Below are positions 1 through 63,767 of a stretch of DNA of 63,767 bases, piece after piece. The DNA is from Prolixibacteraceae bacterium (lineage in GTDB: Bacteria > Bacteroidota > Bacteroidia > Bacteroidales > Prolixibacteraceae). A model generated the notes under the pieces. The model was not told where the DNA came from, did not search any database, and saw only the letters and a program-made list of their open reading frames with translations. Position 1 is the stretch's first letter. Each line of letters starts with the position of its first letter. Made by a program: the position numbers and the translations under genes. The DNA lies in NCBI GenBank assembly GCA_019459525.1, contig JAIBEY010000110.1:1-63767 (forward strand). Reading direction: 5' to 3'.

Positions 1-1050
1 CATTTTGTTGTTCAGGATTTGGTTCAATTCCTTGTCGAGCACTTCGTTATCGCCAACAAAAATGCCATAGTGGTTTTTCCAGGTATATTGTCCCGGAATT
101 TTATCGGTAAACACAATCTTTTGTGACTGAAATTCAACAGCTTTCAGTTCCAGTAATCCGCCGGAGCCCACCTGGTCGGTCAGGATTTTGATTTTGCCTT
201 TTTTAGGAATCATTCGGGTTCGGGTAACTGTAGAGTCTTTATTGATTTTTACCTGGTATTTCTCTTCAATCTCGCGCGAGAGTATTTTTTCTTCTTCAGA
301 ATGCTGCGGACGGTCGATGAAAAAGTCGTAGAAGCCCATCTGCAAAACCATATCCGGATATTTTAACTTGGTCCGTTCGGCCTCTTCAGGCGAGAAAAAG
401 TGTACAAAATCTTTTTCCTGAAAATTCTGGTTTAGCATCTGGAACACATTGTCGTAAAAGAATTGGGCTGAATATTCGAATTTCCCGTTTACCGGAATTT
501 GCTCAACAACAACTTTCAACGTGGCCCGTTCTTTTGATTCGAGCATTTTTTGCTGCGTATCTTTAAAGCCACGCAGCAATGCGTCGGCATTCAAAAAATG
601 GAAATAGGCTTGTTTCGCATCTTCGCGGGTTTTTCTGCTTAGTGCGTCAATACCGGCATCGTAAAATTCCTGTGCCGCACGATTCTGAACATCAGTCATT
701 TCAGATGTATAGGTTTTGGGCGATGGAACCAGCGAGCGTGCTGCCGGAATGCGCCTGATTTGTTCCGACATCTGGTTTACTGTTTGCATAATGTCGAGTG
801 TGCGTTTCCAGCGGAAAGGATCGTTGCTGGTTAGAATCTGGTCAATTTCTTCCTGATAATAGGCAACCGCCAGGGGGTAACCTTCGCGTACCACCTGCGA
901 TGCTTTTCGGTTGTCCGGATCATTACTTAAGCGGTTGGCAGCTTTGAGTATGGCATCATAATAATCACCTTGTTGCAACGATTTTTGTCCGGTAGAACAT
1001 GAATTCAGGAATAAACCTGCAACAATAATAAAAAGTAAATATTTACGCAT
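1..1050 (-). CDS. Lipoprotein of unknown function, 3' end outside window
   Basis: The frame opens at an ATG at 1048-1050 and runs without a stop to base 1, giving 350 residues; the C-terminus lies beyond the window. The N-terminus is a short hydrophobic segment ending in a lipobox-like LFLNSC, so the mature protein should be a lipid-anchored envelope protein with its Cys near residue 18. The middle is rich in charged helices (for example around EDAKQAYFHF) and has no catalytic motif that I recognise. A near-perfect promoter lies 30-60 bases upstream. It is co-directional with the PAP2 and mazG genes, but its own promoter suggests separate transcription. Function unknown. Confidence 0.85.
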   Translation of the reverse strand, partial: MRKYLLFIIVAGLFLNSCSTGQKSLQQGDYYDAILKAANRLSNDPDNRKASQVVREGYPLAVAYYQEEIDQILTSNDPFRWKRTLDIMQTVNQMSEQIRRIPAARSLVPSPKTYTSEMTDVQNRAAQEFYDAGIDALSRKTREDAKQAYFHFLNADALLRGFKDTQQKMLESKERATLKVVVEQIPVNGKFEYSAQFFYDNVFQMLNQNFQEKDFVHFFSPEEAERTKLKYPDMVLQMGFYDFFIDRPQHSEEEKILSREIEEKYQVKINKDSTVTRTRMIPKKGKIKILTDQVGSGGLLELKAVEFQSQKIVFTDKIPGQYTWKNHYGIFVGDNEVLDKELNQILNNKM

Positions 1051-1078
1051 AATTCTGTTTTTTGACTGATTCAGTTAA

Positions 1079-1109
1079 CAAAAGTATAAAGGGATTGGAA
1101 ATAAGCAAG
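1079..1109 (-). promoter_or_regulatory. Bacteroidota-type promoter of the lipoprotein gene
   Basis: On the minus strand TACTTTTG (1079-1086) matches the TAnnTTTG -7 element. A CTTG at 1106-1109 sits exactly 19 bases upstream, one base off the TTTG -33 element. The predicted start is about 20-25 bases before the ATG at 1050. Confidence 0.6.
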
Positions 1110-1124
1110 ATTTACAAATGATAA

Positions 1125-1931
1125 TTACCACACATAAGCCAATTTTATTCCCTGAAAATTGCTGTTCCCGTATGGAACAACGGTTAATTGCGAATTGGCT
1201 TTGCGGTGACTAACCAGGTTGCCAACCAATGTTCCGATTGCAGCCCCGGCAACCACATCGGTAAGCCAGTGTTTGTTGTCGTAAATCCGCGATAATCCGG
1301 CTAGTGTTGCAACGGAATAGGCAGTTATGGGTACCCATTTGTGATCGCGATATTGGTTGGCGATTACCGAGGCTACGGCAAACGATGCAGTGGTATGGCC
1401 CGACGGAAAACTGACACCATGAAAGGGGCCTTTAAATGTATAGGGTCCATAACCCTGCCAGTTATCAGGACGTTCGCGCCCTGCCAGATTTTTAGGAATG
1501 CGGGTAATGAGACTTGCCAAAGCAAAGCTTTCGAAGGTGAGCAAAGCCGTACTGACACTTTTTTTGTCTTTAGCCAGTACCCCGTAAGCGAAAAATCCGG
1601 AGATCACAATCATGTTGTTTTGCACGTCAAAGTGTTCAAGAAAATGGGTGGAAACAAAATCAAGTGTCTCGGTTTTGTGCGATTGCGAAAAATCGGCAAC
1701 CGTTTGATCGGCCAAAGATAATGCTGCTGTTCCTGAAACCAGGATTCCAAATTTTGCCCAATCTCTTTGCTGCCAGCGGGCAGGCGATGTTACGATCAAT
1801 TTGGTATCGGTCCAGTATTTCTTGAAATAGTATTTATTTAAGCGAAGGGTATCGATTTGGGCAACTACTAAATTGGAGAAAAGTGTGAGTGTCAGAATTA
1901 GTAGCGAGACCGGTTTTATAGTTAATTTCAT
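1125..1931 (-). CDS. PAP2-family membrane-associated phosphatase
   Basis: This is a 268-residue phosphatidic acid phosphatase type 2 (acid phosphatase superfamily) protein with a signal peptide or first membrane helix at residues 1-24. All three signature motifs are present in order: K-x6-RP (KNLAGRERP), PSGH (SFPSGHTTAS) and SR-x5-H-x3-D (SRIYDNKHWLTD). It should therefore dephosphorylate a lipid phosphate, such as phosphatidate, undecaprenyl diphosphate or lipid A, on the periplasmic side of the inner membrane. The substrate cannot be read from sequence. It starts 27 bases after the mazG stop and is probably cotranscribed with it. The C-terminal 30 residues look like a short barrel-type tail and may be specific to this group. 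Confidence 0.9.
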   Translation of the reverse strand: MKLTIKPVSLLILTLTLFSNLVVAQIDTLRLNKYYFKKYWTDTKLIVTSPARWQQRDWAKFGILVSGTAALSLADQTVADFSQSHKTETLDFVSTHFLEHFDVQNNMIVISGFFAYGVLAKDKKSVSTALLTFESFALASLITRIPKNLAGRERPDNWQGYGPYTFKGPFHGVSFPSGHTTASFAVASVIANQYRDHKWVPITAYSVATLAGLSRIYDNKHWLTDVVAGAAIGTLVGNLVSHRKANSQLTVVPYGNSNFQGIKLAYVW

Positions 1932-1958
1932 TCCAATCGTAGTTGTCGGATTTCCGAA

Positions 1959-2738
1959 TTATTTTCGTTCCAGTCGTTTGGCTTCATCCCAAATTTCGTC
2001 CATTTCAGCCAGGGTCATTTTTTTTAAGTCGCGTCCTTTCTGCAACGTTTCATTTTCGAGGTAATTAAAACGGCTGGTAAATTTCAGGTTCGTACGTTCC
2101 AATGCTGTTTCGGGATCAACTCCGTAGAGGCGTGCCGCATTGACCATGGCAAAAAACAGATCGCCAAATTCGGCTTCAATTTTGTCTTTATCAACATTAT
2201 CTATTTCAACGGACAATTCATTAATTTCCTCTTTCACCTTGTCCCAAACCTGCTCTTTGTATTCCCAGTCGAAACCAACACCACTGGCTTTTTCCTGAAT
2301 CCGGTTAGCTTTTACCAATGCTGGCATAGCTGCCGGCACTCCTTCCAAAACCCGCTTGTTTCCTCCTTTTTCTTTCAGTTTCAGGGTTTCCCAGTTTTGT
2401 TCCACTTCGCGGGCATTGGCCACATCAACTTCGCCAAATACATGTGGATGACGATAGATCAGCTTTTCATTTATGGAGTTCAGCACGTCGGCCATATCGA
2501 ATGCACCCTTTTCCGACCCTATTTTGGCATAAAAAACGATGTGTAGCATCAGGTCACCCAATTCCTTTTTAATCCCGTTCAGGTCGTTTTTCAGGATGGC
2601 ATCGGCCAGTTCGTAGGTTTCTTCAATGGTTAATTTCCGGAGCGATTCGAGGGTTTGCTCTTTGTCCCATGGACATTTCTCGCGTAACTCGTCCATAATT
2701 TCCAACAGACGGGCAAAGGCATTCAGTTTATCGTTCAT
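1959..2738 (-). CDS. mazG: Nucleoside triphosphate pyrophosphohydrolase MazG
   Basis: At 259 residues this matches full-length two-domain MazG (E. coli MazG is of similar size). The N-terminal domain carries CPWDKEQT, EETYE and ELGDLMLHI, the Mg-binding EExxE / ExxD helices of the all-alpha NTP pyrophosphatase fold. The second domain repeats the pattern (KEEINEL, EFGDLFFAMVNAARL). MazG hydrolyses NTPs and dNTPs to monophosphate and pyrophosphate; it is a house-cleaning enzyme and in E. coli lowers (p)ppGpp under starvation. The gene has a TAAATTTG -7 element at 2762-2769 and a 14-bp palindrome further upstream, and is followed closely by the PAP2 gene. Confidence 0.95.
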   Translation of the reverse strand: MNDKLNAFARLLEIMDELREKCPWDKEQTLESLRKLTIEETYELADAILKNDLNGIKKELGDLMLHIVFYAKIGSEKGAFDMADVLNSINEKLIYRHPHVFGEVDVANAREVEQNWETLKLKEKGGNKRVLEGVPAAMPALVKANRIQEKASGVGFDWEYKEQVWDKVKEEINELSVEIDNVDKDKIEAEFGDLFFAMVNAARLYGVDPETALERTNLKFTSRFNYLENETLQKGRDLKKMTLAEMDEIWDEAKRLERK

Positions 2739-2761
2739 TTTAATTTTTTTGCAATAAAGCC

Positions 2762-2769
2762 CAAATTTA
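2762..2769 (-). promoter_or_regulatory. -7 element upstream of mazG
   Basis: On the minus strand TAAATTTG matches TAnnTTTG perfectly and would place a transcript start about 15-20 bases before the mazG ATG. No TTTG is found at the expected -33 distance. Confidence 0.45.
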
Positions 2770-2797
2770 GGATCTTTATTTTTAAAAGGAAGGTTTA

Positions 2798-2811
2798 TCG
2801 GTAATTACCGA
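2798..2811. promoter_or_regulatory. 14-bp perfect palindrome upstream of mazG
   Basis: TCGGTAATTACCGA is a perfect palindrome, lying about 30 bases upstream of the mazG -7 element. Its position and short central AATT suggest a dimeric-regulator operator rather than a terminator, since no T-run follows on either strand. No regulator gene is adjacent. Confidence 0.35.
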
Positions 2812-2867
2812 AGTTTATAGGCCAGATAATATTGCCCAAGCTGATTTTAGTATTACCTGAAACTTAC

Positions 2868-2901
2868 AAACCGGCCAGGTTCTGAATGCTCTGGCCGGTT
2901 T
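2868..2901 (-). terminator. GC-rich hairpin downstream of the 3060-3821 gene
   Basis: An 11-bp perfect stem (AAACCGGCCAG / CTGGCCGGTTT) with a 12-base loop sits between two minus-strand genes. The following minus-strand bases are only moderately T-rich (TTTGTAAGTTTC), so it may be an imperfect intrinsic terminator or mRNA-stabilising hairpin. Confidence 0.5.
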
Positions 2902-2933
2902 GTTGTAAAAATCAGTTGTTTGGTAAATACCTG

Positions 2934-3060
2934 GTGTTGTGTTAAGACTCCTATTTCTGTTTGAGACTGCTTCATCCTCGTTCCTCGTCTTCGCAGTGAC
3001 GTCATTCCGAGGAGGTACGACGAAGGAGTCTAAACCGCAATTCCATTGTTAACACAACAC
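2934..3060. repeat. MITE-like element with 12-bp terminal inverted repeats
   Basis: GTGTTGTGTTAA at 2934-2945 is exactly reverse-complementary to TTAACACAACAC at 3049-3060. The 127-bp interior has the CGTCATTCCGAGGAGGTACGAC-type text (around 2999-3023), which I recognise as resembling dispersed intergenic repeats seen in Bacteroidota and other genomes. Subterminal GACTCCT (2946-2952) and AGGAGTC (3024-3030) are also inverted. There is no ORF, so if mobile it is non-autonomous. Its right end touches the TAG stop of the neighbouring lipoprotein gene, so insertion may have supplied or altered that stop. Confidence 0.55.
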
Positions 3061-3821
3061 TAGTTTTTGGTCAGGGTAATTTTAATTTTGGTGTAATACA
3101 AAACAGAAATTCCTTCGAAACCTGACCAGGTACCAACAACCGCCCATAATTTTCCCTGGCTGTCGCTGATAACAACAGTAGAGGATGACGATTTTTTACG
3201 CGTAATCAATTGGTATTCGTATTTTTCAGAAGGAATTGAAACGTCGCCCAGATCAATATTCAAGACCGATTCCGGAACCGATTCTACTTTATTCAGTACC
3301 AGTTTTACGTTGTCGCGTTCGTCTTTTCCTTCTTCAAGCGTGTATCCGTTGGTGGCAAACTTCGAAACTAAATGAACGGCATTGCCCGGCGAACCGCCAA
3401 TACCCACGCTTCCGTCGGGATATTGCGAAGCCAGCTCAACTTCGGTTTCAATTGTGTATTTGGTTTGTGGCGCTAACCCGCTTAGCTGCTTTACCAGGAA
3501 CATTTGCAAGGCATCGCTATGGTTGTTCCCCGATAGCATAAATGCTTTTTTCGTTTGATCAAGCGGTGCAGGTAAGTTTTTTATTCCTGAAACCAGTTCG
3601 TAAAATTCGGTGTCCACTTTTGGGTACTCGGCGTAAACGGCTGCCCAGCCATCGGTAGTGGTATTGCCAGGGCCTGTTTCTGATGCCGACTTTAGCCCAT
3701 TTGCCGCCTTGTTGAAGTCGGTTTCGAGTACAATTACTTTTTCATCATCATCGTCCTTGTCGCATGAAGTAAATGACAGTGCGGCGACCATCATCACGAC
3801 CAAATAAAAACTTCTTTTCAT
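3060..3821 (-). CDS. Exported lipoprotein of unknown function
   Basis: This is a 253-residue protein with a lipoprotein signal (hydrophobic residues 5-18, then SFTSC) followed by an acidic DKDDDDEK stretch, which is typical of surface-exposed Bacteroidota lipoproteins. The rest is predicted mainly beta (KYTIETEVELASQYP, YEYQLITRKK) and ends in KIKITLTKN, giving the impression of a jelly-roll or immunoglobulin-like secreted domain. I recognise no enzyme motif. The stop codon abuts the inverted-repeat element at 2934-3060, so the C-terminus could have been trimmed by that insertion. It is transcribed separately from htpG, whose terminator lies between them. Confidence 0.75.
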   Translation of the reverse strand: MKRSFYLVVMMVAALSFTSCDKDDDDEKVIVLETDFNKAANGLKSASETGPGNTTTDGWAAVYAEYPKVDTEFYELVSGIKNLPAPLDQTKKAFMLSGNNHSDALQMFLVKQLSGLAPQTKYTIETEVELASQYPDGSVGIGGSPGNAVHLVSKFATNGYTLEEGKDERDNVKLVLNKVESVPESVLNIDLGDVSIPSEKYEYQLITRKKSSSSTVVISDSQGKLWAVVGTWSGFEGISVLYYTKIKITLTKN

Positions 3822-3947
3822 TGATTTAATTGTTTTTTTATGAATAACAACATGTTTCCCGTAACTACACTGCTCCTAAATGGTAACCCTACTGAACAAT
3901 GTGTACGAGTTATAGATGCTATTCAGCAAGAATGGTTGCTTCGGGTA

Positions 3948-3982
3948 TAAAAAAAAGGCAGGCTCCCCGAAGAGAACCTGCC
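3948..3982 (-). terminator. Intrinsic terminator of htpG
   Basis: The hairpin at 3957-3982 has a GGCAGG / CCTGCC stem extended by CTC/GAG. It is followed on the minus strand by an uninterrupted T-run (A-run at 3949-3956 on the plus strand), about 40 bases past the htpG stop. Confidence 0.85.
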
Positions 3983-4019
3983 CAAACTAAACCTAACTAA
4001 CTAAACTAAACCCAAGATT

Positions 4020-6074
4020 TTATTTGATCATTTCGAAACTGCGTTTTACAAATTTGTCGAGATCTTCGCCTTTCAGCATGCCGTTGGCCAGCAAAGCCAA
4101 ATCAACCAGTTGTTTGGCTAATTTATTCTCTTTCCCAAACGCAGTAAGTTTTGTTTTTTGTTCGTCTTTCAATGCAGTAATCGCTTTTTCAAGTTCTTCC
4201 GATTTTTCTTTTACTTCTGATGGAATTTCTTCGTCTTTCTTGTCTTTTTTCGACTTCTCGAGTTCTTCCTTTTCAGTCGTTTTATCCTGAAGATTAATTT
4301 TTATTGTTGCAAGTTCGGAGCCAATTGCGGCATCGCGGTCCTCAAAAATCTGTTTAACCAGCGGATGTGATGTGTTGACAACCAGATTCAGATTTTCAGG
4401 AAGGTCGCCGTAGAAACTCATTCCTCCACCTTGCATACTACTCATATCTTTCATACGTCGCATAAACTCATTGCGGGTAATCACCATTGGGCTGCCGGTT
4501 TCGCCTAAATCTTTGAAATCGACCATAAATCCGAAATCTTTATTTTCCGGGCAAACAGCTTTAAAAATCGGACTCAGTTCATTCTTTTCTTCCCAGCTTA
4601 ACTCGTTGGTCGTGTGATTTTTCTGTATCAGGTGCTCCACCACATCCGAATCGACACGCACAAACCGTTTGTTGCTGTATTTTTGTTCCAGCTTGTTGAT
4701 GAGCGGAGTTGCCAGTACATTGTTCATGATCAGCACATCGTAGCCTTTATTTTTGGCCGCCTGAACAAACGAGAATTGGTCTTCGGCATTGCTGGTGTAC
4801 AGGTAAATCAGGTTATTTTCTTTATCAGTCTGTTCGCCTTTAATCAATGTTTCGTATTCGTCCATTGTAAAATACTTGCCATCCGTATTTTTGAACAGGA
4901 AGAACTTTTCAGCCTTTTCGTAGAACTTATCTTCGGTAAGCATACCGTATTCGATGAACAAACGTAAATCATCCCATTTTACTTCGAAATCTTCACGCTT
5001 TTCGGCAAACAACTGAGCCAGGCGGTCGCCCACTTTTTTGGTGATGTGGCTGCTTATTTTCTTTACATTCGAATCGCTTTGCAAATATGAACGTGAAACG
5101 TTCAGCGGAATGTCCGGAGAATCGAGTACGCCGTGCAACAGTGTTAAAAATTCAGGAACAATTCCTTCTACCGAATCGGTTACGAAAACCTGGTTGCTGT
5201 ATAATTGAATTTTGTTTTTCTGAACTTCGATGGTGTTTTTCAGTTTCGGGAAATACAAAATACCGGTCAGGTTGAATGGATAGTCCACATTCAGGTGAAT
5301 ATTGAAAAGCGGTTCTTCGGCCATTGGATACAACTGACGATAGAAATTCGAATAATCTTCCTCTTTCAGATCGACGGGTTTTTTCGTCCATGCAGGAGCT
5401 GTGTCGTTAATTTGATTGTCCTCATCGGTATCTACCTCTTTCCCGTCTTTCCAGGTTGTTTTCTTTCCGAAAACGACCGGAACCTGCAAGAATTTGCAGT
5501 ATTTATTCAACATTTCAGCAATGCGCGATTTTTCCAGGAATTCTTCCGAATCGGAATTGATATGCATCACGATGTCGGTTCCAACTTCAGCCCTTTCAGC
5601 TTCTTCGAGCATATATTCCGGGCTTCCGTCGCACTCCCAGCGAATGGCTGTTGCACCTTCGCGGTACGATTTGGAAATGATATCAACCTGGCTCGAAACC
5701 ATGAATGACGAATAAAATCCCAGTCCGAAATGCCCGATAATCGCGTTGGCATCATCTTTATACTTTTCCAAAAACTCTTCGGCTCCTGAAAAAGCAATCT
5801 GGTTGATGAATTTTTCGACTTCTTCGGCAGTCATCCCGATACCATTATCCGAAACGGTAATCGTTTTGGCTTCCTTGTCGATGGTAACCCGAACTTTGGC
5901 ATTGGTTAAATCGCCTGAATATTCGCCTTTGGATGCCAGTGTGCGTAATTTTTGAGTGGCATCTACTGCATTCGACACAATTTCGCGGAGGAAGATATCG
6001 TGATCGGAATACAGAAACTTCTTGATAATTGGAAATAAATTGTCACTGCTTACACCAATTTTTCCTTTTTGCAT
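4020..6074 (-). CDS. htpG: Molecular chaperone HtpG (Hsp90)
   Basis: The 684-residue length is usual for bacterial Hsp90 in Bacteroidota. The N-terminal GHKL ATPase domain shows FLREIVSNAVDA (catalytic Glu and Mg-binding Asn), DNGIGM and GHFGLGFYSSF. The middle domain has NVSRSYLQ with the conserved Arg that contacts ATP gamma-phosphate. A highly charged lysine/glutamate stretch (around EKEELEKSKKDKKDEE) precedes the C-terminal dimerisation region. HtpG is a cytosolic ATP-dependent dimeric chaperone acting with DnaK in protein remodelling. It is divergent from the aminotransferase gene, and the shared upstream region carries unusual TGAC/GTCA repeats that could be heat-shock control. It is monocistronic, judging by the terminator. 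Confidence 0.98.
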   Translation of the reverse strand: MQKGKIGVSSDNLFPIIKKFLYSDHDIFLREIVSNAVDATQKLRTLASKGEYSGDLTNAKVRVTIDKEAKTITVSDNGIGMTAEEVEKFINQIAFSGAEEFLEKYKDDANAIIGHFGLGFYSSFMVSSQVDIISKSYREGATAIRWECDGSPEYMLEEAERAEVGTDIVMHINSDSEEFLEKSRIAEMLNKYCKFLQVPVVFGKKTTWKDGKEVDTDEDNQINDTAPAWTKKPVDLKEEDYSNFYRQLYPMAEEPLFNIHLNVDYPFNLTGILYFPKLKNTIEVQKNKIQLYSNQVFVTDSVEGIVPEFLTLLHGVLDSPDIPLNVSRSYLQSDSNVKKISSHITKKVGDRLAQLFAEKREDFEVKWDDLRLFIEYGMLTEDKFYEKAEKFFLFKNTDGKYFTMDEYETLIKGEQTDKENNLIYLYTSNAEDQFSFVQAAKNKGYDVLIMNNVLATPLINKLEQKYSNKRFVRVDSDVVEHLIQKNHTTNELSWEEKNELSPIFKAVCPENKDFGFMVDFKDLGETGSPMVITRNEFMRRMKDMSSMQGGGMSFYGDLPENLNLVVNTSHPLVKQIFEDRDAAIGSELATIKINLQDKTTEKEELEKSKKDKKDEEIPSEVKEKSEELEKAITALKDEQKTKLTAFGKENKLAKQLVDLALLANGMLKGEDLDKFVKRSFEMIK

Positions 6075-6148
6075 CGTTCTTATCTTTTTAGTTAAACATT
6101 CTTTTTTGTGAGGTTCGTTTTTTCAAAGACTATACCACTAGCCAAAAA

Positions 6149-6200
6149 TGACTTTTTGTCACTGAACTTGACACGGGCATGATGACTGGCGTGACAAAAA
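6149..6200. promoter_or_regulatory. Cluster of TGAC/GTCA boxes between htpG and the aminotransferase
   Basis: TTTTTGTCAC (6153-6162) and GTGACAAAAA (6191-6200) form a perfect 10-bp inverted repeat 28 bases apart. Additional TGAC copies lie at 6149, 6170 and 6183. It lies in the divergent promoter region, 80-130 bases upstream of htpG. A regulator site for heat-shock or divergent control is plausible but unproven. Confidence 0.4.
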
Positions 6201-6270
6201 CTGATTTAATTCTGCTTTTATCTGACGGAAAGGGTTTATTTTGCAGCGCATTTTGCTCAGATTGACTATT

Positions 6271-7737
6271 ATGGAAAACCTCGAATCTTATTTCGATTCA
6301 TTCAGGAAAAATATTGTTGGCATTGACCAGTGTTTTAAATCGCCATTTGGGGAGAAACCGATTGTTTATGCCGATTGGATTGCCAGTGGCCGACTTTATC
6401 AGCCCATTGAGAAGCAGATTTCTGAAGTATTCGGCCCTTTCATCGGCAACACACATTCTGAAACCAGCGAAACGGGAGCATTGATGACTCATGCTTACCA
6501 TCAGGCACAACAAATTATCAAAGCCCATGTCAATGCCGGGCCAAACGATATTATCATCACAGCCGGGTCAGGAATGACGGCGGTAATCAATAAGTTTCAG
6601 CGCATGTTAGGCCTGAAATACTGCGGAAAGGTGAATCATACCGGATGCCTTGCCCAACGCGAACGCCCGGTGGTGTTTATTACGCATATGGAACATCACT
6701 CGAACCACACAAGCTGGTACGAAACCAATGCCGATGTGGTGATTGTTGATCCGGACGAAAATTTACAGGTTTCTCCGGAGAATCTCAGGAAAAAACTGGA
6801 AGAATATAAAGACAGGCCTTTTAAAATAGGTTCGTTTACTGCCTGTTCCAATGTTACCGGAATCCGCACTCCGTATTACGAACTGGCGCAAATCATGCAC
6901 GAATACGGAGGTGTTATATTCATTGATTTTGCAGCGTCAGCTCCATACGATCTGATGGACATGCACCCAGCCGATCCGATGCAAAAACTGGATGCGATTA
7001 TGTTTTCGCCACATAAGTTTTTAGGGGGGCCAGGCTCGTCGGGTGTGCTGGTTTTTGATCAGTCGATGTACCACAACTCAGTGCCCGACCAACCGGGTGG
7101 AGGAACTGTGGATTGGACAAACCCCTGGGGCGATTACAAATATGTAGATAATATTGAAGTACGTGAAGATGGCGGGACTCCCGGTTTTCTGCAAGCCATT
7201 CGCACCGCACTTTGTATCCGGCTAAAAGAACAAATGGGAGTCGAATATATTCACCAGCGTGAAAATGAACTGTTGAAAATGGCTTTTGAGGGTCTGGAAC
7301 AGATACCGGACGTCAAAATTATGGACGACAGGCATCGTGACCGTTTGGGCGTAATTTCGTTTTATGTGGTCAAAATACACTACAATTTGTTGGTTAAATT
7401 GCTGAATGACCTTTATGGTATTCAGGTGCGCGGTGGTTGTGCCTGTGCCGGAACTTACGGTCACTTTCTGCTGGAAGTTAGCCACGAATTGTCGGAGGAA
7501 ATTACGAACCGGATTAATCAGGGGGATTTGTCATTAAAACCCGGCTGGGTGCGCTGGTCATTGCATCCGACGATGACCAACCATGAAATTGACGTTTTCA
7601 TCCATGCGCTGCGAGACATTGTTGAAAACCATGAAAAGTATGCAGCAGCATACACCTATTTCCCTAAAGAGAACATTTTCAGGCATAAAGAAGAAAAAAA
7701 TTTCAGGAATGTTGTCGGCGGGTGGTTCGAAATTTAA
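6271..7737 (+). CDS. Class V aminotransferase / cysteine-desulfurase-like PLP enzyme
   Basis: I place the start at the ATG at 6271 (488 residues) rather than the in-frame TTG 30 bases upstream, because MENLESYF begins the recognisable fold. The PLP-binding lysine is K249 in SPHKFLGGPGS. Upstream are THMEHHSNHTSWYE and the cofactor-binding FIDFAASAPYD with its Asp. A late GGCACAGTYGH (Cys390, Cys392) resembles the active-site Cys loop of SufS/NifS-type desulfurases, so release of sulfur from cysteine is possible. Related proteins are also annotated as isopenicillin-N-epimerase-like, so the exact reaction is uncertain. No suf or isc genes lie nearby, and the 120-base gap to the GH36 gene leaves cotranscription open. 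Cytosolic, homodimeric by family. Confidence 0.85.
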   Translation: MENLESYFDSFRKNIVGIDQCFKSPFGEKPIVYADWIASGRLYQPIEKQISEVFGPFIGNTHSETSETGALMTHAYHQAQQIIKAHVNAGPNDIIITAGSGMTAVINKFQRMLGLKYCGKVNHTGCLAQRERPVVFITHMEHHSNHTSWYETNADVVIVDPDENLQVSPENLRKKLEEYKDRPFKIGSFTACSNVTGIRTPYYELAQIMHEYGGVIFIDFAASAPYDLMDMHPADPMQKLDAIMFSPHKFLGGPGSSGVLVFDQSMYHNSVPDQPGGGTVDWTNPWGDYKYVDNIEVREDGGTPGFLQAIRTALCIRLKEQMGVEYIHQRENELLKMAFEGLEQIPDVKIMDDRHRDRLGVISFYVVKIHYNLLVKLLNDLYGIQVRGGCACAGTYGHFLLEVSHELSEEITNRINQGDLSLKPGWVRWSLHPTMTNHEIDVFIHALRDIVENHEKYAAAYTYFPKENIFRHKEEKNFRNVVGGWFEI

Positions 7738-7858
7738 AATAATCAGCATAAATATTTAACCATAGCAGGGGTTAACCGCGACAAAAGCGTTGAATAGTTT
7801 GATTGGCAGAATTGCGACTGGCAATACTGGCGTAAAGATTACTCAAATTATTCAACCT

Positions 7859-9982
7859 ATGACTCACTCTATTCGGTCTTTGATCTTTAAAATAGGATCA
7901 TTGTTGTTTGTTTATTTGTTCTCAGCGAATCCTGTTTTTCCGGGACAGGGATCATTTCCTGCACTTTCGAATGTTCGCCATTCGTCGGTTTTGGCCCTTC
8001 CGCAAGCTGCTGATGACCTGCGAATTTGGATAGGTGAGCATTTTGCAAAGGGAAAAATTCCGCCATTTTCGTTTGAATATGGTGGGAAAAAATCAGATAA
8101 GTTTATTAAAAACTGGAAGTTTAAAGCTGAAAAGGGGCATGCCGCTGAGCCCAATTCAGAAGTCACCATTTTCACCTATTCCGAACCTTCAGGAGGGCTT
8201 TCAGTAACCTGTACGGTGACCAGCTTTACCGATTTTCCGGCGGTTGAATGGGTACTGAAATTCAGCAATAAGGCAGCAAAAAATTCATCGATCATTGAAA
8301 AAGCCTGTGCAATTGATTATTCGTTTGCGAGTCAGGATACCGGCAAATTCATTCTGCATCATTCGAGGGGAAGCAATGCGGCAGTGAATGATTTTCAACC
8401 GTTTGATGAACAAATGCAAATCGGGAGAAATAGTTACATGACTCCCATTGGCGGGCGCTCGTCTGACGATACTGCTTTCCCGTTTTTTAATATTGAAATG
8501 CCTGCGCAGCAGGGTATTGTCGTTGCGGTTGGCTGGACCGGAAAATGGTTTGCCGATGTTGTCCGGAAAGATGAACGATCAGTTTCACTTAGATCTGGTA
8601 TGGAAAACATGCATCTCTTATTGCATCCAAATGAAGAAATTCGCACACCAAAAATTTGTTTGCTTTTTTGGAAAGGTGAAGACCGGATGATTGGTCACAA
8701 CCAATTCCGACGATTTATTCTGGCTCATCATACCCGGAAAATTAATGGTCGCAATCCGGAGTTGCCCTTGTCGGTTGCATTCGAATTGGATGGCGCACCT
8801 TTCCCATGTACTGTTCATACCTGTGTAACAGAAACATCCGCTTTGGCGCATATCAAAAGGTATCAGCAATTTAAATTTACGCCTGAACTTTTTTGGTTGG
8901 ATGCCGGGTGGTATTCGGGTTGTGGATGGGACAAAGAAAACGGCGAATGGCCGCAGAATGTTGGTAATTTGACGGTTGACAAAGAACGTTTCCCCAACGG
9001 ACTCAAACCAATTTCAGACGCAGCACATGCTGCCGGTGCAAAATTTATGGTGTGGTTTGAACCGGAACGCGTTTACAAAGGGACACAGGTTTACAACGAG
9101 CACCCAAACTGGTTGCAGAGTTTACCCCATTCCGATTCGTATTTATACGATCTTGGCAATCCGGAAGCCCGGGTATGGTTAACGAATTATTTGACGGATT
9201 TTTTTAAAAAGGAAGGTGTTGATTATTACCGACAGGATTTCAATTTTGATCCGATGCCTTACTGGAAAAACCACGATACGCCAGACCGGATTGGCATTTC
9301 AGAGGCGAAATATATCGAAGGTTTCTACGCTTTCTGGGACAGCTTGCTCGTTCGCTTTCCCAACATGATCATTGATAATTGCGCGTCGGGCGGCAGACGA
9401 ATTGATATTGAAACCACATCGCGAAGCACGCCGTTTTGGCGAACTGATCTGGAACAAAATTCAACTGGTCATCAAAATCATACGTACGGATTGAATTTAT
9501 ACCTGCCTTTGCACGGAACTGCTTTATACAAAACAGGAAATTATTACGTGAGGTCGAGCCTTGGAAGCTTGGCGGTTATAAACTGGAGAACTGATGGCAG
9601 CAACAATGACCGGATAGGAACCTATCAACAATACATTGCTGATTTTAAACGATTAAGGCCTTATTTTTACGGCGATTATTATCCTTTAACCGTCGCTCAT
9701 AAACGTTATATGAATAACAATTCCTGGTTAGCTTACCAGCTAAATCGTCCTGAACAGAAAGACGGAATAGTGTTGGCATTTCGCCGTGACAGGTTTACTG
9801 AGGATTCCATGATAATTAAATTGAATGGTTTAGTTTCCGATGCTTACTATGAATTGTTTTATGAAGACCATGGAGCCCGAATAGCGAAATCGGGTAAAGA
9901 ACTAAAGGATGGAATAGAAATAAAAATTTTGGACAGACCGGGATCTCTGCTGATAAGCTACAAGATGATTGAGAACCGCTAA
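7859..9982 (+). CDS. Secreted GH36-type alpha-galactosidase
   Basis: The ATG at 7859 is preferred over the upstream in-frame TTG because it begins a credible signal peptide (hydrophobic LIFKIGSLLFVYLF), giving 707 residues and periplasmic or surface export. The family pattern is clear: an N-terminal beta-sandwich, then FWLDAGWYSG, WFEPERV, the nucleophile Asp460 in YYRQDFNFDP, and the acid/base Asp516 in CASGGRRID, followed by a C-terminal beta domain (GSLLISYKM). GH36/melibiase enzymes remove terminal alpha-galactose with retention. There is no adjacent SusC/SusD pair, so it is a dispersed glycosidase rather than part of a classical polysaccharide utilisation locus. It converges on the M49 peptidase gene with a 20-base gap. 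Confidence 0.93.
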   Translation: MTHSIRSLIFKIGSLLFVYLFSANPVFPGQGSFPALSNVRHSSVLALPQAADDLRIWIGEHFAKGKIPPFSFEYGGKKSDKFIKNWKFKAEKGHAAEPNSEVTIFTYSEPSGGLSVTCTVTSFTDFPAVEWVLKFSNKAAKNSSIIEKACAIDYSFASQDTGKFILHHSRGSNAAVNDFQPFDEQMQIGRNSYMTPIGGRSSDDTAFPFFNIEMPAQQGIVVAVGWTGKWFADVVRKDERSVSLRSGMENMHLLLHPNEEIRTPKICLLFWKGEDRMIGHNQFRRFILAHHTRKINGRNPELPLSVAFELDGAPFPCTVHTCVTETSALAHIKRYQQFKFTPELFWLDAGWYSGCGWDKENGEWPQNVGNLTVDKERFPNGLKPISDAAHAAGAKFMVWFEPERVYKGTQVYNEHPNWLQSLPHSDSYLYDLGNPEARVWLTNYLTDFFKKEGVDYYRQDFNFDPMPYWKNHDTPDRIGISEAKYIEGFYAFWDSLLVRFPNMIIDNCASGGRRIDIETTSRSTPFWRTDLEQNSTGHQNHTYGLNLYLPLHGTALYKTGNYYVRSSLGSLAVINWRTDGSNNDRIGTYQQYIADFKRLRPYFYGDYYPLTVAHKRYMNNNSWLAYQLNRPEQKDGIVLAFRRDRFTEDSMIIKLNGLVSDAYYELFYEDHGARIAKSGKELKDGIEIKILDRPGSLLISYKMIENR

Positions 9983-10002
9983 AATAGGAAACTTGGAACG
10001 GT

Positions 10003-11958
10003 TTAATTCACCATCGGTAAGAGTCCAAAATCAGCACTATAGCGTAGCATTTGCGAGGTATAATCCTCATCGTACCGAATTTCTACATCGTAAGGTGTTC
10101 CGCAGGGCCAGGTTTTCAGCTCGTAAACCGGATTCAGGAACCCCGCGTAGGGCGCTAAACCCAGTTTTTCGAAACGTTCGAGTATTTCAGCATGCAAATG
10201 CCGATCAACTTTTACTGCATAGTCCTCAACCAGATTTTTGGCAGCTTCAAAATCACCTTTCGACTTTATGCGCTGTATCTCTTTTAAAAGTTGGCCAAAC
10301 AGCTCGCGTAGTTTTTGGTAATCATTAATCCTGACGAATGTTTTTTCATCCTTCCTGACGAATTCCACGATGTTTTGATCTTTTCCGGCTTCATAAACCC
10401 AACGGGCGATCAATTGGCGGTTACGCATGTGCGATTCTTCAATGTCTTTTCCGGGTTCAATCCGGGTTAATTGCGTGAGTAAACCGTTGCGTAAATAAGC
10501 ATCGAACTCGGCTTTGGCGGCTTCTTCAGAAGGAACCAACCCCAGTTTTATCAATTGCTCATCCATGATATAATATAGCGCAAAAAGGTCGGCTCTCGTT
10601 TCTTCAATGGTCGAATAGTAGTTCTTTAAGGCTTCGGTATTCACTCCCTCGCGAACTTTTCCGGAGCCATGCCCCAAACATTCGTGCAGGTCGGTGTGCA
10701 GATTTCCGGCCAGGTAGCCGAACGTTTTGGCCCGTTCAATTTCTTCTGAAGAGCCTGCAAACTCTTCCAGCATTCCATTGTTCATCGAATCCAGAAAATA
10801 CGATTGGGTAATATTTTCGATAGTTACCGATTTTGAGCCGTGTTTTTCGCGAATCCACTCGGCATTCGGCAAATTAATACCTATGGGTGTCGCCGGATAG
10901 CAATCGCCTCCAAGCATCGCCACATGAATTACTTTAGCGCTAACACCTTTTACTTCAGTCTTTTTAAATTCGGGATTTACCGGAGAATGATCTTCGAACC
11001 ACTGTGCATTTTGGCTCAAAATAGTAGCTCGTTTGGTCGCTTCCGTGTCTTTGTAATTTACAATCGATTCCCAACTTCCTTTGATTCCCAGCGGATCGCC
11101 ATACACTTCAATAAATCCATTCACAAAATCTACCTCGCCAGCAAGTTCTTTAACCCAATCCATGCTGTATTGGTCAAATAGAGCCAGATCACCAGTTTCA
11201 TAATACAGAATCAGGCTTCTGATGTATTTTTTCTGAAGTTCGTTGTCGGCATATTCAGTAGCTTTGTTTAACCAGAAAACGATTTGTTCGATTGCTTTTC
11301 CATATTTCCCATTCAGCTTCCAAACTATTTCGGTAAGCTGCCCACTTTCCTTTACAAGTGTTGAATTAAGTCCAAACGAAACGGGTTCAGGGCCAGCATT
11401 TGCCTTTAAATTGGCATAAAAAGCTTCGGCCTCAGCCTGACTAACTCCCTGATAATAATTGTTGGATGAAGTTTCGATTAAGTCTTTATCCGATTCCAGA
11501 TTCACTCGCTTAACTTCTTTGCTGGGGTTAAAAATGACATCACGGATTTCGGAAATGAACGACTCAAAGCTCTTGCCTGAAGGAATTGAAAGGTCGCTCC
11601 AATCCGATTTTGCAAGTAATTCATCGAAAAAGGAATCCGAAAATCCTGCTGGTATTTTTTCTGTAGAATAATGGTGATGAATTCCATTCGAAAACCAGAC
11701 TCGTTTGAGGTATATTTCGAATAGTTTAAATGATTCAGAATCACGGTTTCCTGAGAATGTTGTCCATATCGTTTCGAGCACAGCCCGTATGCGCAAATTA
11801 TACCTGTTGTTTTGATCCCACAAAATGTCTCGTCCGCAAAGCGCTGCCTGCGAAAGGTGATAGATATATAGTTTTTTTTTCGGATCAAGCACTTCGAATT
11901 GCGGCACTGAATACCTTAAAATTTTTATATCGGCAAATTTCTCAGCAAAAACGTTCAT
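10003..11958 (-). CDS. M49-family dipeptidyl peptidase III-like metallopeptidase
   Basis: This is a 651-residue protein with the diagnostic M49 zinc site HECLGH (His425, Glu426, His430), which has one more residue between the histidines than ordinary HExxH enzymes, and the downstream EETRAD (around 452-457) providing the third ligand Glu. M49 enzymes remove dipeptides from the N-terminus of oligopeptides. There is no signal peptide (MNVFAEKFADIK), so it should act in the cytosol on imported peptides. Its ATG overlaps the TGA of the upstream methyltransferase gene by four bases (ATGA), implying translational coupling. Relatives are sometimes mislabelled dihydrofolate reductase; nothing here supports that. 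Confidence 0.93.
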   Translation of the reverse strand: MNVFAEKFADIKILRYSVPQFEVLDPKKKLYIYHLSQAALCGRDILWDQNNRYNLRIRAVLETIWTTFSGNRDSESFKLFEIYLKRVWFSNGIHHHYSTEKIPAGFSDSFFDELLAKSDWSDLSIPSGKSFESFISEIRDVIFNPSKEVKRVNLESDKDLIETSSNNYYQGVSQAEAEAFYANLKANAGPEPVSFGLNSTLVKESGQLTEIVWKLNGKYGKAIEQIVFWLNKATEYADNELQKKYIRSLILYYETGDLALFDQYSMDWVKELAGEVDFVNGFIEVYGDPLGIKGSWESIVNYKDTEATKRATILSQNAQWFEDHSPVNPEFKKTEVKGVSAKVIHVAMLGGDCYPATPIGINLPNAEWIREKHGSKSVTIENITQSYFLDSMNNGMLEEFAGSSEEIERAKTFGYLAGNLHTDLHECLGHGSGKVREGVNTEALKNYYSTIEETRADLFALYYIMDEQLIKLGLVPSEEAAKAEFDAYLRNGLLTQLTRIEPGKDIEESHMRNRQLIARWVYEAGKDQNIVEFVRKDEKTFVRINDYQKLRELFGQLLKEIQRIKSKGDFEAAKNLVEDYAVKVDRHLHAEILERFEKLGLAPYAGFLNPVYELKTWPCGTPYDVEIRYDEDYTSQMLRYSADFGLLPMVN

Positions 11959-12641
11959 TGGACTCCTTGTTTATGTAGTTCTTCAAATTTTTTTTCCAGT
12001 AAATCAACCCGTTTAATCGATACCCGTAACCATTCGAGTAGCAGTTTTTGCTGTTCCCTGTCGGTTAAATGCCAATCAATGGAAGAATTATGGCGAAGCT
12101 GGTGCGTTAAATGATGTAAGGTAACCGCAACAGCAACCGATACATTTAAGCTTTCAGTAAAACCAACCATCGGAATTTTCATAAATTCGTCTGCCTCTTT
12201 TTTTGCCCAATCGGTTAGTCCCGGTCGTTCACAACCAAAAATAAGGGCAGTCTTGCCTTTGGCCAGATCAAAATTTTCTAAATCGGTATCGTGCTCATGC
12301 GGACTGGCCAAAACAATACGGTAGCCCTCCCGTCGTAATTTACCAAGCGCTTCAGGGGTATTCATCTCCCTCCCGTTGTGGCGGTTTACAGTAATCCAGT
12401 TGGCGGCACCTCTGACCACATCCGGATTAACCTGAAAAATATGTTTATTTTCAATAACATGAACATTCTGGATACCAAAGCAATCGGCCGTTCTGACTAC
12501 GGCACTTGTATTTTGCGTCTGGTACAAATCTTCCAGAACAACTGTCAGGTAATTTGTCCGTTGCGAAAGTATGGAATGAAACAGGGCAAGCCTGTCTGCT
12601 GTAACAAATTGGGAGAGAAACTGAATTAATTGGTAATCCAT
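11955..12641 (-). CDS. trmH: TrmH-type tRNA/rRNA 2'-O-methyltransferase (SPOUT)
   Basis: The 228-residue protein has the three SpoU/TrmH motifs: NTSAVVRTADCFG (catalytic Arg near residue 50), IFGCERPGL, and the knot motif SLNVSVAVAVTLHHL. A basic helical C-terminal tail (RVSIKRVDLLEKKFEEL) matches the extension of TrmH, which 2'-O-methylates guanosine 18 in tRNA. A related rRNA target cannot be excluded, so the symbol is a best fit. It is soluble, dimeric through the trefoil knot by family. The stop overlaps the start of the M49 peptidase gene by four bases, and a terminator separates it from the HU gene upstream. Confidence 0.88.
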   Translation of the reverse strand: MDYQLIQFLSQFVTADRLALFHSILSQRTNYLTVVLEDLYQTQNTSAVVRTADCFGIQNVHVIENKHIFQVNPDVVRGAANWITVNRHNGREMNTPEALGKLRREGYRIVLASPHEHDTDLENFDLAKGKTALIFGCERPGLTDWAKKEADEFMKIPMVGFTESLNVSVAVAVTLHHLTHQLRHNSSIDWHLTDREQQKLLLEWLRVSIKRVDLLEKKFEELHKQGVQ

Positions 12642-12670
12642 TTTTATATGTTTTGGCCAGGCAAAGATAA

Positions 12671-12704
12671 AAAAAAGGGAAGCATAACAATTTATGCATC
12701 CCTT
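12671..12704 (-). terminator. Intrinsic terminator downstream of HU
   Basis: A near-perfect stem (GGGAAGCATAA at 12677-12687 with TTATGCATCCC at 12692-12702, one mismatch) has T-runs on both sides, so it can act in both directions. It lies 25-55 bases past the HU stop. Confidence 0.85.
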
Positions 12705-12729
12705 CTGTAATTTTTTTTTAGGAAAAAGA

Positions 12730-12999
12730 CTAGATCGTATCAGCTAATTCAGCACCTGGTTTAAATTTAACTACTTTCTTTTCAGCAATTTCAATTGTTT
12801 TACCAGTCTGTGGGTTTCTTCCGGTTCTTGCGCTGCGTGAAGCGACAGAGAAAGAGCCAAATCCAATAAGGGCTACGCGATCGCCATTTTTAAGGGCATC
12901 AGAAGTGGCATCTACAAAAGCGTCTAATGCTTTTTTAGCATCAGCTTTTGTTAAGTTAGCTTTGTCGGCAATTGCATCGATTAATTGAGCTTTGTTCAT
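12730..12999 (-). CDS. HU-family DNA-binding protein
   Basis: The 89-residue histone-like protein has the standard HU plan: an N-terminal two-helix dimerisation region (MNKAQLIDAIADKANLTKADAKKAL), then GFGSFSV, and the DNA-binding beta arm with the signature ARTGRNPQTGKTIEIA, where the arm-tip Pro intercalates between base pairs. It packages and bends DNA as a homo- or heterodimer. The fully conserved arm argues for true HU rather than the divergent Bacteroidota HU-like proteins found in mobile elements. Monocistronic, judging by the strong terminator downstream and the AT-rich upstream region. Confidence 0.97.
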   Translation of the reverse strand: MNKAQLIDAIADKANLTKADAKKALDAFVDATSDALKNGDRVALIGFGSFSVASRSARTGRNPQTGKTIEIAEKKVVKFKPGAELADTI

Positions 13000-13212
13000 A
13001 AGACAACTTGTTTAGGGTTAAAAAATATTTAAATTAAAATCAGTTAAAATGGCAATCTTATAAAAGATGGAAACATCGAAACCTTAATAAAATCAAGGCT
13101 TTCAATAAGCTAATTTTATTATGACACTAAATTCCTAAATTCGATTCAAAAAAGCAACCCTTATGGCAGTTTTTTTTTAAATATTTTTTCTGTGTTTTTT
13201 TTTCTTATTGGC

Positions 13213-13242
13213 TTTGTAGATTAAAAAAATGTACTACTTTTG
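13213..13242 (+). promoter_or_regulatory. Promoter of the tRNA-Ser gene
   Basis: TTTG at 13213-13216 and TACTTTTG at 13235-13242 are separated by 18 bases, close to the ideal 19, and both elements match the Bacteroidota consensus exactly. The tRNA begins 12 bases downstream. Confidence 0.8.
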
Positions 13243-13253
13243 CCACCGCGTTT

Positions 13254-13340
13254 GGAGAGATGGCAGAGTGGTCGAACGCGGCGGTCTTGAAAACCGTTGA
13301 CCGTGTGAGCGGTCCGGGGGTTCGAATCCCTCTCTCTCCG
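13254..13340 (+). tRNA. tRNA-Ser (anticodon UGA)
   Basis: This 87-base class II tRNA folds cleanly: acceptor GGAGAGA / TCTCTCC, an anticodon stem GCGGT/ACCGT around the loop CTTGAAA (anticodon TGA, reading UCA and other UCN codons), a long variable arm (GACCGTGTGAGCGGTC) as expected of tRNA-Ser, and a T arm with TTCGAAT. The discriminator base is G, as for serine. The 3' CCA is not encoded (CAG follows), so it must be added after transcription. The gene stands alone with its own promoter and terminator. Confidence 0.98.
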
Positions 13341-13350
13341 CAGAGTCTAA

Positions 13351-13385
13351 AGGTCTGAATTTCATTGAAATTCAGACCTTTTTTT
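13351..13385 (+). terminator. Intrinsic terminator after tRNA-Ser
   Basis: A perfect 12-bp stem AGGTCTGAATTT / AAATTCAGACCT with a 5-base loop is followed by a T-run (13379-13385), beginning 10 bases after the tRNA. Confidence 0.92.
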
Positions 13386-13498
13386 GATTTATAAAAAATT
13401 TTTCTTGATCCCTTTTTCTGATCCTGTTTCTTTCCATTTCATTGAACATCATTTATATATTTAGTTCATTAAACGAAAATCGCTGGCAGGTATTCGCG

Positions 13499-16483
13499 TT
13501 ATTCTTCAAAGGAAATAAGCGCTTGCCTGTTTTTTCCATCCATTACTACGTGTAGTTCATTGGCAAAACAAACGTGTTTAATGTACTTTCCTTCTTCAAT
13601 AACCGGCATCTTTTGTATGAGGTCCATATTTATGGTGGCATCCTGCGAATTGTGCGGAACAGTAAAATAACCAACATTCATAGAGGTAACATTATGAAAA
13701 AAGTGAGAACCTAACGAACCATCCAACGGAAAGTCGGATAAGCCCATTTCAACAATAATCCTGGCTTTCGAGATATGCGCCCATAAAACCGGGATGCCGG
13801 TAAAGGGGTCCCGGGTACCCCATCTTCCAGGCCCTATCAGTATGTATTCTTTATTCAGGAAATCCATTTTCCGGTTAAACTGGCTGATTTCTTCAGCAAT
13901 TTCTCTGGTTTTCATTTTGTCGAACCTGGTTGGGTCAACAAATATTACATCCTGGATGCCGGTGATCACTCCGTTACCCATACCGCGCCTGGCATACATA
14001 AGCGTTTTTTTAGGATCAATGTTTCCAAGATTAACTGTTAGTTGCTCTTCCCGGCGTATTAATGGTTTGATTTGTAACAAATAGAAAGTGGGTAGTTGAT
14101 TATCCCCTTTTTCGAGGTCAACAGCGTATTCAATTTCAACCGGCGAGCCCATCGCTTCGCGGAAAAGCTTAAGTAAAAGCGATAGGGTGTCGGAAAGTGG
14201 AATGTGTTTGTATTTCAGTATGTTGGCAAAGTCAACAACTCGAAGTCCGGGGGTTTCAATACCGGGAATCAGGCAGTCATTTTCGTAATCGAAAACGGAG
14301 GCACAATGTTGCAGTACTCCATCTTTTTCAGCCGACGAGATTTTTAATTTGCGTATCGCCGCATTTTCGCCTCCGTTCTCGAGGTCGAATTGCATGTGAT
14401 CCATATCAATTGCGTAAAACTCTTTTTGAGAATCGCGAATTAAATCGTGTTCGCTTGATGTATTTATATGTGGGTATTTGGGGCAGAACCGGTAAGCTTT
14501 TTCGCCACCTACCACATACATGCCCAGACCTATCGCCGAAACAGCAAAGCCATCTTCAGGTTCCATGTACGAAACCGGGTAAAAATTATAGGATTGGGCT
14601 ATTCCGCTTATAGAAGGATAATAATGGTCACTGTATTGGTGACCAACAACCTCCTGTATGACTACGGCCATTTTTTCCTCCTCAATTTTGTAGTTCACCG
14701 CATCGAAATACGACATGGCCGATTCAGTAAAAATACTGGCATAAACCAATTTGATGGCTGTTTCGAGTTGTTGATGCCGGATGTTAATGTCAGGATGGTT
14801 GTTCGGAATCAGATAAGTGGCATAAACTCCTGAAAATGGTTGGGTCAGCGAATCTTCAAACAGCCCCGACGAACGTATAGCCAGTGGTTTTTTGACATGC
14901 TCAAGGTAGCTGAACAAACGTTCCTGAAGTTCTTCGCCAAACTGCGATTCCAGGAAAATGGTTTTCGTCCGTTCATAATCGTTGCTCGAATAGATTTCCT
15001 CGAACAAATTGTTGTTTTCCAGAAATTTATCGAATTCGCCAGCTCCGATTACTGCCGTTGCTGGAATTCGGATATTTATTTCAGGAATAATGCCGGCAAA
15101 GTCGATGTTTTCCAGAAAGTTGCACATGAATGCCATTCCCCGTCCTTTTCCGCCCATCGATCCTTTTCCCAGGCGAACGATATAACGGTTGCCCGAAACA
15201 AGTGTCGGATCGAAATCGATGATCGTACCACGCAGTTTCTGTATTCGTACCTTTTGAAACACATCCAGACAAAACTGCCTCAATTCATTGGTGTTTTTGA
15301 AGTCCTCGAAACGATAGGGGAGCAGTTGCTCGGCAATGTTGATTTCACCGCGCGCCATCAGCCAGGTTGAGAATGAATTGCGTTGCCCGTGGTAGGCCAA
15401 TGCCGATTCGGGAACAATCCGGAACATTTCCTGGAACTCGGCCATGTTATGCGCAATCATGATGGGGTTTCCATCGGTATCTTTAAATACGAAATTTCCG
15501 AAGCCAAGACGTTTGTAAATGTAATTGTGAATGTCCAGGGCCAGGCTTTCTGAATTTTTATTGATGAAATCGGCGCCTACATTGAGTGCCCGTTGTGCAT
15601 TGTTTACATCATGGCTTTGCAATAAAACAGGAACCGGAAACCGCAGGGTGGAATTTACATATTTGAGCAAGTCAACCCCGGCTTCTTCATCTTCGGCTCC
15701 GTTGCGCGGAAATTTTACGTCAGAAATAACTGATAGCAGGTAATTCTTGTATTTATTGATGGCTTGAACCGCTTCTTCGTAATTGCTTACCAGTATTACT
15801 TTTGGCCGGGCCCTCAATTTCATGATTTTATGTAATTCGTCAGCCGATTTATCTTCTACCAGGTTCTGGGTTTGTGTCATGATGTTGGTGTACAGCATCG
15901 GTAAGTACCGCGAATAATACTGAATAGAGTCTTCAACCAGCAGGATGACCCTGACATTTCCGCTACGGGTATCCTCTTCCACGTTTTTTTTGTCTTCGAT
16001 GTACTTGATCATCGCAAGGAAAACATTTGAGTTCCCATTCCAGACAAATACCCGGTCGATCGATTCAATCTTGGTAGTAGAAGTTTGGAAATACCTCAAA
16101 TCGCCATTGTTATTGACCAAAAGCAGGATCGGAATATGTGGTTTTATCTTGTAAATGGCATTGGCCGCCAGAATCGGAATGCTTTTGTCAACCCCAACCA
16201 TAATGATAGCCAGCTCAAAATCGCGTGTTTTAACCATCCGCAACGCATCTTCTTCGGAATTGACACTGGTGAACCGGGGATAGGTATATAGATTAAGTTG
16301 AAGGAATTCGCCAAAAATCTTGTCGGTAAACTGCCCTTCACGAACAATCGAGTAACTGTCATAAAGTGTCGCCAGCAAAAGAATCTCTTTTACTTTGGTG
16401 GGCATCAGTTCCTGAAAGATATCACGATCACTTTTCTTTAACTTATATATGGATGAGAGTGAAACCGAATCAATGTTTTCCAT
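13499..16483 (-). CDS. Receiver-like / PPDK-N (PEP/pyruvate-binding) multidomain protein
   Basis: In this 994-residue cytosolic protein, residues 30-130 and 178-325 each resemble response-regulator receiver folds; the second keeps VED (183-185), a candidate phosphoacceptor Asp255 in SDVKFP and a Lys309. Residues about 430-810 match the ATP-grasp-like N-terminal domain of PEP synthase and pyruvate phosphate dikinase: GKGSMGGKGRGMAF, AIRSSGLFEDS, and EIEYAVDL followed by YLLQIKP. The phosphohistidine swivel and PEP-binding barrel of true PEP synthase are absent. Instead there is a distinct end (811-994) with GPGRWGTRDP and GSHFFHN. A regulatory phosphotransfer role is inferred, not shown; annotation as PEP synthase would overstate it. 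It converges on the tRNA-Ser gene and appears monocistronic. Confidence 0.82.
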   Translation of the reverse strand: MENIDSVSLSSIYKLKKSDRDIFQELMPTKVKEILLLATLYDSYSIVREGQFTDKIFGEFLQLNLYTYPRFTSVNSEEDALRMVKTRDFELAIIMVGVDKSIPILAANAIYKIKPHIPILLLVNNNGDLRYFQTSTTKIESIDRVFVWNGNSNVFLAMIKYIEDKKNVEEDTRSGNVRVILLVEDSIQYYSRYLPMLYTNIMTQTQNLVEDKSADELHKIMKLRARPKVILVSNYEEAVQAINKYKNYLLSVISDVKFPRNGAEDEEAGVDLLKYVNSTLRFPVPVLLQSHDVNNAQRALNVGADFINKNSESLALDIHNYIYKRLGFGNFVFKDTDGNPIMIAHNMAEFQEMFRIVPESALAYHGQRNSFSTWLMARGEINIAEQLLPYRFEDFKNTNELRQFCLDVFQKVRIQKLRGTIIDFDPTLVSGNRYIVRLGKGSMGGKGRGMAFMCNFLENIDFAGIIPEINIRIPATAVIGAGEFDKFLENNNLFEEIYSSNDYERTKTIFLESQFGEELQERLFSYLEHVKKPLAIRSSGLFEDSLTQPFSGVYATYLIPNNHPDINIRHQQLETAIKLVYASIFTESAMSYFDAVNYKIEEEKMAVVIQEVVGHQYSDHYYPSISGIAQSYNFYPVSYMEPEDGFAVSAIGLGMYVVGGEKAYRFCPKYPHINTSSEHDLIRDSQKEFYAIDMDHMQFDLENGGENAAIRKLKISSAEKDGVLQHCASVFDYENDCLIPGIETPGLRVVDFANILKYKHIPLSDTLSLLLKLFREAMGSPVEIEYAVDLEKGDNQLPTFYLLQIKPLIRREEQLTVNLGNIDPKKTLMYARRGMGNGVITGIQDVIFVDPTRFDKMKTREIAEEISQFNRKMDFLNKEYILIGPGRWGTRDPFTGIPVLWAHISKARIIVEMGLSDFPLDGSLGSHFFHNVTSMNVGYFTVPHNSQDATINMDLIQKMPVIEEGKYIKHVCFANELHVVMDGKNRQALISFEE

Positions 16484-16597
16484 GCTGAGAATAAATTTTG
16501 GGTTGTATATACCCCGTTTACAAGGAGTGAAAAGTATAAAAAATATACCTTTTAAATTCCGCTGTTTAGATGTTGTGCAAACTTCAGGAATATATTT

Positions 16598-16605
16598 TAC
16601 TTTTA
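16598..16605 (+). promoter_or_regulatory. Possible -7 element before the 37-codon ORF
   Basis: TACTTTTA differs from TAnnTTTG only at the last base and lies 23 bases before the ATG at 16628. No convincing -33 TTTG was found at the right distance. Confidence 0.3.
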
Positions 16606-16627
16606 TAACGATTAAAATCTGAACCCA

Positions 16628-16741
16628 ATGAAAACTTTCCTGATTTTAGCACATCTGTTATTGTCGGTTACCGGCTTTTGCCAAAAGAATCAATACTTCT
16701 TTAGCGGGAAAAACCAGAACGACCGGACGGTTTTGAAATAA
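16628..16741 (+). pseudogene. 37-codon secreted peptide ORF, possibly a decayed gene
   Basis: The ATG at 16628 begins a textbook signal peptide (MKTFLILAHLLLSVTGFCQ, with likely cleavage after FCQ) and then stops after QNDRTVLK. Downstream, the +3 frame reads on as coding-like sequence (KFVSDLEITNNKTYEES near 16825-16880) into the VOC gene region. The simplest reading is a broken gene for a larger exported protein, with only its start and some end left. A real small exported peptide cannot be ruled out. It sits in the otherwise empty 391-base gap between the divergent PPDK-N and VOC genes. Confidence 0.4.
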
Positions 16742-16874
16742 AACAGAATGGATTAATTCAGTGCACAGGAACCAATTGCTCTTTGAGCCAAGGAGGAATT
16801 GGTTTGTGCCCGAAGGTTCAAAAAAACAATTCCGAAATTTGTATCCGATCTAGAAATTACTAACAACAAAACTT

Positions 16875-17297
16875 ATGAAGAATCAAATCTCAAGCCTGAT
16901 CAATCACCTTCAGCATATTGGCATTCCGGTCACCAATGTTGTTGCTTCTGAAGCCTTTTACACTCAATTGGGTTTTGAAAAGGTGATGCAGTCGCCATTT
17001 CAGGAGGATGGCCAAACGGGTACGTGTGTCATGATGAAGAACAAGAGTATCATCATTGAATTGTACCAATTGCCCGCACATAAGTTGCAAGAAATACGGA
17101 ACCGGAAAGATGGGCATATCGACCACATTACCTTCGATGTGGATGATATTGATGTTGCTTTTGCCGCCTTGAAGAATGCTTCCTATCAAGTCATCGAGTC
17201 AGCTCCAATATTCCTGCCTTTCTGGCAAAATGGCTGTAAATATTTTAATATTCTGGGGCCTGATGGCGAACGTTTAGAGTTCAATCAGATTCTTTAG
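16875..17297 (+). CDS. VOC-superfamily (glyoxalase-like) protein
   Basis: The 140-residue protein with two beta-alpha-beta-beta-beta modules opens with LQHIGIPVTNVVASEAFYTQLGFE and continues with GHIDHITFDVDDIDVAFAAL and DGERLEFNQ. Candidate metal ligands are His in LQHIGI, His in IDHITF and Glu in RLEFNQ, arranged as in glyoxalase I and methylmalonyl-CoA epimerase. The substrate cannot be assigned, and there is no mutase gene nearby to support an epimerase. No signal peptide, so cytosolic. The next gene begins 35 bases later on the same strand, so cotranscription with the deacetylase/hydrolase fusion is likely. Confidence 0.85.
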   Translation: MKNQISSLINHLQHIGIPVTNVVASEAFYTQLGFEKVMQSPFQEDGQTGTCVMMKNKSIIIELYQLPAHKLQEIRNRKDGHIDHITFDVDDIDVAFAALKNASYQVIESAPIFLPFWQNGCKYFNILGPDGERLEFNQIL

Positions 17298-17332
17298 AGC
17301 AAAAAACTTAAACCTAAACTAAATCCTTAATC

Positions 17333-19162
17333 ATGAAGAAAATAGTACTCCTGCTCTTATTGTCTCTGTGCATAATGGCTGCTCAGGCACAGCAAAAAGC
17401 AAATCCTCGTTTAATTGTCCGTGGCGACGATATGGGCTCTTCGCAATCGAGCAATCTGGCCAGTATGGATACCTACAAAAATGGGATCGAAACCTCCATA
17501 GAATTGATGGTGGTCACTCCCTGGTTTCCCGAAGCCGCCCGATTGTTGAGGGAAAATCCCGGAATTGATGTGGGTTTGCACCTGACAATCACGAGTGAGT
17601 GGGACAACATCAAATGGCGTCCGCTTACCAATTGTCCCAGCCTGGTTGACCGCAATGGTTATTTTTTGCCAATGATGTGGCCAAATCCCAATTACAAGGG
17701 ATTATCCATTATGGAAAGCAACTGGCAACTGGACGAAATTGAACAGGAATTCAGGGCCCAGATTGAGTTAGCACTGAAGAATGTTCCACATATCAGCCAT
17801 CTTTCCGGGCATATGGGCTCGTCTGGATTTGACAAAAAAGTGGCAGAAATGACACGCCGTCTGGCAGCAGAATACAATCTGGCCGATATCAGCACCAATC
17901 CGAAAACCGATTACGGAATTTTTGGGATAGGTTACGATGGCCCTTCCAAAACTTTTGCTGAAAAGGAAGCCAGTTTCATTCAAATGCTGAACAAACTGGA
18001 ACAGGGAAAAACTTATGTGTTTGTCGATCATCCGGCTTTGGACAATATTGAAATGCAGGCTGTTCATCATGTTGGTTACGAAAATGTTGCTGCTGACCGT
18101 CAAGGGGTAACCGACCTTTTTAAAAGCGATAAAGTAAAAACCGTTATCCGGGAAAAAGGTATTAACCTGATTAGTTACAACGATGCAGCCAGAGCTTTGC
18201 CACGCAGTACTCTGGAAGCAGAAAATGTTGATCCTGAAGGGTTCAGCAATTACCTGAAGGCCGTAAAGGAAAGCGGACAGGATTTGCACAGTGTTATGAT
18301 TGTGCGTCACGGTAAAGTAGTGGCTGAACAATGGTTTGGCGATAATGCAGCCAACAAAAACCATGTCATGCATTCGGTAAGCAAAACATTTACCGCTACT
18401 GCCATTGGTTTTTGTGTCGCCGAAAACCGGCTGAAAGTTACCGACAGCGTGATTTCTTTCTTTCCCACCGATTTGCCCGAAACCGTTTCTCCCTATCTGG
18501 CCGAATTGAAGGTTCGCGATTTGCTGACCATGTCGGTAGGCCACGATGTCGATCCGACAAGCAAAATCAGGACTCAGGATGGTAGCTGGGAGAAGATGTT
18601 TTTGTCGTTGCCCATTGAGCACAAACCCGGAACCAAATTCGTTTACAACAGTTTGGCCACCTACATGCTTTCGGCCATCGTTCAAAAAGTGACCGGCGAA
18701 AAGGTAATTGATTATTTGTATCCCCGTTTATTTCGTCCTCTGGGTATTGTTGGGGCAGAATGGAATGTGAGTCCGTCGGGTATCAATGAGGGTGGTTGGG
18801 GATTGTATATCAAAACAGAAGATATGGCCAAAATGGGGCAGTTCATGCTTCAAAAAGGAAAATGGAACGGTAAACAACTGTTGCCGGAAACCTGGTTCGA
18901 TGAGGCAACCACTGCACATATTACGCAACCACCTGTTTGGTTTCCGGCTAATGGGAAGACAACGGACAGCGACTGGGTACAAGGATATGGCTATCAATTG
19001 TGGCGCTGCCGTCACAACGCTTTTCGCGCGGATGGAGCCAATGGCCAGTTCATCATTGTTTTGCCCGAGAAAGATGCTGTTGTGGTAACCACTGCCAACA
19101 TCACCGATATGCAGGCTGAAATTAACCTGATCTGGAAATATCTGCTTCCGGCGATGAAATAG
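17333..19162 (+). CDS. Exported fusion: YdjC-type deacetylase plus beta-lactamase-fold serine hydrolase
   Basis: The 609-residue protein has a signal peptide (residues 1-19, ending AQAQ). Residues 20-290 match the YdjC/ChbG carbohydrate deacetylase family: RGDDMGSS (Asp32, Asp33), DVGLHLTI, and HLSGHMGS, which supply the metal-binding Asp and His residues. Residues about 300-605 match the class C beta-lactamase/DD-peptidase fold: Ser348-Val-Ser-Lys351 as the SxxK nucleophile motif, Y438-N-S as the Tyr motif, and DGANGQFIIVLPE near the end. Removal of N-acetyl from a saccharide and ester or peptide-bond hydrolysis in the same periplasmic protein is inferred. Both active sites look intact. It follows the VOC gene by 35 bases and converges on the TonB receptor. 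Confidence 0.88.
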   Translation: MKKIVLLLLLSLCIMAAQAQQKANPRLIVRGDDMGSSQSSNLASMDTYKNGIETSIELMVVTPWFPEAARLLRENPGIDVGLHLTITSEWDNIKWRPLTNCPSLVDRNGYFLPMMWPNPNYKGLSIMESNWQLDEIEQEFRAQIELALKNVPHISHLSGHMGSSGFDKKVAEMTRRLAAEYNLADISTNPKTDYGIFGIGYDGPSKTFAEKEASFIQMLNKLEQGKTYVFVDHPALDNIEMQAVHHVGYENVAADRQGVTDLFKSDKVKTVIREKGINLISYNDAARALPRSTLEAENVDPEGFSNYLKAVKESGQDLHSVMIVRHGKVVAEQWFGDNAANKNHVMHSVSKTFTATAIGFCVAENRLKVTDSVISFFPTDLPETVSPYLAELKVRDLLTMSVGHDVDPTSKIRTQDGSWEKMFLSLPIEHKPGTKFVYNSLATYMLSAIVQKVTGEKVIDYLYPRLFRPLGIVGAEWNVSPSGINEGGWGLYIKTEDMAKMGQFMLQKGKWNGKQLLPETWFDEATTAHITQPPVWFPANGKTTDSDWVQGYGYQLWRCRHNAFRADGANGQFIIVLPEKDAVVVTTANITDMQAEINLIWKYLLPAMK

Positions 19163-19168
19163 TTGAGC

Positions 19169-21862
19169 CTAGAACTGCACCTTCATTCCAACAAACCATG
19201 TACGGCCAGTGCCGTAGTAAACCTGATTGCTGGTATAGCTGGGATTTCCTTCAGGAATATTGGTTGATGACTGCTCGATGTATTCAGTATCCAACAGATT
19301 TTGTCCACCAAAAATAAGGTTCAGTTCAGGAAGTTTTCTGTATTTAAGCAAGTAATTTCCACTGAACCCAATCAAATCGTATTTCGGAATTCGAGCCTGT
19401 TTGTAGTCGCTTCGGCTGGTCAGATTCTTGAAATCGTATAGTCCAAATGGAGTATAAATCTGTTCGGCGCGGTAATAATTCAGCCTGAAATAGAAGTTGT
19501 GGGCCCAGCGATATTCGGCCTCGGTAAACAGGCTCAGTTGAGGTGCGTTAGCTACCCGTAAACCGTTCAGCCACAATTTATTCTTGCTGGTTATTTCTTT
19601 ATTTACATCGTAAACCGTGGTTTGGGCATCTTTGGTGTATTTCCAGTTGCCCAACGATCCATTCACATTCATCTGAAGATTTCGCGTTATCTTATAGGAG
19701 GCTTTGAGCTCGACACCTTGATGCACTTCTGCCATCCCGTTGATGAGCCCGAAGGAGTCGCCGGAATTTAAATTCGAATACCTGACCATCGACCGGTTTG
19801 TAATCATCGACCGGTAAGCCAATGCTTCTACCTTGAGTTTCCGGCTAAAAATGGTGTATCCAAATTCGGCATCGAAATCCTGTTCATTGATTGCTTCCTG
19901 ATTTTTCCAATTGTTTCCGGAGGGGAAAAGTGTGGTAAATAAGGGCTGATACGAACCGTAATTTAAATTCAGGTGGATAGAATGGTATTTCCATAGTTTG
20001 AATTTCATCCCCGTTTGGGCATGCCCGGCAGGTAGGAGAGTGGATTCAGTTTTTTGCTCAGGATTGGTAGTTATATAGTTGAAATAATCAGTCCGGAGGA
20101 TGTTTTGCATGGATGCAGAACCAGCCAGGTACCAGTAAAACCTGTCAGCCTGGTGGTTTAATCGCATGGAAAGGCCACCGGTCTGGATTTCGGACTGATA
20201 ATAATACCCGGCTTTGTCGGGCGAGTTATACTTGATCAAGAAATTCGGCTGAAACAGGTTTTCAACCGGAAACCCTTCCTGCCGGTTGACATCGGAATAG
20301 CTTGTGTAACCGTCGGCACCTAATAAATTGTTGATTGCCCCAAAGTGATTGGCCCGGTAGTCTTCGAGGTTTATGCTTGCGCTAAAATCAGTTTTTTTAG
20401 TCATGTTTCGCGTGATAATGGTGCGCAATCCCAAACGGGTTTCGCTGTTAATGGCCGAAAGGACTGAGATTCCGGAAGTTTCAGAATTAATGAATTTCCC
20501 CTCGGTATCGGGCAGGCGAAAAATTCCCATTCCGGTTACATTTTGACCTTTATTCCATTCCGAAACCTGATCAAACAAAAGCTGCCCGGCTTCGTCCCTT
20601 GGAATTGAACCCGAAGGCAGGCTGATTGGTTTGCCATCTAGGGCCAATTGTGCCGACCGGTCGAGCTGCGCAAAAATTTGCGTAGTGATGTATGTTTTAA
20701 TGCGTGGGTGCCAATAGTGGGTTAAACTGATCAGCGGACTCCTGCCGTAATTGGTACTTACAGAAAGCGGCTTTTCGTTGAGGTAGCCCCATTGCTGGTT
20801 GTATGTGGTGCCGTAAAGATTATAGGCGCCAATCGAATCGGCAAAATTCCGGTCGTGTTGCCGGATAACTCCATTCAGGTTAAAAACCAAAGAATGAAAC
20901 TGGTTGAATTCTTTTTGGATGTTCAGGAAAAAACCGTATTGTTCGAAGGCCGTATTTTGCACCAGGCCATCTCCTGAAGTACGTGAAATCTGGAGAGATG
21001 TGGCTAGTTTATTTTTCGAAAGTCCGGAATGTATGGTTGCCGATGTTTTCAGGAATCCTTCGTTCCCATAAACAGCCAAAATATCGGCCCCGGCTTTATC
21101 GTGCGGCAGAAGCGAAAGCGCATTAATCAGCCCTCCCGAATTGGTTTGGCTTTGGAGATTGGCAACTTGTCCGCTCACAGCCTGAATTTGTCCGGCCCAG
21201 TCGGTCATGCCCGAAAGCATCGACGAACTTACTTTCCCGGTTTCCGGATTATTCAGCAAAATGCCATTGAAGGTATATGAAGTGTGTGTGGCATCATTCC
21301 CACGGAAGCCAATTTCGGAGTCGTTGTAGCCGCTTCCGTTGCCCAAAAGATTTACAGAAGGAATTGTTCGGAACGATTCGTTAAATTCCTGATGGCCGGT
21401 TTGTTCAGTGGTTTGCCAGATAGTCAGGTTTTCAATACTTTGAGGAAACTGCCTTTTGTTTTCGAAAGAGCTGATTTTGCGCTGTGCCTCACGCCCAACC
21501 GCGTTGGCTTCCAGCTTGATGATGAACATAGGCGTGATGATGCCGTCAGAAACCGACATGTTGTATTGCTTCCTGAAATATCCGGGATAATTCACTTCCA
21601 TGAAATAATCCCCGGCTTTCATTTTTAAAACATATTTACCCTGCTGATCAGTCAGCACGCTGATTAAAGTGCCGGGAATGGTGACCACGGCTTTTTCAAG
21701 TGGCGTGTTAAATTCTTCGTCAACCACAAATCCGGTCAATGTACCCTGGGCCAGGAGCAGGTTACTTTTCAGGAGTAAAAGAAAAATCAGGAGGAGGATT
21801 GTTTTTATGATTCTGATTTCTTTAAATCCAATTGTTTCTATCGGTTTAATTTGTGTTCCCAT
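19169..21862 (-). CDS. TonB-dependent outer-membrane receptor with carboxypeptidase-like N-terminal domain
   Basis: I choose the ATG at 21862 (897 residues), which lies 25 residues before a strong hydrophobic export segment (IIKTILLLIFLLLL). An earlier in-frame ATG at 21934 would add a very basic tail. Order: signal sequence; a carboxypeptidase-regulatory-like beta domain (GTLTGFVVDEEFNTPLEKAVV, DYFMEVNYPGY); a plug (SFRTIPSVNLLGNGSGYNDSEIGFRGNDATHTSYTFNGILLNN, split here by position only); and a 22-strand-type barrel ending in GMKVQF with the terminal aromatic Phe. It imports a ligand across the outer membrane using TonB. There is no SusD partner, so a glycan is not implied; siderophore, vitamin or peptide are equally possible. 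It heads the minus-strand run of exported hydrolases. Confidence 0.92.
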   Translation of the reverse strand: MGTQIKPIETIGFKEIRIIKTILLLIFLLLLKSNLLLAQGTLTGFVVDEEFNTPLEKAVVTIPGTLISVLTDQQGKYVLKMKAGDYFMEVNYPGYFRKQYNMSVSDGIITPMFIIKLEANAVGREAQRKISSFENKRQFPQSIENLTIWQTTEQTGHQEFNESFRTIPSVNLLGNGSGYNDSEIGFRGNDATHTSYTFNGILLNNPETGKVSSSMLSGMTDWAGQIQAVSGQVANLQSQTNSGGLINALSLLPHDKAGADILAVYGNEGFLKTSATIHSGLSKNKLATSLQISRTSGDGLVQNTAFEQYGFFLNIQKEFNQFHSLVFNLNGVIRQHDRNFADSIGAYNLYGTTYNQQWGYLNEKPLSVSTNYGRSPLISLTHYWHPRIKTYITTQIFAQLDRSAQLALDGKPISLPSGSIPRDEAGQLLFDQVSEWNKGQNVTGMGIFRLPDTEGKFINSETSGISVLSAINSETRLGLRTIITRNMTKKTDFSASINLEDYRANHFGAINNLLGADGYTSYSDVNRQEGFPVENLFQPNFLIKYNSPDKAGYYYQSEIQTGGLSMRLNHQADRFYWYLAGSASMQNILRTDYFNYITTNPEQKTESTLLPAGHAQTGMKFKLWKYHSIHLNLNYGSYQPLFTTLFPSGNNWKNQEAINEQDFDAEFGYTIFSRKLKVEALAYRSMITNRSMVRYSNLNSGDSFGLINGMAEVHQGVELKASYKITRNLQMNVNGSLGNWKYTKDAQTTVYDVNKEITSKNKLWLNGLRVANAPQLSLFTEAEYRWAHNFYFRLNYYRAEQIYTPFGLYDFKNLTSRSDYKQARIPKYDLIGFSGNYLLKYRKLPELNLIFGGQNLLDTEYIEQSSTNIPEGNPSYTSNQVYYGTGRTWFVGMKVQF

Positions 21863-21974
21863 TTTCGATATCCTTTTTAATTGCCTGATTCTTACTTCCC
21901 TTTTGTTACTAATCCGTTTTTTTTTCAGCCTCACCCAAAGCTGTTGGTTGAAAGGGCATCCTTTCCTATTAACG

Positions 21975-22004
21975 AAAAAATCAGGATTTGGTATATCCTG
22001 ATTT
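21975..22004 (-). terminator. Intrinsic terminator of the 22036-24036 gene
   Basis: A perfect 10-bp stem AAATCAGGAT (21978-21987) / ATCCTGATTT (21995-22004) is followed by a T-run on the minus strand. It begins 32 bases after the stop and separates this gene from the TonB receptor. Confidence 0.88.
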
Positions 22005-22035
22005 CTGAAATCGAAATGATTTAACGTTTGAATGT

Positions 22036-24036
22036 TTATTCTACTACCTCCAGAATGGAGTGAATTTCAAGTTTTGGGACTACGACTTTTGTTTTTCCAT
22101 TGGCAAAAGTAAAGTCAAGTACCTTTCCTTCGGGCTGTAAAATGATTTTAGCAGGTTTTCCTGAAAGATGTACCGAAATGTCGGTCAATGCCGGAACCTG
22201 ATCGTAGCCAATAGCCGATTGGTTGGTGTGTTCGCCGGCTACGTTAATCAGGCTGATGAAGGTTTTGTTGTTAAGCTTGTTTACAGCAACATGAACCAGG
22301 TGAGAACCCGATACCTCAACCAATGTTTCAGGAGCCAGTTCAGTAATGGTTTCAGCAATAAGGTCGCGGATTACAGGTGTTTTGAACTGCGAATAAGAAG
22401 ACCCGGCATTAAAATAAATTGCCGCAATTTTGCCTTTCCCAAACGGCCTGACGGACGATGCGATGGTTTTACTTTTATCCAGATAATCGTTACTGTTGTA
22501 AAAATTGGAAATCACTTTGCTGTCGGAAGTCAATTTTACTTCGAATAACGGAGAACGGATTGATCCTAACCGGTTTGCTGCCGAAATGAATGCGACTTTT
22601 TCTTCCGAGGTATTGGCGGATTGGATACCCAGTTCGCGGGCAAAAATACCGGCAGCTTCGGAGCCAATCACCAATAAATTGCCCCCGTTTTGGACGTAAG
22701 TACGGAATTCGTTGAGCAGTGCAGATTCGATGTAATTACATTCAGGAATGACGATTAACGGGTATTGGTTCATTTTTCCTTTGAGGTGGTGTTCCATCAA
22801 AATTTCAACTGGTAATTGGTTGTCGAGCAAAGCATAAAGTGTGGCCTGAAGTTTTGCCGGAGAGCCTGGATAGGGCGACGATGCATTGTTTTGATAAGAA
22901 ACTGTAGGGAACAACAGCGCAATTTGAGGAATGGCTTTTGCCTTGTGGCAGAATTTCTGTCTTTCGCGACAAAAAAGGGCAAGTTCGGAAAGTGTATTGG
23001 CTAACCAGGGTTTTAGCGATAAATCGCGGTTTTGCTGGTAGTAGAACTGTACGCCTCCGCCCATAGCCATAATCTCGGCAGCCTCCTGTTTCAACTGGAT
23101 CGTTGATTTATTGCTCATGGGCATTTTGTCGCCGTTCCACGAAAATCCCCAGGCCATCAAATCCCAGGGCTTTCCTTGCGGGGCAAGGCAACGAGCTTCA
23201 AATGCCGAGCGGAATACCCCATTTTGTGGAGTGACATCGCCCGATAAAAAATCGACATTGTTGGTTACCTTTTCGGGCATTAACGACGAATACGACCAAT
23301 TGCTTGTAATCTGGAATTTGGGATCAAACTCATGAATGGCATCGACATATTTGCGCATGTATTCGCGGAATAAACCGCGTGTATATTCTAAATATTGCTG
23401 ATAGTTGCTGTCTTCCTTTTTTCGGGGTACTTCAGAAAACCCGGTTTTTTGTGTCCATCCCTGAATGGCTTTTTCGCTGTAATCCAACTCAACAGCCCAG
23501 CAATCACCGTCAATCCATGCTCCGTCAACGTGATATTCGCTGCTTAACTCTTTGAGTTGCGGAATCAGTATTTTATCGACATACGGACTAAAAAACGACA
23601 TCTTTTGTACACTTTTTTCACCTGAAGCTTTTACTACGGCCCAGTCAGGATGATCGGTTGCCGCTTTCCCATCCCAAACGCCCGAATAGTGCATGTACAG
23701 TCCAACTTTATTTTTTTCGGTTATTTCGCGCCAGAGTTTCAGCGGATCTTTCTGAAATCCTTTAACCGGATTGCCAGCTTTAGTCGGGTAACTCGAAATT
23801 CCCGGATGACCTTTGCAGTCGATTTGAATAAAATCGGGGCGCACTTTGGTCAGAAAAGTATCGATCATCGCAGGGGTTAGCGTTTCTCCCGCGTTGTCAA
23901 TGTCTTCGGTGGCATGTAAATCAAAATGAATCCCGAAAAAACAATCGGCACGACGAAGCTTCTCCGTATTTTGTGCCTGCGAAGGAGAACAGATAACCGC
24001 AATGAACAGGTAGATAAGGAGTGTCAGTTTATTCAT
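22036..24036 (-). CDS. Exported TIM-barrel glycoside hydrolase with amidotransferase-like domain
   Basis: The 666-residue protein has a signal peptide (residues 1-21, ending SQAQ). The N-terminal 350 residues look like a (beta/alpha)8 hydrolase: FFGIHFDLHATED, DFIQIDCKGHPG, VGLYMHYSGVWD, VDGAWIDGDCW and FQITSNWSYSS, with acidic residues at strand ends. Around residues 370-560 comes a Rossmann-like domain (LPVEILMEHHL, YPLIVIPECNYI, GGNLLVIGSEAAG) as in the trimerisation/amidotransferase-like domain of GH42-type enzymes and hypothetical glycosyl hydrolase families such as GHL6. A final beta domain follows. The substrate is unknown; location beside a sialidase suggests glycan trimming. It has its own terminator. 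Confidence 0.72.
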   Translation of the reverse strand: MNKLTLLIYLFIAVICSPSQAQNTEKLRRADCFFGIHFDLHATEDIDNAGETLTPAMIDTFLTKVRPDFIQIDCKGHPGISSYPTKAGNPVKGFQKDPLKLWREITEKNKVGLYMHYSGVWDGKAATDHPDWAVVKASGEKSVQKMSFFSPYVDKILIPQLKELSSEYHVDGAWIDGDCWAVELDYSEKAIQGWTQKTGFSEVPRKKEDSNYQQYLEYTRGLFREYMRKYVDAIHEFDPKFQITSNWSYSSLMPEKVTNNVDFLSGDVTPQNGVFRSAFEARCLAPQGKPWDLMAWGFSWNGDKMPMSNKSTIQLKQEAAEIMAMGGGVQFYYQQNRDLSLKPWLANTLSELALFCRERQKFCHKAKAIPQIALLFPTVSYQNNASSPYPGSPAKLQATLYALLDNQLPVEILMEHHLKGKMNQYPLIVIPECNYIESALLNEFRTYVQNGGNLLVIGSEAAGIFARELGIQSANTSEEKVAFISAANRLGSIRSPLFEVKLTSDSKVISNFYNSNDYLDKSKTIASSVRPFGKGKIAAIYFNAGSSYSQFKTPVIRDLIAETITELAPETLVEVSGSHLVHVAVNKLNNKTFISLINVAGEHTNQSAIGYDQVPALTDISVHLSGKPAKIILQPEGKVLDFTFANGKTKVVVPKLEIHSILEVVE

Positions 24037-24096
24037 GATTGAAATGTTAGGTTAGTTAATAAGAAGGTTAGGTTCGACTGCTTAAAATTAGCTAAA

Positions 24097-25263
24097 TTAT
24101 TTCCATTTTATTACACGGAATACGATCTGCGAATAATTATCCCGTTCATACAGAACCCCAATTTTATTTTTACTGAGGCCAACAATGTCAGAATATGCTG
24201 TAAAATCAGATTTTTTATTCGTTGGATCCATGTCAACAGGAATAGAAAGTTGCCAGTTCTTTCCTTCATCGTAACTGATTCTGAGCGTCAGGTTGTTGCG
24301 TTCTTTGGTGTTGGCTGCATTGCAAAAAGCCAGTATGTTTTTGCCTTTCTTTTTCCCGATATTCAGAATCGCTCCTTCGCAAACCGGATCCGGAAGGTTT
24401 TGATCAAAGTAAATACTGTCCCAATTTTCGCCGCCATTTTTACTTATGGCCACAATCCTGAGTTTACTATCGCCCTTTTGATCCCGGGCGTTGAGCATTA
24501 ATCCACCACCAGATAGTTCGGCAGCACTGCATTCATTGCTACCGGGAAGATTAACATTTTGGCTTAGCTTAAACGTTTTCCCATGATCGTCGGAGAAGAA
24601 TCCGTGCGCAAAATAGTCTTCATTAGGTTTTTCTGATTGTCCTTCAGAGTGGTTGGCCGCAATGTAAATCCGTCCCTTGTAAGGTGCCGAACTTAATTGC
24701 AAAGCATGGCCGGGGGTGTTGGCGTAATGCCGCCAGTCTTCAGTAAAACGGTACGCTTCGTTTGTTTTAGGTTGATTGGGCTTATGCACTTGCAGCGTAA
24801 TGTTTTCCGGATTGGACCATGTTTTCCCGCCATCAACCGAAGTTTTATACCACACTTCGCGAAGCCCGTTTCCATTGCGCACCTGGTTTTCATGGTTATT
24901 CCCGGTATTGTAAAAAAGAAAGACCCTGCCCTGTGGATATTGGGGGTCGAGCAAATCAACTACCGGCGCCGGATTTCCGGCCTGCAATTGGTCGTAATCG
25001 ACTATGGTGGCTATCTGGCTCCATGTTTTTCCATAGTCGGTACTTCGCTTAAACACGATATTGACGTCGCCAAAATCACTGGCTCCATTAACCCGACCTT
25101 CAGCAAAAGCCAACAGCTCGCCATTGGGTAAGCTAATAATGGCTGGTATCCGATAACTTTTATGGCCTTCGGTTCCTGATGTGAAAACAGGAATGAAGTT
25201 TTGCTGGGCGCATAGTGTTGATCCGAAAAGGAAAATAAACAGAAATGACAATAAACTTCGCAT
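24097..25263 (-). CDS. Exported sialidase (GH33-type exo-alpha-sialidase)
   Basis: This 388-residue protein has a signal peptide (1-19, ending LCAQ). It shows the six-bladed sialidase pattern: YRIPA near residue 38 carrying the first of the arginine triad, an early Asp in FAEGR, and five Asp boxes (STDYGKTW, SVDGGKTW, SDDHGKTF, SKNGGENW, SYDEGKNW). VLYERD near the end carries the Glu that orients the arginine, and an FRVIKW tail closes it. Sialidases release terminal sialic acid from glycoproteins or glycolipids. No sialic-acid catabolism genes (nanA, nanE) or transporter are in the window, so the released sugar may be unmasking underlying glycan rather than food. The minus-strand neighbours are a GH42-like hydrolase and a DPP4 peptidase. 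Confidence 0.93.
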   Translation of the reverse strand: MRSLLSFLFIFLFGSTLCAQQNFIPVFTSGTEGHKSYRIPAIISLPNGELLAFAEGRVNGASDFGDVNIVFKRSTDYGKTWSQIATIVDYDQLQAGNPAPVVDLLDPQYPQGRVFLFYNTGNNHENQVRNGNGLREVWYKTSVDGGKTWSNPENITLQVHKPNQPKTNEAYRFTEDWRHYANTPGHALQLSSAPYKGRIYIAANHSEGQSEKPNEDYFAHGFFSDDHGKTFKLSQNVNLPGSNECSAAELSGGGLMLNARDQKGDSKLRIVAISKNGGENWDSIYFDQNLPDPVCEGAILNIGKKKGKNILAFCNAANTKERNNLTLRISYDEGKNWQLSIPVDMDPTNKKSDFTAYSDIVGLSKNKIGVLYERDNYSQIVFRVIKWK

Positions 25264-25342
25264 ATCAATCGTGATTTTAATGTAAAACCAAAACTAGCGA
25301 ATTTTAGGATCAACTTCAGATTAAGATCGATTGGAATCAGAT

Positions 25343-27544
25343 TTATTTTTCCTGTAACTTATTTTTCAAATAGTTGGTCATTTTGGTGTAAAGGTGCATG
25401 GTGGTGTTTCCGCCGTAAATTCCATGGTTTCGGTTGGTGTAGGCTGCCATATCAAACTGCACCCCTGCCTGCACCAGCTTTTCAGCAAATTCCATGGTAT
25501 TCTGGAAATGCACATTATCATCAGCCGAGCCGTGGATCAGGAGGTAATTGCCTTTGATTTTCCCGGCGTGCGAAAGCGGCGAATTATCGTCGTAGCCTTC
25601 CGGATTTTCCTTTGGCGTACGCATGTAGCGTTCGGTATAAACACTGTCGTAAAATCGCCAGTTGGTAACCGGAGCTACCGAAATCCCGGTATTGAAAACA
25701 TCAGCTCCTTTTTCCATGCAGAGTGCGGCCATAAAACCGCCATAGCTCCATCCCCAAATGGCGATCCGGGTTTTATCCACATAAGGAAGCGAGCCCAGAT
25801 AACGGGCAGCTTCTACTTGGTCGTCAGATTCGTATTTTCCCAGTTGCTGATAAGTCATCTTCCGAAATTCTTCGCCACGGGCACCTGTACCTCGCGGATC
25901 GACGCAGGGAATTAAAAAACCTTCCTGAGCCAGGTAATCGTGCCAGCCAATTCCTCCCCATCTATCAGTAACCTGTTGAGAGTTTGGTCCACTGTATTGG
26001 GTCATCAAAACCGGATATTTCTTTGCCTGATCAAAATTCACCGGTTTTATCATCCAGCCATTTAACTCTAAACCTTCCGAAGTTTTGAAACTGAAAAACT
26101 CTTTTTTCCCGAGGGAATATGCTTTTAACGTATTCTTTAAGTCCGAATTATCCTGAAGGGTACGGATCAATTTTCCAGCCTGGTCGTGAAGCGTAATTAG
26201 GTTTGGCGTTTCGAGATTAGAGAAATGATTGATGTAATATTTAAAACCGGTGCTGAAATCCGAATTATTGGTTCCTGCCATCGTTGATAGTTTCCCGGAT
26301 TTTTTGCCGTCTAAGCTGACGAAATATACTTCGCGGCGCATGGGCGACTCTTTGGCTGCCTGATAATAGAATACTTTTTTTAGCTGATCGAAACCATAAA
26401 AAGCAGTGACATCGTAATTTCCACTGGTTAGTTGTTTCATTTCAAAACCTTGCCGGTCGTAAAGGTATAAATGCGAATATCCATTCCGTTCACTATTCAT
26501 TACCAGGTGTTTATTGTCCGGAAGGAAGATAAAATTGTCGTAAAAATCTTCAGAAATATACCTTTTGTTTTTTTCTGTAAAAAAAGCGCGGGTGTCGCCG
26601 GTAAATGGGTTGGCCAACACGACGTCGAGCTTGTTTTGCAGGCGGTTTAGTTTCATTATGGCTAAATCAGAAGCATCGGCAGTCCACTTGATGCGGGGGA
26701 TGTATTGTTCCTGATCGTCACCAATTTCGGCGGTAACGCTGCTTTTTGATTTTAGGTCGTAAATAAGTACGCTTACTACCGAGTTTTTTTCTCCGGCTTT
26801 CGGGTATTTGTAGCTGTAACTTCCCGGATAAAGTTGATTTTCTTTTATCTCCGGATTTTGTCCCTGGTACATCGGAATAGTAAACATGGGGACTTCAGTT
26901 TCGTTGAATTTTATAAAAGCCAGAAATTTGCTGTCGGGCGACCATTCAAAAGCTTTGTTAAAACTAAACTCTTCTTCGTAAACCCAATCGGGGGCACCGT
27001 TGATAATTTCGTTTGTTTTTCCATCGCGGGTTACCTGATTTTCCGTTCCGAATTTCAGGCTCTTGATAAAAATATTGTTATTCCGAACAAAAGCCACGCG
27101 TTCTCCGTCAGGCGAGAATGTAGCCAGTTGCTGTGCGCCGTTTGCCGACAATGGCGACATTTCCTGGGTTGTACGGTTCCAGATGTAATACTCGGCTGAG
27201 AATGAATGCCGGTAAATCGACTGTCTTTGGGTTGTAAACAGGATTTTTGTTTCGTCGCTGCTAAATGTATAGTCGCTAAAATTTTTGAATGCCGGATTTT
27301 CCAACTTGCTCAAGTCAAACAAAACTTCAACCTGGGTACCGGTTTTGTAACTGTACTTCACAATTTTATTGCCTTCTTCTTGCGTAGTGTAGTACAAACC
27401 ATCGTTCATCGAGCGCAAGCCCGAAACGCTTTTTTGGGCAAAGGTGCGACTTCCGACTACATCTTTTAATTCGATCTTTTTTTGAGTAAACGCAGTTAAC
27501 GAGATACTTACAAGCAACAGGAGCAGGCTTTGTCTGATATTCAT
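25343..27544 (-). CDS. Exported dipeptidyl peptidase IV-like serine peptidase (S9)
   Basis: The 733-residue protein has a signal peptide (residues 1-20). An eight-bladed beta-propeller-type N-terminal domain (DPPIV_N; for example YVEEEFSFNKAFEWSPD carrying the N-terminus-binding Glu pair) is followed by an alpha/beta hydrolase domain. The catalytic Ser600 lies in GWSYGGFM, the Asp in GSADDNVHF (675/676) and His707 in NRNHGIYG. This arrangement and length match prolyl dipeptidyl peptidases that cleave X-Pro dipeptides from peptide N-termini, at the periplasm or cell surface. It is divergent from the DUF6588 gene and is the first gene of a minus-strand run with the sialidase (79-base gap), so coexpression on glycoprotein substrates is plausible. 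Confidence 0.95.
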   Translation of the reverse strand: MNIRQSLLLLLVSISLTAFTQKKIELKDVVGSRTFAQKSVSGLRSMNDGLYYTTQEEGNKIVKYSYKTGTQVEVLFDLSKLENPAFKNFSDYTFSSDETKILFTTQRQSIYRHSFSAEYYIWNRTTQEMSPLSANGAQQLATFSPDGERVAFVRNNNIFIKSLKFGTENQVTRDGKTNEIINGAPDWVYEEEFSFNKAFEWSPDSKFLAFIKFNETEVPMFTIPMYQGQNPEIKENQLYPGSYSYKYPKAGEKNSVVSVLIYDLKSKSSVTAEIGDDQEQYIPRIKWTADASDLAIMKLNRLQNKLDVVLANPFTGDTRAFFTEKNKRYISEDFYDNFIFLPDNKHLVMNSERNGYSHLYLYDRQGFEMKQLTSGNYDVTAFYGFDQLKKVFYYQAAKESPMRREVYFVSLDGKKSGKLSTMAGTNNSDFSTGFKYYINHFSNLETPNLITLHDQAGKLIRTLQDNSDLKNTLKAYSLGKKEFFSFKTSEGLELNGWMIKPVNFDQAKKYPVLMTQYSGPNSQQVTDRWGGIGWHDYLAQEGFLIPCVDPRGTGARGEEFRKMTYQQLGKYESDDQVEAARYLGSLPYVDKTRIAIWGWSYGGFMAALCMEKGADVFNTGISVAPVTNWRFYDSVYTERYMRTPKENPEGYDDNSPLSHAGKIKGNYLLIHGSADDNVHFQNTMEFAEKLVQAGVQFDMAAYTNRNHGIYGGNTTMHLYTKMTNYLKNKLQEK

Positions 27545-27786
27545 GATTTTGAGTGTTAATTCGTTCTTTCTGTTGTCAAAACTTCGAATTTTTTTCGAAA
27601 TAAAAAAGGGCTGATTTCATGTGTCGTTAATTTGTTCTTTAATTGCCAGATGCAACACTAAAATCCAGGGCCTTCGGGATATTCTTGTGTAAGGAAAACG
27701 TTGCTCCGGGTTGTTTCGTTGAGCAAAGGTTTTACCCCGCTATTTAATATTCAGTTGGTGGATGATGAATTTAAATATCAAAAATC
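27545..27786. other. Gene-free divergent upstream region
   Basis: This is AT-rich spacer between the divergent DPP4 and DUF6588 genes. I see no ORF, RNA fold or repeat in it. It must contain the DPP4 promoter, but no exact TTTG-N19-TAnnTTTG is evident on the minus strand. Confidence 0.5.
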
Positions 27787-27794
27787 TATCTTTG
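27787..27794 (+). promoter_or_regulatory. -7 element of the DUF6588 gene
   Basis: TATCTTTG is an exact TAnnTTTG match and leaves a leader of about 65 bases. The -33 region has only T-rich sequence. Confidence 0.55.
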
Positions 27795-27864
27795 TTATAA
27801 ATCTTACAATTTGTGATCGGACAGAATAGAAAAGGGTTGAACGCATAAATTAAAAATTACGATT

Positions 27865-28923
27865 ATGAAAAGGATAATTTTGTTTATTTTTTGTGGATTT
27901 ATATCCCTGGTAACTTTTTCGCAGTCAAATGTTGTTGAATTTCTTAAGGCTGGGAAAAAAGATGCTAATACCTTGTTTAAAGCCTATTTAGATCCATATG
28001 CTATGGCTTTGGGAGATGGACTGAATAATGGATGGTACAATTCGGCTGAAACGCACCATTTGTTTGGTTTCGACTTGTCAATTAGCGTTAGTGCCATCCA
28101 GATTCCTGAAAAGGACCAGACTTTTGATATCAGCAAACTCGGGCTAACCAATATTTCGGTAGCGAGTGGTGGAAATATCGCTCCTACAGTTGCCGGGAAT
28201 GACAAGCCAGGCCCTAGTTTAAATATTAAAGATAGTTCGGGGAATTCAATTGCCTCCTTTAACTCGCCAAACGGTGCAGGGCTGGATGTTGTTCCGGTGC
28301 CGATGGTTCAACTTGGATTTGGTTTGTTGCCACACACTGATATTATTGGTCGTTATGTTCCGGAAATGAAGTACAACAATGACGGCGACGACATGAATAT
28401 CGGTTTTTGGGGAATTGGAGTAAAACACAATTTCAAGGAATGGATACCTGTGTTAAAAGCACTTCCGTTTGATGCTTCGGTTTTTGCCAGCTATTCAGCA
28501 GTAAATGCGAAAAGTGAATTGAGTTTTGATCCGAATGACTATAGCGATGGAAATGTTACGGTATCGTTTGCAAACGATGAAGCTCAAATGCTAAAGGTAA
28601 ATACGAAAACAAGTAAGTTCGGGCTCATTGTATCCAAGAAATTGGGGATATTAACTGTTTTTGGAGGAATCGGTCAAAGTAACAGTGAATCAACGGTTGA
28701 CCTGATCGGAAAATATATTATTGAAACAGAAATACCAATTGGAGGGACGACTTTTACTACAAAAGACGAATTGGTTGACCCGATTGCCCTGCAATTTGAC
28801 TCCAAAAACATTAGTTTAGATGCCGGCTTAAGATTAAAACTGGCATTCTTTAGCCTTTTTGGTTCGATTAATAAAGCAGAATATACTTCATATAACGCAG
28901 GTATTAGCCTTGGAATGAGATAA
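27865..28923 (+). CDS. DUF6588-like exported outer-membrane-type protein
   Basis: The 352-residue protein has a signal peptide (residues 1-19, ending TFSQ). The segment LDPYAMALGDGLNNGWYNSAETHHLFGFDLSISV is split by position and matches my memory of the DUF6588 family, widespread in Bacteroidota and of unknown function. Alternating hydrophobic beta strands (FGLIVSKKLGILTVFGGIG, LFGSINKAEYTSYNAGISLGMR) and the aromatic/glycine-rich C-terminus suggest a small outer-membrane barrel. It has its own promoter and a strong terminator, so is monocistronic. No neighbour indicates its role. Confidence 0.8.
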   Translation: MKRIILFIFCGFISLVTFSQSNVVEFLKAGKKDANTLFKAYLDPYAMALGDGLNNGWYNSAETHHLFGFDLSISVSAIQIPEKDQTFDISKLGLTNISVASGGNIAPTVAGNDKPGPSLNIKDSSGNSIASFNSPNGAGLDVVPVPMVQLGFGLLPHTDIIGRYVPEMKYNNDGDDMNIGFWGIGVKHNFKEWIPVLKALPFDASVFASYSAVNAKSELSFDPNDYSDGNVTVSFANDEAQMLKVNTKTSKFGLIVSKKLGILTVFGGIGQSNSESTVDLIGKYIIETEIPIGGTTFTTKDELVDPIALQFDSKNISLDAGLRLKLAFFSLFGSINKAEYTSYNAGISLGMR

Positions 28924-28947
28924 AACTCTGGCCTAACCAATTTCCGA

Positions 28948-28993
28948 GCCTTTAATAGCTGATTTTTTTTCAGGTATTAAAGGCTTTTTTTTT
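28948..28993 (+). terminator. Intrinsic terminator of the DUF6588 gene
   Basis: A perfect 10-bp stem GCCTTTAATA (28948-28957) / TATTAAAGGC (28975-28984) with a 17-base loop is followed by nine T. Confidence 0.9.
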
Positions 28994-29061
28994 GAAACAG
29001 TTGAACGTATTTTTAGCATGTAAAAACTCGGCTTTAATGATACATATCAGCCATTAATAGT

Positions 29062-29069
29062 TATCTTTG
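29062..29069 (+). promoter_or_regulatory. -7 element of the thrS-infC-rpmI-rplT operon
   Basis: TATCTTTG matches TAnnTTTG exactly, 29 bases before the thrS ATG. No TTTG is present at the expected -33 distance. Confidence 0.6.
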
Positions 29070-29097
29070 CACCCTGTTTTTTAAAACAAAAAAACCG

Positions 29098-31047
29098 ATG
29101 ATTAAAATTACTTTACCTGATAGCAGTGTCAGGGAATACGAAAGCGGAATTTCAGGATATGAAATTGCAGAATCAATAAGCAGCAGGCTTGCTAAAGATG
29201 TTTTATCAATCTCTGTAAATGGAGAAGTTAGGGATCTGTCGAGGCCCATTACTACAGACGCAACTATTAAGCTTTTTTTGTGGGACGACCGTGAAGGAAA
29301 AGAAACCTTCTGGCATTCTTCTGCTCACCTGATGGCTGAAGCTATCGAGTCTTTTTATCCGGGAACTAAATTTGGAATTGGCCCAACCGTGGATAATGGA
29401 TTTTATTACGATATTGATTTACCCGAAGGACAGCAGCTTTCAGAAAAAGATCTGGAGAAAATTGAAAAGAAAATTATAGAACTGGCCAGAGAGAAACATG
29501 CTATTGTTCGTAAAGATATTTCGAAAGAAGATGCGCTCAAAATGTTTGTTGCAAAAGGCGATAATCTGAAGGAAGAACTGATTGGCGAACTGGAAGACGG
29601 AACAATTACCGTTTACAATCAGGGTGGTTTTACCGATTTATGCCGTGGCCCGCATTTACCCAATACCGGTTTTATCAAAGCGGTGAAACTAACCTCAATT
29701 GCCGGAGCATACTGGCGGGGTAATGAAAAAAATAAGATGCTTACCCGGGTGTATGGCATCACTTTTCCGAAGCAGAAAATGCTGGAGGAATACCTCATTC
29801 TGGTTGAAGAAGCTAAAAAACGAGACCACCGCAAGTTGGGTAAAGAAATGGAATTGTTTACCTTCTCGCAGAATGTTGGACAAGGTTTGCCCATGTGGCT
29901 GCCAAAAGGCGCCATGCTTCGCCAGCAATTGGAAGATTTTCTGAAACGTGTTCAGAAAAGATTTGGGTATGAGCAGGTCATAACACCGCATATTGGCGAT
30001 ATTAACTTGTATAAAACATCTGGTCATTTTCAGAAATATGGGGCCGATTCGTTTCAGACCATCAAAACTCCGGCTGAAGGCGAAGAATACATGTTGAAAC
30101 CCATGAATTGCCCGCATCACTGTGAGATTTATAAATTTAAACCACGTTCGTACAAAGATTTGCCTATCCGTATGGCCGAATTTGGTACGGTATATCGTTA
30201 CGAGCAAAGTGGCGAATTACATGGTTTGACCCGTGTGCGCGGGTTCACCCAGGATGACGCCCATCTGTTCTGCCGTCCCGATCAGATTAAAGAAGAATTT
30301 AAAAAGGTTATTGATATTATTTTTATCATTTTCAAAGCATTAAACTTCGAAAATTATTCGGCCCAGATTTCGTTACGCGATCCGAATAAACCGGAAAAGT
30401 ACATTGGTTCTACCGAGAACTGGGATAAAGCAGAGCAAGCAATTATTGAAGCAACTGCTGAAAAAGGGCTGAAAACTGTAACTGTTCTGGGAGAAGCCGC
30501 TTTCTATGGTCCGAAGCTTGACTTTATGATTAAAGATGCTCTTGGACGTAGCTGGCAGTTGGGAACTATTCAGGTTGATTACAACCTTCCGGAACGATTC
30601 GAACTGGAGTATATTGGCGCCGACGACAAACGTCACCGTCCGGTTATGATTCACCGCGCACCTTTTGGATCGATGGAACGATTTGTGGCTGTTTTAATTG
30701 AACATACAGCAGGAAAATTCCCGCTTTGGTTAACTCCTGATCAGGTTGTAGTATTACCAATCAGTGAAAAGTACAACGATTATGCAAAAAGTGTTTCGGA
30801 ATTTCTAAATAATTCCGATATTCGCACGATAATTGACGACCGTAATGAGAAAATTGGTCGTAAAATCAGGGATAACGAAATGAAACGTATCCCTTATTTA
30901 TTGATAGTTGGAGAGCAAGAAGCTGAAAATAAGTGTGTTTCGGTTCGGCGACAAGGTGATGGGGATAAAGGAACAATGAGCCATATTGAGTTTGTTGATT
31001 TTATTAAAGCTGAGGTAAAAGAACAGTTGTCATCATTAAATAATTAA
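29098..31047 (+). CDS. thrS: Threonyl-tRNA synthetase
   Basis: The 649-residue class II synthetase begins with a TGS domain ([16 protein letters not shown]). The editing domain follows, with [10 protein letters not shown] and the downstream [13 protein letters not shown] that supplies the second metal/editing Cys-His pair. The catalytic core has [15 protein letters not shown] (zinc Cys), [24 protein letters not shown] split here by position, and motif 3 [11 protein letters not shown]. The C-terminal anticodon-binding domain starts near [13 protein letters not shown]. It charges tRNA-Thr and clears mischarged Ser. It is the first gene of the classical operon with infC, rpmI and rplT, 24 bases before the infC start candidates. 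Confidence 0.98.
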
Positions 31048-31071
31048 AATATTAACTAATAATAGGAGATT

Positions 31072-31632
31072 TTGGCCATAGCTGTAAAAAGACCATACAA
31101 CGGTGGAAGAGCAGAAGTTGCTCCTCAGCACCGCATAAATGAGAAAATTCGTGCACAACAAGTTCGTGTTGTTGGTGAGAACATCGAAAATCCTGGTGTC
31201 TTCACGTTAAATGAAGCCTTAAAAATGGCTGATGCACTTGAACTAGATCTTGTTGAAATCTCGCCAAATGCAGATCCACCAGTTTGTAAAATTACTGATT
31301 ACCAGAAGTTTCTATATCAGCAGAAAAAGAAACAGAAGGAAATTAAAGCTAAAACTGTTCAGGTTGTCGTAAAAGAAATTCGTTTCGGTCCGAATACTGA
31401 TGATCACGATTTTCAGTTCAAATTACGTCATGCCGAGAAGTTTTTACAGGAAGGAGCTAAAGTAAAAGCTTATGTTTTCTTTAAAGGGAGATCTATTCTG
31501 TTTAAAGAACAAGGCGAGATTTTATTGCTCCGGTTTGCCCAGGAATTGGAAGAAGTAGGTAAAGTGGAACAACTACCAACTTTAGAAGGAAAACGAATGA
31601 CCATGTTTATTTCACCTAAAAAGAAGAAATAA
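31072..31632 (+). CDS. infC: Translation initiation factor IF-3 with a non-AUG start
   Basis: The 186-residue IF3 has the expected N-domain ([18 protein letters not shown]), linker rich in Lys ([13 protein letters not shown]) and C-domain ([26 protein letters not shown] split by position), ending in [10 protein letters not shown]3 blocks subunit joining and proofreads the start codon. No ATG exists in frame before residue 51. After the in-frame TAG at 31063 the candidates are ATT 31069, TTG 31072 and ATA 31078. An AGGAG at 31064-31068 is 0, 3 and 9 bases before these, so ATA is best placed; TTG is used here as the conventional choice. Non-AUG infC starts underlie IF3 autoregulation in E. coli. 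Confidence 0.95.
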
Positions 31633-31660
31633 ATTTCTTACATACATTAATTTTAGGAAG

Positions 31661-31855
31661 ATGCCAAAAATGAAGACGATCTCCGGCGCAAAAAAAAGGT
31701 TTAAATTAACCGGCACCGGAAAAATTAAAAGAAAACATGCCTTCAAAAGTCACATTTTGACCAAGAAAAGCACCAAGCGTAAACGTAACCTGACTTATTG
31801 GGGAACCGTTAACAAAGCCGATGTGCCAAACGTTAAGGCGATGTTGAATATCTAA
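31661..31855 (+). CDS. rpmI: 50S ribosomal protein L35
   Basis: The 64-residue basic protein starts [21 protein letters not shown] and carries [18 protein letters not shown], the usual L35 pattern, with length as expected. An AGGAAG lies seven bases before the ATG. It sits between infC and rplT, as in nearly all bacteria. It binds 23S rRNA in the large subunit. Confidence 0.98.
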
Positions 31856-31956
31856 GCAAGTTTTCTTTTACAGAGTAATTAAATTAAGTAATTAATCGAA
31901 TGAATTAGCTTGAAGATCCCCAATGACGGGACGCTAACCATTCTAAAATCAGTTTT

Positions 31957-32301
31957 ATGCCAAGATCAGTAAATGCAGTAGCATCCCGGGCTCGTAGAAA
32001 AAAAGTCCTGAAGCTTACCAGAGGTAACTTCGGCGCCCGTAAAAATGTGTGGACCGTTGCAAAAAATACCTGGGAAAAAGGTTTGCAATATGCCTACAGA
32101 GATAGAAAAGTAAAAAAGAGAAATTTCCGTGCTTTATGGATTCAGCGTATCAACGCAGCCGTTCGTACAGAAGGATTATCTTATTCTCAGTTTATTGGTT
32201 TGCTTAAAAAAGCAAATGTTGAGATCAATCGTAAAGTTTTGGCTGATTTAGCAATGAATCATCCTGTAGCTTTTAAAGCAATTGTAGATAAGGTGAAATA
32301 A
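31957..32301 (+). CDS. rplT: 50S ribosomal protein L20
   Basis: The 114-residue protein with [24 protein letters not shown], then the long basic helix with [24 protein letters not shown], fits L20 exactly in length and pattern. L20 is an early 23S rRNA-binding assembly protein and in several bacteria represses its own operon by binding leader mRNA. The 101-base rpmI-rplT gap (31856-31956), longer than other gaps in this operon, could hold such a leader, but I see no L20-like pseudoknot I can prove. The operon ends at the hairpin 32331-32355. Confidence 0.98.
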
Positions 32302-32330
32302 TCATCGTCAAAATAGGTGAATAAACATAC

Positions 32331-32355
32331 GAAACCCCGCTAAAAGCGGGGTTTC
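32331..32355 (+). terminator. Terminator of the thrS-rplT operon
   Basis: A perfect 10-bp stem GAAACCCCGC / GCGGGGTTTC with a 5-base TAAAA loop is followed by TTGCTTTTG. Confidence 0.9.
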
Positions 32356-32609
32356 TTGCTTTTGCCAAAAACAAGATTTAGCGGAGTGTATTGGTGGCCT
32401 ATTTAGAAAATAGGTTCGGCGCAAACGCTGATAATCATTGATCTGCTCTTCCGGACTTCTAAAATATACTAAGGTGAATAGATTTTGATAAGCAAGTTTT
32501 TTTATCTTTACAGAGTGTTACCATTCCTGAGAAGGTCAAAATCTTTGCTCAGAATGAACGACACAATGAAAAAGGCGCAAAGATCAAATTATTTCTACAA
32601 GATTTTCTC
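32356..32609. other. Gene-free spacer before the GH36-like gene
   Basis: The region contains a short perfect hairpin (CCTATTT / AAATAGG around 32398-32414) and TATCTTTA at 32503-32510, one base off the -7 consensus and about 100 bases before the next ATG, which would make it that gene's promoter. I see nothing else. Confidence 0.4.
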
Positions 32610-34472
32610 ATGATAAAGAATATGGGTTTAAGGATGAAGTTAATTGGATTAATGATTGTTTGTTTTACTTTTTCAGTTATGCCTGAAATTTTTGGTGCAG
32701 AACCTGATGATAAATATGTCTTTAATAAGAGTAAAATACGCATTGAGGGAACGCTAACTCCATTTGAAGCCACTGTTGACATTAAAGACCAGGGATTGAA
32801 TAAATACATCCTGAGCATATATTTACATTCAACGTATGCCGCAGCTCCACCAGCTTTTAGTATTTCGGTTAAGTTTCCCAAAGATAAGATTAACCAAATC
32901 TGGAATTCGAAAACATGGTCGAACAAGTCGTACTTCTCCCTTCCTTCTTATGATCGCGCTGCGGCAGGATTTTCTATTATCTCAGGGTTAACAATTAATG
33001 ATCAGAATCAGATTACGTTCACCTGTAAAGATGCCTATCATGCTAAATTTGTGAGTTCAAACATCAGGGAAGAGAACGATTCTGTTATTTTTAATCTCGG
33101 ATTCTTTGAAGATAATCCTCCGTTGTCGAATCTTCAGGATTACCAGGCTGAAGTTTTGGTTGATTTCCGGAATATTCATTTTTCAAAAGCGATTTACGAT
33201 GCTTCATCGTGGTTTTTAGCGGATGAGTTTAAACAAGGTGTGGCAAGTATAGATACGACAAATGTTCCCGTTTTTTCGACCTGGTACCCCATGCATCGGA
33301 ATATACCGCTCGAAAATATTACCCGGGAACTTGATTCTCTCCGGACTTTTAATTTTAAGTCGGTTTTAGTTGATGATGGCTGGCAGTCGTTGGTGAAGAT
33401 GAAAATTGATACTTCCTACGCATACGAAGAGGAAAGTTATAAAACCATGAACCTGTTTAAACAGAAATGTTCAGAAATGGGGCTCCCCTTGTATTTGTGG
33501 TATTCCATTCCGTTTATGGGCGGAAATCCGGTTGTTTTGAAGAAATTCGACGGAAAATACATCCGGTATCGTGCGCCTCGACAAATGTATGTGCTTGATC
33601 CCAGATATGCTGAAGTCCGGAAACATTTAGTAAGTACCTATGCCAATTTTCTTAAGGAATGGCAATTCGACGGTTATTGGTTCGATTTCCTGAAAGGTTT
33701 CTACCCGAGGGAAGGAGCCGTAATTGAACAGGATAATGGCCGTGATTTTGTGTCGATACAATTGGCTGTTGACACTTTGTATGCCGACATGGAGGCTCGT
33801 TTGAAGGGGATAAAACCGGATATCTTTATGGGGCAGAAATTTTCGGTTGTAGGCCCAAATCTGGTGAGTTATCAGAATTTTCTTACCGGTTTTGTTGGTG
33901 TAGAGAACGCCCGGATTGTTCGCGAAAAAATGGTGAATAACCGTTTGCTATACGGAAAATATACCCCATTTATGGAAGTAGTAGCCATAAATTCGCGCGA
34001 GAAAGCCGATGAAATTGCACGTAAGATTCAATCAGTCCTTTTTGGTAATCCATATTTGTCTTTTTATATAACCACATTGCCTCAAGAATCGAAACAAACC
34101 ATTCGGTTTTGGCTGGATTACTGGCAACAGAATTATAAGGTGATTTTTGAAGGAAGTTTTGAACCCATGCAGGTATCCCGGTTTTATCCGGTTGTTAAAG
34201 TGGAGAATGAGCAGAAAATCATTTATATGTTGTATGAGGATTATACCATAAATCTGCCTATTGTACTCGATTCTTCTATTGATGTAATTAACTCGAAAGC
34301 TACTGAACCTGTTCGTTTTTTACTGAGCAAGCCCGGTGTTCAGTACAATTACGAGATATTTAATTGCAAAGGAATAAGCACCGAAAAGAATGTGATTAAG
34401 GGTAAAAGTAAAAATGCTTTTGATTTATCCGTTCCGGTAGGTGGATTTGTCCGGATTACACCGTTCCATTAA
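32610..34472 (+). CDS. Exported GH36-like (clan GH-D) putative glycosidase lacking the usual acid/base motif
   Basis: The 620-residue protein has an export signal (hydrophobic segment near residues 10-28; ATGs at 32622 and 32634 are alternative starts). Residues about 215-480 follow the alpha-galactosidase barrel: STWYPMHRNIP, VLVDDGWQS, LYLWYSIPFMG and DGYWFDFLKG, whose Asp359 is at the nucleophile position. The second conserved motif of GH36 (CxSGGxRxD, present in the GH36 gene at 7859) is missing; the corresponding region reads PDIFMGQKFSVVGPNLVSYQNF. The catalytic acid is therefore uncertain, and the protein may use another residue, be an altered-specificity enzyme or a binding protein. 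The N-terminal 200 residues are beta-rich. Monocistronic, with convergent FRG gene 11 bases downstream. Confidence 0.75.
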   Translation: MIKNMGLRMKLIGLMIVCFTFSVMPEIFGAEPDDKYVFNKSKIRIEGTLTPFEATVDIKDQGLNKYILSIYLHSTYAAAPPAFSISVKFPKDKINQIWNSKTWSNKSYFSLPSYDRAAAGFSIISGLTINDQNQITFTCKDAYHAKFVSSNIREENDSVIFNLGFFEDNPPLSNLQDYQAEVLVDFRNIHFSKAIYDASSWFLADEFKQGVASIDTTNVPVFSTWYPMHRNIPLENITRELDSLRTFNFKSVLVDDGWQSLVKMKIDTSYAYEEESYKTMNLFKQKCSEMGLPLYLWYSIPFMGGNPVVLKKFDGKYIRYRAPRQMYVLDPRYAEVRKHLVSTYANFLKEWQFDGYWFDFLKGFYPREGAVIEQDNGRDFVSIQLAVDTLYADMEARLKGIKPDIFMGQKFSVVGPNLVSYQNFLTGFVGVENARIVREKMVNNRLLYGKYTPFMEVVAINSREKADEIARKIQSVLFGNPYLSFYITTLPQESKQTIRFWLDYWQQNYKVIFEGSFEPMQVSRFYPVVKVENEQKIIYMLYEDYTINLPIVLDSSIDVINSKATEPVRFLLSKPGVQYNYEIFNCKGISTEKNVIKGKSKNAFDLSVPVGGFVRITPFH

Positions 34473-34483
34473 AATGGACTCAG

Positions 34484-35284
34484 TTAATCGTTAAAAACGG
34501 GTTTGTAGTGGCGCTTAAGCCATTTTGCTAATCCGTCCAGGCCGGGGAAAAGAACCCTTTCCGTAATGTTCGCCTGATCCAGTTTATCCCTGACTTCAAG
34601 TTTTAATTCTTTTGGGATAATGATCCTTCGGTATAGATCCGGATGTTTGATCAGCCACTCATCCATAATGGCGGTGGGGTTCATCATCACCGAAAATAAA
34701 GCGAACTGGTTAACAATCCTTTCATCGAGCGATGGTGGTTCAAAAAATAATACCTGATTTTGATCGAATAATCGGTCGAAATCCGATAAGGACACAATTT
34801 TCTCAAGCATTTCAAGCGTAAAAGCATTGCATTTTTCATCGTTTAGCCCATCGCTGAATGGAGCAGGCACAAGTTGGTTGACCTTAACAAAATCGACCTT
34901 CCAGATCACTCCATCGGTATCATATTTTTCGGTGTTGGCCGTGGCAAAGTGCATGGCAATAAAAGGCGAATAAGTCCAGTCGATTAATCGGGTAGGCAGG
35001 CCATGATGTTGTGCAAGTACCAGTGAACGCCAGAATGTACTGGTTAACTGAGGGTCGCTGTTAATCGAATATTTCCTGAAATTCCGGAGCAGATGGTATT
35101 CCAATTCTGGTTTATCGCCGCAATTCCTAAGGAAACTGTTTTTGAGTTCGTAATCCATGTCGGATAATCCCCTGAAGGCATAATCGGAGCGGTAACGCCC
35201 CAGATCCTGTTTCCACGAATCGTGATAAACTTCTTCGCAAAGTTGCTCCCAACACTGAATTCTTACATCATTTTGCTGAATCAT
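34484..35284 (-). CDS. FRG-domain protein
   Basis: The 266-residue soluble protein has the FRG domain (named for its conserved F/Y-R-G): YAFRGLSDMDYELKNSF, then LVLAQHHGLPTRLIDWTYSPFIAMHFA split by position, which is the most conserved block of the family. FRG proteins are of unknown biochemical function; they occur as stand-alone genes, in phage genomes and beside defence genes, and some have been linked to nucleic-acid or ADP-ribose chemistry without firm proof. The C-terminal half (residues 165-266) has no motif that I recognise. There is no phage or restriction neighbour, but a small membrane-type ORF lies upstream with its own promoter. Confidence 0.85.
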   Translation of the reverse strand: MIQQNDVRIQCWEQLCEEVYHDSWKQDLGRYRSDYAFRGLSDMDYELKNSFLRNCGDKPELEYHLLRNFRKYSINSDPQLTSTFWRSLVLAQHHGLPTRLIDWTYSPFIAMHFATANTEKYDTDGVIWKVDFVKVNQLVPAPFSDGLNDEKCNAFTLEMLEKIVSLSDFDRLFDQNQVLFFEPPSLDERIVNQFALFSVMMNPTAIMDEWLIKHPDLYRRIIIPKELKLEVRDKLDQANITERVLFPGLDGLAKWLKRHYKPVFND

Positions 35285-35292
35285 ATTTACAT

Positions 35293-35300
35293 CAAATTTA
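35293..35300 (-). promoter_or_regulatory. Possible -7 element of the FRG gene
   Basis: On the minus strand TAAATTTG matches TAnnTTTG exactly but ends only nine bases before the ATG, so a transcript from here would be almost leaderless. No TTTG at -33. Confidence 0.3.
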
Positions 35301-35395
35301 AGAGTAAATATAATTCATTCCGTGTAATGTCCGGTTGTAGTATGTTGATTATTTCGGAGCTGGAGATAGTTCCCGATGCAGGTAATTGTTTTGCG

Positions 35396-35635
35396 TTATC
35401 CTTTTTTTACAGGAGCGGTAAGAGGTTTGTTTTTTGTATTGTGCTGAATGAGGGAGTCTTCCTTTTCGAACAAGGGCTTTGTTTTTGATGGGGTAGCTTC
35501 AGATTTTTTTGTAGAAATGGAGGGCGCCTCAGTGGTAATCGCTTTGTGGAAAAAAACGGGTTGTATTTCTATTCTTGAAATTAGTTTTAATCCCAGGATG
35601 TAAAATATCGATGCGCTGAAAAGGAAAAGTCTCAT
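35396..35635 (-). CDS. Small membrane-anchored or exported protein of unknown function
   Basis: The 79-residue ORF begins with a hydrophobic segment (LFLFSASIFYILGL, residues 3-16) followed by a Thr/Ser/Lys/Pro-rich tail (TTEAPSISTKKSEATPSKTK). This could be a signal anchor with a disordered tail, such as a linker protein. A good promoter (35672-35702) supports it as a real gene. It is separated from the FRG gene by 111 bases. Short, low-complexity, so the call is tentative. Confidence 0.5.
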   Translation of the reverse strand: MRLFLFSASIFYILGLKLISRIEIQPVFFHKAITTEAPSISTKKSEATPSKTKPLFEKEDSLIQHNTKNKPLTAPVKKG

Positions 35636-35671
35636 TGGTGTAAATTTTCAATGGATGTAAATTGCTGTTTG

Positions 35672-35702
35672 CAAAGAACTAAAATTACGGATTTCGATCA
35701 AA
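35672..35702 (-). promoter_or_regulatory. Promoter of the small 79-residue ORF
   Basis: On the minus strand TTTG (plus 35699-35702) and GTTCTTTG (plus 35672-35679) are 19 bases apart, matching six of eight bases of TAnnTTTG. The ATG lies 37 bases further on. Confidence 0.45.
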
Positions 35703-35797
35703 AGAGTTGATGTCTTTTTGTAAATCGATCAAAATAAATCAGTGAACGACATTTAAGTCTGTGTGAACAGCGTTTGTGATGAGGTAAACTGTAAAAT

Positions 35798-36787
35798 TTA
35801 GTCGTGTCCGGGAAATACAATTCCGGCATCTTTTTTCACCCGATCGATAACTTCCATTAAATCTGCCGATAACGAAAGCGGCATCCAATCGCTTTCTGTT
35901 TTTCCTGCATCCAAACATTCCATTACATGCGCCGCTTCAAGATCGTAGCCAAACCCGGCTCCCTTTTCCAGCACGATGTGTTTTTCTTCTTCCCAGTTCT
36001 TCCAATAAGTCAGGGTGGTTGCTGCATAAAACCGGCGGTTTAGCCTTACAAACCCGTTTTCAAAACTAAACTCCGTTTGAGTTGAAGTGTGCGAGGCAAA
36101 ACTGGAAACCAGCGATGCCATTTCGCCATTCGGGTAGCCAAACGACATCAGGATGGATTCTTCGGCCCCGGTTGGGCAAAACCTGGCCATTGTTTTAATT
36201 TCTGAAGGTTTGCCCAGAGTGATGAGCGCCATAAAAATGGGATAAATACCAATATCGAGCAGCGACCCGCCCCCCAGATTTACATTGTACAGTCGCTTTT
36301 CCGGATTGTATTCGGCATTAAAGGCAAAATCAGACCTAACCAGCTTTAGGGCTCCCAGTTCGCCGGAACGGATAATCTCCATTACTTTCAGGAAACTGGG
36401 CTGAAACCTGGTCCAGAAGGCTTCCATCAGGAAAGTATTGTTTTTTCGGGCAGTTGCGATCATTATGCCCACTTCGCGCGAGTTGATGGCAAAAGCTTTT
36501 TCGCACAATACTGCTTTCCGGTGGTTCAGGCACAAAAGAGAATGTTCGAAATGATACGAATGCGGGGATGCGATGTAAACCACATCCACCCCGGGGTCGT
36601 TTACCATTTCTTCGTAACTGCCATATGCTTTTTCGAAACCCAATTCGGCGGCAAAGGCTTGTGCATTTTCTATCGACCGCGAAGCAGCGGCATAAAGCCT
36701 GGCGTTGGGCAGGAGCCGTAAATCGCCTGCAAATTTTTTAGCAATCCGGCCACATCCTAAAATGGCCCAGTTGTATATTTTGCTCAT
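35798..36787 (-). CDS. Gfo/Idh/MocA-family oxidoreductase
   Basis: I start at the ATG at 36787 (329 residues), since MSKIYNWAILGCGRIA begins the Rossmann fold; 50 upstream codons in the same frame look like leader sequence. GCGRIAKKFAGDL binds the NAD(P) diphosphate, and VVYIASPHSYHFEHSLLCL and the CEKAFAINSREV catalytic Lys motif follow as in the family. The second domain carries LGGGSLLDIGIYPI, typical of glucose-fructose oxidoreductase relatives. The enzyme oxidises or reduces a sugar, inositol or related polyol; substrate unknown. There is no signal peptide, so cytosolic. It is divergent from lipA across a 159-base region. Confidence 0.92.
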   Translation of the reverse strand: MSKIYNWAILGCGRIAKKFAGDLRLLPNARLYAAASRSIENAQAFAAELGFEKAYGSYEEMVNDPGVDVVYIASPHSYHFEHSLLCLNHRKAVLCEKAFAINSREVGIMIATARKNNTFLMEAFWTRFQPSFLKVMEIIRSGELGALKLVRSDFAFNAEYNPEKRLYNVNLGGGSLLDIGIYPIFMALITLGKPSEIKTMARFCPTGAEESILMSFGYPNGEMASLVSSFASHTSTQTEFSFENGFVRLNRRFYAATTLTYWKNWEEEKHIVLEKGAGFGYDLEAAHVMECLDAGKTESDWMPLSLSADLMEVIDRVKKDAGIVFPGHD

Positions 36788-36946
36788 GAAAATTTGATCG
36801 TATTGGTTTATGGCGCAAAATAAGTATCTTTTTGGAATTTCGTTTCTGTTTTGGTCATTCACATTCAGAATAGAGTCCGAAAATTTTCCAACAGATGAAC
36901 TTCGTCCCTCAATTTCTGTTTGTATGGCTGAACTCAATTTTTTGAA

Positions 36947-37810
36947 ATGACTGAATTAAAAACAGAGAGGGAAAGATTGCCGCGATGGATGAAATCTCAG
37001 TTGCCAAAGGGTGAAAACTATTCGAAAGTTAAACGGTTAATAGCCGACCACCATTTAAATACGATATGCACCAGTGGAAACTGCCCCAATAAAGGCGAAT
37101 GCTGGAATGCCGGAACTGCCAGTTTTATGATTTTGGGCGATAAATGTACCCGGAATTGCCGGTTTTGTTACGTTAAGAACGATGTGCCCGACGAGGTTGA
37201 CTGGATGGAACCGCTGCGGTTGGCCAAAACAATTCGGACACTGGGGTTAAAACATTGTGTGGTAACCTCGGTAACCCGCGACGATTTGCCTGATGGAGGT
37301 GCTGAATTTTGGGCAACCACCATACGGAAAATTAAAGAATTAAACCCTTTTACCACCATCGAAACGCTTATTCCTGATTTCAATGCCAATCCGGAGCTGA
37401 TCAAAATGGTAATTGATGCTTCTCCCGATGTGATTTCGCACAACATGGAAACCGTTCGCCGGTTGACTCCCAAAGTACGCAGTACTGCGCGTTACGATCG
37501 CAGCCTGAAAACGATCTCCATTATTTCGGGTGCAGGGATGGTTGCCAAATCTGGAATTATGGTGGGTTTGGGCGAAACCGAAACCGAAGTGCTGCAAACC
37601 ATGGACGATCTTCGTGATGCTGGCTGTAAAGTGTTAACAATTGGTCAATATCTCCAGCCCGACTCGAATCTACTGCCCGTTCAGCAATACATTACTCCCG
37701 AAATATTCGGGATGTACCGTGCCGAAGGTTTGAAAAGGGGGTTTTCGCATGTGGAAAGCAGTCCATTGGTACGGTCGTCGTACCATGCCGAAAGGCACGT
37801 GAATGCGTAG
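36947..37810 (+). CDS. lipA: Lipoyl synthase
   Basis: The 287-residue radical-SAM enzyme has both iron-sulfur motifs: CTSGNCPNKGEC for the auxiliary 4Fe-4S cluster that donates sulfur, and CTRNCRFC, the CxxxCxxC that binds S-adenosylmethionine. Other family marks are MILGDKCTRNC, GGAEFWATTIRKI and the terminal SSPLVRSSYHAERH, whose Ser coordinates the auxiliary cluster. It inserts two sulfurs into octanoyl groups on E2 or GcvH proteins to make lipoate. Its length is usual. lipB is not in the window. The start ATG at 36947 keeps a short TELKTERERLPRW lead. Confidence 0.97.
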   Translation: MTELKTERERLPRWMKSQLPKGENYSKVKRLIADHHLNTICTSGNCPNKGECWNAGTASFMILGDKCTRNCRFCYVKNDVPDEVDWMEPLRLAKTIRTLGLKHCVVTSVTRDDLPDGGAEFWATTIRKIKELNPFTTIETLIPDFNANPELIKMVIDASPDVISHNMETVRRLTPKVRSTARYDRSLKTISIISGAGMVAKSGIMVGLGETETEVLQTMDDLRDAGCKVLTIGQYLQPDSNLLPVQQYITPEIFGMYRAEGLKRGFSHVESSPLVRSSYHAERHVNA

Positions 37811-37930
37811 TTTAAAATACCTGCAAAAAGAAACTGTCATTTTTAATATCCAACAATCCATATTGAATAACCAGGTATCAAGATCGCAGCTAAGATCTGG
37901 AACTTGATACTTGAAACCTGAAACTCATAC

Positions 37931-38581
37931 ATGAAACGAAGAAAGCATACCGTTCTGGAAATTATCAACATAACTCCTGAAACTTTTATTTTACGACTCG
38001 ACCGGCAGGATTTTCAGTTTGAACCCGGACAATATGTTGTTATTCGCATTCCGGGCGAGAAAAAGGGACGCGAATATTCCATTTTTAGTGCAACCACCGA
38101 TGATTACCTCGATTTCTTGATCCGGGAGATTCCGGCCGGCGAATTTTCGCGCTACCTGCGTCATCTGAAACCTGGTTCGGAACTTGATGTGGAGGGCCCC
38201 AAAGGTTTTTTTATCCTGAATGAAAAAACAAAACTTGGTCATCCCACCCTCCTGATTGCTTCAGGAACCGGTATTTCTCCTTTTTATTCCTATGTAAAAT
38301 CTTATCCTCACCTAAATTACAGGGTATTGCATGGCGTTCATTTTGCCGACGAAGCTTATGGCCGCGAAGCATTTAATCCGGATAATTATGTGCTTTGCAC
38401 TTCGCGACGCGACGAAGGCGACTATTTTGGCCGCGTCACCTATTTCCTGAAAGAAAATCCGGTGGATAAAGACCTGATTTGTTACCTCTGCGGGAATTCG
38501 GATATGATCGAAGAGGTAACTGCGATACTTGAAAAATATGGGCTCCCGCCCGAAAATATTCGAACCGAAGTTTTCTTTTAA
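37931..38581 (+). CDS. Ferredoxin-NADP reductase-like flavoprotein
   Basis: This 216-residue protein has the FNR fold: the FAD-binding beta barrel with REYSIFS (RxYS motif), then a glycine-rich PKGFF stretch, the NAD(P)-binding part IASGTGISPF and YLCGNSDMIEEV, and ends in an aromatic EVFF as in ferredoxin-NADP reductases. There is no iron-sulfur or cytochrome domain, so it is a stand-alone reductase passing electrons between NAD(P)H and a ferredoxin or flavodoxin. Cytosolic, short for the family. It is downstream of lipA by 120 bases, and could supply electrons to that radical-SAM enzyme, which is inference. A terminator follows. Confidence 0.88.
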   Translation: MKRRKHTVLEIINITPETFILRLDRQDFQFEPGQYVVIRIPGEKKGREYSIFSATTDDYLDFLIREIPAGEFSRYLRHLKPGSELDVEGPKGFFILNEKTKLGHPTLLIASGTGISPFYSYVKSYPHLNYRVLHGVHFADEAYGREAFNPDNYVLCTSRRDEGDYFGRVTYFLKENPVDKDLICYLCGNSDMIEEVTAILEKYGLPPENIRTEVFF

Positions 38582-38586
38582 CCGAT

Positions 38587-38624
38587 AATCCTGAATGACG
38601 GAATGGAATTCAGGATTTTTTTTG
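38587..38624 (+). terminator. Terminator of the FNR-like gene
   Basis: A stem AATCCTGAAT (38587-38596) / ATTCAGGATT (38608-38617) is followed by a T-run to 38624. It begins six bases past the stop. Confidence 0.88.
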
Positions 38625-38653
38625 AGATAAATCGTTGGTTGGACTGAATTTCT

Positions 38654-38661
38654 TATTTTTG
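38654..38661 (+). promoter_or_regulatory. -7 element of the B3/B4 gene
   Basis: TATTTTTG matches TAnnTTTG, 46 bases before the ATG at 38708. The T-run of the preceding terminator supplies a TTTG, but too far upstream (spacing about 29). Confidence 0.45.
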
Positions 38662-38707
38662 TGAAAGTGCCTGTTTGGTACAAAATTCACCATAAACAGT
38701 CTTGCCA

Positions 38708-39370
38708 ATGCCCGAAATCAGGATCAGTTCCGAACTTAAAAACCGATGTTCTCAATTAAGGCTTACTTGTATCGAGGCCGACGTGTGTGTGGCGCAATCC
38801 GGAATTGAGCTGTTGACAGAGATTGATCGTGGCATAAGGCAGCTCGGTGAAACATTAGTTGTTGAAGATATCGCCAAGAATCCGGTGATTTCGGCCTCGC
38901 GTAAAGCTTACAAAGCTTGTGGAAAAGACCCTGCGCGTTATCGGTTATCAGCCGAAGCTTTACTTCGCCGCGTGGTTTCAGGAAAAGGGTTGTATCAAAT
39001 CTCCAATGTTGTCGATCAGCTTAACTTCGTTTCCGTTTCTACCGGTTTCTCTATCGGAGGTTACGATGCTGACCAGATCGTTGGTAACGTTGTTTTGGGT
39101 ATCGGCCAACCGAACGAACCTTATCAGGGTATTGGCAGGGGAGAACTGAATATCGAAAATCTACCTGTTTTTCGTGATGAACTTGGTGCGTTTGGTACGC
39201 CAACCAGCGATTCTCTCCGAACCGAAGTCACCGAAAAAACAAAACGTTTCCTGATGATCCTGATTGATTTTGGCAGCGATAATCAGTTGACGGTGGCCAC
39301 TCAAATGGCAATCCGGTTGTTGCAGGAGCATTGTCGGGCAACCCATATTACCCAATATAATATTGAATAA
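38708..39370 (+). CDS. B3/B4 tRNA-binding-domain protein
   Basis: The ATG at 38708 gives 220 residues; an in-frame TTG six bases earlier is less likely. The whole protein resembles the B3/B4 domain of the phenylalanyl-tRNA synthetase beta chain: SRKAYKACGKDPARYRLSAEALLRRV (split by position), and the hallmark ISNVVDQLNFVSVSTGFSIGGYDAD, also split. In PheT this domain edits mischarged Tyr-tRNA-Phe; free-standing copies are common in bacteria and are proposed to act on tRNA or free amino acids, without proof. Cytosolic. The next gene starts one base after its stop, so they are cotranscribed. Confidence 0.88.
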   Translation: MPEIRISSELKNRCSQLRLTCIEADVCVAQSGIELLTEIDRGIRQLGETLVVEDIAKNPVISASRKAYKACGKDPARYRLSAEALLRRVVSGKGLYQISNVVDQLNFVSVSTGFSIGGYDADQIVGNVVLGIGQPNEPYQGIGRGELNIENLPVFRDELGAFGTPTSDSLRTEVTEKTKRFLMILIDFGSDNQLTVATQMAIRLLQEHCRATHITQYNIE

Positions 39371-39371
39371 A

Positions 39372-39926
39372 ATGTGGCAATCGTTCTGTAAACTACTCCT
39401 TAAAATAATGGGCTGGAAGCCGGTTAATGGTAAAATGCCCCACAAGAAAGCCATTATCATTGGGGTTCCTCATACCAGCAGTTGGGACTTTGTGATTTCT
39501 TATCTCTATTACACTTCGGTTGGTGGAGTCGCTCATACCATGATTAAACAGGAGTTTTTCTTTTGGCCATTTGGACTATTTTTGAAAAAAATGGGTGGAA
39601 TCCCGATCGATCGTTCGAGAGGGGTAACTGTGACCAAACAAATTATTCAGGAGATGAATGAACGTGACGAAATGCATCTGGCTATTACTCCTGAAGGTAC
39701 GCGGAAGTTAAATAAACGCTGGAAAGCTGGATTCCATACCATAGCTAAAGCTACCGGAGCAACGGTTTACCTGGGTTTCTTTGATTTTGGAAGAAAAGAA
39801 GTGGGTTGGCTGGAAACTTTTGAACTAACGGATGACCCCACTGAGGATATTCACCGGATGAAAGCTTATTATCGCAACCGAGGGGTAAAAGGTAAACACC
39901 CGGAACTGTTTACCACCGATGATTAA
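39372..39926 (+). CDS. PlsC-type acyltransferase
   Basis: The ATG at 39372 gives 184 residues. Conserved acyltransferase blocks are present: PHTSSWDFVIS (the H-x4-D catalytic pair), GGIPIDRSRG, and the EGTR block of ITPEGTRKLNKRWK. These enzymes pass a fatty acyl group to lysophosphatidate or a related lipid acceptor at the cytoplasmic membrane face. At under 190 residues it lacks extra domains, so its acceptor is unknown; family members of this short type are often annotated glycerol acyltransferase. Translationally adjacent to the B3/B4 gene (one base gap) and 40 bases before the omega-amidase gene. Confidence 0.9.
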   Translation: MWQSFCKLLLKIMGWKPVNGKMPHKKAIIIGVPHTSSWDFVISYLYYTSVGGVAHTMIKQEFFFWPFGLFLKKMGGIPIDRSRGVTVTKQIIQEMNERDEMHLAITPEGTRKLNKRWKAGFHTIAKATGATVYLGFFDFGRKEVGWLETFELTDDPTEDIHRMKAYYRNRGVKGKHPELFTTDD

Positions 39927-39966
39927 CTGAAACTTTGCAGAGATTCTGAACCTTAAAACTTCGTAT

Positions 39967-40749
39967 ATGATGCACCAGGAAATTTTAAATGTTGGCGTAT
40001 TTCAGTTCGATCTGGCGTGGGAAAATCCACAAGCCAATCGTGCAAAAATTGACGAGTGGATACATAAAACCAATAAAACAGCCGATGTGATCTTCTTGCC
40101 CGAAATGTTTACAACCGGTTTTTCGATGAAAGTTGCTGAACTGGCCGAACCTATGGATGGCGAAACGATTCGTTGGATGAAAACGTTTTGTGCTGAGCAT
40201 CAGCTTGCCCTTTGCGGGAGCCTGATTATTAAAGAAGATGGCCGGTACTTTAATCGATTGTTGTTTGTTGAGCCTTCAGGAGAAATTCGTTTTTACAACA
40301 AACGCCACCTGTTTTCTATGGGAAATGAAGATCGTTATTTTGAAAAAGGCATGGAACGTTTGGTTGTAGAATACAAAGGTTGGCGCATTTGCCCGCTCAT
40401 TTGTTACGATCTGCGATTCCCAGTATGGGCACGAAACCGGAACGAATACGATATTTTGGTGTATTCGGCAAACTGGCCACAAGCCCGAGCCGAAGTCTGG
40501 AATATCTTGCTAAAGGCCCGAGCCATTGAAAACCAGTCGTATGTGGTGGGTGCCAATCGGGTAGGAGTAGATGGAAATACGATTTCATATTCCGGGAATT
40601 CACAGTTGATTGATCCGAAAGGACACCTATTGGCTGAAGTTGGCGATCACCACAAAGGCATCGTTTTAGCCGGATTTTCCTACAGCGAACTGACTAAATT
40701 CAGAACAGCTTTTCCTGTTTTGAACGATGCCGACCAGTTTAATATGTAA
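39967..40749 (+). CDS. Nitrilase-superfamily omega-amidase
   Basis: The 260-residue carbon-nitrogen hydrolase has the Glu-Lys-Cys triad in LPEMFTTGF, YNKRHLF and LICYDLRFP. Together with the FSMGNEDRYFEKG and NWPQARAEVWNILLKARAIENQ blocks (split by position) this matches the omega-amidase (YafV/Nit2) group that hydrolyses alpha-ketoglutaramate or alpha-ketosuccinamate to clear products of methionine salvage and transamination. Length and motifs are standard. Cytosolic. It is the last gene of the cluster with the acyltransferase; the 125-base gap to the GH97 gene suggests separate transcription of that gene. Confidence 0.93.
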   Translation: MMHQEILNVGVFQFDLAWENPQANRAKIDEWIHKTNKTADVIFLPEMFTTGFSMKVAELAEPMDGETIRWMKTFCAEHQLALCGSLIIKEDGRYFNRLLFVEPSGEIRFYNKRHLFSMGNEDRYFEKGMERLVVEYKGWRICPLICYDLRFPVWARNRNEYDILVYSANWPQARAEVWNILLKARAIENQSYVVGANRVGVDGNTISYSGNSQLIDPKGHLLAEVGDHHKGIVLAGFSYSELTKFRTAFPVLNDADQFNM

Positions 40750-40874
40750 CTTATACCTGTAATTGCTTTTGCATTAACGTAATGAATGTGTGTCCATGCT
40801 TCCGGACGATTCATCCATTTGCAATATCCTATGATTTGTGATCTTGCATCGCCTAATTAAATATACCCAATAAG

Positions 40875-42818
40875 ATGAAATTATTTTTTACACTGCTTTG
40901 CATCGCTTTCGTTTGGCAAGTATCTTCGAAAGAATATAAGGTTACATCGCCAAATGGCCAGATTTCGGTTACCGTTTCTGTTGACACCCAGATTAAATGG
41001 TCGGCTGCTGTTTCTGATCAATCCGTTTTTACAAACAATACCTTGAGTCTCGATTTGGGAACTTCAGTTTTAGGAACAAATCCTAAGGTTATTTCTGCTA
41101 AAACCACATCGGTGAACGAAACTGTTCCGACTGTCGTTGCTGTAAAATCAAAAACAATTCAAAATACCTATAACCAATTAAACCTGAATTTTAAGCCAAA
41201 CTATACCGTAAGTTTCCGGGTGTTCGACAATGGCATTGCCTATCGTTTTGAAACAAGCTTGAAAGAGGACATCACGGTAAAACATGAAGAAGTTAGCCTG
41301 AATTTCGCTGGTGATTATGGCGTGTTGTTTCCCGAAGAGGAAACCGTTTATTCGCATTACGAACGTAGCTACCTTGACCAGAAAATCAGTTCGCTGAAGG
41401 CTGGTAGGTTTGCTTCGCTTCCAACACTGGTAAAAGCCGACAACAACATCAAAATCGGAATTACCGAAGCCGACTTATTCGATTATCCCTGTTTGTTTTT
41501 AGAGGCCACCGGAAAAACTGCTTTTAAAAGTAAATATCCGAAAGTCATCCTGAAAGCAGATCCCCAAGGTGACCGTGGAATTCAGAATATTCAGGAGGCT
41601 GATTATATTGCCAAAACAACAGGAACCCGCAATTTTCCATGGCGTGTTTTCATGATCAGCACTGAAGATGCACGACTGGTAGAAAACCAGATGGTTTTCC
41701 TGCTTTCGCGTGAAAATAAAATTACCGACACCAGTTGGATTAAACCGGGCTTGGTTGCCTGGGACTGGTGGAACGAAAACAACATTTATGGTGTTGACTT
41801 TAAAGCCGGGCTGGATACCAAAACCTATAAATATTACATCGATTTTGCTTCGAAAAATAACATTCCATACATTATTTTAGATGAAGGCTGGACCAAATCA
41901 ACTACGAATATTAAAGAAGCTAATCCCAGCCTGAATCTTCAGGAACTGATTGCTTATGGAAAAACAAAAAATGTGGATATAATCCTTTGGTGCCTCTGGA
42001 ATCCGCTGGATGCTGATATGGATGCCATTCTGGATCTGTATGCACAGTGGGGAGCAAAAGGTATTAAGGTTGACTTTATGGCCCGATCGGAACAGTACAT
42101 GGTAAATTTTTATGAACGTACGGCCAAGGCTTGTGCCGACCGGAAACTGCTTGTTGATTTTCACGGGGCTTTTAAACCTTCCGGAATGGCTCGGGCTTAT
42201 CCGAATATAATCAACCACGAAGGAGTAAAAGGAATGGAGAATTGCAAATGGAGCAAAGATATTACCCCGGAACACGATGTAACTTTGTGTTTCACCCGAA
42301 TGCTTGCCGGACCAATGGATTTTACCCCTGGCGCCATGATCAATAAAAATGAAAAAGACTATGCTATCAGCTTTTCGAATCCGATGAGTTTAGGAACCCG
42401 TTGCCACCAGATTGCCATGTATGTGTGCTACGATGCACCGGTACAAATGCTTGCCGATAGCCCATCGAATTATTACAAGGAAACAGAAAGCACTGCTTTT
42501 ATCAGCAAAATGCCTACAGTTTGGGACGATACCAAAGTCCTTGATGCTAAAGTTGGCGATTACATTCTGATGGCCCGTCAGAAAGATAACCATTGGTATT
42601 TGGGCGCTATGACCGACTGGACTGCCCGTTCACTTGATGTTGATCTGTCGTTTTTAGGCGAAGGAACTTATGAGATTGAAATGATGCAGGACGGAATTAA
42701 CGCTGAAAAAAGTTGTAACGATTATAAACGAATTGTGAAACAAGTTACTAAAGCCGATCATTTAAAAATTGATTTGGCTAAGGGTGGAGGTTGGGCTGCC
42801 ATTTGTAAAAAAATGTAA
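40875..42818 (+). CDS. Exported GH97-family glycosidase
   Basis: The 647-residue protein has a signal peptide (residues 1-18). The three-part GH97 plan is visible: an N-terminal beta-sandwich (SPNGQISVTVSVDTQI), a barrel with LVAWDWWNENN, PYIILDEGW, IILWCLWNPLDADM, GIKVDFMARSEQ and NHEGVKGMEN, and a short C-terminal beta domain. GH97 splits into inverting alpha-glucosidases such as SusB and retaining alpha-galactosidases; the Asp in KVDFM sits where the retaining enzymes keep their nucleophile, suggesting the galactosidase subgroup, which I hold as tentative. A Ca-binding Glu is expected in NHEG. No SusC/D nearby. A terminator follows at 42938. Confidence 0.93.
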   Translation: MKLFFTLLCIAFVWQVSSKEYKVTSPNGQISVTVSVDTQIKWSAAVSDQSVFTNNTLSLDLGTSVLGTNPKVISAKTTSVNETVPTVVAVKSKTIQNTYNQLNLNFKPNYTVSFRVFDNGIAYRFETSLKEDITVKHEEVSLNFAGDYGVLFPEEETVYSHYERSYLDQKISSLKAGRFASLPTLVKADNNIKIGITEADLFDYPCLFLEATGKTAFKSKYPKVILKADPQGDRGIQNIQEADYIAKTTGTRNFPWRVFMISTEDARLVENQMVFLLSRENKITDTSWIKPGLVAWDWWNENNIYGVDFKAGLDTKTYKYYIDFASKNNIPYIILDEGWTKSTTNIKEANPSLNLQELIAYGKTKNVDIILWCLWNPLDADMDAILDLYAQWGAKGIKVDFMARSEQYMVNFYERTAKACADRKLLVDFHGAFKPSGMARAYPNIINHEGVKGMENCKWSKDITPEHDVTLCFTRMLAGPMDFTPGAMINKNEKDYAISFSNPMSLGTRCHQIAMYVCYDAPVQMLADSPSNYYKETESTAFISKMPTVWDDTKVLDAKVGDYILMARQKDNHWYLGAMTDWTARSLDVDLSFLGEGTYEIEMMQDGINAEKSCNDYKRIVKQVTKADHLKIDLAKGGGWAAICKKM

Positions 42819-42937
42819 GAAATATGCTGATGGGAGTAGGGGTTTCCTAATGTTCGCCTGTCTTTTACCTGAAAACACAGAACCTTGATCTATACCAAAT
42901 AAATTCGTAAACCACCTGAACCATTTAAATCAAAAGA

Positions 42938-42968
42938 AGGTCGCCGATGAAAATCTGGCGGCCTTTTT
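42938..42968 (+). terminator. Terminator of the GH97 gene
   Basis: The hairpin AGGTCGCC (42938-42945) / GGCGGCCT (about 42957-42964), with one wobble pair, is followed by TTTTTG. Confidence 0.7.
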
Positions 42969-43085
42969 GTTTAGTTTTCTGTTTCAGAATTCCTGTTTTT
43001 TTTGCTTCGAAATTGGTTGGCTCCTTTTGGTTACTGATTCTCTAAAAACCTCCGAATTCATTTTCAAAAGAAAAATAATTATCTC

Positions 43086-43121
43086 AACTAAATATTTAGT
43101 TTGAAAACTAAAATATTAGTT
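43086..43121. promoter_or_regulatory. First pair of BlaI-type palindromic operators
   Basis: AACTAAATATTTAGTT (43086-43101) is a perfect 16-bp palindrome and AACTAAAATATTAGTT (43106-43121) keeps perfect AACTAA/TTAGTT arms. Their centres are exactly 20 bases apart, two helical turns. Site 1 covers the -33 element and site 2 lies in the spacer of the promoter at 43100-43130, so occupancy would block transcription. Confidence 0.75.
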
Positions 43122-43130
43122 ATATGTTTG
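43100..43130 (+). promoter_or_regulatory. Perfect promoter overlapping the BlaI-type operators
   Basis: TTTG (43100-43103), 19 bases, TATGTTTG (43123-43130): an exact match in both elements and spacing to the Bacteroidota primary-sigma consensus. It leaves a leader of about 175 bases to the ATG at 43313, which itself contains the second operator pair. Confidence 0.85.
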
Positions 43131-43228
43131 TGTCGGATATCCAATCAACTGATAAACGGATTGTTGGCTTATACGTGCCATTTCTGTTCATCAGATTGAT
43201 TCAAATTGTTCTTTTTTTTGTCTTTTAT

Positions 43229-43264
43229 AACTAAAATGTTAGTTGACGAACTAATTACTTAGTT
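43229..43264. promoter_or_regulatory. Second pair of BlaI-type palindromic operators
   Basis: AACTAAAATGTTAGTT (43229-43244) and AACTAATTACTTAGTT (43249-43264) have the same AACTAA/TTAGTT-type arms, and their centres are again exactly 20 bases apart. They lie in the leader of the upstream promoter, 50-85 bases before the ATG, and near a TTTG at 43217. They may act as roadblocks or on a second, weaker promoter. Confidence 0.7.
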
Positions 43265-43312
43265 TCTGGCAAGATTTTTGAGATTTCAAAACAAAATTTA
43301 ACTTGAAATGTG

Positions 43313-43699
43313 ATGAAGGAATTAACCAAGGCTGAGGAACAGATTATGCAGGAATTGTGGACGCTAGAAAAAGCTTTTGTCAAAGAAATTGTCGATAAGC
43401 TTCCAGAGCCAAAACCTGCATACAACACGGTTTCTACCATTATCCGGATTCTGGAAAAGAAAGGATTTGTTGACCATTACGCGTACGGAAAAACACATCA
43501 GTATTTTCCGCTGATCAGTAAGACGGATTACACGAAATCGTACTTCAAAAATTTCCTGAATGGTTATTTCAGCAATTCGTTTCAGGAAATGGTTTCGTTT
43601 TTTGCCAAAGAAGACAAAATGAGCCTCTCAGAACTTGAAGACTTAATCAAGGAAGTAGGAAAAGATTTGGAACCTGAAAATCCATCGACCAATGACTAG
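43313..43699 (+). CDS. BlaI/MecI-family transcriptional repressor
   Basis: The ATG at 43313 follows an in-frame GTG directly; the former gives 128 residues. The winged-helix domain is clear: KELTKAEEQIMQELW, FVKEIVDKLPEPKPAYNTVSTIIRILEKKGFV (split by position) and YGKTHQYFPLIS, the wing. A C-terminal helical dimerisation region carries SFQEMVSFFAKE. BlaI/MecI repressors bind palindromic operators as dimers and are cleaved or released when a cognate BlaR1 senses a signal. The four AACTAA/TTAGTT palindromes upstream are the obvious targets, so autoregulation is expected. The coding end overlaps blaR1-like start by eight bases, which indicates translational coupling. Confidence 0.95.
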   Translation: MKELTKAEEQIMQELWTLEKAFVKEIVDKLPEPKPAYNTVSTIIRILEKKGFVDHYAYGKTHQYFPLISKTDYTKSYFKNFLNGYFSNSFQEMVSFFAKEDKMSLSELEDLIKEVGKDLEPENPSTND

Positions 43700-45140
43700 T
43701 TTTGTAAATTACCTGCTGGAATCCGGAATAAGCCTTAGCCTTTTCGCGCTTGTTTATTTCCTGTTTCTACGGCGTGAAACATTTTTTAATGTCAACCGCT
43801 GGTTTCTGTTGGTTTCTATTGGCTTCTCGGCATTTTTGCCACTGTTGCGTATCCCGTTTTATACGCCGCAGGCAACGGTATTGCAAGAAGTTACGGTAAC
43901 GCCTTATGTGAATTTGCTAAGTTCGGTTACTATTTACGGAGCGGCATTGTCGCAAGGGGCTGAGCAGTTTGTATTGAACTACAGTTTGCTAGGTTATGTG
44001 TATTTAGCAGGTATGGTGTTTTTCGCTGCCATATTCTTTTTCCGGATTTACCAAATCATTCGGTTGATTGCGCAAAACCGGGTTGTTCCGGACGGAAAGA
44101 TAAAGCTGGTTATTCTGGACAAGGAGTTAAGTCCGTTTTCTTTTCTGAATTACATTTTCGTAAGTAAAAACCTTCAGAACACCAAAGGCTGGGAAAAAAT
44201 GCTTGAGCACGAAAAACAGCACATTCAGCAAGGGCATACTTTTGATGTACTTGTTCTTGAATCTATTGCTGTATTTCAGTGGTTTAATCCATTCTTCTGG
44301 ATGTTCAGGCGGGCACTACGCGAAAATCATGAATTTTTGGCCGACCAGGCCGTTATCTCTCACGGAACTGCACCTTCGTGGTACAAGCAGATCCTACTCA
44401 ATCAGTATATTGGTGAACAAATTGTAATTGCCAATAACTTCAATTATTCGTTAATCAAAACCCGTATTCAAATGATTACTAAAATAAAATCCAGAAAAAT
44501 TGCCAATGTAAAATTCCTTGTGGGATTTGTGTTGGCAGCAAGTTTAGTTGCCGTTTTTGCATGTGAGCAAAAAGATTCGGTGAAAACCGAACTGGTGGCA
44601 GGTGAAAAAACGGTGACCTTGGTTGCCGATGGGCATTCGCTCCAGATAAACGGTGATTCGGCAGGAATAGAAAAACTAAGAAGTATTATTGCCGAGTCGG
44701 GCGACTATGAGTTGAATGTGGATGGTGCTACCGGTGAAATGAAATTGACCGGTAAAAACAATAAAGTTGGTGAAATAGTTGCTGTTGCTTATGATGGTCA
44801 GGAAAAATCGGCTAAGGTTGACGAAGAGGTCTTCTTTGTTGTGGATGAAATGCCTGAGTTTCCCGGTGGACAACTTGCATTGCGTCAACATATTGCTCAG
44901 GCTGTAAAGTATCCAGTCAAAGCACAAGAAAATGGTATTCAGGGGAAAGTGTTTGTAACTTTTGTGGTGGCCAAGGATGGTTCGGTGAAAAATGCAAAAG
45001 TTGTGCGTGGTGTCGATCCATCGCTTGACCAGGAAGCGCTGCGTGTTGTGAATAGCTTACCTAAATGGAAACCAGGAAAACACAAAGGTGAGATAGTAGC
45101 AGTATCCTACACCGTTCCGATCAATTTTGTTTTGCAATAA
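43692..45140 (+). CDS. BlaR1-like M56 metallopeptidase with TonB C-terminal domain
   Basis: The 482-residue protein has four predicted membrane helices in the first 280 residues and an M56 zinc site HEKQH (His173, Glu174, His177) in MLEHEKQHIQQGH. In classical BlaR1 the extracellular C-terminus is a penicillin-binding sensor. Here it is replaced: after a helix ending near FACEQ (about 288), a small beta domain (TVTLVADGHSLQIN) and then a TonB_C-like domain (residues about 385-482: FPGGQLALRQHIAQAV, GKVFVTFVVAKDGSV, PINFVLQ). This architecture is common in Bacteroidota antirepressor pairs; the inducer is unknown, and nothing suggests a beta-lactamase. Cleavage of the adjacent BlaI is the likely action, in the inner membrane. 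Confidence 0.93.
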   Translation: MTSFVNYLLESGISLSLFALVYFLFLRRETFFNVNRWFLLVSIGFSAFLPLLRIPFYTPQATVLQEVTVTPYVNLLSSVTIYGAALSQGAEQFVLNYSLLGYVYLAGMVFFAAIFFFRIYQIIRLIAQNRVVPDGKIKLVILDKELSPFSFLNYIFVSKNLQNTKGWEKMLEHEKQHIQQGHTFDVLVLESIAVFQWFNPFFWMFRRALRENHEFLADQAVISHGTAPSWYKQILLNQYIGEQIVIANNFNYSLIKTRIQMITKIKSRKIANVKFLVGFVLAASLVAVFACEQKDSVKTELVAGEKTVTLVADGHSLQINGDSAGIEKLRSIIAESGDYELNVDGATGEMKLTGKNNKVGEIVAVAYDGQEKSAKVDEEVFFVVDEMPEFPGGQLALRQHIAQAVKYPVKAQENGIQGKVFVTFVVAKDGSVKNAKVVRGVDPSLDQEALRVVNSLPKWKPGKHKGEIVAVSYTVPINFVLQ

Positions 45141-45148
45141 GCGTTGTG

Positions 45149-45185
45149 TTAACCCTGTTTGGTCTCCAAAGCCTGGCAGGGTTAA
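45149..45185 (+). terminator. Hairpin between blaR1-like and TPR genes
   Basis: A 9-bp perfect stem TTAACCCTG (45149-45157) / CAGGGTTAA (45177-45185) with an inner TTTGG/CCAAA helix is followed by AT-rich sequence without a clean T-run. It may be a weak terminator, an attenuator or an mRNA processing structure, so the TPR gene may still be partly cotranscribed. Confidence 0.55.
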
Positions 45186-45227
45186 ATAAATTTTGCTCCA
45201 GGAAACAATCATCAAACTCGATAAGTT

Positions 45228-46469
45228 ATGAAACAGAAAACAGTGATCTTCATTTTGCTCCTTCTGCCGTTTCAGTTGTTTGCCCAAACCATCGACGAGC
45301 TTATCCTGAACAAAAAGTACGACAAGGCTTTAGATTATATTTCGGCACAGATCCAGGAAAAACCCGATGCCGGAATCTATTTTAAACAAGCCTTGGTTTA
45401 CAGGGAACTCTCGAATCCGATGCTTGCATCAAAGGCACTTGAAGCCGCCTTGTTTTACGAGCCAAAGAACAGTTTAATCCTGGCAGATTTAGGAGAGAAT
45501 TATGCTTTGCTTGGCAATCAATACCAGTCGGTAGAGTGTTTCCGGCAGGCCGCCTCGCTAAGTCCGGAGAACCTGAGCCTTCAGGCAAAACTTGGCAAAG
45601 CTTATATCAGTATCGATGATTTTCAGCGGGCTTTCCAAACTTTTGAAACCATTTATAGGGTTGATTCCGTTAATCCGTATTTTAACAAGCAATTCGCTTT
45701 TTCAGCATTCCGGACAGGTAAACCCGATTTAGCCATTCGCTTGTATGAAAAAGTGATAGCCGAAAATCCGGGCGATTTTACTTCGCACTTAAACCTGATT
45801 TCGGTATATAAACGTAAGAAAGATGTCGGCCAGGTTTTTAGTTCCGGAAACAGGGCGCTAACCATTTTCCCTAAAAATCCTACTTTGCTGCTCAGGCAGG
45901 CCGATGCCCTTTTCGAGCTGAAGGATTATGAACGGGCAATCGTTCCGTACGAAAGCTATCTTTCTGAAAACGACTCGACTTACGAGGTACTTAAAAATTA
46001 TGGAATAGCTTTATACTTCTTCAAAAAAGAGCAATTGGCTATCCCAATGCTTGAAAAGTGTTACGCTATGGTTCCTGATGATCCTTTTGTGCATTTTTAC
46101 TTGGGTTTAGCGTATAAAAATATGGCCGATTACGAGCGGAGTGCAGAATACCTGCTTGCTGCCATTGCCTGCGCACAGCCCGTATATATGACTGAGATGT
46201 ACCACCATTTAGGGCAGGTTTACGGGAATAACCGCGAATTTGAAAAATCGATTGAAGCCTTGAAAAAAGCTTATGAATTTAATAATGAACGGGTGGAAAT
46301 TTTGTTTGAGATTGCAACCACTTACGAAGAATTTGATTTCAATAAAACGATGGCCTTAAATTATTATTCGAATTATTTGAAGACCGCTGGTGAAAAGGCT
46401 AAAAATGCAAATTATGCCCTGGATCGGCTAAAGAAAATAAAGGAAGATTTGTTTATTGAGAACAAATAG
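45228..46469 (+). CDS. Exported tetratricopeptide-repeat protein
   Basis: The 413-residue protein has a signal peptide (residues 1-17, ending LFAQ). It consists almost wholly of TPR helix pairs: YDKALDYISAQI, PMLASKALEAALFYEPKN, QYQSVECFRQAASLSPENL, DFQRAFQTFETIYRVD, PDLAIRLYEKVIAENPGD, YERAIVPYESYL, EKSIEALKKAYEFN. About nine repeats cover residues 20-390. These form a superhelical protein-binding surface in the periplasm. Its place right behind the BlaI/BlaR1-like pair suggests that it belongs to the same regulated set, but a hairpin lies between them. It has no catalytic motif. Confidence 0.88.
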   Translation: MKQKTVIFILLLLPFQLFAQTIDELILNKKYDKALDYISAQIQEKPDAGIYFKQALVYRELSNPMLASKALEAALFYEPKNSLILADLGENYALLGNQYQSVECFRQAASLSPENLSLQAKLGKAYISIDDFQRAFQTFETIYRVDSVNPYFNKQFAFSAFRTGKPDLAIRLYEKVIAENPGDFTSHLNLISVYKRKKDVGQVFSSGNRALTIFPKNPTLLLRQADALFELKDYERAIVPYESYLSENDSTYEVLKNYGIALYFFKKEQLAIPMLEKCYAMVPDDPFVHFYLGLAYKNMADYERSAEYLLAAIACAQPVYMTEMYHHLGQVYGNNREFEKSIEALKKAYEFNNERVEILFEIATTYEEFDFNKTMALNYYSNYLKTAGEKAKNANYALDRLKKIKEDLFIENK

Positions 46470-46517
46470 CACCTGAAGAGAGCGCTAACAATTTCAGATG
46501 TCAATATTCAGAAAACA

Positions 46518-46560
46518 AAGAGCCCGGAATTTATTGCTTAGGCTTGAATTCCGGGCTCTT
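46518..46560. terminator. Bidirectional terminator between convergent TPR and GH92 genes
   Basis: A perfect 14-bp stem (AAGAGCCCGGAATT at 46518-46531 / AATTCCGGGCTCTT at 46547-46560) with a 15-base loop. T-richness on both sides is limited, but position and symmetry fit termination for both convergent genes. Confidence 0.8.
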
Positions 46561-46566
46561 CCATTA

Positions 46567-48831
46567 TCACTGATTCGATGGTTTTTCAGTATTCGAAAAC
46601 TCCAGTTTACCACCTTTTTTAAGGTCTTCGTGGTTCAGTACAAACCGAATCTCTTTACCATTCAATTCTACCCGGTTAAATGTATTGGTCGCATTGGCAC
46701 CATCAGCTTTAATACTGAATTTTTTGCCGGGATAATAGTCGGGGTTCAGGTGCAGGGTAACTTCGCTGAAAATAGGAGAAGACAGCTGGTATTCGCCATT
46801 TCCGGTAGCAACCGGATAGAACCCGATTGCCGAACATACATACCAGGCTGAAGTTTGTCCCGAATCGTCGTTTCCGGGGATTCCACCATCGTAGGGTGTA
46901 TATTCGGTTTCAAGTATATGTTTAACTTTTCGTTGGGTTTCAACCGGATCGCCCAGGTAATTGTACAGATACGGAATGTGGTGACATGGTTCGTTGGCAT
47001 GCCAGTATTCGCCAGTATCAAAGAGTTCATCCAGTCTGGAACGAACTTCATTTTTATCGCCTATCAGTTCGAATAATCCGGGAATATCTTGAGGCACAAA
47101 CCACAGATGATGCATGGGCGTACCTTCGGTGAGGTATGATGCACGGGCCGTTGGATTGTAATTGCTGCTCCAGGTTCCATCGAGATGTCGGCCACGCATA
47201 CTTTTTGTTTCATTGTCGAACACCAGTTGGTAGTTTCGTCCTCGTTTGGCCAGAATTTCGGCATCTTCTGTCTTTCCATATTTTCGGGCTACTTTAGAAA
47301 GAATATCGTCGGTCATAGCATATTCCAATGTGCGCGAAGTTTGTTCGTTTTGATGAAAAGCATCTTTTACGCTGTCTTCCAATGGAATGTATCCGTTTTC
47401 CAAATAGTATTTCATCGCCCTTCGTCCTTTGCCGTTGATGTAATCGTCGCCTTCCGAAATCTCAAAAGCGTTTTTTCTCATGTATGGCCAGGCCCGGTCG
47501 ATATCAATATCGAAGCCTTTGAGGTAGGCATCGCCCAATGCGGTGTTGGCGTGGTCCCCAATCATGGCCGATGTATAACTGTTCCACATCGGGAAAATGG
47601 GCATCCAGCCTCCCTGCTCAGCCTTCAAAACCAGTGATTTCATCATGTCCTCATATCGCTCAGGGGCAACAAGGCTTACAAGCGGAAGTTGTGCCCGATG
47701 GGTGTCCCATAGCGAAAAGTCATCGTAATACACATGTCCGTCTTCTATTTTCTGAATGTTTTTATTTCCGTCGAAAGCGGGATACGAGCCATCCACATCG
47801 CTGAATGTACGAGGGAAAAGCATGGAATGATAAAGCGCTGTGTAGAATTTGGTGTAGTCCTCAGGTTTTCCGCCTTTTAGTTGAACGGCAGATAGCGATT
47901 TGTTCCAAATTTGTTCGGTTTCCGATTTTGTTTTCTCAAAGTCCCAGTGCGGTATCTCAGCTTCCAGATTCGCACGGGCTGCTTCGATGCTGGTGAACGA
48001 TGTGCCTACTTTAGCCAGGATAATATCGTTTTTCTTTGTTTTGTAAGAAGCATATGCCCCGATATCTGTTTTTCCGGAGATTTCTGTTTGTTTTTCCAGG
48101 TTTTCCATCTGAAAATAGCACCCAAAATCGTTGAATGGACGATTAAATTTGACGACAAAATAGCCACTGAAACCTGCTGGTTGTCCCCACCCCTGGTAAA
48201 TGCGGTGTACGGGATTGTACCCATAAATTTCTTGTTTTTCCGGATCAATTTTAATGTATCCTTGTCCCTCGTCGCTATTGGGCGTAATTAGAATGTGGGC
48301 CTGTTCTTCTTTCAGGTACGAGAACCTGAAAAAACCGGATCGGGCAGTGCCAGTCATTTCTACAAAAGTAAGGTATTCCTGAAGCAAGCACGAATAATAA
48401 GCAGGAGTGGAGGTTTCTCCTTCGTGCGAATAATGCGAAGACCGTTCGTTGGCAAATGTGCGCAGGTAACCGGTTATGGGCATAATGGTAAAGCTTCCGT
48501 AATCCTGGGTGCACGAACCTCCCAGCCAATGCGAACCTCTGAAACCCTGAATTTCTTTTGCGCCGTAATAATAAGGCGAAACACATTTGTATTCCGTATC
48601 TCGGGTCTGCGGAGTCCATTGTGTCATTCCAAACGGGGTTGAGACAGCCGGTGTGGTTTGGCTCCACGATTCGGAATGTTGGTTGTGCCGGGCTCCGCCT
48701 GGGCTCGTCGATTGCCCGGTGCCAATCATCGGATTAACGTATTGAATAAGGTTTTCGTTTTTTTTCTGGCAGGCAAATAGCAGAAACAGAGCTGTAACTA
48801 CCAGCGGTAAGGAAGTTGTAGGTTTAATCAT
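46567..48831 (-). CDS. GH92-family alpha-mannosidase lipoprotein
   Basis: The 754-residue protein has a lipoprotein signal (VVTALFLLFACQ, Cys near residue 21), so likely surface-anchored. GH92 features are abundant: NPMIGTGQSTSPGGARHNQ, TPFGMTQWTPQT, FRGSHWLGGSC, the barrel-flanking YYDDFSLWDTHRAQLPLVSL (split by position), GDHANTALGDAYLKG and the calcium/acid-site EPCHHIPYLYNYLG, ending in PGNDDSGQTSAWYVCSAIGFYP split likewise. GH92 enzymes are Ca-dependent exo-alpha-mannosidases (usually alpha-1,2 or alpha-1,3) acting on high-mannose N-glycans. Together with the sialidase and the DPP4 gene it points to glycoprotein degradation. Monocistronic. Confidence 0.96.
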   Translation of the reverse strand: MIKPTTSLPLVVTALFLLFACQKKNENLIQYVNPMIGTGQSTSPGGARHNQHSESWSQTTPAVSTPFGMTQWTPQTRDTEYKCVSPYYYGAKEIQGFRGSHWLGGSCTQDYGSFTIMPITGYLRTFANERSSHYSHEGETSTPAYYSCLLQEYLTFVEMTGTARSGFFRFSYLKEEQAHILITPNSDEGQGYIKIDPEKQEIYGYNPVHRIYQGWGQPAGFSGYFVVKFNRPFNDFGCYFQMENLEKQTEISGKTDIGAYASYKTKKNDIILAKVGTSFTSIEAARANLEAEIPHWDFEKTKSETEQIWNKSLSAVQLKGGKPEDYTKFYTALYHSMLFPRTFSDVDGSYPAFDGNKNIQKIEDGHVYYDDFSLWDTHRAQLPLVSLVAPERYEDMMKSLVLKAEQGGWMPIFPMWNSYTSAMIGDHANTALGDAYLKGFDIDIDRAWPYMRKNAFEISEGDDYINGKGRRAMKYYLENGYIPLEDSVKDAFHQNEQTSRTLEYAMTDDILSKVARKYGKTEDAEILAKRGRNYQLVFDNETKSMRGRHLDGTWSSNYNPTARASYLTEGTPMHHLWFVPQDIPGLFELIGDKNEVRSRLDELFDTGEYWHANEPCHHIPYLYNYLGDPVETQRKVKHILETEYTPYDGGIPGNDDSGQTSAWYVCSAIGFYPVATGNGEYQLSSPIFSEVTLHLNPDYYPGKKFSIKADGANATNTFNRVELNGKEIRFVLNHEDLKKGGKLEFSNTEKPSNQ

Positions 48832-49065
48832 GAGTCATTCGTTTTCAAGCTTTAAGGATTGGCAGCCTGTAAAGCACTTGTTTGTGTGGCTTAAAAATAG
48901 CTGATTTCTTTTATCCGGCAAGCTAAAAAGTGAATGGCGTTGGTATTCGCTTTTTTTTATTTCCTGTGCACCAGTCCTGCGTTGGTTGATTTAATATTTT
49001 GGGCTTTAGTATTTGAAATACATTTACTTCAGCTAAAAGAAACAATTAACGAAAAACAAGAAAAC

Positions 49066-49557
49066 ATGAAAACAAAACTTTCAATTCTGACTCTGGGTCT
49101 GCTTCTGGTCTTTTTTGTAAGCCAGGCAAAAGAAAAAAGCACTTCACTTATTAGTGGGCAATCATTGACCGAATTCGGTCAATACACCATCAGCAATTCG
49201 ACTAAAGAACTTACCGCTGGCGGTGATGCATTAAAAACGTATGAACTGACCTACTCGAACATTGATACGCCAGTTCTTATAGGCGTTCAAAAGACTAAAA
49301 AATGTATGAACTTTATTGTACGTACAGGTAATTTTGAGGTGGAGTACGTGTGCAAAAATCATGTGTTTGGAGTAAAACGCATCAGTCGCGAATACCAGAC
49401 TGTTAAAGCAGAAGTGGTTAATGCAATGATGGATAACGCCCAATTCTACACACAACGAATTATTTCCCAGAATCCGAAAACTGAAGAAGAATTACTTGGC
49501 CTTATTGCCTGTTACTTTCCATCGTTGATTAAAGATGACTATCTGGCAAAAATCTGA
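49066..49557 (+). CDS. Small exported protein of unknown function
   Basis: The ATG at 49066 starts a clean signal peptide (MKTKLSILTLGLLLVFFVSQAK), giving 163 residues; a longer in-frame extension to 48934 codes for implausible sequence and is rejected. The mature part is a compact, Cys-containing domain (KKCMNFIVRTGNFEVEYVCKNHVFGVKRISREYQ, split by position) with two Cys that could form a disulfide, followed by helices. I recognise no family. It is divergent from the GH92 gene, and ends 73 bases before a perfect terminator hairpin. Confidence 0.75.
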   Translation: MKTKLSILTLGLLLVFFVSQAKEKSTSLISGQSLTEFGQYTISNSTKELTAGGDALKTYELTYSNIDTPVLIGVQKTKKCMNFIVRTGNFEVEYVCKNHVFGVKRISREYQTVKAEVVNAMMDNAQFYTQRIISQNPKTEEELLGLIACYFPSLIKDDYLAKI

Positions 49558-49629
49558 TGTCTGTGGAATGCTGACTTTAGGGTCAATTTTAGTGTCTCTG
49601 TTAACTTATGCGAATGGTTTTTATTTGGG

Positions 49630-49662
49630 ATCACGGTCAAATTTGACCGTGATTTTTTTTTT
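49630..49662 (+). terminator. Perfect-palindrome terminator after the small exported protein
   Basis: A 24-bp perfect palindrome (arms ATCACGGTCAAA / TTTGACCGTGAT) is followed by a T-run to about 49662. It is an intrinsic terminator for the gene ending at 49557. Confidence 0.88.
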
Positions 49663-49731
49663 GCACAGTCCATGTCAGAATTCGATTTTCAATATCCTTA
49701 AATATGGGGTGGCATTTTGTAATCGAACGAA

Positions 49732-49739
49732 TATTTTTG
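49732..49739 (+). promoter_or_regulatory. -7 element of the esterase operon
   Basis: TATTTTTG matches TAnnTTTG, 56 bases before the ATG at 49795. A TTTG lies only 12 bases upstream, so the -33 element is not at the ideal spacing. Confidence 0.5.
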
Positions 49740-49794
49740 GTACTCATGCTTTAATCATTTCCCATTTTTACACTAAAGAATAAACTATAGACTT

Positions 49795-50967
49795 ATGAAA
49801 ACACGCATTCTTTTTGCCTTTATTATGATGGCTTTTATTAGCCTTGAAGCCAATGCACAACAAGCTTTGTGGGGCGCACCGGGCATTGTTTCCCCTGAAG
49901 TAAAAGAAGATCGTACGGTAACTTTCCGTTTTCAGGCACCTGAAGCCAAAGAAGTAAAGATTTCAGGCGACTGGATGCCTGCTCAGGGATGGACTCCCGG
50001 TTCAGAAGTTATGACAAAAGACGATAAAGGTGTGTGGAGTTATACGACCAATGCTCTTGAGTCGGATCTTTACAGCTATTCTTTTTTAGTTGATGGGACT
50101 AAAACCACCGATCCGAACAATGTTTACCTGATTCGTGATGTGGCAACGGTTGTTAATGTGTTTATAGTCGGAGGCGGAAAGGCCGATTTATACCAGGTAA
50201 ATAAAGTACCCCATGGATCGGTAACCCGCCGTTGGTACGATTCTCCGGGAAACGACAAAACCCGCCGCATAACTATTTATACTCCTGCCGGATATGAAAC
50301 CAGTCGCGAAAAATATCCGGTGCTATACTTGTTGCACGGAATGGGTGGCGACGAAGAAGCCTGGATTGCGCTGGGGCGCACCGCTCAGATTCTTGACAAC
50401 CTGATTGCCCAGGGAAAAGCCAAACCAATGATTGTAGTAATGACCAATGGAAACGTGGCTCAGGAAGCGGCTCCCGGTGAATCGAGTTTGGGTATGTATA
50501 AACCAAGCTTTCAGTTGCCCAATACCATGGACGGAAAATTTGAGGAAACTTTTGGTGATGTTATCCAGTTTGTAGAGGGCAATTATCGGGTAATTGCCGA
50601 GAAAAAAGGACGAGCTATTGCCGGGCTTTCTATGGGTGGATATCATTCATTGCATATCTCCAGATTTTATCCCAATACATTCGATTATGTTGGATTATTC
50701 TCGGCTGCCATAATTCCTGATGCAAAAATGACTTCGAAAGTTTATGCCGACTTTGATGAAACCCTGAAAAAGCAGATGCAGAACGGCTATAAACTTTATT
50801 GGATTGGGATTGGTAAAACTGATTTTTTATTCAAGTTTAACGAGGAATACCGTGCCAAGCTGGATGGAATGGGGATGAAATATACCTATGTTGAAACGGA
50901 AGGGGGCCATACCTGGACCAACTGGCGGGTTTATTTGTCGCAATATGTTCCTTTACTCTTTAAATAG
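49795..50967 (+). CDS. Exported alpha/beta-hydrolase esterase with CBM48-like N-terminal domain
   Basis: The 390-residue protein has a signal peptide (residues 1-21, ending NAQ). Residues 22-120 are a beta-sandwich resembling the CBM48/E-set domain (EDRTVTFRFQAPEAKEVKISGDW split by position, GVWSYTTNALESDLYSYSFLVDG likewise) seen with carbohydrate esterases. The esterase domain carries LYLLHGMGGDE, the nucleophile Ser in AGLSMGGYHS, and EGGHTWTNWR with the catalytic His. This is the family 1 carbohydrate-esterase/feruloyl- or xylan-ester pattern. First of three adjacent exported genes with an EEP hydrolase (7 bases) and a sugar isomerase-like protein (49 bases), so operon transcription is likely. 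Confidence 0.9.
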   Translation: MKTRILFAFIMMAFISLEANAQQALWGAPGIVSPEVKEDRTVTFRFQAPEAKEVKISGDWMPAQGWTPGSEVMTKDDKGVWSYTTNALESDLYSYSFLVDGTKTTDPNNVYLIRDVATVVNVFIVGGGKADLYQVNKVPHGSVTRRWYDSPGNDKTRRITIYTPAGYETSREKYPVLYLLHGMGGDEEAWIALGRTAQILDNLIAQGKAKPMIVVMTNGNVAQEAAPGESSLGMYKPSFQLPNTMDGKFEETFGDVIQFVEGNYRVIAEKKGRAIAGLSMGGYHSLHISRFYPNTFDYVGLFSAAIIPDAKMTSKVYADFDETLKKQMQNGYKLYWIGIGKTDFLFKFNEEYRAKLDGMGMKYTYVETEGGHTWTNWRVYLSQYVPLLFK

Positions 50968-50973
50968 TTTTTC

Positions 50974-51729
50974 ATGAGAAAATTCATTTGGTTATGGGCC
51001 GTAATGCTGTTCGGCGGTTATGCTTCGGCACAACAGACCGATACGCTGAAGATTCTTACTTATAATGTTCGCAACTGCAAAGGATTGGATAATGTTACCG
51101 ATTACAGCCGGGTTGCAAAAATAATAAGCCGCATTCATGCTGATTTTGTAGCCCTTCAGGAGCTCGATAGTGCGACCGAACGTAGTAACAGGGTAGTTGT
51201 TCTCGACGAGCTTGCCCGCCAAACCGGGATGGCTGCTGTTTATCGGGCTTCAATAAACTACCAGGGAGGCAAGTACGGTATTGGCATTTTAACCCGCGAA
51301 AAACCATTGCGCACTGATGCTATTGCACTTCCGGGGAAAGAAGAAAAACGAAGTGCATTGGTTGTAGAAATGAAAGATTACATCTTTTGCTGTACCCATT
51401 TTTCCTTAACATCTGAAGATCGGATTAAATCGGTTGAGATGATCAATCAGTTAACTGCTGGATTTGTAAAGCCGGTTTTCTTTGCCGGCGATTTAAATGC
51501 AGAGCCCGATTCTCCTGAAATGACAAAGCTTGCCGAAGACTGGCAAATACTGAATCAGGTCACCCAGCCAACGATTCCGGCAGATAAGCCAACGAAGTGT
51601 ATCGATTTTGTGACGGTAAAAAAGAATAAGGATTTTCGGTTTGATGTACTAAAAAGCGTTGTGGAAAATGAACCTGTAGCCTCGGATCATTTACCTGTTT
51701 GGGTGCAGGTAATGGTACTTTCTAAGTAA
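50974..51729 (+). CDS. Exported endonuclease/exonuclease/phosphatase-family protein
   Basis: The 251-residue protein has a signal peptide (residues 1-19, ending ASAQ). The EEP fold's catalytic blocks appear in order: LTYNVRNC (Asn), FVALQELD (Glu), FFAGDLNAEPDS (Asp, Asn), and SDHLPVW (Asp-His). EEP members cut phosphodiesters in nucleic acids, sphingomyelin or inositol phosphates. As an exported protein in a carbohydrate cluster, a phospholipid or phosphosugar diester is as likely as DNA. It begins seven bases after the esterase stop, so is coupled to it. Confidence 0.9.
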   Translation: MRKFIWLWAVMLFGGYASAQQTDTLKILTYNVRNCKGLDNVTDYSRVAKIISRIHADFVALQELDSATERSNRVVVLDELARQTGMAAVYRASINYQGGKYGIGILTREKPLRTDAIALPGKEEKRSALVVEMKDYIFCCTHFSLTSEDRIKSVEMINQLTAGFVKPVFFAGDLNAEPDSPEMTKLAEDWQILNQVTQPTIPADKPTKCIDFVTVKKNKDFRFDVLKSVVENEPVASDHLPVWVQVMVLSK

Positions 51730-51777
51730 ATTTTTTCTAGTTTTGCCTACCTTTAAATCGATAAAACTAATATTTCC

Positions 51778-52620
51778 ATGATGAAAAAATTACTGATCGT
51801 CCTGCTATTTGCTTTAATAACAGGAGTTGCTGCACAAGCACAGCAACAAGAACGCCCGGGGCAGCAACCAGCTCCCGAAACAGGCGAAAAATTTAAGGTT
51901 GGGATGGCTGGTTATACTTTTGCCAAATTCGATTTGGATAAAACGCTGGCCACTATGCAACGTGCCGATGTTCACTATCTGTGCATCAAAGATTTTCATT
52001 TACCTTTTAAAAGTACTGACGAAGAAATTGCCGCTTTTCATGCTAAACTGAAAGAAAAAGGGGTTACCGGTTATGCTGTTGGCCCTATTTATATGAAAAC
52101 TGAAGCTGAAATCGATAATGCTTTCGAGTACGCAAAAAGAGTAGGGGTGAAACTGATTGTGGGAGTTCCAAATTACGAACTGTTGCCTTACGTTGACAAG
52201 AAAGTGAAAGAATACGGGTTTAATTATGCCATTCATCTTCATGGTCCCGATATTAAAATTTACCCGGATGCCCAGGATGTTTGGGACCACGTAAAAGACC
52301 TTGATCCCAGAATTGGTATGTGCTTGGATATTGGTCACGATACCCGAAATGGGAAAGATCCGGTAGCCGACCTGAAAAAATACCATACCCGTGTGTTTGA
52401 TATTCACATTAAAGACGTAACCGGAACAACTAAACTGGGTTATTCGCTGGAGATTGGTCGCGGTGTAATTGACTTTCCTGCGTTTATTAAAATGTTGAGA
52501 AAAGTTGGATATACCGGGGTTTGCAGCCTGGAACACGAAAAAGACATGACCGACCCATTTATGGGAATTGCCGAGTCAATCGGTTATTTCAGGGGCGTAA
52601 TTGCAACAACCAAAAAATAG
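51778..52620 (+). CDS. Exported sugar phosphate isomerase/epimerase-like TIM-barrel protein
   Basis: The 280-residue protein begins with two ATGs (51778, 51781) and a signal peptide ending QAQQ, which is unusual for an isomerase-type fold but frequent in Bacteroidota. Recognisable blocks: GYTFAKFDLDKTLATMQRADVHYL (split by position), GVKLIVGVPNYE, IHLHGPD, MCLDIGHDTRNGK, RVFDIHIKDV, and CSLEHEKD, which supply the Glu, Asp, His and Glu expected as metal ligands in xylose-isomerase-like (AP_endonuc_2) proteins. The periplasmic sugar substrate is unknown. It closes the operon with the esterase and EEP proteins. Confidence 0.88.
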   Translation: MMKKLLIVLLFALITGVAAQAQQQERPGQQPAPETGEKFKVGMAGYTFAKFDLDKTLATMQRADVHYLCIKDFHLPFKSTDEEIAAFHAKLKEKGVTGYAVGPIYMKTEAEIDNAFEYAKRVGVKLIVGVPNYELLPYVDKKVKEYGFNYAIHLHGPDIKIYPDAQDVWDHVKDLDPRIGMCLDIGHDTRNGKDPVADLKKYHTRVFDIHIKDVTGTTKLGYSLEIGRGVIDFPAFIKMLRKVGYTGVCSLEHEKDMTDPFMGIAESIGYFRGVIATTKK

Positions 52621-52653
52621 TCGTTTGTCAGGAGTGAAATTCTGAAACAAAAA

Positions 52654-52691
52654 AAATAGCCGTCGCTTTCCATGAAAAGTGACGGCTATTT
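52654..52691. terminator. Terminator between convergent isomerase-like and barrel genes
   Basis: An AAATAGCCGTC / GACGGCTATTT stem extended by a GCTTT/AAAGT helix, including one wobble pair. It lies 33 bases past the isomerase gene stop and 45 bases before the stop of the convergent minus-strand gene. Confidence 0.8.
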
Positions 52692-52735
52692 GCTTTCTGA
52701 TAATAAATTATTCGATTGCCAAAAACTACCAAGAC

Positions 52736-53992
52736 TTAGTCGATCTGCCGTTTGGTAAACCACCTGTCCCAAAGGTTGAAACTACAGTTTAGCTTCACGA
52801 ATTTTTCCTCAACCAGGTTTGATGCCTTTGTTCCGCGCATGCCTAATTCTACCGAGAAATTGGCAAAGCTCCGGTCTTTCCGGATTGGGATTCCGGCTCC
52901 AAATGTAATGGCTTGTTCATGAATCTGGTTGTTGTACATTTTTAAATACCCCGTGTCAAACCGGTAACCCATCCGATACCTGGCTGATTGCTTGAAACTT
53001 TTGGGATCATTTTTTGGCGCGAACTCAAAGCCAACCCGGTAGCTGTTGTTGGTGCTTAGTTTATCGGAACTGATATTAAGGGTGGCATTCTCCCAGTCGC
53101 TCCGTTTATAATCGGCTGTGGCTACCCATTTGGGGCCATAAAGGAAGCTCACCCCAATTCCAAAATCGATTGGTAGCTTAGCCGACGAACTTGATTCCAC
53201 ATCGCTGGCCATAATTTCAGTAGAACTGCTGTATGACTTGGTTATGGTTGTGGATGTTTCAGAATTTAACCGGCTGCTAAGCCCAACAACGCTACCCAGA
53301 ACAAAGCTCGATTTCGAAGAAAATGGAATACTAAGTTGTGTGCCCAGGTTAAAATAACTACCGGCATACTGAATGTTATCTTCCTGTATGAGGGTATAAC
53401 CTGTTGACGATACAACAATGCTCTGTTCTAAAGTTTGGGCAACATTACCCCATATGTAACCGGCTTTTGCCCCCAGCGAAATATTATTTGATAGTTTCCA
53501 TGCCAGCATCCCGCCCGCTTCACTAAGTCCGCCAGTTCCTTCGTAAAGCGCCTGGTACTTGGCGGCCAAGCCGTCAACCGATTTTAGGGTGAAGATGTTG
53601 TAGCCCACACTGCTTTTCGGGTTTAACGATATCGCCCCGAACAACTTTTTTGAAATGGGGAACCCGAGTTGTAACCAACTTAAATTTCCATCGGTAACAT
53701 TCACGCTTTTCGATCTGCTTTCGAGCTTGGTGTATTCAAAATTTACTCCCATATCAAAAAGAAAACTTTGAGGATCGATAGCCGTCAGCGAGGCCGGGTT
53801 GGCTGTATTCATAAACAGATTCGACCGTAGTGCTATGCCGGTTTGCCCCATGCCCGTGTTCCTGCCGCCCGACGACATTTCGAGTTCGCCAATTCCAAAT
53901 CCTGAATACGGAGAACTGGTATTGTTTTGTGCTGAAAGACCAATGCCCATTGATGCAATTAGTATAGAGAAAATTATTTTCTTAAAATTCAT
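52736..53992 (-). CDS. Outer-membrane beta-barrel protein
   Basis: The ATG at 53992 gives a 418-residue protein with a signal peptide (MNFKKIIFSILIASMGIGLSAQ). Its mature N-terminus (SPYSGFGIGELEMSSGGRNTGMGQTGIAL, split by position; then NTANPASLTAIDPQSFLFDMGV) is like that of FadL/PorV-type outer-membrane proteins of Bacteroidota. Repeated amphipathic beta segments (KLFGAISLNPKSSVGYNI, YRVGFEFAPKN) and the closing LWDRWF support a barrel. It starts ten bases after the DUF4270 gene stop, so the two are coexpressed; a role as a partner barrel for that lipoprotein or in export is only inferred. Confidence 0.85.
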   Translation of the reverse strand: MNFKKIIFSILIASMGIGLSAQNNTSSPYSGFGIGELEMSSGGRNTGMGQTGIALRSNLFMNTANPASLTAIDPQSFLFDMGVNFEYTKLESRSKSVNVTDGNLSWLQLGFPISKKLFGAISLNPKSSVGYNIFTLKSVDGLAAKYQALYEGTGGLSEAGGMLAWKLSNNISLGAKAGYIWGNVAQTLEQSIVVSSTGYTLIQEDNIQYAGSYFNLGTQLSIPFSSKSSFVLGSVVGLSSRLNSETSTTITKSYSSSTEIMASDVESSSSAKLPIDFGIGVSFLYGPKWVATADYKRSDWENATLNISSDKLSTNNSYRVGFEFAPKNDPKSFKQSARYRMGYRFDTGYLKMYNNQIHEQAITFGAGIPIRKDRSFANFSVELGMRGTKASNLVEEKFVKLNCSFNLWDRWFTKRQID

Positions 53993-54002
53993 TCCGGTAG
54001 TT

Positions 54003-55361
54003 TTAATTGTGGTAATAATAAACATTCAGCTCCGGAGAATACTTCCCGGAATTTGTTCCTCCCAAAATAAGGTGATCGGCCGTTTTTTTTGCGGTTGACG
54101 AGCCGTAACCAATGATGAAGGATCGGTTGGTTTCCAGGTTCTCTTTCAATTCGGTATCAATAAAACTGCTGATGTCAACCTCGTAGTAAACCGTTTCTTC
54201 TACATCAATAGTTACATTCAGGGTTGCGTAAACATATGTTTCGGTACTTCCGGGAGTCGTTACCTGGCCGGTGATTTGGTTTTTGCGGTCGGCACTATAC
54301 ACATAAAGCGAATCGGGTAAATCGGCTGTTTTATATGTCCCTTTTACAGGGAATAAACGTAAAGTAGCACCAATATATGCCGAGTTTTCGCCCATCCATA
54401 GCAGGTTATCAACGTATGGGATTTTTATTTTCGAGAAAACCTGAACTCCTGACTGTGCAAACAGATAGTTATTCGTTAGTTTCGTGTTTCGTTCGTTGTC
54501 AGTTTCCGAAATACCTTCCATTAGCGTGTTCGAATCGTCTTCTGTAACCTGGTTGAAATATATGCCGTCACTGCTAAATGAAAACGTATAGTACAAGTCG
54601 CTTAAATCACCTGGGTTGGGAGACAGGTGGTAATAGAGCCTTATTTCGGGCTTGGTCGAAGTGGTTTCTGTTTCGGTTGATTCCGATGTTTCGGAGTCGG
54701 CGGTGCTGAATCCGATCATTGAACCTTTTACATTTTCTTTTGACTGAATAACCAAACCTTTGAAAAACTCTTTAAACAGGGTCTCATCTTCGATCGTGTC
54801 ATTTTCTTCTTTAATCATATTAGCCAGTTTTTCGCCAAAACGATCGGCCAGCCTAATGCTTATGCTCTTGTTGGAGTTAGGTTTCGGAGTCAGGGTTACC
54901 GATCCCAATGGGGAACTGTTGTAAGTAAACCGACTGGTCGTGTAAAGGTACGAGTTGTCATCAAGTTCCATTTCTTCCTGAAGCTGACAGATCTCGAATG
55001 TTTGGGTGACAGTGGTGTCGCCCGAATAGTAGGTGTCGTAATTTAGGACCATACAAATCGAGTCAAATACAAATTCGGTGTCGGAGATGTTGTCGTTGAA
55101 GGTTACCTCCATGAAAGCTTTGGAATTTTTGTACCCCGAAAACGAATTGTAATTGCTGCCAACAAGCAGGCGGCCGGAAGAATTCGAAATAATAGAATCG
55201 AATTTGACGATTGAAGTTTGGAGTGTCAGGGTATCAATCATTGTTATGCCTGTTTTGTCTTTGATAAAATTTTCTCCCACAACGAAGTCTTCGATGGTTG
55301 AAATATTACACGAAACAGCTAAAATGGCGAGTCCCAGACTCAGAATTCGAAATGTTTTCAT
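54003..55361 (-). CDS. DUF4270-family lipoprotein
   Basis: The 452-residue protein has a lipoprotein signal (GLAILAVSC, Cys near residue 18). It has the pattern I associate with DUF4270, an uncharacterised family of Bacteroidota cell-surface lipoproteins: early IEDFVVGENFIKDKTGITMIDTLTLQTSIVKFDS (split by position), a middle of alternating strands (SISIRLADRFGEKLANMIKEEND split) and a late SFIIGYGSSTAKKT. These are usually next to an outer-membrane protein, as here (10-base gap to the barrel gene). The role is unknown. No promoter match stands out upstream. Confidence 0.82.
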   Translation of the reverse strand: MKTFRILSLGLAILAVSCNISTIEDFVVGENFIKDKTGITMIDTLTLQTSIVKFDSIISNSSGRLLVGSNYNSFSGYKNSKAFMEVTFNDNISDTEFVFDSICMVLNYDTYYSGDTTVTQTFEICQLQEEMELDDNSYLYTTSRFTYNSSPLGSVTLTPKPNSNKSISIRLADRFGEKLANMIKEENDTIEDETLFKEFFKGLVIQSKENVKGSMIGFSTADSETSESTETETTSTKPEIRLYYHLSPNPGDLSDLYYTFSFSSDGIYFNQVTEDDSNTLMEGISETDNERNTKLTNNYLFAQSGVQVFSKIKIPYVDNLLWMGENSAYIGATLRLFPVKGTYKTADLPDSLYVYSADRKNQITGQVTTPGSTETYVYATLNVTIDVEETVYYEVDISSFIDTELKENLETNRSFIIGYGSSTAKKTADHLILGGTNSGKYSPELNVYYYHN

Positions 55362-55702
55362 TCAGTTTCTCTGTATTAATTTAATAATGGAAAAGCCTGC
55401 CTTTATCCTGAAGAAATTCTATTAAAATCCTTCCGAAAAAGCATTCTTTACAATTCATGGCTTTCTAATTTTTAGCGAATGTAGCCGGGAAACTTAATTT
55501 CAGGAATTAAAATATACCGACACCCCTTAATGCTCGGTATAAACTTTAACCGAATTTGTTTATTTAAGATTTAAGTTGCTGATATTGAGTTTATAAATGT
55601 ACTTTTTGTGCTGTTTTGTTGCGGCTGTGCGTTCGACGAATCGGGTACATAGATAAAAATGGCCTATCCGTCGATTCATAAGCTTCGTCTGAATGATTTT
55701 AC
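55362..55702. other. Gene-free divergent spacer with a 13-base-loop inverted repeat
   Basis: It holds no ORF, RNA or repeat except TATACCGA (55513-55520) / TCGGTATA (55534-55541), a perfect 8-bp inverted repeat with a 13-base loop. This could be an operator or a weak hairpin; no T-run follows it. Confidence 0.45.
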
Positions 55703-55733
55703 TTTCAATCTTCTGATAAGGCGCTTAGTTTTG
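55703..55733 (+). promoter_or_regulatory. Promoter of the kelch lipoprotein gene
   Basis: TTTC (55703-55706) is one base off TTTG and exactly 19 bases before TAGTTTTG (55726-55733), an exact TAnnTTTG. The ATG is 29 bases downstream. Confidence 0.65.
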
Positions 55734-55761
55734 AACCAGAAATTTGTAAAACAGAGAAGCT

Positions 55762-56754
55762 ATGAAAACATTGTGTTTAATTATTTTAGGATTGTTTCTT
55801 TTTGTTGGTTGCAACGACAGCGAGGATGATCCGCTGGGAAACTGGGTTGAGAAGTCTGATTTTGAAGGTTTGCCTCGGGGCTCGGCTGTTAGTTTCGTTA
55901 TTGGTGATTTAGCCTATGTTGGTTTGGGATACAATGACGACGACGACGATGAATACCTCAACGATTTTTGGAAATACAACCCGGCAACCGACCGTTGGGA
56001 TCGGGTTGCTGATTTTCCCGGTAACGGGCGAACTGCATCGGTCGCTTTTTCGATTAACGGGAAAGGTTACGTAGGTACCGGATTCGATGGCGATGAAAAA
56101 TTGAAAGACTTTTGGGAATATGACCCAACAGCAAATACATGGACCCGGAAAGATGATTTTTTAGGTGGAGCACGCTACAAAGCAGTAGGATTTTCGCTTA
56201 ATAACTATGGATATATTGGCACCGGATACGGTGAGGATCTGGTTGATAAAATCGACTTTTATCGTTTCGATCCATCGGCGGCAGCAGGCAGCCAGTGGGT
56301 AAAAGTGCAAAGTATTGGTGGTTCGAAACGGCGCGGGGCAACAGCATTTACCTACAACAACAAAGCTTACGTTTGTACCGGCGTTAATAACGGAGTATCA
56401 CTCACGGATATGTGGGAGTACGAACCAACCGCTGATACCTGGACTAAAAAGACTGATTTGGACGATGACGATGACTGGACAATTATTCGTCAGAATGCAT
56501 CTTCATTCGTTCTGGATGGAAAAGCCTACATTTTTCTGGGCGAGAATTCGAGTACTTTGAGTGATGTTTGGGAGTATGACTTTTCGGCTGACACCTGGAT
56601 TGAAAAGAGTAGCTTCGAAGGAGCAGCCCGTACCAATGCGGTTGCTTTCTCGGTAAACGGAAAAGCAATACTGGCAACAGGCCAATCCGGAAGTTATTTT
56701 CTGGACGACGTATGGGAATTTAAAGCATACGAAGAATCTGATGAGGATGATTGA
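55762..56754 (+). CDS. Kelch-repeat lipoprotein
   Basis: The 330-residue protein has a lipobox near residue 17 (LGLFLFVGC). The mature protein is a beta-propeller of about six kelch repeats, recognised by repeated (A/G)FxxxGxxYxGxG and W-x-Y-(D/N)-(P/F)-x(4,5)-W: RGSAVSFVIGDLAYVGLGYN (20 residues), FWKYNPATDRWDRV, FWEYDPTANTWTRK, RGATAFTYNNKAYVCTG, MWEYEPTADTWTKK, VWEYDFSADTWIEK. Acidic runs such as DDDDDE and LDDDDD lie in loops and could bind calcium. Kelch propellers bind sugars or proteins; the role here is unknown. It is monocistronic with a strong promoter and a terminator. Confidence 0.93.
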   Translation: MKTLCLIILGLFLFVGCNDSEDDPLGNWVEKSDFEGLPRGSAVSFVIGDLAYVGLGYNDDDDDEYLNDFWKYNPATDRWDRVADFPGNGRTASVAFSINGKGYVGTGFDGDEKLKDFWEYDPTANTWTRKDDFLGGARYKAVGFSLNNYGYIGTGYGEDLVDKIDFYRFDPSAAAGSQWVKVQSIGGSKRRGATAFTYNNKAYVCTGVNNGVSLTDMWEYEPTADTWTKKTDLDDDDDWTIIRQNASSFVLDGKAYIFLGENSSTLSDVWEYDFSADTWIEKSSFEGAARTNAVAFSVNGKAILATGQSGSYFLDDVWEFKAYEESDEDD

Positions 56755-56810
56755 TTTAACTTACAGATAGAACGATTGAAATACTGATTTATTTTGATAA
56801 TTTAGAACAG

Positions 56811-56840
56811 AGGCTGTTTCCTGAAAAGGGCAGCCTTTTT
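56811..56840 (+). terminator. Terminator of the kelch gene
   Basis: An AGGCTG / CAGCCT stem (56811-56816 / 56831-56836), extended by TTTCC/AAGG, is followed by TTTTT. Confidence 0.8.
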
Positions 56841-57058
56841 CATTTATTAAACTTTAACTTTTTTATGGATGAATTAACTAGTCGTATTTGTGCTATTTAC
56901 GGATATTTGCAGCAGTAATCAGCGCAAGCCTTGCCGGAAAGTTTGTACTATAGTAATCCGGATATTATACAATTGAAGAATTGACCGAGCAGCTAATTTC
57001 GTACTATTCGCATCTTAATTATTATTAAACGTTGCTGGTCGCAGGAGATAAAAAAACG
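56841..57058. other. Leader region of the LytS-type kinase gene
   Basis: A perfect palindrome TACTATAGTA at 56946-56955 lies inside a broader CCGGA...TCCGG dyad. An AGGAG at 57043-57047 is 11 bases before the kinase ATG, a rare clear Shine-Dalgarno-like site. I find no exact TAnnTTTG promoter. Confidence 0.4.
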
Positions 57059-58192
57059 ATGAAGCAATTCTATCAGTCAGTAAAATTCATTAAAAATATC
57101 AGGCAAGAACAATGGGTGCTTTTTTTTGTGCACCTGTCGGTTTGGCTTATGCTTTTTGTATCCTTCACTCTTTTTTCGCTTCGTCGGAACGAAAGTATGC
57201 CTGTATTTATGGTTTATCTTTATTTCTATGGATTTGTGCTTTTTTACCTCAATTATTTTTTTCTGACACCCGTATATTTGTTGCCAAAAAAATATATCAC
57301 GTTTACGGTTCTGATTCTGGTAATCGCCTTGTTTTCTATTTTTATTGTCGATCCGGTTATTAAACAGTTATCCATAAATGATTTTATTGGAAATGCCCCG
57401 CGTGAATTCAGGTCGCCTCCTTCATTCGGAAGAATACCTGACCGATTTCCTGACGATAATAAGTTTTTTCCCCCACGTTTATCGCCAGTCATGTTTTTTT
57501 TACTGTTCACGTTTCTTACGTTTTCCTCGTCTGTCCGGATTTTTCAAAAATTAAAACGCGAAGAGGATATCAATCAGCGGTATCATCGCGAAAAACTGAA
57601 TGCTGAATTGATGATGCTCCGGCAGCAGGTAAACCCACATTTTTTGTTTAACTCATTGAATAACATTCATTCATTGGCTAATCGGAAGTCGGAACTTACT
57701 TCGGAAGCCATCATGAAACTTTCGTCAATCTTGCGGTATATGCTAAGCGAAAATCCACGTAACGAGATTCCGCTCTCGCGCGAGATAACTTTGATTGAAA
57801 ACTATATCGAGCTACAAAAACTGTGGCTGAAGAATGCGATTCAGGTCGATTTTGATGTCAGCTATGAGCATGATACCCATTTGATTGAACCCTTTATATT
57901 GAATCCATTAGTCGAAAATGCTTTTAAATATGGCGCACTGGCAGGTATCGACTCAACTATTTCTATCAACTTGAAAATGGCAGGCGATTGGTTGCATGTT
58001 AAAATTATCAACCCTGTAATACGCGAAAAATTAAACGATGTTGAGAGCATGGGTATTGGCGTTAATAATGTAATCAGGCGACTGGAATTGTGCTATCCCG
58101 GAAACTATAAAATAGAAAATGCCCGGATTGAGAATAATTATCAGATTAATCTTTCAATGAAACTCAGAAAAAATGAATTGTATAATAATTGA
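57059..58192 (+). CDS. LytS/YehU-type sensor histidine kinase
   Basis: The ATG at 57059 gives 377 residues; an in-frame TTG upstream is less likely because AGGAG precedes this ATG. Four membrane helices cover about residues 20-165 (for example HLSVWLMLFVSFTLF and ILVIALFSIFIV), with short external loops. Then comes a helix and the His_kinase region with phosphorylated His194 in NPHFLFNSLNNIHSL, and a GHKL-ATPase end with NPLVENAFKYG and GIGVNNVIRRL. This fold autophosphorylates and passes phosphate to a LytTR-type regulator. The next gene, that regulator, overlaps its end by 20 bases, so the two are a pair at the inner membrane. The signal is unknown. Confidence 0.95.
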   Translation: MKQFYQSVKFIKNIRQEQWVLFFVHLSVWLMLFVSFTLFSLRRNESMPVFMVYLYFYGFVLFYLNYFFLTPVYLLPKKYITFTVLILVIALFSIFIVDPVIKQLSINDFIGNAPREFRSPPSFGRIPDRFPDDNKFFPPRLSPVMFFLLFTFLTFSSSVRIFQKLKREEDINQRYHREKLNAELMMLRQQVNPHFLFNSLNNIHSLANRKSELTSEAIMKLSSILRYMLSENPRNEIPLSREITLIENYIELQKLWLKNAIQVDFDVSYEHDTHLIEPFILNPLVENAFKYGALAGIDSTISINLKMAGDWLHVKIINPVIREKLNDVESMGIGVNNVIRRLELCYPGNYKIENARIENNYQINLSMKLRKNELYNN

Positions 58193-58895
58193 TGATGAGC
58201 CACTCGCGCTTGATCTTTTAACAGATTATATCGAGAAAATTCCGTTTCTGAAGTTAGAACGAACGTTTACCAATCCGATTGAAGGCTTGGGATATCTGCA
58301 GGAGAATGCTGTTGATCTCGTTTTTTTGGATGTCGAACTTCCGTATTTAAGTGGGATTGAGTTTGTAAAATGCCTGCAATCGAAACCTCAGATCATTTTT
58401 ACAACGGCTTACGAAAAGTATGCCGTAACCGGTTACGATCTTGAAATTACAGATTATCTGGTTAAACCTGTTGTTTTTGAACGATTTATGAAGGCGTCGT
58501 CGAAAGCTTACAGCCTGAATAAACTGAATCGGAAAGGAACCGATCGCCCGGTAAACACATCGGAGAAAGAACCTCAGCCCGATTACATCATGGTTAAAAC
58601 CGGTTACAGCACCATTAAAGTTAACCTGAGCGATATCCTTTACATTGAGGGGTTGAAAGATTATATTAAAATCCATACTCCGGATAAAACGATTTTAACA
58701 CTAAACAGCCTGAAAAAAATTCAGGAAATATTACCCGACAACCGTTTCGTTCGGGTTCATCGTTCATTTATTGTTGCATTACCAAAAATCGATTCCATAC
58801 AACGGAGTCGCATCGTTATTGGGAAAACGTTTGTTCCTGTTGGCGAAAATTACAAAAGCTCGTTTAAAGATGTAATTGGTGCAATTAATTTATAA
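58173..58895 (+). CDS. LytTR-family response regulator
   Basis: The 240-residue protein has a receiver domain at residues 1-115: IIDDEPLAL (acidic pocket), phosphoacceptor Asp53 in VFLDVELP, the switch Thr in TTAYEK and Lys in YLVKPV. A linker follows, then a LytTR DNA-binding domain at about 140-235 (MVKTGYSTIKVNLSDILYIEGLKDYIKIH split by position, RVHRSFIVALPKIDSI, VPVGENYKSSF). LytTR proteins bind direct repeats spaced by about two helical turns. It is the partner of the kinase whose gene overlaps it by 20 bases, which makes strict co-translation likely. Its targets may include the 21-bp repeats at 61778. Confidence 0.95.
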   Translation: MNCIIIDDEPLALDLLTDYIEKIPFLKLERTFTNPIEGLGYLQENAVDLVFLDVELPYLSGIEFVKCLQSKPQIIFTTAYEKYAVTGYDLEITDYLVKPVVFERFMKASSKAYSLNKLNRKGTDRPVNTSEKEPQPDYIMVKTGYSTIKVNLSDILYIEGLKDYIKIHTPDKTILTLNSLKKIQEILPDNRFVRVHRSFIVALPKIDSIQRSRIVIGKTFVPVGENYKSSFKDVIGAINL

Positions 58896-59043
58896 CTAGT
58901 AACTAGAGTTCCCAATACTTCTCCAGGCTTTCTTTCAGTTATTTTGCTTTGTTCATACATCAGAAGTGTAAAAGATTGCTATTTTTATGCTTGATCCCAA
59001 ATCGGAAGTGTATTGAAATCAAGGAAAACTTAACGCTGAACCT

Positions 59044-60828
59044 ATGAAAGTTTTGAGAAATGTAGTTATCGCAATTCTTGTATTATCCACCATTTCATTT
59101 TCAAAAGATAAAAATAAACAGCCCGAAGTAACTGTTGGTGAGCTGAAAAAGCACATCAGTTATCTGGCTTCCGACGGCTTAAAAGGACGCCGCACAGGAA
59201 CCGAAGGGGATAGTCTCGCCGCAGAATATATCCGAACAGAGTTGAGAGAAATGGGCTTTGTTCCTCTTCACAGTAATGGATTTCAGCGATTTAGAGTAAC
59301 CGATAAAATTATTTACGGACCGGCAAATAGCCTCATCCTGAACGGAGCGGCTTTAAAGCCGGATTCCGATTTTGCACCATTTGCTTTTTCGCAGAACGAT
59401 TCGTTTAAAGGTGAAATCGTATTTGCCGGATATGGTTTTGATATTAATGAAGATAGCCTGCAATGGAAAGATTATTTGGGCATGAATGTAAAAGGTAAAG
59501 TCGTGATGGTTCTGAGGGCTGATCCGGAAATCGAAAAAACGATGAGTCCATACATGAAGTATAGCAAAGACCGCGACAAGGTGCTTCAGGCCAAAGATTT
59601 AGGCGCAGTTGCGGTATTGTTGGTTTCGGGTAAGATTTTTGATCCTGAAGATAAGTTTGAGCCTCTGGCCAAAGGCGATCAGTCGGTTGGCATTCCGGCA
59701 TTTCGCATTTCCCGAAAAACTGCCAATACGATTTTAGAGTCAAAGAACTGTCAGATTGAAGATTTAGAGAAGAAATTGAACGAACAGCGCAAACCCGGGA
59801 GTTTCACGACCGGAACAAGCATTTCAGGACATTCGGATGTCATTCAAACTACAATTCCGACCCGGAATGTAGCAATGGTTTTGCCGGGTACCGATAAGCT
59901 GTTGAAAAATGAATACGTGGTTTTAGGAGCCCATTTCGATCATTTGGGGATGGGAGGCCCAGGTTCGGGTAGCCGTGTTCCAGATACAGTGGCTGTTCAT
60001 GGCGGTGCCGACGATAATGCTTCTGGAGTAGGAATGATGATTGAACTGGCCGAGAAACTGGCAGCTAACCCGAAGAGTCATAAACGCAGTATCGTGGTCG
60101 TTGCTTTTTCGGGCGAAGAAATGGGCTTGCTGGGTTCCAAACAATTTGTCGAAAACGCAGGTATTGATCTTGGTAAGGTAAATGCCATGGTGAATATGGA
60201 CATGGTTGGGCGTTTAAACGAAAACTCGATGCTGCAAATTGGTGGTGTAGGTACGGCCGAGTCATTTAAAACCATATTAACCGCAGCAAACGATACCTCA
60301 ATACTCAAACTTTCCTTGTCTGACGAAGGTTATGGCCCCTCAGACCATGCCGCTTTTTATGGGAAAAACATACCGGTTTTATTTATCTCGTCCGGAGCTC
60401 ATCTTGATTACCACACACCAGCAGATACCGAAGATAAAATCAACTACGACGGCATGATTAAAATAGCCAATCTGTCGTTCCGGATAATCTCTGATTTGGC
60501 CAACGCTGATGCTAAATTCGTTTTTAAAGAAGCTGGCCCTAAAGAAGTGGTAAGCAGAGGCATGCGCCGTAAGGGAGTTACGTTGGGTATTATGCCCGAT
60601 TTTGCCGGAAATGTAAAAAATGGTTTGCGTGCAGATGTTATAACTCCCGGACGACCTGCAGCCATTGGTGGTATGAAAAAGGGCGACATTATCACTTCTA
60701 TTAATGGGAAACCGGTGAATAATATTCAGGATTACATGTTTCGGATGGGGCAACTGAAGCACGGCGAAACCATTCATGTGGAGGTGTTGCGCGGTGTGAA
60801 AAAGGAAGTGCTGATTATTCAGCTTTAA
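59044..60828 (+). CDS. M28-family aminopeptidase with PA and PDZ domains
   Basis: The 594-residue protein has a signal peptide or lipid-free export segment at residues 1-20 (IAILVLSTISFS). A protease-associated (PA) insert spans about 120-230 (GKVVMVLRADPEIEK, VLLVSGK). The M28 core has HFDHLGMGG, HGGADDNASGVGMM, FSGEEMGLLGS, NMDMVGRLN and SSGAHLDYHTPADTED, covering the two-zinc His, Asp, Glu, Asp and His set. A C-terminal PDZ domain (residues about 505-594) carries the carboxylate-loop and GGMKKGDIITSINGKPVNN. It cleaves amino-terminal residues from peptides in the periplasm or outside. Order and length are normal. No operon partner is evident. Confidence 0.95.
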   Translation: MKVLRNVVIAILVLSTISFSKDKNKQPEVTVGELKKHISYLASDGLKGRRTGTEGDSLAAEYIRTELREMGFVPLHSNGFQRFRVTDKIIYGPANSLILNGAALKPDSDFAPFAFSQNDSFKGEIVFAGYGFDINEDSLQWKDYLGMNVKGKVVMVLRADPEIEKTMSPYMKYSKDRDKVLQAKDLGAVAVLLVSGKIFDPEDKFEPLAKGDQSVGIPAFRISRKTANTILESKNCQIEDLEKKLNEQRKPGSFTTGTSISGHSDVIQTTIPTRNVAMVLPGTDKLLKNEYVVLGAHFDHLGMGGPGSGSRVPDTVAVHGGADDNASGVGMMIELAEKLAANPKSHKRSIVVVAFSGEEMGLLGSKQFVENAGIDLGKVNAMVNMDMVGRLNENSMLQIGGVGTAESFKTILTAANDTSILKLSLSDEGYGPSDHAAFYGKNIPVLFISSGAHLDYHTPADTEDKINYDGMIKIANLSFRIISDLANADAKFVFKEAGPKEVVSRGMRRKGVTLGIMPDFAGNVKNGLRADVITPGRPAAIGGMKKGDIITSINGKPVNNIQDYMFRMGQLKHGETIHVEVLRGVKKEVLIIQL

Positions 60829-60885
60829 CCTTGGTGCATATTTTTAGAACAATCATTCAGTTTAACAACTCATTTAATCCTCGAT

Positions 60886-61767
60886 ATGAAGACTTTTCTT
60901 TTCTGGTTACTGGCATTCTTAATTACCATATCGGCTGCAGTTTATCAGCGGGCAACGGGGCCAACTTATCCGAAAAAGCAAATGATTACTGTTAATGGTA
61001 CTGAGTATCCGGTAAAATTTGTTCGTAGTCTCGGATTGGATGAAGATCCGGTGGTTAAGCTTAAAATTAACGATACCACTGCACAGGCAAAAATTTATTT
61101 CAGAAGATACCTCTCACGCGATGAGTTTCAGTCGGCAGATTTTCAGTTCCGAAGTAAGCCGATTAACTCTTTTGTTATGAATAAAATCTTTAAAATGGAT
61201 AAGGAGGAGGGATATTTTGCTTCAGTTCCCCAGCAACCTGCTGCCGGTAAACTTGAATACTATATTGAAATTACAGATCAGTCGGGAACAAAAACTTACC
61301 TGAAAGAGTCGCCCGTTGTGATTCGTTTTAAAGGAGGTGTTCCCGGATTTATACTGCTTCCGCATATTTTTTTCATGTTTATTGCCATGCTTTTTTCCAA
61401 CCTTTCCGGATTGCTGGCTGTATTTAAAGTCCCGTCTTACCGCAAATATACATTTTGGACCTTCGGCTGTTTACTCGTTGGAGGTATGATTTTAGGGCCA
61501 GTCGTTCAGCTTTATGCCTTTGGCGATCTTTGGACCGGTATTCCTTTTGGCTGGGATTTAACCGATAATAAAACCTTGATTGCTTTTATCTTTTGGATTT
61601 TAGCTGTTGCAATGAATTGGAGAAAGAAACAACCCGCTTATACCGTTATCGCAAGCATCGTGTTATTGCTCATTTATTCAATTCCGCACAGCATGTTTGG
61701 TTCGCAACTCGATTACAATACCGGAACCGTAACTCAAGGGATAATTTTGAATTTATTTGGTTGGTAA
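60886..61767 (+). CDS. Multi-pass membrane protein of unknown function
   Basis: In this 293-residue protein a membrane helix at residues 3-22 precedes an extracytoplasmic, mainly beta domain of about 130 residues (YPVKFVRSLGLDEDPVVKLKIND split by position, KIYFRRYLSRDE, KLEYYIEITD). Four or five further membrane helices follow (HIFFMFIAMLFSNLSGLLAVF, TFGCLLVGGMILGPVV, LIAFIFWILAVAMNW, ASIVLLLIYSI). I recognise no family or motif. It is 57 bases after the M28 gene and 180 bases before the first of the tandem kinases, so a signalling partner is only speculation. The direct repeats at 61778 begin just after its stop. Confidence 0.8.
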   Translation: MKTFLFWLLAFLITISAAVYQRATGPTYPKKQMITVNGTEYPVKFVRSLGLDEDPVVKLKINDTTAQAKIYFRRYLSRDEFQSADFQFRSKPINSFVMNKIFKMDKEEGYFASVPQQPAAGKLEYYIEITDQSGTKTYLKESPVVIRFKGGVPGFILLPHIFFMFIAMLFSNLSGLLAVFKVPSYRKYTFWTFGCLLVGGMILGPVVQLYAFGDLWTGIPFGWDLTDNKTLIAFIFWILAVAMNWRKKQPAYTVIASIVLLLIYSIPHSMFGSQLDYNTGTVTQGIILNLFGW

Positions 61768-61777
61768 AATTGAATTC

Positions 61778-61830
61778 TCTGGCTCAAATGCGATAATGTC
61801 TGGCTAAACAGCATGAATGTCTGGCCAAGC
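61778..61830. repeat. Three 21-bp-spaced direct repeats (TCTGGCYMA), candidate LytTR binding sites
   Basis: TCTGGCTCAA starts at 61778, TCTGGCTAAA at 61799 and TCTGGCCAAG at 61820, giving an exact period of 21 bases, i.e. two helical turns on one DNA face. Direct repeats with this spacing are what LytTR response regulators bind. They lie about 65-130 bases upstream of the kinase promoter, in the gene-free gap of 180 bases. Confidence 0.6.
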
Positions 61831-61919
61831 GGCGTTTGTTGTTTGTTTTTGTTGTTTGGTTGGCATAGCAAGGCTGTTTGTTGTGAGTGGTAGCTGTTGA
61901 CCAGTAATTTCTCTACATT

Positions 61920-61927
61920 TATTTTTG
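61920..61927 (+). promoter_or_regulatory. -7 element of the tandem kinase genes
   Basis: TATTTTTG matches TAnnTTTG exactly, 20 bases before the GTG start at 61948. A TTG lies near the -33 distance (61897) without a full TTTG. Confidence 0.55.
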
Positions 61928-61947
61928 TTGCGATTTAAACCAAACGG

Positions 61948-62988
61948 GTGAGGGAACTAATTGTCAAAATAGCAAATTACAGGCTTTTTCAGCACGTCAT
62001 GTTCTGGTTGAGTTATGTTATGCTTTTCGGATTGGTGTATGGTAAATTTGGTAACGATTATCCGTATTATTTTCTTGAATCGCTCGGAATGGTGCCGTTT
62101 GTAATGGCTTCAACATATCTTACCATTTATCTTATTTTACCATACTATCTTAAAAAGCAGCACTTTGCATTGTCGCTTTTTTTGTTTGTTGGAGCACTCC
62201 TTCTTATTTGCACCTTGCAACGGATGTTTCTTCGGTACATTAATGATCTGGAAATCAGGATTGGCGAAATGTATGATTTGTCGTTTCTTTCGCTTTTCCT
62301 CGAAACTAATTTTATGGTCGGTATTGCTATGGCTATAAAGCTTATTAAAATCTGGTTCGAGCAACAAAAGGAGAAATTTGAGATAGAGAAACGAAATCTT
62401 CAGTCGGAATTAAATTTGCTGAAAGCACAAATACATCCACATTTCCTGTTTAATACAATGAATAATTTATATGCCCTGTCGCTCGGACAATCGGCAAAAA
62501 CATCAGAAGGAATTGCCAAAGTATCAGATTTGCTTCGCGCTGTTTTGTATGATTGTAACGATGTTTATATCGATTTTGAAAAGGAAATTTGCTTAATCCG
62601 GAATTATATTGATCTTCAGAAACTGAGGTTTGATAATCGTTTGTCGCTCAGTTTTAATGTTGAGGGAGAATCAGCCAGGATAAAGGTTGCGCCAATGCTT
62701 TACATCACTTTTATTGAGAATTGTTTTAAACATGGCAGTTCTAATGATCCGGATAATTCGTGGATCAACATTGGGTTCCGAATTGCAGACAATCACATTC
62801 ATTTTACGGCTGAAAATAGCAAGCCTGGCCAGGTTTCAGCGCATTTGGCCAACGGAAACAAAGGGATAGGTTTGGAAAATGTAAAGAAAAGACTGGATAT
62901 CCTGTATAAAGAAAATTACAAGCTTAACATATCAGAATCAGATCAGAGTTTTAAGGTTGAACTTTTGTTAAAAGCTATTCCGAGTTGA
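61948..62988 (+). CDS. LytS-type sensor histidine kinase, first of a tandem pair (GTG start)
   Basis: The 346-residue protein starts with GTG at 61948; no nearby ATG gives the MRELIVKIANY beginning. Four membrane helices cover residues 14-135 (HVMFWLSYVMLFGLVYG, FVMASTYLTIYLILPYYL, FVGALLLICTL, FLETNFMVGIAMAIKLI). His165 in QIHPHFLFNTMNNLYAL is the phosphorylation site. The ATPase part has FIENCFKHGSSNDP and GIGLENVKKRLDILY. It lacks a regulator immediately beside it; the next gene, overlapping by four bases, is a second kinase. It is preceded by the three direct repeats and a TATTTTTG element. Confidence 0.95.
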   Translation: MRELIVKIANYRLFQHVMFWLSYVMLFGLVYGKFGNDYPYYFLESLGMVPFVMASTYLTIYLILPYYLKKQHFALSLFLFVGALLLICTLQRMFLRYINDLEIRIGEMYDLSFLSLFLETNFMVGIAMAIKLIKIWFEQQKEKFEIEKRNLQSELNLLKAQIHPHFLFNTMNNLYALSLGQSAKTSEGIAKVSDLLRAVLYDCNDVYIDFEKEICLIRNYIDLQKLRFDNRLSLSFNVEGESARIKVAPMLYITFIENCFKHGSSNDPDNSWINIGFRIADNHIHFTAENSKPGQVSAHLANGNKGIGLENVKKRLDILYKENYKLNISESDQSFKVELLLKAIPS

Positions 62989-63767
62989 TTAAGTTTTTAT
63001 TCCATACCGACCTCAGATACCGGATAAGCAGGCATATTTTGTTTTTTATGCTTATCGTGTTAATTTTTAGCCTGGCGCTTTATAGTCGTTCAGGCGATCA
63101 ACATTTTTTGCCATTTTTAAAGCTTACGTTCATCAATGCGTTTATATTTTTAGGGTATGGTTACCTTACCATTTTTGTGTTGATACCTGCTTTTCTGCCC
63201 GATCGTAAGTTCTTTTGGTTCGGGTTGTTGTTTGTTCTTTCAGGCTTTTTGTTGTCTGTAATTAAATTAAGTATTTCCGATTTTATTTTTTATTCCTTGT
63301 TTTCGCCTGAAATTGAAAGCTCAAAGGGGTTCCTGAATGCCAGGTATGTTTTCATCAATACCAAAGATATGTCTTTCATTGTTGGCTTACTTGTTATAGC
63401 CAAGTTTACGAAAGACTGGCTACTTGTTGAAAAACAACATTTGTCACTTTTGAAAAAATACGAAGAGCTCAATCTGCGTGTTCTTCAAAGTCATTTCGAA
63501 CCTCACTTCCTGTTTAATACGCTCAATAATCTGTATGCGTTATCGCTCAGTAAATCAAATAAAACGCTTGATGTTATCCGGAAATTTAAACGGGTGCTTC
63601 GGTTTTCGATAAAAGAAGCGCAACTCAATAAAGTGCCATTGAGCAACGAAATTGAACTGATCAGGGATTTTATCGAGATCGAACAGATTCGTTATGGCGA
63701 ACGGCTGCAAATTAGCTACGTGATTACGGGTAATTTCGAGCATCTGCAAATAGCCCCGTTTTTGCTT
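62985..63767 (+). CDS. LytS-type sensor histidine kinase, second of a tandem pair, cut by window edge
   Basis: The frame opens at a TTG (62985-62987) that overlaps the TGA of the previous kinase (TTGA), and runs open to the last base, giving 261 residues here. No in-frame ATG lies near; the next is at residue 22. It has four membrane helices (HILFFMLIVLIFSLALYS, FINAFIFLGYGYLTIFVLIP, FFWFGLLFVLSGFLL, MSFIVGLLVIAKF), then His174 in FEPHFLFNTLNNLYALSLS and EIELIRDFIEIEQIRYG of the dimerisation/ATPase link. The ATPase domain would follow beyond the window. The likely next gene is a LytTR regulator. Confidence 0.9.
   Translation, partial: MIKFLFHTDLRYRISRHILFFMLIVLIFSLALYSRSGDQHFLPFLKLTFINAFIFLGYGYLTIFVLIPAFLPDRKFFWFGLLFVLSGFLLSVIKLSISDFIFYSLFSPEIESSKGFLNARYVFINTKDMSFIVGLLVIAKFTKDWLLVEKQHLSLLKKYEELNLRVLQSHFEPHFLFNTLNNLYALSLSKSNKTLDVIRKFKRVLRFSIKEAQLNKVPLSNEIELIRDFIEIEQIRYGERLQISYVITGNFEHLQIAPFLL

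Follow-up and report, generated by a model that had tools for sequence, protein, structure and literature searches.

The operon and its encoded proteins

The stretch of DNA analysed here (the window) comprises 63,767 nucleotides from a Prolixibacteraceae bacterium (GenBank assembly GCA_019459525.1, contig JAIBEY010000110.1), and on its forward strand three genes that form a putative operon lie downstream of four dyad-symmetric sites. The first gene (43313..43699) encodes a 128-residue repressor of the BlaI/MecI type, which matches PF03965 with an E-value of 2.1e-32 (112.3 bits against a cut-off of 22.6) and, among proteins of solved structure, MecI (E 7e-13) and BlaI (E 2.6e-07). The second (43692..45140) encodes a BlaR1-like M56 peptidase (PF05569; 38.3 bits, cut-off 31) with an HEKQH motif and a TonB C-terminal domain (PF03544), and the third (45228..46469) a TPR-repeat protein assigned by profile match. 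Residues 92-98 of the repressor read EMVSFFA, a sequence that is invariant in 90 aligned BlaI proteins and that, read with the MecI alignment, we take to be the cleavage region. Given that the operators at the locus are a variant, with dyads of the form AACTAA-N4-TTAGTT and none of the TACA/TGTA type, membership of the BlaI/MecI family rests on the protein.

BlaR1 and MecR1 are likewise M56 peptidases encoded beside a repressor gene. Unlike them, the protein of the window ends in a TonB domain, and no beta-lactam sensor domain was found in it either with Pfam, which gives M56 and TonB_C alone, or with NCBIfam, whose blaR1_generic profile scores 23.7 bits against a cut-off of 400. Thus the inducer is probably something other than a beta-lactam.

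To place the locus among its relatives we drew on a survey of the family, in which 140 genomes were searched and 95 had a close relative; 96 loci matched, of which 90 were read. The family so surveyed takes in loci identical to records of Sunxiuqinia, Tangfeifania and Prolixibacter, which NCBI places in the Prolixibacteraceae. An M56-like match lies 3' of blaI in all 86 loci with enough sequence, and a TPR match lies further on in 51 of 53. All of the evidence presented here is comparative, and the per-locus counts are not independent of one another.

Two pairs of probable operators

Four exact copies of the 16-bp dyad AACTAA-N4-TTAGTT, which carry no strand assignment, precede the repressor gene. 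Two of them, at 43086..43101 (AACTAAATATTTAGTT, conserved in same-genus orthologs) and 43106..43121, form a distal pair, and the other two, at 43229..43244 and 43249..43264, a proximal pair; within a pair the dyad centres are separated by 20 bp, and 143 bp separate the start of one pair from that of the other, exactly as a preliminary description of this DNA had reported. Three further sites in the window match with two mismatches, and the resulting total of seven sites at up to two mismatches compares with 5.0 expected by chance, so that the weight lies with the exact dyads alone. The 5.54 Mb genome contains five exact dyads, four of them at this locus; the fifth overlaps the stop codon of a different gene and is probably a chance occurrence. 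When one mismatch is allowed, the genome holds 26 sites, fewer than the 73 of the reversed pattern, so that the motif shows no enrichment, and it is therefore the clustering of sites, and not the motif itself, that counts.

The pair is a far more specific signal. Of 395 genomes of the class, 15, the window's among them, contain the pattern ACTAA-N4-TTAGT-N6-ACTAA-N4-TTAGT, while its reversed control has no match; the second pair places in the window's own genome and in genome G314 were left out as separate loci. At each of the 15 class loci fetched, one of them the window, a blaI-type gene follows immediately. Scanning named genomes gave at least 119 stretches with a pair, and among the matches listed 99 of 119 have blaI within 600 bp downstream.

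In the family, where a pair was accepted within 450 bp of blaI with up to four mismatches over 20 arm positions, 84 of the 90 loci keep at least one pair, 38 having two and 46 having one. Wherever neighbouring strong sites lie less than 60 bp apart in the 450 bp upstream of the 90 blaI genes, their spacing is exactly 20 bp (112/112), a count that is independent of the mismatch-based pair definition. Within the window's own genus (g1), a close ortholog was found in 17 of 23 genomes (the window's is one of them); both pairs are present at 14 of these loci, the second being decayed in one (L022), and three (L024, L034, L035) have kept the P1 pair alone. This retention upstream of orthologous blaI genes bears out the earlier proposal that the dyads are autoregulatory operators of the blaI/M56-TonB/TPR operon, and on comparative grounds the four dyads are very probably operators of the protein encoded at 43313. 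The search for other regulon members that had been suggested alongside it gave, in the window's own genome, a single further exact site that we judged to be chance.

The genome encodes two more strong BlaI paralogs and a weak fourth match. Reading the sequences upstream of the strong paralogs (L002, L003) by hand, we found three sites resembling AACTA-N7-TAGTT at 21 bp and two GACTA-N6-TAGTC sites at 40 bp, the last site running up to, or nearly up to, a TAnnTTTG box. Sites that differ between paralogs are the pattern expected of operators matched to their own regulators. An operator rule for BlaI-type regulators of Bacteroidota, AACTA-N6-TAGTT twice at 20 bp, would be useful in regulon prediction. 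Our literature searches returned no title on BlaI operators in Bacteroidota, several result lists being the best few of many (8 of 5,905; 10 of 665), which leaves absence unproven.

For comparison we assembled a set of 101 loci outside the family (72 and 29, among the matches listed), a few of which are apparently duplicates, one contig having entered through two collections. Family membership was assigned by hand: L083, L098, L104, L138, L142, L153, L160, L174 and L182, whose DNA is identical to that of family loci, were counted as family, as was L125 (83% alike). L142 is a 94.5% ortholog of the window's locus with DNA identical to the same-genus locus L030, and L174 is identical to L033. Two more loci, L123 and L088 (the latter titled Salinivirgaceae), were left out of the set as well; neither GG-N8-TTG, a T tract nor a second cluster was found in either. 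Outside the family, among the matches listed, none of 72 loci and one of 29 has two clusters of pairs. The exception, L146 from Saprospiraceae, has two clusters before blaI, the nearer being a row of five sites, and has neither a T tract nor GG-N8-TTG.

A primary promoter under the distal pair

The promoter that had been proposed under the first pair, P1 (43100..43130, forward strand), was found as described: TTTG at 43100-43103, a 19-bp spacer at 43104-43122, within which the second distal site lies, and TATGTTTG at 43123-43130. In the family, TAnnTTTG stands at a fixed offset 3' of the distal pair, being exact in 37 of 38 loci and matching at five of six positions or better in all 38. In what follows a P1 is called close when it lies within 330 bp; in genus g201 a close P1 is missing from 30 of the 33 loci with sites, a loss complementary to that at L024, L034 and L035, which keep only the P1 pair. 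At 43136-43143 in the window, and in many relatives, GGATATCC (GGAATTCC in some) comes after P1 near the place where the transcript is expected to start.

A putative second promoter beside the proximal pair

Immediately 3' of the proximal pair, at 43265-43282, lies TCTGGCAAGATTTTTGAG, an element missed in the preliminary description. It contains, on the forward strand at 43268..43281, the sigma-54-like GGCAAGATTTTTGA (GG-N10-GA), which we designate putative promoter P2. The motif GG-N8-TTG[CTA] abuts 57 of 84 proximal or single pairs in the family, compared with a mean of 1.26 and a maximum of 6 in shuffled sequence, and among the matches listed GG-N8-TTG was found at none of the 101 outside loci. 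For a stricter motif, drawn from the same loci, the 140-bp segments preceding blaI at the 90 loci contain 35 copies, with 8 more elsewhere in 789 kb, both strands counted, and its reversed control gives 13. The motif is missing from 27 of the 84 pairs, some of which have a TAnnTTTG-type box there instead. The window's own P2 has GG and TTG at sigma-54 spacing but reads TTGA, ending in GA where relatives have GT or GC; the commonest form in the family is TTGT, and the sigma-54 consensus is TTGC.

At 21 loci, all from genus g201, the GG is part of the final half-site, AGGT, and nearly all of these loci carry the mirrored change in the first half-site, ACCT or GCCT. At L190, L196 and similar g201 loci the result is a symmetric pair with outer half-sites ACCTAA and TTAGGT, the -24 GG being within the operator.

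The genome encodes one RpoN and eight strong activator domains. The canonical motif TTGGCAYN5TTGCW is not enriched in it (two matches, two in the control), and when the eight activator loci were scanned under relaxed criteria, some 20 matches were scattered among them without any clear pattern. Both grpE and groES are described as sigma-54-dependent in B. thetaiotaomicron, and grpE also in F. psychrophilum, in the part of the source that treats these genes (PMC12316311). In the window's own genome TGGCAGTATATTTGC lies upstream of grpE and TTGGCATAGTATCTGC upstream of one groES, the latter reading CTGC and thus falling outside the GG-N8-TTG pattern; upstream of a second groES-like gene (L270) no sigma-54-like site was found. 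On balance it is reasonably probable that P2 serves as a sigma-54 promoter across the family, and for the imperfect copy in the window we put the chances at about even.

In 42 of the 90 family loci the fetched stretch includes a tonB-like gene 5' of blaI and in the same orientation; none of the 42 close-P1 loci is among them. The proximal pair with the putative P2 could thus stand as an internal promoter between tonB and blaI, and the arrangement in which P1 and P2 are close together may have arisen by loss of tonB. The second pair does lie downstream of P1, as had been noted when it was placed in the leader; however, with 57 of 84 such pairs adjoining GG-N8-TTG it appears to be more than a block within that leader.

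A T tract at a fixed distance from the operator

A T8 tract (43212..43219, forward strand), likewise missed in the preliminary description, ends 9 bp before the proximal pair of the window. Scoring any run of at least six T (T6-T10) as a T tract, we found one ending 8-9 bp before the proximal pair in 34 of the 42 close-P1 loci, 32 at 9 bp and two at 8 bp; when the 40 bp before the pair were shuffled, a T tract appeared in a mean of 0.42 of 42 loci (maximum 4). Seven genera (g1, g211, g217, g199, g200, g198 and g213) have it at every close-P1 locus or miss it at just one, and the eight loci that lack it include all three from g201; elsewhere it occurs in 0 of 1 locus of g212, 0 of 1 of g202 and 1 of 3 of g215.

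A T run ending 7-12 bp before the pair was seen in 5 of 41 loci without a close P1 and in none of four loci with P1 only. In two of these five exceptions (L221, L226) a long ORF separates the tract from a P1-type site farther upstream; in two (L207, L230) a long ORF stops a short way ahead of the tract; and one (L237) lies at a contig end. Outside the family, among the matches listed, a T tract at 7-12 bp occurs in 6 of 72 and 1 of 29 loci. For the association between T tract and close P1, Fisher's p is 1.9e-11 in a test that ignores the non-independence of loci within a genus. Given that the distance from the T tract to P1 is free and the distance from the T tract to the operator is fixed, the position of the tract is apparently set by whatever occupies the operator.

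When RNA polymerase is halted by a DNA-bound roadblock, the RNA 3' end reportedly lies about 14 nt before the obstacle, as for EcoRI Q111, a figure that our literature searches did not confirm. At such a distance the RNA 3' end of a polymerase stalled at the proximal pair would fall in the T tract, and it is on this coincidence that the roadblock reading is based. The layout of operator pairs and T tract thus suggests, without proving, a transcription end that depends on the repressor.

The P1 leader

The leader between P1 and the T tract (43131..43211, forward strand) forms a stem-loop in individual folds. The window's hairpin before the T tract has a folding energy of only -2.8 kcal/mol (z -0.6), and among 33 loci tested six have hairpins at or below -6 kcal/mol and four a z at or below -1.5, the remaining 29 lying above -1.5. 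Since hairpins are mostly weak, we rejected an intrinsic terminator as the general reading. In certain genera, g200 and g213 among them (the latter outside the 33-locus test), the T tract does have G+C-rich stems before it, and where a T tract follows a hairpin, ordinary termination may hold in places.

Across the leaders of the window's genus RNAalifold gave a short helix only, with one compensatory pair. Imposing the fold of one member on the other leaders of the genus gave 72.5% paired cells, compared with 27-47% when the fold was slid along them, and shuffles equalled that fold in 45 to 57 of 500 cases on four measures and in 406 of 500 on the number of pair types. A conserved stem-loop in the leader of this genus is thus suggestive, and we do not regard a conserved RNA structure as established by covariation and shuffling.

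Ribosome-mediated attenuators make use of leader peptides, TnaC being an example. A similar element is found in other genera of the family: at 19 of the 20 loci outside g1 that have both a T tract and a close P1, an ATG ORF of at least eight codons has its stop 0-5 nt ahead of the tract, compared with 0.84 of 20 in shuffled sequence, and ribosome stalling on it is a putative likeness to the TnaC type. The window's genus differs in having no such mini-ORF (0 of 14; shuffles 0.62), and as other start codons gave nothing consistent, we rejected a leader peptide for this genus. The encoded peptides end in Pro in 13 of 19 cases, from six genera, some copies being identical; some of the Pro codons come from C-rich hairpin arms, so that the Pro ending may be a by-product. 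Mini-ORFs ending in Pro-Pro-stop directly before the T tract were seen at L203, L231, L233 and L252-L256.

A proposed two-promoter model with a repressor roadblock, and its alternatives

The explanation that in our view accommodates these features best, and to which we give roughly an even chance of being right as a whole, is that of two promoters, each with its own operator pair, combined with a BlaI roadblock that stalls transcription from P1 over the T tract. BlaI dimers would bind two tandem dyads 20 bp apart as a 36-bp unit. The distal unit would cover the -33 end and the spacer of the primary-sigma promoter P1 and so block it, and the proximal unit, lying just upstream of P2 or overlapping it, would block P2, which in most family members would be a sigma-54-like -24/-12 element. 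The proximal unit would also act as a roadblock for polymerase coming from P1, which would be halted with its RNA 3' end positioned on the T tract, 10-17 bp before the operator, and the weak rU:dA hybrid there would favour release. An envelope signal would activate the M56-TonB protease, and the resulting cleavage of BlaI would open both promoters and remove the roadblock. Of these elements, sequence statistics bear directly on the pairs and their 20-bp spacing, on P1, on the link with blaI, and on the placement of the T tract and its link with an upstream P1; we infer the binding and cleavage of BlaI, the use of P2 by sigma-54 and the roadblock-assisted termination.

BlaI/MecI and CopY of Firmicutes belong to the same family of homodimeric repressors and have paired operators over the promoter of their own operon, and in CopY systems, as set out in sections of one study, the operator is TACA/TGTA and many have two operators, mostly 24-39 bases from each other (PMC7253601). 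The present locus differs from CopY in the dyad AACTA-N6-TAGTT, in centres exactly 20 bp apart and in a second pair beside a second promoter. Likewise, LacI, CodY and CcpA bound downstream of a promoter halt polymerase and lead to termination (PMC4132739, PMC10310618, each as far as its relevant sections go), Mfd being the main terminator at the LacI roadblock (PMC4132739, in part); here, by contrast, a T tract is held 8-9 bp before the operator.

One alternative is plain double repression, in which the second pair adds a block in the P1 leader and neither P2 nor the T tract has a role. The operators and P1 on which it relies are strongly supported, the window's P2 is imperfect in a genome where the canonical sigma-54 motif is not enriched, and two layers of repression have been proposed for paired CopY operators and, according to passages of the same source, for BlaI too (PMC7253601). 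However, at 41 loci the proximal pair or site stands without a close P1, 39 of these having an upstream tonB-like gene, and the pair is therefore more than a leader block; the GG-N8-TTG motif at 57 of 84 pairs against 1.3 by shuffling and the fixed T tract speak against it as well, and we find this alternative doubtful. The double block suggested in the preliminary description thus stands as regards the operators and the covering of P1 by the first pair, and needs amending as regards the second pair, which usually adjoins a sigma-54-like P2 of its own and has a T tract before it. It might instead be supposed that P1 makes a short RNA or small mRNA ending at an ordinary intrinsic terminator, that P2 alone drives blaI, and that the distance from T tract to operator reflects compact packing. 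The T6-T10 tracts, the G+C-rich stems of genera such as g200 and g213, the mini-ORFs just before the tract and the suggestive stem-loop of g1 are all compatible with this, but the local hairpins are mostly weak and a terminator needs no exact distance to an operator, yet 32 of 34 tracts lie at 9 bp and the other two at 8 bp; we consider it unlikely.

The repressor loop that had also been envisaged fares worst. Two strong paired sites some 143 bp apart could in principle be joined by a DNA loop, and the phase vector for the full set of 42 loci, whose members are not independent of one another, is 0.42-0.49. The distance between pairs nevertheless varies, from 136 to 146 bp within the genus and from 102 to 297 bp family-wide, the 11 genus medians show no clear helical phase (p about 0.66 at 10.5 bp; about 0.03 at 11.0 bp, uncorrected and one of four periods tried), and three same-genus species have no second pair. 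We therefore rejected the loop as the main reading and consider it very improbable.

Within the two-promoter model, a more specific and decidedly tentative possibility is a repressor-dependent terminator, in which a DNA-bound BlaI pair, and not an RNA hairpin, halts polymerase over a U-tract and leads to its release. In several genera a ribosome on the mini-ORF could then decide whether polymerase pushes through, and the same repressor would shut the sigma-54 promoter. If true, this would join primary-sigma and stress-type control on one envelope-sensing operon. Roadblocking by repressors is known already, and the question raised here is whether the sequence before a roadblock is tuned for polymerase release. 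A roadblocked polymerase is terminated, and upstream sequence may matter beyond the factors tested, in the sections of PMC4132739 that deal with this. Evolution seems to have fixed the T tract 8-9 bp from the operator pair, mainly where a promoter lies close upstream, and this fixed placement makes the question of tuning directly testable. Our searches found no title on T tracts tuned to a roadblock, several result lists again being the best few of many, so that absence is unproven.

Pairs without an adjacent blaI gene

Among the matches listed, no blaI was found within 600 bp downstream for 20 of the 119 pair stretches; 14 of these were inspected, the remaining six being L145, L156, L164, L170, L171 and L181. 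At L081 and L111 the pair precedes an operon that has blaI further on. The pair of L082 lies ahead of tonB, as does that of L111, where blaI and an M56 gene then follow, and both loci have a third site.

At L128 the pair lies directly 5' of a TPR-like gene, possibly a separate regulon member. L065, L095 and L101 come from one Alistipes MAG, as does the L170 stretch, and are three intergenic palindromic pairs away from any detected blaI, perhaps a repeat family. The pair also occurs in records titled Thermoplasmatota (L115, with no blaI nearby) and Aminicenantes (L149 and L163, with blaI), which possibly reflect misbinned contigs or transfer.
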